Source of the DNA: a virus
Direction: 5' to 3' (one strand)
Length of the DNA: 23,233 bases
Virus record (IMG/VR): IMGVR_UViG_3300033571_017067
Coordinates: 1-23,233 of that record
Made by a program: the position numbers and the translations under genes. The notes under the pieces were generated by a model. The model searched no databases. It saw nothing but the letters and a program-made list of their open reading frames with translations, and was not told the DNA's origin. Within the stretch, counting starts at the first letter, position 1. Each line of letters begins with the position of its first letter. Positions 1-23,233 of the stretch are shown one piece after another.

Positions 1-102
1 GAAGTGGCCGAGCTGAGGCGCAAAGCGTGGAACGTGTCGGTCGGGGTGCGCGGGGATGGTTCCGGCCTGAAGCTGGCGCAGACCATGGCGCGGATGCGTT
101 GA
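1..102 (+). CDS. C-terminal end of a phage protein (possibly tail tape measure)
   Basis: The window opens inside a reading frame that runs from the first base to a TGA ending at 102, giving the last 33 residues of a protein (ending KLAQTMARMR). The fragment is basic and too short to assign by itself. Its place 10 bases before a tail protein and just upstream of hub-like genes is where the tape measure gene usually ends in siphophages, so that is the best guess, made only from position. It could also be a tail chaperone or another minor tail protein. Confidence 0.55.
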   Translation, partial: EVAELRRKAWNVSVGVRGDGSGLKLAQTMARMR

Positions 103-112
103 GGGTGCCCTG

Positions 113-883
113 ATGAGCATTCAGCTCGTCTACGGAGCCTCCACCCTGACGCTGCGTTACCTGCAGGCGCAGCCGATCGGGTATGCCGAGGCGGAGACGG
201 AGCAAGGGCTGACGGCAAGGCAGTTTACCGTGGCGGGGCTTTGCACCCCTGCGCAGTGGGTGACCTGCTGCACGATCTTTGATGCGTGGCAGGCGGCCAA
301 GATTCAGGAGTCGCCCACCATTGCCACTCGGGTGGTGGGGGCCACCGTGGCGCTGACCTGCTCCGCCCATGGCCGCAGTGTTACCAGCCTGCCGTGTTGG
401 TTTACCGGGGCGCCGGTTGGCGAGACGGTGCAGGGTGGAGCCTGGGTGAAGGTGTCGTTCACCCTGATAGATGCAGCGCAGCAGCTGGCGGTACTGCTAC
501 GGCAGAACGAGAAGGGCAGGCTGGGGGGTGATGCCTTCCTGCCCGCCTACGGCACTATCACGCTCGGCACCACCACACTAGCGCTACTAGATCAGCCCGA
601 GGCCTTTGAAGATGGCCCGACCCTGGAGCCCACCTCCACCGGGGGTTTCGTGGCACGGGGGCCGTTGGTGGCCAGTGAGGTGCGCAATGTGCGCGGCGTG
701 ACTGATGCTGCCGGGTGGACGGCGGTGAAGGCCTGGTTTGCTTCAACTATTGCCGCCCGCCCTGGTGCTACCGACCTGTGGCCCGTGGGTGAGCTGGGCC
801 TGGAGCGGGATCGCATCGTGTCGGGTGGCTCGGTGGTGGAGCGCTACATCGTGTCGGTGAAGCTCAAGCGGAGGGCCGCCTGA
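113..883 (+). CDS. Putative phage tail protein (distal-tail-like)
   Basis: This 256-residue protein has no signal peptide, membrane segment or catalytic motif. It is rich in small and beta-forming residues, typical of virion proteins, and has two halves that both look like beta domains (about 1-135 and 140-256). It lies between a possible tape measure end and the hub-like gene, the slot of distal tail or tail-tip proteins in siphophages. Its TGA shares one base with the ATG of the next gene (TGATG), which implies coupled translation. The exact family is not recognised; the tail assignment is from position and composition. Confidence 0.6.
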   Translation: MSIQLVYGASTLTLRYLQAQPIGYAEAETEQGLTARQFTVAGLCTPAQWVTCCTIFDAWQAAKIQESPTIATRVVGATVALTCSAHGRSVTSLPCWFTGAPVGETVQGGAWVKVSFTLIDAAQQLAVLLRQNEKGRLGGDAFLPAYGTITLGTTTLALLDQPEAFEDGPTLEPTSTGGFVARGPLVASEVRNVRGVTDAAGWTAVKAWFASTIAARPGATDLWPVGELGLERDRIVSGGSVVERYIVSVKLKRRAA

Positions 884-1668
884 TGACGTTCGCGCCTATC
901 GACGTTCGCGCACAAGTATTCAGCGATCTGGGCCCCGTGATCAGCGGGCAGCTATCCGATGATCCGCTGGCCCCTGGAGTGGGCCTGCTCCGCACACAGG
1001 GGGAGGTGGTCGTCAGCGGCCTAATCCAGCCCGCCAGAGGCACCGAACTACGACTAGGGGTGCGCTCGCCCGGCGGGAGGCTCACGCGGTTCCCACGGCG
1101 ACTGCGGGTGCTGAAGGCTGACAGCGACCCGATGAACAACGAGACCACTCTCACGGTCGGCTGCCTGCTGGCCCTGAAGTGGGATTTCGTGGTGCCTGAG
1201 ATCTTCTACGCCTCTGAAAACCCCCAGTGGACACCGATTGAAAACACGGCAGGGTCTACCCCGAACATCTGCTTCCTGGACTCCATCCTCACCGTTGCGC
1301 TTGACCGGTGCGGTATCACCCAGGCCACTGGCAACCCGGTGATGACCTTTGCCAAGGCGGTGGGGAGTGTTGACCTATCGGAAGGCTACCTGGAGATCGC
1401 TAGCAAGATGCTTGCAGAGTCGGGTTTCTACGGCTTCATCAACGCAGAGGAGAAGCTGCGGATCCGCAAGGTGCTTGCCCCGGCAACCAAGGGGCCGTTT
1501 CTGACCGTGAAAGACACGATTACGAATGAAGCGATCGGTAATCCTCCGCCACCGGAGAAGATCACGATCAATTATGGGCAGTCAGTTTGGCCAACGGTGG
1601 AAACCTCACCTAACTACAAACCTAAGACTCCCGGTGATGAGTCATACACCTGGAGCGCGGGGGCATAA
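883..1668 (+). CDS. Putative tail hub protein, N-terminal part
   Basis: The 261-residue product resembles baseplate hub or tail-tip proteins of the gp27/late-control-D type. An N-terminal beta domain includes an LRVLKADSDPMNNETTLTVG stretch (about residues 73-92), then a helical segment with conserved-looking SEGYLEIASKMLAESGFYGF (about 167-186) and an EEKLRIRKV strand, which is how hub proteins enter their second beta domain. The protein stops soon after, and the next gene, overlapping by one base (TAATG), seems to carry the rest. Together they may replace the single larger hub/central tail protein of other phages. The hub assignment is from recalled fold pattern, not a search. Confidence 0.6.
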   Translation: MTFAPIDVRAQVFSDLGPVISGQLSDDPLAPGVGLLRTQGEVVVSGLIQPARGTELRLGVRSPGGRLTRFPRRLRVLKADSDPMNNETTLTVGCLLALKWDFVVPEIFYASENPQWTPIENTAGSTPNICFLDSILTVALDRCGITQATGNPVMTFAKAVGSVDLSEGYLEIASKMLAESGFYGFINAEEKLRIRKVLAPATKGPFLTVKDTITNEAIGNPPPPEKITINYGQSVWPTVETSPNYKPKTPGDESYTWSAGA

Positions 1669-3854
1669 TGCGTAACTGGACCTTTCAACAAACGATCAGC
1701 CCGGCCGAGACTTTCGCGGTTGAGTATCGAATCAAAGAAGGGAGCCCGCCTGCATTTGTTACGAAGTTTGATCAAGTCAGCTTTGGCGCAGTATCAGAAG
1801 TGACCACAACGTATGAACCGATTATTTACTACGACAAAGACGGCAAGAAACAGATTCAGGATGTAGTAGCTAGTACCATTTCAGTTACGACAACCTGTGT
1901 TGGCGCTGCAAACCCAACACGGTGGAAGTCTAAACTGGAAGCCGGGAGCCCTGCGTTTGCTGGCACGGTGCTAACCAAGCGCACCGAATCATTTAACAAG
2001 TACCTTATCACTGAGGATGGACCGGTTGAATGGCAGGTAACCACCTTTGAATATGAGCCTAGGATTGCCTTTGCGGGTGGTCTGGCGATTGAGAATTACA
2101 AAAACATAGACCTTGGCACCGGCAATATCTTATTGCGGAAAACCATTGTTGAGAAGGAGGAAAACAAGCTAGCCGACCTGTCAAGGCAAACGACAATCGT
2201 TTACCAAGCATGGGGCGCTACGGCAGCAGGTAAGACCGTGGCGGCAATAATCATGGGAGGCCTAAAAAGAGCAGAGGAGTCCAACCGGATTAGCGGCACT
2301 TATACCCTCGTTGACCGGATGAGTGCCCTGGTGTGTAGCGGGGTTGAGAAGACAATCAACATAGGGAGAGGTGCGGCACCGGCCCAGCCAACAGCGCTTG
2401 ACCAGCAGAACGACAGGCTAAGGGGCGCCCAGGATCGCCTTGACAGCAATGGACCATGGAATGGAACCGGCCCGATAGGCAGGCCGAGTGAACAGCTAAC
2501 GGATCTGTCGTTTGGCTCTGACGGAACCAACAGCACAGACCGGTATGACATGGAGTTCGCGCCGGATAGCTACCTGAGGCCTTCCACCGATGCTGGCGAT
2601 AACGGCACCGGTCTGAACTACGTGTACGTCTCCAGCCAGGCGGCTGCCTACGAATACGGAAGGGCAATCTACGCGATCCTCTCGGGGATGGCCAACGGCA
2701 AGAGCATCACCACCGAGCTGCGAAACCTGCCGAGTGAGCCGATGGGCACGCTTTATCTGGAGGCGGCAGGGACCGTGGGCCGATTCCGCGCCAATGGCAT
2801 CACCTTCGCGTTTGACTCTCAGGGCCTGATCGCTGGCTGTGATGCCATGCTCGACGGCGGGGCAGGCAAGCTGACGGGTGCTAGCGGGATCAACTGGTTC
2901 CCGCTGATGGTGGCCGCTTCCAACCTGCCAACGGTGACCACGACGACCAACAGCACCCCCGGCCTGGCCAACACGATCAATGCACCGAACGGGTTTGACC
3001 CGATGGCACCGGGGAACATTTGGGCCAGCTTCGGGACGGCTGGTGTCGAGGGGGATGTGTACGCGGTGGAGCTGACCAGGGCCAGCGTGGTGGGGGCTGT
3101 CGCGGAGAACGTGCGGCGAGAAAGCGTGAGCCGCTCGCTCACATGGGTCCTGGAGGCTCCGTACAGCTTGACATCGACTGAAAGCGGCACCAGTGTGTCG
3201 TTGTCAGACGGAACGCTTCTAGTTGCTCAACTGGCAGGCAGCGGATCTGGGGTGATCGCGGACCTGTCGGCTGCAACGGGCGGTGGTGGCGTCAGCGGCG
3301 CCAGCTACACGCTGACAGGCGGGACCACGATGGCCTGGGCGTCTAGTGCTTATGGTTACGGCTGGGAGTTTACGCTGTCGGCAGCCAAGACGATTAAGGG
3401 GGTTGGTTTCTATGATGCGGATGGAAACGGGCTGGCAACTAGCTATGAGATCTCCCTTTACATCATCATATCAGGCACTGCATACCAGATATTTTTCGAC
3501 AATGATGCTAATTTCACATATATCACAATCCCAAGCGGGACCGGGGCAAGCCTAGATGGAGTATGGAGACGAGTTAACCTGCCTAGTAGCGTGCCGGGCT
3601 TAACGCTGCCAACGGGACTTGGAATCACGGACTTCGATGACACCTACCGTTTGTTGGCGCTACCGGTAGGTGCGTCCACGTATACACCAGGACAGGATTC
3701 TGTTATTAAAAATGTAAGCGTCTTAACGATGCCATCAAACATGGCTTACGTTGCAAACACCACCGTTGGCGGTCGCCCTGCTAGTCCAGGCCCTCCCACC
3801 ACGGTTACGGCAGACGGCATCGCGTATTTCGGCCCAGTTATTTTCTTCGAGTAA
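1668..3854 (+). CDS. Large tail-tip / central tail protein with C-terminal carbohydrate-binding-like domain
   Basis: This 728-residue protein starts at an ATG that overlaps the hub-like gene's stop. Residues 1 to about 230 are beta-rich and probably continue the hub fold. A helical stretch (residues 240-265, with DQQNDRLRGAQDRLDS) follows, then a segment with SSQAAAYEYGRAIYAILSGMANG (about 323-345), a pattern seen in tail hub proteins. From about 550 to 700 there is a beta domain resembling DUF4082/PEP-CTERM-type modules (GWEFTLSAAKTIKGVGFYDA, then a TYRL-LPVG-STY strand), which suggests surface binding. The first part of the gene is less GC-rich than the middle. It likely forms the tail tip that contacts the host; the binding role is inferred. 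Confidence 0.6.
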   Translation: MRNWTFQQTISPAETFAVEYRIKEGSPPAFVTKFDQVSFGAVSEVTTTYEPIIYYDKDGKKQIQDVVASTISVTTTCVGAANPTRWKSKLEAGSPAFAGTVLTKRTESFNKYLITEDGPVEWQVTTFEYEPRIAFAGGLAIENYKNIDLGTGNILLRKTIVEKEENKLADLSRQTTIVYQAWGATAAGKTVAAIIMGGLKRAEESNRISGTYTLVDRMSALVCSGVEKTINIGRGAAPAQPTALDQQNDRLRGAQDRLDSNGPWNGTGPIGRPSEQLTDLSFGSDGTNSTDRYDMEFAPDSYLRPSTDAGDNGTGLNYVYVSSQAAAYEYGRAIYAILSGMANGKSITTELRNLPSEPMGTLYLEAAGTVGRFRANGITFAFDSQGLIAGCDAMLDGGAGKLTGASGINWFPLMVAASNLPTVTTTTNSTPGLANTINAPNGFDPMAPGNIWASFGTAGVEGDVYAVELTRASVVGAVAENVRRESVSRSLTWVLEAPYSLTSTESGTSVSLSDGTLLVAQLAGSGSGVIADLSAATGGGGVSGASYTLTGGTTMAWASSAYGYGWEFTLSAAKTIKGVGFYDADGNGLATSYEISLYIIISGTAYQIFFDNDANFTYITIPSGTGASLDGVWRRVNLPSSVPGLTLPTGLGITDFDDTYRLLALPVGASTYTPGQDSVIKNVSVLTMPSNMAYVANTTVGGRPASPGPPTTVTADGIAYFGPVIFFE

Positions 3855-3887
3855 GGCCGGGAAACCTGAGGCAGTCACGGATAGCCC

Positions 3888-4334
3888 ATGCCCGCTGCAA
3901 TGCTTCAGACCCCGTTTGAAGCTGAGCGCCTATTTGTCGACCGCTATGCAGGCAGGAAGGCCCGCTTATGCCTGGCGACGACGACGGGTGGATCCCCTGG
4001 CCTCAGTTCCAACACAGCCGCTTGGGATGCTGTAGAGCGCAGCGGCAACGGCTATGCACGGTGCGAGTGGACAATCCCGGCAGGGACATTCAACGGCACC
4101 ATGGACCGCTTTGAAGCAGGCCCCCAGTCGTGCCAGTTCACCGCATTAGGGGCGGCGCTCACATGGAACGCTGCCTACCTGGTGATCGGCACCATCGGCA
4201 ACGGCGGTGTTGTGACCTGGAATACGGGCGTTTCGTTTGTGCTCGCGGAAAACCCGAGCATCAGCCTGGCAGCGGGAGCGAGCAGGGTCTACACGATCAG
4301 CCTGTTCACTGATGGGTTCTCTGTGACGGCATAA
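3888..4334 (+). CDS. Small virion protein, paralog of the next gene
   Basis: The 148-residue product has no membrane segment. It shares an order of motifs with its downstream neighbour: an AW-AV---GNGYA segment (about residues 44-56), then an FN strand, an FT(A/L)---TW/TYDA segment and a terminal S-(S/A)G-S--Y-(I/L)-L strand. The two look like tandem duplicates of one beta-sandwich phage structural domain. An alternative start at 3900 (MLQTPF) would match the paralog's start better and cannot be excluded. Placement among tail genes suggests a tail-tip or fibre-associated role; no enzymatic function is visible. Confidence 0.65.
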   Translation: MPAAMLQTPFEAERLFVDRYAGRKARLCLATTTGGSPGLSSNTAAWDAVERSGNGYARCEWTIPAGTFNGTMDRFEAGPQSCQFTALGAALTWNAAYLVIGTIGNGGVVTWNTGVSFVLAENPSISLAAGASRVYTISLFTDGFSVTA

Positions 4335-4363
4335 GCGGAAAGCTCCGATAGGTAGGTGCCGCC

Positions 4364-4762
4364 ATGGACGTTCTGATCTCACCGGATGCGCTCGGCAAGC
4401 AGGCGCAGCTCACCTACGAGGGCAAGGCTTACAAGCTGTTGCTGGCGTACCGCAATGGCGCGGTGCTGACCCAGGCAAGCCTGATGAGTGCGTGGAATGC
4501 GGTCAAGCTGACTGCAGGCAATGGGTATGCAGAGCAGACGGGGACGATCGGGACCGGGAGCTTCAACACCGGCAATGCCCGCTACGAACTGCCGCAGTTC
4601 ACCTTTACCCTTGCTGCCACTGGAAGCGGCTTCACCTACGACGCGATCCTGTTACAGGTGGACAACCGCACATACCCTGATCGGGTGATCCTGTTGCCGA
4701 CACCAGAGACCCTGCAATCAGGGCAGAGCAAGAGCTACGTGCTGCTGCTGGCCCAGGGATGA
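4364..4762 (+). CDS. Small virion protein, paralog of the preceding gene
   Basis: This 132-residue protein is preceded by a purine-rich GGTAGGTG at a suitable distance from the ATG. Its centre (SAWNAVKLTAGNGYAEQTG, then FNTGNARYELPQFTFTL and GFTYDAILLQVDN) matches the previous protein and a pattern often found in phage structural proteins (GYA... FT...A.G.G.TYD...L). The gene's TGA overlaps the next ATG by four bases (ATGA). It is probably a tail-associated structural protein; the partner and exact location in the virion are unknown. Confidence 0.65.
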   Translation: MDVLISPDALGKQAQLTYEGKAYKLLLAYRNGAVLTQASLMSAWNAVKLTAGNGYAEQTGTIGTGSFNTGNARYELPQFTFTLAATGSGFTYDAILLQVDNRTYPDRVILLPTPETLQSGQSKSYVLLLAQG

Positions 4763-6051
4763 GCCTGATCATTGACATCGACCCGGTGCCATGGAAGATC
4801 CTGGACCTTGTGAAGGCGCGGATCCTGAAGAACCGGGCGAACAAGGCAAAGAAGGGTACGGACTGGTCAAAGGAGACGCTGAAGCGGGAGATGAGCCTGC
4901 GGCCGGGGCCGTTGATAAGCAAGAGGAGAGATGAACCTAGTTTTCTTTCGGGAAGTCAAGTTGCCGTAGGAGTGGGGTGGCTCCATATTGGGCAGAATTA
5001 CACTGTCATCTCAAATGAACCCGCAACATATTTTGACTCTGGCTGGTCCAATGGAGCCCCCAATGGACTTGACTGGCCAACATTTATTTATCAACCGGAC
5101 GGTTCTACGGTATATGATGGCCGTGACACCCAGCGTACAACAAGTGTTATTAAATCCGCAAGTGCCACGCTTGAGCTTGTTGTTACCGTGGGAACTAGAT
5201 CAGGTGAAACGTGGAGACGGGCTAGGCATACCTTAAACTTTAATGGTACAAGCAGCCAGTACGGAGGGAAAAATTATACATGGGTAAATGGAATAGGAGC
5301 AGTAGAAACACCTTTACCGGTTCCCGCTAGTACGAATTCAGACAACTTCGACGCAAAGATTTGGTATGGGCTATTTCCGGCTGGCGATACAAGTATACTG
5401 CTTGTAGTTTCCATAATTCAATTTAACCGTGATGGATGGGATCTTCAGAGCGTGACCATTCAAAACACAAAGCAGATTTCTCTTTTAATTACCGAAACTA
5501 ATATCACTGAGGTAACACACCCACTGCCCGTGTATGTGCAAAAGGATATTGATTCCTATTTGGCTCAAGCTTTTGCAAGTCGCAATATCGAACTTATTGC
5601 AACCTACAACCCTGCCCGTACCGCTCAGGTCCCTTCAAGCTCTATTGGTATTTACCAGTCAAGAGGCGCATTGCACTCTTCTGCTATGTTTGAAGGCATC
5701 GCTCAAAATGGCGATTTTATTTCAGTATTAGCGCAGCAAGCTAAAAGCTCTTACGCCGCATTTAGCGGAAAAACTGAGATTCCTGTTCTACATTACAAAC
5801 CTAACGATCCATTAGCCGCAAGCACTCCCACAACAGAAGAAGGCTTATTCGGCATCATTCCTGGCGCAAGTGTTACGGAGCCAATAACAAGTGGAATGCT
5901 TGCTGCTGGCTTAGATGACGAACTAGAGCAGAGACCGGGGCCAAACGCAGAAAATCAGCCAGAACCGACTGAACTGGTCGTTGCTTATGACTACCACGGC
6001 GGCACCTACTGCCGTAGTCGGCTCGCCGCCCTTGGCATCACCCTCCCATGA
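4759..6051 (+). CDS. Hypothetical phage protein with mosaic composition
   Basis: The 430-residue product is not recognised. The N-terminus (residues 1-55) is basic and helical, with MSLIIDIDPVPWKILDLVKA and a Lys/Arg-rich stretch, and is encoded by GC-rich DNA. Residues from about 56 to 395 are encoded by clearly AT-richer DNA (one 60-base line, 5461-5520, is 35% GC, against 65% at 4861-4920). The C-terminal 35 residues, with VVAYDYHGGTYCRSRLAALG, return to GC-rich sequence. This suggests that the central domain was swapped in from another phage. It overlaps both neighbours by four bases, so it belongs to the tail operon. A tail-associated or host-contact protein is possible but not shown. 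Confidence 0.6.
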   Translation: MSLIIDIDPVPWKILDLVKARILKNRANKAKKGTDWSKETLKREMSLRPGPLISKRRDEPSFLSGSQVAVGVGWLHIGQNYTVISNEPATYFDSGWSNGAPNGLDWPTFIYQPDGSTVYDGRDTQRTTSVIKSASATLELVVTVGTRSGETWRRARHTLNFNGTSSQYGGKNYTWVNGIGAVETPLPVPASTNSDNFDAKIWYGLFPAGDTSILLVVSIIQFNRDGWDLQSVTIQNTKQISLLITETNITEVTHPLPVYVQKDIDSYLAQAFASRNIELIATYNPARTAQVPSSSIGIYQSRGALHSSAMFEGIAQNGDFISVLAQQAKSSYAAFSGKTEIPVLHYKPNDPLAASTPTTEEGLFGIIPGASVTEPITSGMLAAGLDDELEQRPGPNAENQPEPTELVVAYDYHGGTYCRSRLAALGITLP

Positions 6052-6182
6052 CCACCCCCCAACCCACCTCCATTGAAACCCTCCTAGAGACGGTGCAAAC
6101 CCGCCAGCTTGCCAACCGCATGGCCGCTGCCGAACGCGAGCAAGAGCGGCGCCAACGACCTAAGCCACGCGGTAAACGCTAA
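6048..6182 (+). CDS. Small basic 44-residue protein
   Basis: The ATG overlaps the stop of the preceding gene in an ATGA, and the frame stays open for 44 residues to TAA. The second half is strongly helical and charged (MAAAEREQERRQRPKPRGKR), ending in a basic tail that could bind nucleic acid or an acidic partner. The four-base overlap matches the spacing of the other genes in this operon, which is the main reason to accept it. No family is recognised. It sits immediately before the scaffold/capsid block, so a head-related or tail-related accessory role is possible. Confidence 0.5.
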   Translation: MTTPQPTSIETLLETVQTRQLANRMAAAEREQERRQRPKPRGKR

Positions 6183-6230
6183 GCCGGAAAGCTGCGCTGT
6201 AGTTGCTCGCGGGCGTGATGCCCCGACCAC
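6183..6230 (+). repeat. Intergenic element with GGAAAGCT and GGCGTGATGCC
   Basis: The 48 bases between the small basic gene and the scaffold gene hold GGAAAGCT (6186-6193), and a perfect GGCGTGATGCC (6212-6222) eight bases before the scaffold ATG. The same 11-mer recurs three times in the next gap, and GGAAAGCT recurs in other gaps of this operon. The 11-mer has matching GGC/GCC ends around GTGAT, so it has short dyad symmetry. Whether it acts as DNA or in mRNA is not visible. Confidence 0.5.
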
Positions 6231-7049
6231 ATGAACACGCGATGGTTTGAACAGTTCATCCTCCTGAACCCTGAGCCTGGCAGCGAGGGCGGCGGCGGGG
6301 CTGGTGCAGGTGGTGGTGCAGTTGCTGGAGCCGTTACAAGCCAGGGCGCTACCGACCCTGCTGCCGGCGCTGGTGATGGCGAGGGGACCGGTGATGACGA
6401 CCTATCCCGCGTCAAGCACACCCTTGACCGTGAGCGTGAAATCAACCGTGCAAATCAGCGCCGCATGGCCGCCCTGGAAGCCCAGTTGCGGGAGTTGGGC
6501 AACACCAACCCTGAGGCAGTACGGGCGGCTGAAGCCAAGGCCCTTGAGGAGCAGGCGCGGCGGGAGCTGATCGAGCAGCAGGCACGGATTGCGCAAGAGC
6601 AGATTGTGTCCAAATACTCCGCCCAACTGCAACAGGCAAATACTGAACTGGTAGCTGAACGCGAGGCCCGCCAGCGGGAGTTGGTGCGCCAGCAAGCCGA
6701 GAAGGCCTTCATCGGCGCCAAGGGCAGCATGGAGGCCAGCACCATCGACGGCAGCACGCCGTTTGATGCGGTCTGGTTCCGGTTCGGGTCCAACTTCCGC
6801 ATTGAAGACGGCGCCCTAGTGGTGGTGGACGCTAAGGGCAACCCTGAAATCGACTCCGAAACCGGCATGCGGTACGAGCCAACCAAATGGCTCAAGCGGC
6901 TGCAGGTCGATCCCGTCTGGGGTCGTCATTTTGAGCCCGCCATGGGAACCGGCGGCGGGGCACGTAGTAGCCGCGATGGTCGCGTCAGCACAGTTAAAGA
7001 CCTGATGAATCAACCGCTCCCAGCCGCGTTTTCAGACGCCTTTGGCTGA
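6231..7049 (+). CDS. Putative capsid scaffolding protein
   Basis: The 272-residue product has a low-complexity Gly/Ala/Asp N-terminus (about 17-57), then a long charged helical and probably coiled-coil region (about 58-165, rich in Glu, Arg, Gln and Ala; e.g. LDREREINRANQRRMAALEA). A globular segment follows (about 170-235), then a Gly-rich linker and a short C-terminal helix ending PLPAAFSDAFG. This architecture, directly upstream of the major capsid gene, is typical of scaffolding proteins that guide procapsid assembly and then leave. No protease motif is seen within it. The function is inferred from architecture and position. Confidence 0.7.
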   Translation: MNTRWFEQFILLNPEPGSEGGGGAGAGGGAVAGAVTSQGATDPAAGAGDGEGTGDDDLSRVKHTLDREREINRANQRRMAALEAQLRELGNTNPEAVRAAEAKALEEQARRELIEQQARIAQEQIVSKYSAQLQQANTELVAEREARQRELVRQQAEKAFIGAKGSMEASTIDGSTPFDAVWFRFGSNFRIEDGALVVVDAKGNPEIDSETGMRYEPTKWLKRLQVDPVWGRHFEPAMGTGGGARSSRDGRVSTVKDLMNQPLPAAFSDAFG

Positions 7050-7210
7050 TCGCTGCTGACGGCTTAGGGATCGGGGAAACATCGGACAACAGGGATCGAC
7101 TGATGGCGTGATGCCTAAGTCGGTCCCAAATCAAGCAGCTCGGCGTGATGCCCTGCGGTGTCCTCTTGGCGTGATGCCACTCCCCTTGACCTTTACCTGG
7201 ATTCCCCACA
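7050..7210 (+). repeat. Capsid leader with three GGCGTGATGCC repeats
   Basis: This 161-base gap between scaffold and capsid genes is long for this operon. It holds three exact copies of GGCGTGATGCC (7105-7115, 7142-7152, 7168-7178), the same 11-mer found before the scaffold gene. It also holds ACGGCTTAGGGAT (7059-7071), which recurs exactly in the promoter-like region at 22290-22302. No open reading frame of note and no convincing intrinsic terminator were seen. It could carry a capsid-specific promoter or leader structure that raises capsid expression; this is inference. Confidence 0.5.
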
Positions 7211-8125
7211 ATGGGACTAACACTTCTGGAGGCCGCCAAGACTGATACCAATCAGCAACGGGTGGTCGTTATTCGCGCTCTCGCCGAAAGCGAGATGATT
7301 CGCCTTCTGCCGTTTGCCAATGTGATAGGCGGTTTGGACTATGCCACTGAGGATGAACTGCCCGGTGTTGGGTTTCGTGGTTTAAACGAAACCTATGATG
7401 CCACTTACGGTGTCATCAACCCGCAATACGAACGCCTTAAGATGTTCGGCGGGGACATTGATGTGGACATGCACATCATTAAAAACAAGGGCACTCAAGC
7501 CAGGGCCCAGCAAATCGAGGCCAAAGTTCGATCTTTGCGGCTGACCCTTGAGGACTACATGATCAACGGCGATGAGTCGGTTGATCCCCGTGCGTTCGAC
7601 GGCTTCAGAAAGCGGATCAACATTGACAGCTCTCAAGCTATCAACGTCGGCGGTGCATTCTCGCTTTCCCGATTGGATGAGCTTATTGACGCCGTTGATG
7701 GCGACAACAAGGTTGTCCACATGGGCAAAGCACTGCGTCGGCGCCTTACTGCCGCTAGCCGCAACAGCACTATCGGTGGCTTCCTGACCACCACGCGGGA
7801 TGAGTTCGGCAAGCTGGTCACCTCCTACGGTGACACACGCATTGTGGTCACAGACACCAATGCTCAGAACGTGCCGATTCAAGGCTTTACGGAAGCCGGT
7901 AGCACGACCAGTGTTTACTGCGTCGCCTATGGCGATCAGCAAGTAACCGGTATGCAGGGCCCCGATTCAGCCGGCGGCTACGGGATTGACATCAAGTCCT
8001 TCGGGGAAGTCCCTGATGTACCAGTCGATCGTACCCGCATTGATTGGTCGGTTGGTATTGCAATCATGAACGGCAGATCTGCTGCCCGTGCTTACGGCAT
8101 CACCGATGCTGCAATGACCGCCTGA
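7211..8125 (+). CDS. Major capsid protein (HK97-like fold)
   Basis: The 304-residue protein matches a common phage major capsid family: GLTLLEAAK at the start, a VV-IRALAESEMIRLLPFANVI segment, the LPGVGFRGLNETYDATYGVINP block (about 56-77), then a GGDIDVDMHI strand (about 85-94). These fit the N-arm, spine helix and E-loop region of HK97-fold capsids. The length is normal for a capsid protein without a fused delta domain. It follows the scaffold gene and precedes a putative decoration gene, the standard head order. The start ATG has only a weak upstream Shine-Dalgarno. Many copies form the icosahedral shell. Confidence 0.85.
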   Translation: MGLTLLEAAKTDTNQQRVVVIRALAESEMIRLLPFANVIGGLDYATEDELPGVGFRGLNETYDATYGVINPQYERLKMFGGDIDVDMHIIKNKGTQARAQQIEAKVRSLRLTLEDYMINGDESVDPRAFDGFRKRINIDSSQAINVGGAFSLSRLDELIDAVDGDNKVVHMGKALRRRLTAASRNSTIGGFLTTTRDEFGKLVTSYGDTRIVVTDTNAQNVPIQGFTEAGSTTSVYCVAYGDQQVTGMQGPDSAGGYGIDIKSFGEVPDVPVDRTRIDWSVGIAIMNGRSAARAYGITDAAMTA

Positions 8126-8170
8126 TCATTGCTTTTACGTCTATTCCCTGATTCCCTGAGGTACTGATCC

Positions 8171-8854
8171 ATGGCACGCGCAACAGGTCTAGCCCCCCGG
8201 AGGGCATATCAACTGGACGCATCGACCGTCCTTGTCGGCAACGTGTTGGCTGGTGCCCGTGGCCGCCAAGCCGAGACTCGCACAGGCGCTGCCCGGTTGC
8301 TTAACACCAACCTAGCTGCACAGAATGACTGGAAGCTGATTGCTGCCGGTGGCTCCAGCAACTCTGCTGGTGGTTACATCCTGCAGGCTGCCCACGTTGC
8401 GGAGGGTGCTGCCCTTAGCAGCGCTTCGACCTACACCAACATTGGTGTTGTCACCGCTGCTGCTGGCGCAATCAACGAGGTGGCCATTAGCGGTAAGCAG
8501 ATCCGGGAAGCCGTGAAAGCTGCCGGTTCAGTGACCGGTGATGTGCGGGTGGCTGCGGTTCGGGTTCGCCCCGGTACTGGCACGCTGAGCATCAGCAACG
8601 TGGCGCTCACCACCAACAAGGCGACCATCACCCTGTCGGCTGCTCACACCATGCTGGTGGGTGAGGTTGTCACTGTGGGTTGCTCTAACCCGCTGGTGAA
8701 CGGCACCTTCACCATCACGGAGGTGACCTCCACCACGTTCAGCTACAGCTCCACCCAGTCAAACATCACCAGCGCCTCGGCGACTGGCACTGTGACCAAC
8801 GGCGCAGGTGTGCCGGTTGGCACCAACACGGTTGCGCTGGTTCCCGCGCAGTGA
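8171..8854 (+). CDS. Putative head decoration / beta-domain virion protein
   Basis: This 227-residue protein begins MARATGLAPRRAYQLDASTV after a good GAGG ribosome site (8157-8160). Residues 1-135 are Ala/Gly-rich beta sequence. Residues about 138-212 form a recognisable phage beta module (a strand NKATITLSAAHTMLVGEVVT, then NGTFTITEV, TTFSYSS and SATGTV), common in head and tail surface proteins. Directly after the capsid gene, a decoration or capsid-stabilising role is likeliest; a major tail protein or fibre component is the alternative. A strong intrinsic terminator follows within 30 bases. Confidence 0.65.
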   Translation: MARATGLAPRRAYQLDASTVLVGNVLAGARGRQAETRTGAARLLNTNLAAQNDWKLIAAGGSSNSAGGYILQAAHVAEGAALSSASTYTNIGVVTAAAGAINEVAISGKQIREAVKAAGSVTGDVRVAAVRVRPGTGTLSISNVALTTNKATITLSAAHTMLVGEVVTVGCSNPLVNGTFTITEVTSTTFSYSSTQSNITSASATGTVTNGAGVPVGTNTVALVPAQ

Positions 8855-8879
8855 CCCGCTAAACGGTTTGTGTTCAGCT

Positions 8880-8900
8880 AGGGCCCTTCGGGGCCCTTTT
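8880..8900 (+). terminator. Intrinsic terminator after the head module
   Basis: A perfect GGGCCC stem (8881-8886 with 8891-8896) closes a TTCG tetraloop, extended by one A-T pair and followed by TTTT (8897-8900). UUCG loops on GC stems are very stable in RNA. It lies 26 bases after the decoration gene's stop and is probably a partial terminator that lowers transcription beyond the highly expressed head genes. Confidence 0.8.
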
Positions 8901-8914
8901 CACTATGGAGGCCC

Positions 8915-9130
8915 ATGAACTTCCCGATCGGCTACGGCATGAACCTGGAGCAATCGCAGCAGGCAACGGCTGAGCCTGAACCCCAGGAGCCCGTTCAGGA
9001 GACCGCTGAGCAGGCCATTGAAGAGGTGGTGACACCTAAACCAAAGCGCAAGCGAGCGCGGGTGACAGGCGGGCGGTTTGCGGCTGACGACCCGTCCACC
9101 GCTGCAAATGAGGCGTGGACGGAAAGCTGA
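8915..9130 (+). CDS. Small acidic-then-basic phage protein
   Basis: The 71-residue product has an acidic Gln/Glu/Pro-rich N-terminal half (about 12-38), a basic patch PKPKRKRARV (41-50) and a short tail. It is probably disordered. The ATG at 8915 has GGAG four bases upstream. It sits just past the terminator and before another virion gene. This composition is common in small head-completion or linker proteins with G+RF patches (here TGGRFAADD), but no family is firmly recognised. Confidence 0.55.
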   Translation: MNFPIGYGMNLEQSQQATAEPEPQEPVQETAEQAIEEVVTPKPKRKRARVTGGRFAADDPSTAANEAWTES

Positions 9131-9175
9131 GGCAGTCATCGCGGCGTGCCGCTAAACACCACCCCAGGAGACGAA

Positions 9176-9616
9176 ATGTCCAAGTCGAATGCCTTTGAAA
9201 ACGCATGGCTGCAGCTGGTGTTTCAAAATATCGGCATTGCCAACATCGGTGATGCGACCGGTCTGCGCGGATCCGCGACGGCAGGGCAGCTTTTCTTTTG
9301 CTTGCACACCGCAGACCCCGGCGAGTTAGGCACGCAGGCCACCAATGAGGTGTCCTACACCGGCTATGCCCGAGTCGGTGTTTCGCGGGCCGGTAGCGCA
9401 GGATTCACGGTGACGGACAGCTCAGTGTCACCTGCGGCGAATGTGGACTTCCCGGCTTGCACGGCTGGCACTGCGACCGCAACACACTTCTCGGTAGGGG
9501 CTGCATCCTCGGGCGCAACCCTGGTTCTTTACAAGGGGCCGATCAGCCCGACCATCGCTATTTCTACGGGCGTAACACCGCGCCTGACCACAGCCACCTC
9601 GGTCACCGAGGACTGA
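9176..9616 (+). CDS. Widespread phage virion structural protein
   Basis: The start at 9176 is chosen because AGGAG (9166-9170) precedes it by five bases; the frame extends to 9146 without such support. The 146-residue protein matches a beta-rich family common in tailed phages: LFFCLHTADPGELG (about 37-50), a TNEVSYTGYARVGVSR strand, SPAANVDFPACTAG, and TATHFSVG--SSGATLVLYKGPI. Members are usually annotated only as phage structural or tail protein. It probably sits on the virion surface, in the tail or as a decoration. Confidence 0.7.
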   Translation: MSKSNAFENAWLQLVFQNIGIANIGDATGLRGSATAGQLFFCLHTADPGELGTQATNEVSYTGYARVGVSRAGSAGFTVTDSSVSPAANVDFPACTAGTATATHFSVGAASSGATLVLYKGPISPTIAISTGVTPRLTTATSVTED

Positions 9617-9652
9617 GCCCATGCCTGACTGCGCGTCTCATGGGGGTGAAAA

Positions 9653-10111
9653 ATGACGACGCGGGAACAAAAGATCGCGGCAAAAGTTGCGCAGTTTGCC
9701 GGGATCGCAGAGGCGGAAGTTGCCGCCGCGCTCAATGCACCAGACAGCAACCTACCAAAAAAAAGGGGTGATGTGGCTACTTACGATGCCAGGGAAATCC
9801 TGCTTTCTACGGGTGAGTGGGGGGCGGTAATTCTTACCGCAGAGAATACCGCAATCCCTGCACAGGTGCGGGGGGCTTGCATCGTTTTGCGCGATGCAAT
9901 CATCCAGACCTCGACAATTCGGATTAGTATGCCGCAAATATACAACGCAACAGCCAACCTACTCGGCGGCCTAGTTGCCGCTGGGGTTGTGACAGACGGT
10001 ACCCGCAATGCGCTTATGGCGTTGGCGGACGTGCCTCAGTCGTGGGCTGAGATGGAAGGGGTGGGAGCGGTAACAACCCGCGATGTTGGCATTGCCAGGG
10101 GGAACATCTGA
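9653..10111 (+). CDS. Hypothetical phage protein, possibly head-tail or tail structural
   Basis: This 152-residue mixed helical protein is preceded by GGGGGTG and by an inverted repeat (CCCATG 9618-9623 with CATGGG 9639-9644) that could mask the ribosome site. A conserved-looking C-terminal part reads LLGGLVAAGVVTDGTRNALMALAD, then SWAEMEGVGAVTTRDVGIARG, a pattern of proteins paired with beta-rich fibre genes. Its TGA overlaps the next ATG (TGATG). No catalytic motif is evident. Function is unknown; the operon context says structural. Confidence 0.6.
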   Translation: MTTREQKIAAKVAQFAGIAEAEVAAALNAPDSNLPKKRGDVATYDAREILLSTGEWGAVILTAENTAIPAQVRGACIVLRDAIIQTSTIRISMPQIYNATANLLGGLVAAGVVTDGTRNALMALADVPQSWAEMEGVGAVTTRDVGIARGNI

Positions 10112-10530
10112 TGGCCGTTGCAAAATGGTCAACACCGAGCGCGAGGTCGAGCAACCTCGCTGGCACCACGCTCAACTCGCTGGCAAACGGCTCCGCCGGG
10201 TCGGCGATCACCTACGACAACAGTACGGCACGAGACCTTTACTCAATTGTCACGGTAAAGCTGGGGTCGCTTGCCGTACCGGCGGGTGGGTCTATCACGC
10301 TGCGGATTTATAGCGGGGACGGGACAGACACGCCGGACCTTAACGGCGGGTCTTTTGATTCTTACACAGCGGCCCTAACTGCATCAACAGGCGCAAAGGT
10401 TGTAGCTTTTCCGATGGTCAGGCTGTATCCGTTTTCCTGTGTTTTGCAGGTCGTGAACAATGCTGGTGTCAGCACCGCTGCAAGTGGAAACGAACTGTAC
10501 ATCCGCACCTACAACGAGGATGTCAGCTAA
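10111..10530 (+). CDS. Hypothetical beta-rich phage virion protein
   Basis: The 139-residue product opens WSTPSARSSNLAGTTLNSLA, typical of a phage structural domain family, and continues as alternating strands and Gly/Ser turns (ITLRIYSGDGTDTPDLNGGS near the middle). It has no membrane segment or catalytic motif. It overlaps its neighbours by one base at both ends (TGATG and TAATG), so the three genes 9653-11360 are co-translated. It is likely a tail-fibre or baseplate accessory protein. Confidence 0.62.
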   Translation: MAVAKWSTPSARSSNLAGTTLNSLANGSAGSAITYDNSTARDLYSIVTVKLGSLAVPAGGSITLRIYSGDGTDTPDLNGGSFDSYTAALTASTGAKVVAFPMVRLYPFSCVLQVVNNAGVSTAASGNELYIRTYNEDVS

Positions 10531-11360
10531 TGCCTCGCGGGGTTTCACGGCTAGATGAGGCGCTGTTGCAGGGACGGCTCTGGTCGCCTGCGGTGCTCGG
10601 CCCCGCTTTATGGCTCACTGCTAGTGATTTGTCCACAATTAGTATTGCTACGAACGTAAGTCAGTGGCGCGACAAAAGCGGCTTTGATCGACATTTTGGA
10701 ACGGGAAACGCAAACGTCCAGCCAGTTTATAGAGCAACGAGCTTCAACGGACGCCCATGCCTGGAGAATGTCTCTGGAGACTCGTTGAGTATTGGAGCAT
10801 CCGGGCTTGGTCGTAACGTCGGCTGCATCACATGCGCCATTGTTGGCTCACATCCAACGGTCACGGCGATAACCAGTAATTCGACGGAATTAGCTATCTC
10901 GGTAGGGTCCGGTGCGCTACCGCGTTTCGCTATGTCTTCAAACCCAAATGCCACCAGTAAGTATGGCTTTTTTGGTAGACGCTTAGATGCGGACGCGGTT
11001 GCTAATTTTTCTTCCTCCACCGACTCACTCCCAAATCGCGGCAACCCGTGGATTCGCATTGGTGAGCGGGTTTATTCGGCTGGCGTTGGTAATCATTGGA
11101 CTAATGGCATCCAGGATATGGCTGCCTTGGCGGGGGGAACCTCAGGTAATACGAGTGATACGAATTCTACCGGTGGGTCTATATTCACTTCTACGCCAAA
11201 CTTCACGAAAATCGCGGAGATTCTGCTTTTCCACTTCCAATTAACGCCAAGCCAGCGACTGGGGCTTGAGGGCTACCTGGCTTGGGAGTGGTGGGGAGAT
11301 GGTGCCCCTCTGCCAGCCCTGCATCCGTTCAAGAACCGCCCGCCGCTGATCGGAGACTAG
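10530..11360 (+). CDS. Laminin-G/concanavalin-like tail fibre protein
   Basis: The 276-residue protein carries a recognisable jelly-roll pattern of phage receptor-binding proteins: GPALWLTASDLSTIS, VSQWRDKSGFDRHFG (about 43-57), and FNGRPCLENVSGDSLSIG (about 72-89), matching the usual LWLDASD... W-DKSG-GRHA... NG-PVV motif order. Later strands, with GEYL-type AEILLFHFQLTPSQRLGLEGYLAWEWW near the C-terminus, match the family's closing helix (operon-type ...LEGYLA-KWG). Such domains usually bind glycans on the host surface. It sits just before the repeat-rich fibre and is probably part of the host recognition set. Confidence 0.72.
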   Translation: MPRGVSRLDEALLQGRLWSPAVLGPALWLTASDLSTISIATNVSQWRDKSGFDRHFGTGNANVQPVYRATSFNGRPCLENVSGDSLSIGASGLGRNVGCITCAIVGSHPTVTAITSNSTELAISVGSGALPRFAMSSNPNATSKYGFFGRRLDADAVANFSSSTDSLPNRGNPWIRIGERVYSAGVGNHWTNGIQDMAALAGGTSGNTSDTNSTGGSIFTSTPNFTKIAEILLFHFQLTPSQRLGLEGYLAWEWWGDGAPLPALHPFKNRPPLIGD

Positions 11361-11364
11361 CCCA

Positions 11365-12711
11365 ATGCTTCGCCTTCGCGTTCCAGCGCTCGGAACAGGC
11401 GCAGCCGGTGGGGGCGGGATCACAGGCGCCGCAGGGTCTTCAGCGGGCGCCGCCACAGCTCAGGGGCAGGGCGCGGCCATTGTTGCCGCTGCGGGCTCCG
11501 CTAATGGCGCTGCAACGGCGGAGGGGCAGGGCGTATCTATTGCCGAAGCTGCTGGTTCCTCGGCAGGTGCGGCAACGGTATCCGGTGACGGCACGGTTGG
11601 CGGGTCTACAGCAAGCGGCGCTGGATCGTCAGCCGGCTCTGCGACAGCAGCAGGGCAAGGCAGGTCCACCACCGCAGCCGCCGGATCGTCGGCGGGATCG
11701 TCCACAGTATCTGGCGAGGGCCAGTCTACTGCTGCGTCAACTGGATCGGCGTCTGGTGCAGCAACGACGATCGGTGACAGCTCGGTTGGCGGGTCTGTAG
11801 AAGCCGGTGCCGGGGTTTCAGCCGGTACTGCTGCCGTGTCTGGGCAGGGCCAATCCACCGTTTCCACCGCCGGGGCCTCGGCGGGTGTTGCAACAGCGAA
11901 CGGGCAGGGTGCGTCTACTGCCGCTGCCGCCGGATCGGCTGCAGGTGTGGCAACGGCAGCGGGGCAGAGCCCTGGCGGTGGCATTGCTGCCGGGGCTGGA
12001 TCGTCTACCGGTTCAGCTACAGCATCTGCAGGTGGCGCACGGATCCTTGCCGCTGCAGGGGCTGCCTCTGGCATTGCCACGGCGGCGGGGCAGGGTGCGG
12101 CGATTATTGCCGCTACTGGCTCGGCCTCTGGTACTGCCACAGCAGCAGGGCAAAGCACTGCAGATGCAACCGTCTCCGCATCAGGCACGGCGTCTGGTAT
12201 TGCAAGCGCTATCGGGGACGGCCGGTCCACAGTCAGTTCCGTGGGTACTGCTGCAGGCTTGGCGGCGGTCTTCGGGCGCGGCCCGAGCCTGATCGCCATT
12301 CGCTTTGCATTCCCTGGTGATCCAGCCAATGGGGGAAAACTGGCTATGAGCCGTGATGGCGGGCTCACCGTGAATGAGGTTTCAGTGGACACGTTTTACA
12401 TCAAGCGGAACGACACAACCCCCGCGATCCGTTACAAGCTGAAACCAGCAGCGGTGGACCTGACCGGGGCGACCGTGCAGTTTCAGATGCGAGCAAGGCG
12501 ACCACGTGGCGCCCCCCCGGTGATCGATACTGCAGCTGTGGTAGTGACCGAAACGGGCACGCCTACAGTGGAGTACACGTGGCAGGAAGGCGACACGGCC
12601 AATGCTGGCCTTTTTGAGGCGGAGTTCCGCGTGACTTATGCTGATGGCGAAGTTGAGACGTTCCCGAATGATGGGTTTATTACGGTTAAAGTTTCAGAAG
12701 ACATCAAATAA
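11365..12711 (+). CDS. Repeat-rich fibre protein with C-terminal BppU-like domain
   Basis: The 448-residue protein has a short leader (1-21), then 14 Ala/Gly/Ser/Thr-rich repeats (22-311) of consensus (A)AGSSAG-ATA-GQG-S--A, then a C-terminal domain (about 345-448) reading TPAIRYKLKPAAVDLTGATV, FQMRARR and GLFEAEFRVTYADGEVETFP. The last part matches the N-terminal domain of BppU-type baseplate upper proteins, here found at the end instead of the start. The repeats look like an extended beta or collagen-like rod. It is likely a spike or fibre linking to the baseplate, next to the laminin-G-like gene. The long open frame on the opposite strand is a by-product of the biased codons. Confidence 0.7.
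   Translation: MLRLRVPALGTGAAGGGGITGAAGSSAGAATAQGQGAAIVAAAGSANGAATAEGQGVSIAEAAGSSAGAATVSGDGTVGGSTASGAGSSAGSATAAGQGRSTTAAAGSSAGSSTVSGEGQSTAASTGSASGAATTIGDSSVGGSVEAGAGVSAGTAAVSGQGQSTVSTAGASAGVATANGQGASTAAAAGSAAGVATAAGQSPGGGIAAGAGSSTGSATASAGGARILAAAGAASGIATAAGQGAAIIAATGSASGTATAAGQSTADATVSASGTASGIASAIGDGRSTVSSVGTAAGLAAVFGRGPSLIAIRFAFPGDPANGGKLAMSRDGGLTVNEVSVDTFYIKRNDTTPAIRYKLKPAAVDLTGATVQFQMRARRPRGAPPVIDTAAVVVTETGTPTVEYTWQEGDTANAGLFEAEFRVTYADGEVETFPNDGFITVKVSEDIK
11428..12297 (+). repeat. 14 tandem coding repeats with a three-unit superperiod
   Basis: Counting residues from one A/G-x-G start to the next gives unit lengths 20, 20, 23, 20, 20, 23, 20, 20, 22, 20, 20, 22, 20, 20. Every third unit is longer, usually with an extra GG or similar insertion (VGGS, PGGG, TADA). 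This implies that the region grew by duplication of a three-unit block of about 62-63 residues. At the DNA level the units have diverged, so the array is old or codon-diversified. Confidence 0.8.
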
Positions 12712-12807
12712 CCTAGTTCCGTATTTTTGGGTCACCGGGTGATCCACCAACCTGATTCCGTAGCAGCGCTGCGGCATCGGGAAAACTGGGGTAGAGCGCG
12801 ATACCCC

Positions 12808-13074
12808 ATGAACAGCGGCAACCAGCCCTCGGGCACCCCCAGCAAGCCACCTTTCTGGCGCGAAGTGGAGCAACAGGTAGCAGCGGGCCTGATCCTGCTA
12901 GCCGTGGCTGGCATCGGATACATCGGCATCACCGTGCCGCGCCAGCTTGACCTGGTATTGGAGAACCAGAAAGCCATCCTTGGTCGCCAGGTTGCTGCGG
13001 AGCTGCGGCTTGAGAAAGTGGAGGGTGCACTCCACGGCATTGATCGACGGGTGACGCGACTGGAGGCCCAGTGA
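12808..13074 (+). CDS. Small membrane protein, possible holin or spanin-like lysis accessory
   Basis: The 88-residue product has one membrane segment (about 24-42, VAAGLILLAVAGIGYIGITV) after a Pro/Ser-rich N-terminus, then a charged helical tail (50-88) suited to a coiled coil. I chose the ATG at 12808 over a TTG at 12727 because the longer N-terminus is unlike a protein. An inverted repeat (GGGGTA 12788-12793, TACCCC 12802-12807) abuts the ATG. It overlaps the next small membrane gene by four bases and lies ahead of the lysin, so a lysis role is likely. A mere anchor protein is the alternative. Confidence 0.62.
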   Translation: MNSGNQPSGTPSKPPFWREVEQQVAAGLILLAVAGIGYIGITVPRQLDLVLENQKAILGRQVAAELRLEKVEGALHGIDRRVTRLEAQ

Positions 13075-13298
13075 ACTGCCGGGAGGTGATCATCAACACC
13101 GTGGCCCTTTGCCTGGGCCTCGCCGCTGTCGGAGGGTATGGCGGAGCAATCTACTGCCAGTCGCAGGGTGGGGAATGCGTTGAGATCTGGAAGGCTGCAG
13201 GCACCGGGGCGCTGGCAGCAGCCACCACCGGAGGCACCCTGCTAGCCCAGTTGGATGGGCGGCGGCGAGACCCCCAGGATCGCCAGGATCCGACCTAG
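13071..13298 (+). CDS. Small membrane protein, holin candidate
   Basis: The gene starts with GTG inside a GTGA overlap with the previous stop. The 75 residues contain a clear membrane helix (about 8-29, INTVALCLGLAAVGGYGGAI), a weaker second one (about 42-61, AAGTGALAAATTGGTLLAQL) and a charged C-terminal tail (RRRDPQDRQD). Two membrane segments plus a basic, charged tail fit class II holins. With the neighbouring membrane gene and the peptidase it would make a lysis cassette. The assignment is by topology and position only. Confidence 0.6.
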   Translation: MNCREVIINTVALCLGLAAVGGYGGAIYCQSQGGECVEIWKAAGTGALAAATTGGTLLAQLDGRRRDPQDRQDPT

Positions 13299-13300
13299 CC

Positions 13301-13645
13301 CTAAGCGGGTTGGGTGTGGAAGGCCTCTAGCAGTTCAGCGTGCCATTCCTCTAGGTCTTTCGGATCGGTGTCACATCGAGCCATGATGACAGGTTCAAAG
13401 TTGACGATCTCAGCTTTGGTGCTGCTGATCATTTTGACGGTCACCCCAACAATCCCACGCAAAATGCAGGATGCGGAGAACATCGTGCCGCCTGGGAGGA
13501 GATCAAAAGCACGGCCCATGATACCTAGCCCGCGCTTGCCTTCCAGGGGGAAGACCCGCTGAAGATCCCAGGCGATGGCAGCGGTAGGCACGGCGGCTTG
13601 CGTGTGTCTCAGCTTGCCGGGAAACCTGATGAAGACGCGATACAA
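13301..13645 (-). CDS. Hypothetical protein on the opposite strand within the lysis block
   Basis: The 114-residue frame starts at TTG (no ATG is available at this end) and ends three bases from the holin candidate's stop, leaving the two genes convergent. It reads like a real protein: it begins YRVFIRFPGKLRHTQAAVP, then GRAFDLLPGGTMFSASCIL, MISSTKAEIVNFEPVIMARCDTD, with an acidic helical end. It is divergent from the peptidase gene, with start codons almost touching. No family is recognised. It may be an independently transcribed accessory gene (moron). The lack of an ATG start lowers confidence. Confidence 0.5.
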   Translation of the reverse strand: MYRVFIRFPGKLRHTQAAVPTAAIAWDLQRVFPLEGKRGLGIMGRAFDLLPGGTMFSASCILRGIVGVTVKMISSTKAEIVNFEPVIMARCDTDPKDLEEWHAELLEAFHTQPA

Positions 13646-13647
13646 GC

Positions 13648-14388
13648 ATGGCTAACACTTCCCCTATTGCCCTGCCCCAACTGTTCAGGTACTGGCGGGC
13701 GCTGCCCCATCAGTCGGCGGCAATCGGTGAACTGGAGGCGGATCTTTTAGCTAACGGGTATGCGGTGGCCATGCGGCGTGATCGGCCGTGGTTTGCCACC
13801 TGGAGCCAAGACGGCAAGCAGGCTGAGCCTGTGGAGCTGCCAGCGGCACGCCCAACCAATCCGCTAACTGGGTTCCCCTATTTTTCGCAGCTCGACAATG
13901 AGGGCGGGACCGGTTTCAGGGAATGCCAGACGAGTTCGATCGCAATGTGCCTGGCTTATCTCGGTGCCGGTGGAATCACCTCGGACAACCAGTACCGGGC
14001 CGTCGTGCGGCGCCATGGTGACACGACCGACCAAGCGGCGCATCAGGCGGCACTAAAGCAGCTGGGGGTCAAGGCACGGTTCGTCACCAACTGCACAGCC
14101 GCTCAGGCTCAGGCTGAGATCAAGGCTGGCTTACCTATTGCGATGGGGTTCTATCACAAGGGCCCGGTTGGAGCCCCGTCTGGCGGCGGCCATTGGCTGG
14201 CGTGCTTCGGGTTTGAACCGTTGGGCTGGACTGTAAATGATCCACAGGGGGAGTTGGATCTGATCACCGGGCGCTGGTTGCGCACAGGCGGCAACTCTGG
14301 CCAAGCACTCCGATACAGCTACAGGAACTTCAATCCTCGCTGGCAGGCTGAGGGGGCCGCATCGGGCTGGGCCTGGCTGTTCAGCTAG
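13648..14388 (+). CDS. C39-like cysteine peptidase, endolysin candidate
   Basis: The 246-residue protein has an N-terminal helical region (1-70), then a papain-like C39-type peptidase domain: PYFSQLDNE (about 77-85), ECQTSSIAMCLAYLG with the likely catalytic Cys93, GGHWLACFGFE with His182, and WTVNDPQGE with Asp198, the usual Cys-His-Asp order. Such domains cut peptides, and in phages they serve as endolysins that cleave peptidoglycan cross-links. Its place after two small membrane proteins supports lysis. There is no signal peptide, so a holin would be needed for export. Virion peptidase or bacteriocin-like processing are less likely options. Confidence 0.72.
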   Translation: MANTSPIALPQLFRYWRALPHQSAAIGELEADLLANGYAVAMRRDRPWFATWSQDGKQAEPVELPAARPTNPLTGFPYFSQLDNEGGTGFRECQTSSIAMCLAYLGAGGITSDNQYRAVVRRHGDTTDQAAHQAALKQLGVKARFVTNCTAAQAQAEIKAGLPIAMGFYHKGPVGAPSGGGHWLACFGFEPLGWTVNDPQGELDLITGRWLRTGGNSGQALRYSYRNFNPRWQAEGAASGWAWLFS

Positions 14389-14603
14389 ACCCCTGGATCC
14401 GGCATCGGAGGGGGCCCTACGGCGGGCACAGCGCAGCGCCTGGCCATCAGGGCGACCCCGGCATCCTTGCAAAGCTGTTGAAGCTGCTCCCAGGCCTCGG
14501 GGCCGGACTTGGCTTCGACGCAATGATCCCCGGCGCAGATGCGCCAGACCAGCTCACCCTTAACGATCACCGCTTCCTGGACCGGGACGAGAGGATCAGG
14601 CAC
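14385..14603 (-). CDS. Small hypothetical protein
   Basis: A GTG-started frame of 72 residues runs leftward from just before the integrase and overlaps the end of the peptidase gene by four bases. It contains EAVIVKGELVWRICAGDHCV and EAWEQLQQLCKDAGVALMAR, which look like a small alpha/beta protein, followed by a Pro-rich tail. No family is recognised. Divergent placement from the integrase is compatible with an excisionase or integration control factor, but nothing in its residues shows that; recombination directionality factors for serine integrases vary widely. Confidence 0.45.
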   Translation of the reverse strand: MPDPLVPVQEAVIVKGELVWRICAGDHCVEAKSGPEAWEQLQQLCKDAGVALMARRCAVPAVGPPPMPDPGV

Positions 14604-14741
14604 CGGTCTACTGCTGTGGTTCTGCAGGTTTCCGGGTTCTCAGGGGCTGAGACTCCCTGCGGCAACAGGCAGCGCTTATCAGACGGTATCGAAGGAAAAC
14701 GTTGCCAAAGCGCTAGGGTCCGAACCACTGCACCGCAGCCT
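14604..14741. promoter_or_regulatory. Integrase upstream region, candidate attP / control site
   Basis: This 138-base gap lies between a leftward small gene and the integrase. It holds two pairs of inverted repeats: GGCAAC (14661-14666) with GTTGCC (14701-14706), and AGCGCTT (14671-14677) with AAGCGCT (14708-14714). The pairs interleave, so they cannot both form as simple nested hairpins. Large serine integrases usually have attP beside their gene as a roughly 50-base imperfect dyad; the 14661-14714 block has suitable size and position. No sequence feature proves attachment use. Confidence 0.4.
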
Positions 14742-16046
14742 ATGCGCCTCGGTTATGCCCGTGTCTCGAAGGAGGAGCAGAGCGACAGCCTGCCTGCCCA
14801 GGTGGCCAGGCTGCAGGGCGCCGGTTGCGATCGGATCGTGGAGGAGCTGGAGAGCGGCCGCAATGATGACCGCCCCGGCCTAGCGGAGGTGGTGGCCGAG
14901 GTGCGGGCCGGGAAGGTGACGGAGCTGCTGATCACCCGCGCTGACCGGCTGGGGCGCAATGCCGCGTTTGCGGATGAGCTGCTGGCGCTGTGTGCCCTGA
15001 TGGGGGTGACCGTGACGGCGCTAGACGGCGGCACCATCGAATCGGCCACGCCACAGGGGTTCCTGCAAGCCAGGTTGCTGACCACCATGGCTGAGGTGGA
15101 GAGCAGGATGCTGAGCCTGCGGTTGCGGCGGCAGTTTGAGCAGTACCGGGCCCAGGGCCGCCACCTGCGGCGCCGGAAACCGTTCGGGTATCGAGGAGGT
15201 GCCAACCACCGGCTGGAGCCCCACCCGGAGCACTGGCCCCAGGCATTAAAGGTGCTGGAACGACTGCGGGAGCTGGGGAGCTTTTCGGCGGTGATGCGGG
15301 AACTGCCGAGCTGGTGCAGCTGGACCCCGGCGACCCCCAATTTGATGGCGTGGTTTTACAACCCCTGCATCCGGGGGCACGTGGGCCACCTGCTGCAGAA
15401 GGGAAGCGGGAAGAGCTGGAATCAGAAATGGGGTGAGATTCACTACGACCAGCACCCGGCGTTGATCGGCGAAGCTGATTGGCAGGAGCTTGCGATGTAC
15501 TTGCGGCGCCCTGCCAATACTTTTCTGGGGCGAGGCCGCGAAGCTCGCCATGGGCTGACCGGGTTGCTGAGCTGCGCGGCGTGCGGTCACAGCCTGCGGC
15601 GCAACAACTCTGGCAACACGGCGTGGTGGCGTTGCCGTCACCGGCTGTGCCAGGAACGGGGCGCCATCCGGGAGTGTGATGCCATGCCTTTGGTGGTGGC
15701 GGCGTGCGTGGCTGCTGCAGATCGCCTGGCGGCGGCGTATGCCATGCCCGCCGACGAGGATCCGGCGGTGGCGGCAAAACGGCGGGATCTGGAGCAACTG
15801 GAGGGACTGGCTAGGCGAAACCCTGCGATTGCCTCAGCGTGCGTTGCATTGCGATCGGAGATTGACAGCCTGATACGACGGCCGAGGGTGGCGCCTGAAC
15901 TGGCTGGATATGCCGAGCGGATCAGCGACCCTGAGTTTTTTTTAGGTGCGACACCGCAGGAGCAGCGGGCGCTGTTTTCGGCGGTGCTTGAGAGCCTGGC
16001 GGTGGGTCCAACGGGGGAAGTCCACGCTCAGCCGCGTAGCTGGTGA
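14742..16046 (+). CDS. Large serine recombinase / integrase (XisF-like)
   Basis: The start at 14742 is chosen because the catalytic domain opens there as MRLGYARVSKEEQSDS, with Ser9 the expected nucleophile; the frame runs further upstream but is not protein-like. The 434-residue protein has the resolvase domain (1 to about 130, including RADRLGRN at 66-73), a recombinase domain (about 140-265) and a zinc-ribbon (Cys278, Cys281, Cys298, Cys303 around CAACGHSLRRN), then a helical C-terminus. This is the architecture of phage serine integrases, and it resembles XisF of cyanobacterial excision elements. It would join attP and attB through a double-strand break with a 5'-phosphoserine link. It suggests a temperate life style. 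Confidence 0.85.
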   Translation: MRLGYARVSKEEQSDSLPAQVARLQGAGCDRIVEELESGRNDDRPGLAEVVAEVRAGKVTELLITRADRLGRNAAFADELLALCALMGVTVTALDGGTIESATPQGFLQARLLTTMAEVESRMLSLRLRRQFEQYRAQGRHLRRRKPFGYRGGANHRLEPHPEHWPQALKVLERLRELGSFSAVMRELPSWCSWTPATPNLMAWFYNPCIRGHVGHLLQKGSGKSWNQKWGEIHYDQHPALIGEADWQELAMYLRRPANTFLGRGREARHGLTGLLSCAACGHSLRRNNSGNTAWWRCRHRLCQERGAIRECDAMPLVVAACVAAADRLAAAYAMPADEDPAVAAKRRDLEQLEGLARRNPAIASACVALRSEIDSLIRRPRVAPELAGYAERISDPEFFLGATPQEQRALFSAVLESLAVGPTGEVHAQPRSW

Positions 16047-16073
16047 GCCGACTGGCGAGGGCTTCACGGAGGG

Positions 16074-16481
16074 TCATTGCAGCGGCCATGGCTGCACCCC
16101 AGGAACATCAAAAAAGCCGAGCTGACCCGTGAAGGGAACAAACGGCAGTGGCCTTGGGTCGCGCAGAACAAACCCATAAGGGCCCTGAAACCATAGTGAA
16201 TCAGACTGGTAAACGCAATCAGTAAGATTTACACTGCCAATTATGCCGCCGCGTGGCAAGTTATCTGGCTCAAAGGAATCAAGCAAGTGTCCAATCCTGC
16301 GAAAGCCATTGGCATCGGCAAAATCCATTGCGTCTAAGTATTCTTTTCTTGTCATACCTTTAGCCGCATGGATCAAAAGCGGCCCTCGCACTCTTGTTCC
16401 CCAATTGCGGTTTTCGATGTCTTTGCCGGCCAGCAAGATAAGGCTGGCCCATGGCTGGCGGATAGATAGGGCGAGAGTCAT
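16074..16481 (-). CDS. ASCH-domain protein
   Basis: The 135-residue protein starts TLALSIRQPWASLILLAGKD, followed by IENRNWGTRVRGPLLIHAAK, the hallmark of the ASCH fold (a PUA-like beta barrel expected to bind RNA or modified bases). Later it has PRGGIIGSVNLTDCV, the usual second conserved strand, and LWFQGPYGFVL. Length is typical for a stand-alone ASCH domain. It is the last gene of the leftward operon and overlaps its upstream neighbour by four bases. In phages these are thought to bind RNA or process modified nucleosides; the substrate here is unknown. It converges on the integrase with no clear terminator between. Confidence 0.82.
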   Translation of the reverse strand: MTLALSIRQPWASLILLAGKDIENRNWGTRVRGPLLIHAAKGMTRKEYLDAMDFADANGFRRIGHLLDSFEPDNLPRGGIIGSVNLTDCVYQSDSLWFQGPYGFVLRDPRPLPFVPFTGQLGFFDVPGVQPWPLQ

Positions 16482-16813
16482 AGTTGCCCACCCTGCCCCA
16501 GCGTCGCCAGGAATGCGCGAACCGTTTCAATGCCCTCTTGCGTGTCCAGATCAGCGGCCCGAGCCTGAGCCAGGGTTGGCGGGGTTGGCGGGGGGCTGTG
16601 GAGGTTGTTGGCGATGGCTAACAAGTCATCCCACCAACGATCATCACCACAGTTACCCCATGCTTGGTCCATCGCCTCCCGCAAGAAGGCGGCAAGGAAA
16701 CGGCGATTGATAAGAAGCGGATTGGTGCAGTTACGGAAAGCCGCCAAACAACCGGCTCGATACGCCGCTTGCGTCTCCGGCGTCAGCTTCGGAAACTCTT
16801 CGTGCTTGCTCAC
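16478..16813 (-). CDS. Hypothetical early protein
   Basis: The 111-residue product starts at GTG inside a four-base overlap (GTGA) with the gene before it, and overlaps the ASCH gene likewise. It is helical, with LTPETQAAYRAGCLAAFRN, FLAAFLREAMDQAW and DDRWWDDLLAIANNL, then a Pro-rich linker and a last helix. No family is recognised. The strict coupling with its neighbours makes it likely to be a real gene in the early operon. Confidence 0.6.
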   Translation of the reverse strand: MSKHEEFPKLTPETQAAYRAGCLAAFRNCTNPLLINRRFLAAFLREAMDQAWGNCGDDRWWDDLLAIANNLHSPPPTPPTLAQARAADLDTQEGIETVRAFLATLGQGGQL

Positions 16814-16998
16814 GCCGCCACCCCCTGTTGCTGGGTGCGGACAACGTGCAGCGCGAAGTCCAGAACATCTGCAAACGGGTTGACCTGACGCCAGGCGTCG
16901 TACTCAGCCCGCAGTTGTGCGCGGCTGCTGCGCTCGGCTTGGGTCAGCTCGGGGCCGTCGTCGTGAGGCTCTAGCGAAAGGTGCCTGGCAAGGTCCAT
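16810..16998 (-). CDS. Small hypothetical early protein
   Basis: A 62-residue, mostly helical protein with an ATG start (MDLARHLSLEPHDDGPELTQ) and an AQLRAEYDAWRQVNPFADV helix region. Its stop overlaps the next start by four bases. A promoter-like pair with repeated sequence lies upstream (17044-17073), so it may head a sub-operon of three genes. No family is recognised. Confidence 0.55.
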   Translation of the reverse strand: MDLARHLSLEPHDDGPELTQAERSSRAQLRAEYDAWRQVNPFADVLDFALHVVRTQQQGVAA

Positions 16999-17043
16999 GG
17001 TGTTGCGGGTCGTTGGTGGTGGTGCGGCTGTTGCCGTTCCGTA

Positions 17044-17094
17044 ATCTTAAGCCACTGACTGCGCTTTCGTAAAGCCGATACTGCGATTTCGTAA
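17044..17094 (-). promoter_or_regulatory. Candidate leftward promoter with paired 15-base repeats
   Basis: Read leftward, TTTACG (17068-17073) and TAAGAT (17044-17049) are 18 bases apart and lie upstream of the 62-residue gene. Two direct repeats, ACTGCGCTTTCGTAA (17058-17072) and ACTGCGATTTCGTAA (17080-17094, + strand), match at 14 of 15 positions with a 22-base period, about two helical turns. They overlap the -35 region and the end of the nuclease-like gene, and could be an operator pair. Support is sequence resemblance only. Confidence 0.4.
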
Positions 17095-17688
17095 CGCATC
17101 AAGCCAAACGACCGTTTCCAGCCCGGTTACCCATGGCACGGTGCAGTCGTCCGGGTCGTGCTCGGTGGTGGTGACGCCAAGGGGGCTGGCCCAGATCAGG
17201 AAGGGCCGATCGATAACGGTGCGGAGCTGATCGGAGGCCATCACCAGGGCCCCACCTAGGGCAGCAAGCCAGGGCTCGGGGATGGCTGGGGGCTGGGCCT
17301 CGGTGATCAACAGGGCGATACCCAGGGCGCCATCAGGGAAGCGGAGCAGTACATCGGCGGTGGTGGCTACCCGGAGGCGGTGGTCGGCAAGGTGGATCGG
17401 CGTCGCGATGATCTGCGCCTCGTCCCACAGGCCCCAGGAGGTCAGGTGCGCGGTTGTCCGGCTGATTGGGTCGTTGCCCCCGTTGAAACGCTCCACAGGC
17501 CCTCCTGCTGCCTTCTGGCGGGCCATGCGAGCGAAAGCGCGGCGGATGGTGCCGCTCGGCTGGCTGATGCGCTGCTCGGGGTAGAGGGCGGCCACCACCT
17601 CGGCCACCGTGCGGCGGATCATGGTGCCGCTGGTGTGTTGGTAAATGCCGGGGATCGGGGTCGGGCGGCAGGTGGGGGTGAATATCAC
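17047..17688 (-). CDS. Hypothetical protein, possible degenerate PD-(D/E)XK-type fold
   Basis: The 213-residue protein starts at GTG in a GTGA overlap. The N-terminal 55 residues include a helix-turn-helix-like TVAEVVAALYPEQRISQPSGT, then an Arg/Lys-rich segment. The centre reads HLADHRLRVATTADVLLRFPDGALGIALLITEAQ (about 121-155), which has the spacing of a PD-(D/E)XK nuclease core (Asp, then a beta strand, then E-x-Q), though with Gln in place of the final Lys. The nuclease idea is weak and activity is doubtful. It lies in the replication operon, where recombination nucleases are common. Confidence 0.55.
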   Translation of the reverse strand: MIFTPTCRPTPIPGIYQHTSGTMIRRTVAEVVAALYPEQRISQPSGTIRRAFARMARQKAAGGPVERFNGGNDPISRTTAHLTSWGLWDEAQIIATPIHLADHRLRVATTADVLLRFPDGALGIALLITEAQPPAIPEPWLAALGGALVMASDQLRTVIDRPFLIWASPLGVTTTEHDPDDCTVPWVTGLETVVWLDALRNRSIGFTKAQSVA

Positions 17689-18419
17689 CGCGCCCCCGCA
17701 AAGCTGGCCACCACAGCTACGGCTGGGGGCGCCTTCAGATTGCCTTCGGCGGCAGCCTCTAGGAGCTGATCAGCCCGGTTGGCATTGCGGAGCACCCAGG
17801 CGGCTGCAATGCCCCCGTCATCAGCCTCCAATGGCCAGAACCCCAGCAGCGCATTCTCAAACCACCACCGGCCCTGCGCAAGCTGCTCGGGCGTCCAAGT
17901 TCTGGAATCAATGCCACGCTTGCGCAGTTTGGAAACCGCTGAGGCCACGGCGCGAACATGAGCGCGGCGCTGCTCTGTGCTGAGGTGATCGGGGTGCCAC
18001 TGGGTTGAACCGGCGGGAAGCTGCGGCTGCTGCGGTGGCGCCTGCTCCTTCCGTGCGGGGGCTGGGTCGTGGAAGCGATCAGGGGCGGCCATGCGCTGAG
18101 TTAGATCCTTCCGCAGGCCACGGTCCACCATGGGCTGATCGCTGATCACATCTTCCCCGCGCTCGCGGCGGATGGTGCGATCGACCGGGTAGGCATACCG
18201 GAGTAGGGCCATGTGTGGCGCCATGCCCCTGGGGGGCTCTGGGTCGAGCACCCGCTGCTGAACCGCGTAGAGCAGGATTTCATCGGTGAGATCGATCTTC
18301 GCTCGCTCGGGGAAGGTGTCCCAAGCCATCACCAGGGCCGCTGCTGATAGCGGCTTGGCCATCGGCAGGATCTGCATCAGCGAGGTTATGGCTACCTGGA
18401 ACTGCTGGAGGCTGATCAC
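17685..18419 (-). CDS. Hypothetical replication-operon protein, helicase-loader candidate
   Basis: The 244-residue protein starts at GTG, coupled by GTGA to the initiator gene before it. The N-terminal part (1-80) is helical (QVAITSLMQILPMAKPLSAA, WDTFPERAKIDLTDEILLYA, then a PEPPRGMAPHMALLRYAYPV segment). A Pro/Gln-rich linker follows (about 115-140), then a second helical domain (about 142-225, with TEQRRAHVRAVASAVSKLRK and RWWFENALLGFWPLEADDGG). Two helical domains joined by a linker, immediately after the initiator, mirror the lambda O-P arrangement, so a helicase loader is a reasonable but unproven guess. Confidence 0.6.
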   Translation of the reverse strand: MISLQQFQVAITSLMQILPMAKPLSAAALVMAWDTFPERAKIDLTDEILLYAVQQRVLDPEPPRGMAPHMALLRYAYPVDRTIRRERGEDVISDQPMVDRGLRKDLTQRMAAPDRFHDPAPARKEQAPPQQPQLPAGSTQWHPDHLSTEQRRAHVRAVASAVSKLRKRGIDSRTWTPEQLAQGRWWFENALLGFWPLEADDGGIAAAWVLRNANRADQLLEAAAEGNLKAPPAVAVVASFAGAR

Positions 18420-19474
18420 GCGACGACCTCTGCGAGCAGGGTTTGCTGAGAGGCGGCTGCAGCGGCAGCCTTGCGGGCATCGCGGGCTTGAATGAACGCA
18501 ACGGCAGCGGCAGCGTTTTCCTCAGGGGTTGGGCGACGGTTGCTAGTGGTGGCCTGCTGCATCCCGAACTTGCGCCAGTTGCCGTAGCTGACCGAAAGCC
18601 ACGGCTTGATCGGTGCCCGGTCGATGCCGGTTTGAAGCTGGGTGCGAACCATCTCGGTTCCGCCCTGTGGATCCTGCTGGATCAGGCCGAGCTGTTTGAT
18701 CAGACCATCCCAGGCTTGCTGGGTGCGGGCTCCGGCTTTCACGGCCCAGAAACCCAGGATCTCGGGATGGACGGGCAGTAGCTCGGTTGGGATCAGGTCG
18801 TGTGATGGCTGGAAGCGTGGCTTCCGTGGCTTGGTCAGGGCCATGGTCTGCGGTGGTGGTTCTGGAATCTTAGCTGGTTCTGGGTTTTTGGAAAGCGCAG
18901 CAGCAACGGGCACGGCAACGGGCAAGGCTTCGACCGTGATCAGCTCGCCCTGCCCCTCGCGTGTGTTCCCCCCACTGGGGGGTAAGGGGGGTTCTAAGTC
19001 TTGTTCAATGGTTCTTGTTAGATGGTTCTTGTTAGGGGGGGCTTTTGCCCCAGGGGTGGGGTGGTGCTTTTGCCCCAGGGGTGCCTTGGGGCATCTGCCC
19101 CTTGGGGCTTTTGCCCCAGGGGTGGGGCGTTTGCGGGGGGGGTTGCGAGGCTCAAGCAGGACCGTGAAGTTGGGTGTGCTGCCTGGCCTTTCTTCCCTCA
19201 ACAGCCAGCCGTTTTCGATCAGCCAGTTCCTTGCCTCACGCACGTCTTTTGGGTCCATCCGGCATTGGCTGGCTTGCGTCTCAACCGATGGGTAGGAATT
19301 ACTCCGAACGCCAAGGCTCCCACTACCGTGCTTCCAGAGGTTAAGGTAGACGAAAAGAGTTCCCTTGCGATCCGCAGTGGCGTCCATCAAGAGTTCTGGG
19401 GCCATTGCAAACAATGAGCATGTAAGCGTTGCCGAATATGCCGCCTGGTCGGCAGCGCTTGGGGCTTTGTTCAT
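18416..19474 (-). CDS. Putative replication initiator with winged helix-turn-helix
   Basis: The 352-residue protein starts at ATG (19474). Residues about 35-108 form a winged helix: GTLFVYLNLWKHGS, SYPSVETQASQCRMDPKDVR with a recognition helix, NWLIENGWLLREERPG and a wing ending TPNFTVLLEP, as in HTH_36-type phage replication proteins. A disordered linker (about 109-230) contains PTPGAKAP repeats, then a C-terminal domain (about 235-320: PVHPEILGFWAVKAGARTQQ, IKPWLSVSYGNWRKFG) and an Ala-rich end. Domain order matches lambda O: N-terminal DNA binding, then an origin-bearing linker, then a partner-binding C-terminus. The DNA of the linker holds iteron-like repeats. It heads the leftward early operon. 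Confidence 0.7.
   Translation of the reverse strand: MNKAPSAADQAAYSATLTCSLFAMAPELLMDATADRKGTLFVYLNLWKHGSGSLGVRSNSYPSVETQASQCRMDPKDVREARNWLIENGWLLREERPGSTPNFTVLLEPRNPPRKRPTPGAKAPRGRCPKAPLGQKHHPTPGAKAPPNKNHLTRTIEQDLEPPLPPSGGNTREGQGELITVEALPVAVPVAAALSKNPEPAKIPEPPPQTMALTKPRKPRFQPSHDLIPTELLPVHPEILGFWAVKAGARTQQAWDGLIKQLGLIQQDPQGGTEMVRTQLQTGIDRAPIKPWLSVSYGNWRKFGMQQATTSNRRPTPEENAAAAVAFIQARDARKAAAAAASQQTLLAEVVA
18968..19124. repeat. Candidate replication origin inside the initiator gene
   Basis: Within the linker coding DNA are: a hairpin CCCCCC-ACT-GGGGGG (18968-18982); a perfect tandem repeat ATGGTTCTTGTTAG at 19008-19021 and 19022-19035; and iterons GCTTTTGCCCCAGGGGTG at 19041-19058, 19066-19083 and 19107-19124, with a degenerate copy (GCATCTGCCCCTTGGGG) at 19091-19107. 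Start spacing is 25, 25 and 16. Each iteron has a CCCC-A-GGGG dyad. The 14-mers are AT-richer than all the surrounding DNA, as expected of an unwinding element. The lambda origin has the same plan: four iterons plus an AT-rich block inside gene O. Confidence 0.6.
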
Positions 19475-19702
19475 GTAGAATAATTCCGCATAGTTGGTCT
19501 AAAAGCCTCCCGAGCTGGCCGCAAGGGGGGCTTTTTTGTGCCTGGCACCGGGTCGAGCCCAAGCCAGCACGGGGCCATCCTACCCGAACCTCAGCGGTCT
19601 GCTCCGCTTTGGCAACTGCCACGCACCCACTTGCAGCAGGGTGCAGTAAAGCATTGATCAAAATCACAGTTTGTAAGCCGTAGAAGGGCTTACGGTTGGA
19701 TT
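19475..19702. promoter_or_regulatory. Divergent control region between initiator and regulator
   Basis: This 228-base gap separates the leftward initiator from the rightward regulator and probably holds both early promoters. It contains a rightward -10-like TAGAAT (19476-19481), a strong bidirectional hairpin (19501-19537), and near the regulator an inverted repeat GTAAGCC (19673-19679) / GGCTTAC (19687-19693) ten bases from the ATG at 19703. The last is a good operator candidate for autoregulation. A TAAGCCGTA within it recurs at 20777-20785. No open reading frame of value was seen. Confidence 0.5.
19501..19537 (+). terminator. Strong hairpin terminator in the divergent region
   Basis: The arms AAAAGCCTCCC (19501-19511) and GGGGGGCTTTT (19525-19535) pair over 11 positions with one G-U, around a 13-base loop, and TTTTTT closes the + strand end (19532-19537). 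It is shorter in T-tract on the minus strand. It lies upstream of both divergent genes, so it cannot simply end either one. It may terminate a short rightward transcript or attenuate the regulator's leader. Confidence 0.75.
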
Positions 19703-20551
19703 ATGAAAGCCCTCACCGACCTACGTCAGGCCCTCGACTGGCCACACCTGCCCCCGCCACCAACTCCGACCGTGCCCGACTCGCTTCCCCCAGGCCGCCA
19801 GCTCTCATCCCGTCGTCACCTGATGGGCCGGCAGCACCTTTCGGCCGTGCTGAATTTTTGGTTGGCCCGTACCGGCCTTTCTCATGAGCAGCTCGGCTCA
19901 ATTGCCGACTGGGCCTTGAGCGAGAAGGGTTGGCTGTCCTCGCCGCAGCTGAGCCACCTGCGCAACGGATCAGTCGTCAAGCCCAGCCACCGGAACCTAG
20001 ACGCGCTGGGCGGTGCCAACGAAGCGATCTGGTTATGGCAGATGCGAGGCCCAGAGGTGTGCATGAGGCGCTACGGGCCGCACTCGGCTTACCGAATCGA
20101 CGATCAGTGGCTGAACAACGCAATCTGGCTTCATCATCCTCACCACACAGACGAGGCCCTGAACTACGCCGATTTTTGCGACCTGCAGGCGGGTTACCTG
20201 GTGCTGCCTTACCTCGGCGAAGTGAATCTGTCCCCAAGCGAGGCTAGGGCCCTGAGCCAGGCTCTTGCCGACCTGTTCGACCAGTTGGCTCGGGAGCGCA
20301 TGGCCGATGGGCAACCCATGCGCCAGGCACTCGATGCCGTGCTGGCCGCCTACCCCTCCTCAGCCTCTCCTGATCGCCGCGATCACCTGCGATCAGTGAT
20401 CCTCGGATCCGCCGACTACTCCAAAGCCGAGCTGGAGAAGGAATTGTTCATGCTGGCTGAGACGGTCAGGACGCTTCGAGGACTACCGGAAGGAGGTTAT
20501 GGACCGGCTGAACTGCACGCAGAGTTGTCTGCATCGCGGCGCCGCGCCTGA
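19703..20551 (+). CDS. Putative HTH transcriptional regulator (phage repressor candidate)
   Basis: The 282-residue protein has a Pro-rich N-terminus (1-40), then a helix-turn-helix-like domain: LSAVLNFWLARTGLSHEQLG, ADWALSEKGW and LSSPQLSHLRNGSV (about 46-90), close to the XRE pattern in which the recognition helix ends in S-LRNG. A second domain follows (NYADFCDLQAGYLVLPYLGE, about 153-172; LSPSEARALSQALADLFDQL, about 176-195) and a helical tail. The motif set resembles a family I associate with picocyanobacterial genomes and phages. It is transcribed away from the initiator, where a temperate phage has its repressor or Cro. An inverted repeat sits just before its start. Confidence 0.6.
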   Translation: MKALTDLRQALDWPHLPPPPTPTVPDSLPPGRQLSSRRHLMGRQHLSAVLNFWLARTGLSHEQLGSIADWALSEKGWLSSPQLSHLRNGSVVKPSHRNLDALGGANEAIWLWQMRGPEVCMRRYGPHSAYRIDDQWLNNAIWLHHPHHTDEALNYADFCDLQAGYLVLPYLGEVNLSPSEARALSQALADLFDQLARERMADGQPMRQALDAVLAAYPSSASPDRRDHLRSVILGSADYSKAELEKELFMLAETVRTLRGLPEGGYGPAELHAELSASRRRA

Positions 20552-20693
20552 CCACGTGGAACAGGTAATGACCACCTAGCCACACTTCAGCCTCGGTGAT
20601 GGCGGTCTGCTCGCACAGGGCCCGCCAGACCGCATCAGCCTGTTCCTGGTTTGCTGCGTGAATGCGGATCGGTGGGTTTTTTGCGGTTTCCAT
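20466..20693 (-). CDS. Small hypothetical protein overlapping the regulator's end
   Basis: A 75-residue frame starts at ATG (METAKNPPIRIHAANQEQAD) and runs leftward 86 bases into the 3' end of the regulator gene. Its first two thirds lie in otherwise empty DNA and read like a small alpha/beta protein (AVWRALCEQ, EAEVWLGGHYLFHVV). The overlap may be real (convergent genes) or the frame could be a chance one. No family is recognised. Confidence 0.4.
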   Translation of the reverse strand: METAKNPPIRIHAANQEQADAVWRALCEQTAITEAEVWLGGHYLFHVVRRGAAMQTTLRAVQPVHNLLPVVLEAS

Positions 20694-20759
20694 TTAGTGG
20701 AGCGTGTTGCGGCTTCTATGGCAGGGTACTCGGTTGGGTTTTCAAAGAGGAGAGCCTCG

Positions 20760-20789
20760 TTAGCCTTCTGGAAAGCTAAGCCGTAAGAT
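20760..20789 (+). promoter_or_regulatory. Candidate promoter for the small winged-helix gene
   Basis: TTAGCC (20760-20765) and TAAGAT (20784-20789) are 18 bases apart and 26 bases before the next ATG. The spacer contains GGAAAGCT and CTAAGCCG, sequences repeated in other gaps of this window. Resemblance to sigma-70-type elements is moderate at best. Confidence 0.35.
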
Positions 20790-20815
20790 CACCACCCCGC
20801 CGAACCCCTGGATCC

Positions 20816-21124
20816 ATGAAACTGGACAGCATCGCCATGCGCGGCAGCGGAGAGCTGCTGTTTCAAATCAGAAGCAAAAATCTTTCATCGGTTGACGTGG
20901 CTACCTACGCAAACCTGCTGCTTGCTGTGGACGAGAAGGGGCAAGTTCGGCCAGGTAACGAGATTCTTTGCTCAGCCTCGGTTGAGCGACTAATTGCGCT
21001 CAACTTTTGCGCACAAGTTAACGCATCGGTTCTTATGCTCAACCCTCACGTTGCCCAGTTGGGCGATACCCCAAGCAAGCGCGGGCAGCTCCGCAAAGCA
21101 TTTCGTCAACTCACAGAGGCCTGA
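20816..21124 (+). CDS. Small protein with possible winged-helix (RepL-like) pattern
   Basis: The 102-residue product shows a first helical part (VDVATYANLLLAVDEKGQV, about 27-44), a helix SASVERLIALNFCAQ (about 53-67), a beta wing with SVLMLNPHVAQLGD (about 71-84) and a final basic helix (KRGQLRKAFRQL). The order helix, L--LNF, then a MLNP strand resembles the winged helix of RepL-type and other small replication proteins. It may be a DNA-binding early protein or antirepressor. The match is by eye and weak. It is followed after three bases by the glycosyltransferase gene. Confidence 0.55.
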   Translation: MKLDSIAMRGSGELLFQIRSKNLSSVDVATYANLLLAVDEKGQVRPGNEILCSASVERLIALNFCAQVNASVLMLNPHVAQLGDTPSKRGQLRKAFRQLTEA

Positions 21125-21127
21125 TCA

Positions 21128-22246
21128 ATGTACTTTCCTCAAGACAACGTAGAACAACCCCTCTACGTTATTACGCCATTGTTCAATCCGCAACGCTATA
21201 AAAGGCGCTGGAAGCTATGGGCTGATTTTCAGAAGCACGTCCGCGATGCGGGCGCCGTGCTGCTCACGGTAGAGTGTTCGTTTGGCGAGCGCACCAGTGC
21301 TGCAGATGACTGGGCGTATCCGAACGACTCTAAAGAGGACCCCACCTACACCAGCTTTGGCCCAGCTCCTGTGCCTCCAGCGGCCAAGATGCCGCCTAAC
21401 AGATTAAAGCAGGACTACATCAAGGTTAGGTGCGACTACGAGCAGGAAATATGGACCAAGGAGTCTCTACTTAATGTCGCCTTGCAACACCTTCCACCTG
21501 ACTGGAAGTACGTTGCCTGGATTGATTCAGATGTGCTTTTTGCTCGACCTGATTGGGTATCAGAAACCCTCCATCAACTCCAGCACTACCACGTCGTGCA
21601 GATGTTCAGTGTTGCGCTGGATCTGTCACCAAAATACGAACCAATCGCAGCCCACCACTCGTTTGTCCACAGCTATCAGCAAGGGCTGGTGCCCCCTGAT
21701 TCCGGTGATTATTACGGTGGCGGCAATGGCGGTAAGTCAGCCGTCAATCGCTGGCACTCCGGCTACGCTTGGGCAGCCAGGCGGGAGGCCCTAGACATTG
21801 TTGGGGGCTTTATGGATTTCCCGATCCTCGGCGCCGCTGATCACCACATGGCTAAGGCTTTGATCGGCCGGGGTCAGGAGAGTGTCCACAAAGACATTCA
21901 CCCAAACTACAAAGCTGCCGTGATGGCTTGGCAGGACAGAGCCGAGCAACACATCAAGCGCAATGTAGGATGTGTGGATGGGACTCTGCTTCATTATTGG
22001 CACGGTTCTAAGGTTAACCGTCGATACGTTGATCGTTGGAAAATCTTGGTAGAAAACAACTTCGATCCTCAGGTTGACATTTACAAAGATACTAGGGGAA
22101 TTTACAAACTAAGCGGCAACAAGCCACGCCTGAGGGATCAGATCCGCGCCTATTTCCGCCAACGCAACGAGGACGGTATTGACATGCAGGATGGTGACGA
22201 CAAGCTCGGGCTGTTGTCAAACCATGATCACCTGGTGCCTTGGTGA
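21128..22246 (+). CDS. GT-A-type glycosyltransferase
   Basis: The 372-residue protein fits a phage-borne family of nucleotide-sugar glycosyltransferases: PLYVITPLFNPQRYKRRWKL (about 11-30), WTKESLLNVALQHLPPDWKY (109-128), WIDSDVLF with the DxD metal site at 133-135, QHYHVVQMFSVALDLSP (152-168), SGYAWAARREALDIVGGFMD, ILGAADHHMAKALIG (233-247) and HYWHGSKVNRRYVDRWKIL (289-307). An insert (about 55-95) is unlike the family core. It lies in the early region with regulatory and SSB genes instead of the tail region. That favours modification of phage DNA or an early host function over decoration of virions, but the acceptor is unknown. Confidence 0.75.
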   Translation: MYFPQDNVEQPLYVITPLFNPQRYKRRWKLWADFQKHVRDAGAVLLTVECSFGERTSAADDWAYPNDSKEDPTYTSFGPAPVPPAAKMPPNRLKQDYIKVRCDYEQEIWTKESLLNVALQHLPPDWKYVAWIDSDVLFARPDWVSETLHQLQHYHVVQMFSVALDLSPKYEPIAAHHSFVHSYQQGLVPPDSGDYYGGGNGGKSAVNRWHSGYAWAARREALDIVGGFMDFPILGAADHHMAKALIGRGQESVHKDIHPNYKAAVMAWQDRAEQHIKRNVGCVDGTLLHYWHGSKVNRRYVDRWKILVENNFDPQVDIYKDTRGIYKLSGNKPRLRDQIRAYFRQRNEDGIDMQDGDDKLGLLSNHDHLVPW

Positions 22247-22266
22247 CGCGGGGCGGACAGGGCGGC

Positions 22267-22347
22267 GGGTTGGCTGTTGCCCTTTCCAAACGGCTTAGGG
22301 ATGGGGTAGAATTGCAAAGCCAGGGGGGCAGCCCCCACAGCCAACCC
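22267..22347 (+). promoter_or_regulatory. Candidate promoter enclosed by a 10-base inverted repeat
   Basis: TTTCCA (22283-22288) and TAGAAT (22307-22312) are 18 bases apart, upstream of the 253-residue gene. A perfect inverted repeat, GGGTTGGCTG (22267-22276) and CAGCCAACCC (22338-22347), encloses them, and a GGGGG-CAG-CCCCC hairpin (22324-22336) sits inside. The ACGGCTTAGGGAT in the spacer (22290-22302) recurs before the capsid gene. This looks like a regulated early or middle promoter. Confidence 0.5.
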
Positions 22348-22374
22348 CTGGTAACACCACCACCGACCCCCACC

Positions 22375-23136
22375 ATGAGCGAGCTTTCGGGACTCCTGGC
22401 CCCGCCAAACCTAGGCAGTGTGATCACTGCTGCCGACATCGACAAGAAAGGCACCGGCTCCTATGCCGCCGATTACGTCAACTGGGCCCGTACCGCTCAA
22501 CTCCTGCGTGAGCACGCACCCGGCTGGCAGTTTCACCTACGCAGCGCCACCTCCGACGGGCAGCATGTGTGGAAGGCCCCCAACGGCACCGGCTACGTGG
22601 TCGGGTATTTCGTAGGTCCAGACGGCTTTACGACTCCAGACTTCCCTCAAGCGGTGATGGACAACCGCAACGCGGCGATCAAGTTTGAGGCGATCGGCGC
22701 ACGGGATCTGACCGACACGCACCGCCGCTGCCTCTGCACCGCTGCCGCCGCGCAGTTCGGCCTAGCCTGGCAACTTTGGGCTAAGGAGCCGGTGGAGAAT
22801 CCGCACCGCGAATCTGATCCTGCGCCTGTCAAAGCGCCCGCCAAGCAACAGCAAGACGCCCGCATTACCCTGGCGACCGCCAACAAGCGCTGTCGCGAGG
22901 CTGGGCTCACCGAAGCCGGAATTGCCGCCATGGCTATTGAACTGAGCAAAGGCGCCTCAGCCGCTATTGGAGGCCTTCCTGCCGATGTTCAGCGCAAGCT
23001 GGCCACTGCTGGCGTGTCCGATGCCTCGGTAGCCAAGTGGAACGCTGCCGGTGCAGCAGCAGCCGCCAAAGATGCCGCCGAGTCCGACGACGACCCCGAT
23101 CTGCCGGCCACCTGGGACGCTCCCGCCGCCGCTTGA
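22375..23136 (+). CDS. Hypothetical early protein upstream of SSB
   Basis: The start at 22375 (MSELSGLLAPPNLGSVITAA) is chosen because it follows the promoter-like region and the upstream extension is low-complexity. The 253-residue protein has an N-terminal domain (about 15-135: NWARTAQLLREHAPGWQFHL, GYVVGYFVGPDGFTTPDFPQ, a short C-rich helix), then a basic hinge and a helical region (about 155-220), with an acidic tail (ESDDDPDLPATWD). The first domain resembles proteins in which W-F-L and GYL/V-V--F strands bind single-stranded DNA partners, but no family is firmly recognised. It is 50 bases before SSB, which suggests a recombination or annealing role. Confidence 0.55.
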   Translation: MSELSGLLAPPNLGSVITAADIDKKGTGSYAADYVNWARTAQLLREHAPGWQFHLRSATSDGQHVWKAPNGTGYVVGYFVGPDGFTTPDFPQAVMDNRNAAIKFEAIGARDLTDTHRRCLCTAAAAQFGLAWQLWAKEPVENPHRESDPAPVKAPAKQQQDARITLATANKRCREAGLTEAGIAAMAIELSKGASAAIGGLPADVQRKLATAGVSDASVAKWNAAGAAAAAKDAAESDDDPDLPATWDAPAAA

Positions 23137-23186
23137 TCTATGGCCCGCCGGGGCCAACCCGGCAACATCCACTAACACCACATCCC

Positions 23187-23233
23187 ATGGCATCCCTCAA
23201 CGTCTGCAGCTTCACCGGTCGCGCTGGTCGTGA
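23187..23233 (+). CDS. ssb: Single-stranded DNA-binding protein, N-terminal fragment
   Basis: The last 47 bases of the window open with ATG and read MASLNVCSFTGRAGR. This matches the first strand of SSB OB-folds (M-LN-V-L-GRAGRDPE in cyanobacterial versions). Phages often carry their own SSB in the replication region, to coat single-stranded DNA during replication and recombination. Only 15 residues are visible, so the call rests on that one motif. Confidence 0.65.
   Translation, partial: MASLNVCSFTGRAGR

Follow-up and report, generated by a model that had tools for sequence, protein, structure and literature searches.

Architecture of the initiator locus

The 23,233-nt stretch of viral DNA analysed here (the window) carries, on its minus strand, a gene for an O-like replication initiator with an array of repeats in its linker codons (Table 1). 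On the coding strand, the winged-helix domain (wHTH) is followed by iterons, a tract of A-rich 14-nt repeats, a C-tract element and a conserved C-terminal half (C-half). The protein matches phrog_270 (E 4e-10) as well as phrog_391 and phrog_678 ('replication initiation O-like'); its match to Pfam HTH_36 falls under the family cut-off. In the AlphaFold2 model, the N-terminal domain is a winged helix of three helices and a two-stranded wing, and the linker is disordered through the repeats (pLDDT ~32-40, residues ~120-205). Both features agree with the preliminary description, which had placed the repeats inside the disordered linker of a winged-helix initiator gene. The best Foldseek matches of the winged-helix domain are weak (E >=0.02) and comprise plasmid RepA N-domains (4pql/5kbj), MarR-like proteins and the DnaD N-domain (2v79); a profile search of PDB sequences with the initiator led to MarR-type winged helices. 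The winged helix is presumed to be the iteron-binding domain, and the C-half is presumed to contact the helicase or its loader. DNA identity over the C-half is 82-92% to six relatives (L004, L005, L094, L095, L096, L103) and 63-71% to two others (L098, L100). An Rfam scan of the initiator gene gave a single sub-threshold match (E 0.91), outside the repeat region.

Table 1 Features of the initiator locus, in window coordinates.
Feature	Position	Strand	Basis
Overlapping downstream gene, 244 aa, in helicase-loader position	17685..18419	minus	GTGA overlap with initiator stop
O-like replication initiator gene, 352 aa	18416..19474	minus	PHROG matches
Conserved C-terminal half of initiator	18419..18958	minus	DNA identity to relatives; AlphaFold2 helical domain 230-307
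C-tract element, coding strand CCCCCC-TTA-CCCCCC-AGT-GGGGGG	18968..18991	minus	Common to 58 viral stretches; shorter form in P22, HK97
AT-rich tract, candidate DNA-unwinding element	18992..19036	minus	36% GC; AACAAGA at 14-nt spacing
Iteron, exact 18-mer	19041..19058	minus	Sequence
Iteron, exact 18-mer, reading frame differs from other two exact copies	19066..19083	minus	Sequence
Degenerate iteron, 12/18 positions matching	19091..19108	minus	Sequence, counted by hand
Iteron, exact 18-mer, CACCCCTGGGGCAAAAGC on coding strand	19107..19124	minus	Sequence
N-terminal winged-helix domain, residues ~24-106	19157..19405	minus	AlphaFold2 model, weak Foldseek matches
Divergent gene, conserved neighbour of module	19703..20551	plus	77-86% DNA identity to relatives except L096

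The array consists of three exact copies of an 18-mer (GCTTTTGCCCCAGGGGTG) and one degenerate copy, with start spacings of 25, 25 and 16, as had been described; a search allowing up to two mismatches to the 18-mer returned the three exact copies only. The copies at 19041 and 19107 lie in one reading frame and encode TPGAKAP, while the copy at 19066 lies in another and encodes APLGQKH, which indicates that the DNA is kept and not the peptide. The earlier view that the repeats are tuned as DNA and encode PTPGAKAP is strengthened in its first part and needs correction in its second, since only two of the three exact copies give TPGAKAP. Repeated 14-mers cover 94 bases of the gene, against a mean of 2.1 and a maximum of 45 in 500 synonymous shuffles that preserved the protein and its codon usage. 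Searching IMG/VR with the window iteron (TTGCCCCAGGGGTG) gave 87 stretches with one match each; the same array was not seen elsewhere.

Directly 3' of the iterons in gene orientation, the AT-rich tract is the lowest-GC 45-nt window of a gene with 61% GC. It contains the perfect tandem 14-mer of the preliminary description, ATGGTTCTTGTTAG, in two identical copies at 19008-19021 and 19022-19035, and related 14-nt repeats also occur in relatives of the gene. We presume this tract to be the DNA-unwinding element. The 6-bp GC hairpin reported earlier, CCCCCC-ACT-GGGGGG, is present at 18968-18982; its extent had been understated, as it belongs to a longer element, CCCCCC-ACT-GGGGGG-TAA-GGGGGG, in which another G6 run follows.

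The overlapping 244-aa gene, which shows no recognisable tie to helicase loaders, has zero Pfam matches above cut-off and zero PHROG matches, and the structure model of its product is poor (pLDDT 66). Its orthologues lie downstream of the initiator in 10 relatives. The protein is 93% identical to that of L094 and ~60% identical to those of L004 and L005, whose initiator C-halves are closest to that of the window; this marks another mosaic junction. Elsewhere in the window, a large serine recombinase/integrase (14478-16046, phrog_95) implies that the phage is probably temperate. A small protein at 16074-16481 has a borderline ASCH domain and a strong match to phrog_3193, and a Sak-like single-strand annealing protein (Pfam SSAP_Sak, phrog_21418) is encoded at 22240-23136; the latter is a possible agent of mosaic exchange at the initiator.

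Iterons vary with the winged-helix domain

A protein search identified L004 and L005 as relatives, and a search with the C-half added nine more viral loci and one locus in a Synechococcaceae metagenome-assembled genome. With the N-terminal half (N-half) as query, zero relatives were found in IMG/VR, and a tblastn search with the whole initiator against 50,697 phage records likewise returned zero. L004 and L005 are 88-91% identical to the window initiator over the last 190-200 residues and differ from it in the first 150 residues and the linker repeats.

Each relative with linker sequence has its own array. We distinguish six iteron types, most of them dyad-symmetric and spaced at 20-25 nt, and each type is paired with a distinct N-half: type A, CACCCCTGGGGCAAAAGC, in the window; type B, CCCCCAAAAGGGG, in L094, L097/L098, L100 and L103; type C, TGTCCGGGAGACGGACA, in L005 and L095; type D, GNGCAGGAGNTGCNC, in L004; type E, TGTCCCACAGCGGGAC, in L096 and L099; and type F, TAGTGCGNNNNACGNACT, in L101/L102. 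N-half identity is 0.83-0.98 within an iteron type and 0.16-0.60 between types, while C-half identity reaches 0.96 between types and falls to 0.47 within a type. The iterons therefore vary with the wHTH and not with the C-half. The same is visible in the DNA, where identity to L004, L005 and L094 is 0.84-0.86 in the upstream gene, 0.32-0.55 over the wHTH and linker, and 0.92-0.94 in the element. Such a dip is expected if domain and sites form one specificity unit, as Furth and Yates reportedly described for lambdoid phages in 1978. With the recognition domain and its sites adjacent in one gene, the two can be replaced together, as a single cassette, and the C-half is left in place. The initiators of lambda, P22 and L each have their own in-gene iterons (PMC8022706).

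In every array, identical or near-identical copies are spread over two or three frames, and in L005 all three are used by five identical copies set 22 nt apart. Between L095 and L005, both type C, the iteron cores are exact and two spacers carry 3-nt insertions. In L100 (type B), the peptide KRGRGPLPQKG has become IWGTPPLPHLG with the C/G arms retained at nearly equal spacing, and the AAAA centre has become ATTT in two iteron copies. The preliminary description had asked whether the iterons persist when the peptide changes, and both the altered peptide of L100 and the use of several frames in the relatives answer in its favour. The observed repeats were reached in 0 of 500 synonymous recodings in ten of eleven genes and in 1 of 500 in L101, and most repeat pairs are out of frame.

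GC skew turns near the locus

We computed GC skew for four long relatives and the window. After detrending, the cumulative skew turns within 0.2-0.6 kb of the locus in four sequences and within 2.3 kb in L005 (peak vs element: 46627 vs 46813, 10097 vs 10633, 49273 vs 49480, 19178 vs 18991 and 1116 vs 3454), and it tracks position more than gene direction. The cumulative skew at the locus is a maximum (window 19000-19500, L349-L363), and the minimum lies about half a genome away in the four relatives. For lambda, used as a control, the skew minimum (39890) is near the origin at 39.1 kb. A clear minimum elsewhere had been named beforehand as evidence against an origin at this site and, taken literally, the skew counts against it. 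The maximum may mark a terminus, or these phages may have a different mutational or replication regime.

The C-tract element is shared by unrelated initiator genes

The element follows the general pattern C5-7/TTA (or WWA)/C5-7/N1-4/G5-9, with the C strand coding and directly after an AT-rich tract; the window copy belongs to this class, lying in an initiator gene behind repeats and then an AT-rich tract. A search of IMG/VR with the pattern AACCCCCCTTNCCCCCCNNNGGGGG gave 58 stretches, 37 of them distinct, and the reversed pattern gave 0. All 37 distinct sites are inside open frames, split 23/8/6 between the three frames (EPPLPPxGG, NPPYPPxG, TPLTPQGG). Two wider scans of IMG/VR each found at least 106 distinct sites. 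Among the 106 matches listed with a free three-base spacer, 83 had WWA (TTA 36, ATA 22, TAA 15, AAA 10); with TTA fixed, 103 of the 106 sites listed were in open reading frames of at least 400 nt. The 103 proteins among the wide-scan matches listed form 56 clusters at 40% identity. We scanned 40 genes with the element singly against PHROGs, 20 of them picked at random from the wide-scan matches listed, and each of the 40 has a match to a replication-initiation, primosomal or DnaD-like loader family. Some of these profiles extend across the linker, so that the peptide encoded by the element may add to the score, but most matches cover the N- or C-domain.

The surroundings of the element recur with it. 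Over 154 distinct sites among the matches listed, dense repeats occupy the 130 nt ending at the element in 79% of genes, compared with ~3-8% in windows ending 160-400 nt upstream, and the 20 nt preceding the element have 29% GC and 74% purine. As a marker of initiator genes in very different phages, the element is specific enough to serve for origin prediction.

Among 292 cyanobacterial genomes there is one match, in the L103 initiator gene (control 0). Thirty loci in cyanobacterial genomes match phrog_270, and only the L103 gene and L370 have the element, which is a minority feature in this sample. In L370 it takes a variant form with a longer spacer, CCCCCTATATCCCCCAAGGGG, after AGAAG-rich repeats in the phrog_270 gene, which suggests that the class is wider than the scanned patterns. 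A further pattern, CCCCCNNACCCCCN{1,3}GGGGG, gave 0 matches in the relatives; its gap is too short for C6..N3 forms and the result was discarded.

Several named phages carry the element. P22 gene 18 contains CCCCCTTACCCCCTAAAGGGGG, and the annotated rep_origin (32840-32984) ends at the element's last base; HK97 gene O contains CCCCCTTACCCCCTAACGGGGG. It also occurs in Erwinia phiEt88, Enterobacter ENT1, Providencia PSTNGR2lys and Pseudomonas phi1, and in Solano. In O-like genes the encoded peptides are TPLPPKGG (P22), TPLPPNGG (HK97), TPLTPQG (ENT1) and TPLTPLGG (phiEt88), and the frames differ relative to the spacer. In Pseudomonas phage phi1 (L365) and Solano (L403), the gene with the element is unannotated or partly under an opposite-strand hypothetical gene. 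The element is absent from lambda, HK022, phi80, Sf6 and D3, so it is not required by every in-gene origin. A search of the openly accessible literature for the element's letters gave no phage paper, and an earlier notice of the P22 palindrome is possible. The in-gene iteron origin is a known arrangement; a C-tract element shared by unrelated initiators appears to be undescribed.

A proposed in-gene origin and its alternatives

The linker very probably is a theta-type, lambda-type replication origin of the window phage. About four dyad iterons at 20-25 nt spacing lie within coding sequence, with one window spacing of 16, and the lambda-like layout is strongly supported; origin activity is what we infer from these data. 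In the proposed mechanism, this Synechococcaceae phage would start theta-type replication inside its own initiator gene, as lambda, P22 and HK97 do. The winged-helix N-half would bind the four iterons within the codons for its own linker, the adjoining A-rich 14-mer tract would melt, and the replicative helicase would be brought in by the C-half together with the downstream gene product or a host factor. N-half and iterons would be swapped as one cassette over a constant C-half, with the C-tract element as the junction.

Three other explanations of the repeats were considered. Lytic replication might instead start half a genome away, close to the GC-skew minimum, the gene still being an initiator and its repeats a relic or the site of another stage such as prophage or plasmid maintenance. 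The position of the minimum in the four relatives would fit, but the skew turns at the initiator locus in all five sequences and the synonymous shuffles indicate that in every relative the repeats are under strong selection today, so that we consider this improbable. Autoregulation or partition, in which the initiator or a co-inherited repressor would use the repeats to control its own transcription or segregation, is very improbable. Dyad sites are typical of operators, and plasmid centromere-binding and MarR-type regulators have folds similar to the winged helix; however, the sites lie ~115-145 codons inside the gene, no promoter-like site was found at the repeats, and an AT-rich tract always comes after them, with the element next in every case except L101; this is the order of the lambda and P22 origins. 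That the repeats are slippage products without DNA function is hardly credible: a disordered, proline-rich, low-complexity linker with tandem periods of 22-25 would invite slippage, yet the copies occupy different frames, 3-nt insertions fall in spacers and leave the cores exact (L005 vs L095), the repeats exceed synonymous shuffles, and iteron type follows the N-half.

For the element itself, we judge a structural role most likely, at the border of the melted tract; a protein site is a less likely reading. Among the wide-scan matches listed, the two C tracts are of equal length in 93% of protein clusters, whereas permutation gives an expectation of 46% and a maximum of 70% in 5000 permutations. 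One C tract would be enough for a plain hairpin. Two of equal length flanking a short A/T spacer form a mirror repeat, and with the G tract that follows, the sequence could adopt either of two hairpins or, on either strand, an intramolecular triplex. Given its composition, the window element has no exceptional single-strand folding stability (z -0.69), and the AAGGGGGG form is somewhat more stable (z -1.73). The C6-TTA-C6-N3-G6 element would then be a separate DNA-level part of the origin, most likely adopting a non-B structure, either alternative hairpins or a mirror-repeat fold of the C tracts, that may fix or hold open the bubble where the helicase loads.

A different reading, which we regard as rather unlikely, makes the element a recombination boundary for swapping cassettes of N-half and iterons and not a working part of the origin. 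The mosaic junction of this initiator family does fall at the element, the phage encodes the Sak-like annealing protein, and the lambdoid phage Sf6 has annotated boundary sequences around its replication genes. Against this, the element recurs in initiator families with unrelated flanks, at a fixed place after the AT-rich tract, and its equal C-tract lengths speak for structure rather than homology length.

Returning to the structural role, we tentatively put forward, as a conjecture with about as much against it as for it, that a third, structure-forming part, in addition to iterons and unwinding tract, might be common to in-gene origins across many unrelated phages, among them those of cyanobacteria, Pseudomonas and enterobacteria. 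Once the tract next to it melts, this C-tract mirror repeat with its matching G tract would fold, as a triplex or a hairpin switch, and would set the helicase-loading point. If so, its 21-base pattern would locate phage origins without knowledge of the initiator. The question posed is what a conserved C/G structure beside the unwinding tract does at initiation, P22 and HK97 included. For a group of freshwater picocyanobacterial phages, the present data also give a likely origin position, and the six natural pairs of winged helix and cognate iteron on one C-terminal chassis are a ready test set for recognition rules.

Comparison with known replication systems

The best, though weak, fold match of the winged-helix N-domain is to the RepA initiators of staphylococcal multiresistance plasmids (4pql, 5kbj, 4pt7). 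The E-value is only 0.02, there is no sequence match to those chains, and these are plasmid and not phage proteins. Staphylococcal multiresistance RepA plasmids also carry iterons inside rep.

In phage L, in-gene repeats in gene 18 are likewise a proposed origin, put forward by comparison only, and the cassettes differ between related phages (PMC8022706). They are six imprecise 11-bp repeats (TGTCCAACGGA; PMC8022706), and host and sequence are unrelated to those of the window.

The lambda origin consists of iterons and an AT-rich tract within gene O (PMC3349717, PMC7466680). As in the window, 18 bp dyad iterons with an A-rich centre, ~20-24 nt apart, precede an AT-rich tract, and the origin lies mid-gene in an initiator with N-terminal DNA binding (PMC3349717, PMC7466680). 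The iteron sequence is unrelated to that of the window, so that the early suggestion of a layout like lambda ori from a different sequence family holds: the order of parts is the same and the iterons are not. After its AT tract, lambda has the inverted repeat TTCGTCAGAGAATTCTGGCGAA where the window has the C-tract element; its skew polarity is opposite, and the window has no recognisable lambda P.

The origins in P22 gene 18 and HK97 gene O differ from that proposed here in their iterons, AT-tract sequence and initiator family (phrog_345/277 type for the HK97 relative L346), and the next gene encodes a DnaB-type helicase in place of the 244-aa protein of the window. They share with the window the same order of parts including the C-tract element, which in P22 has the form already given.
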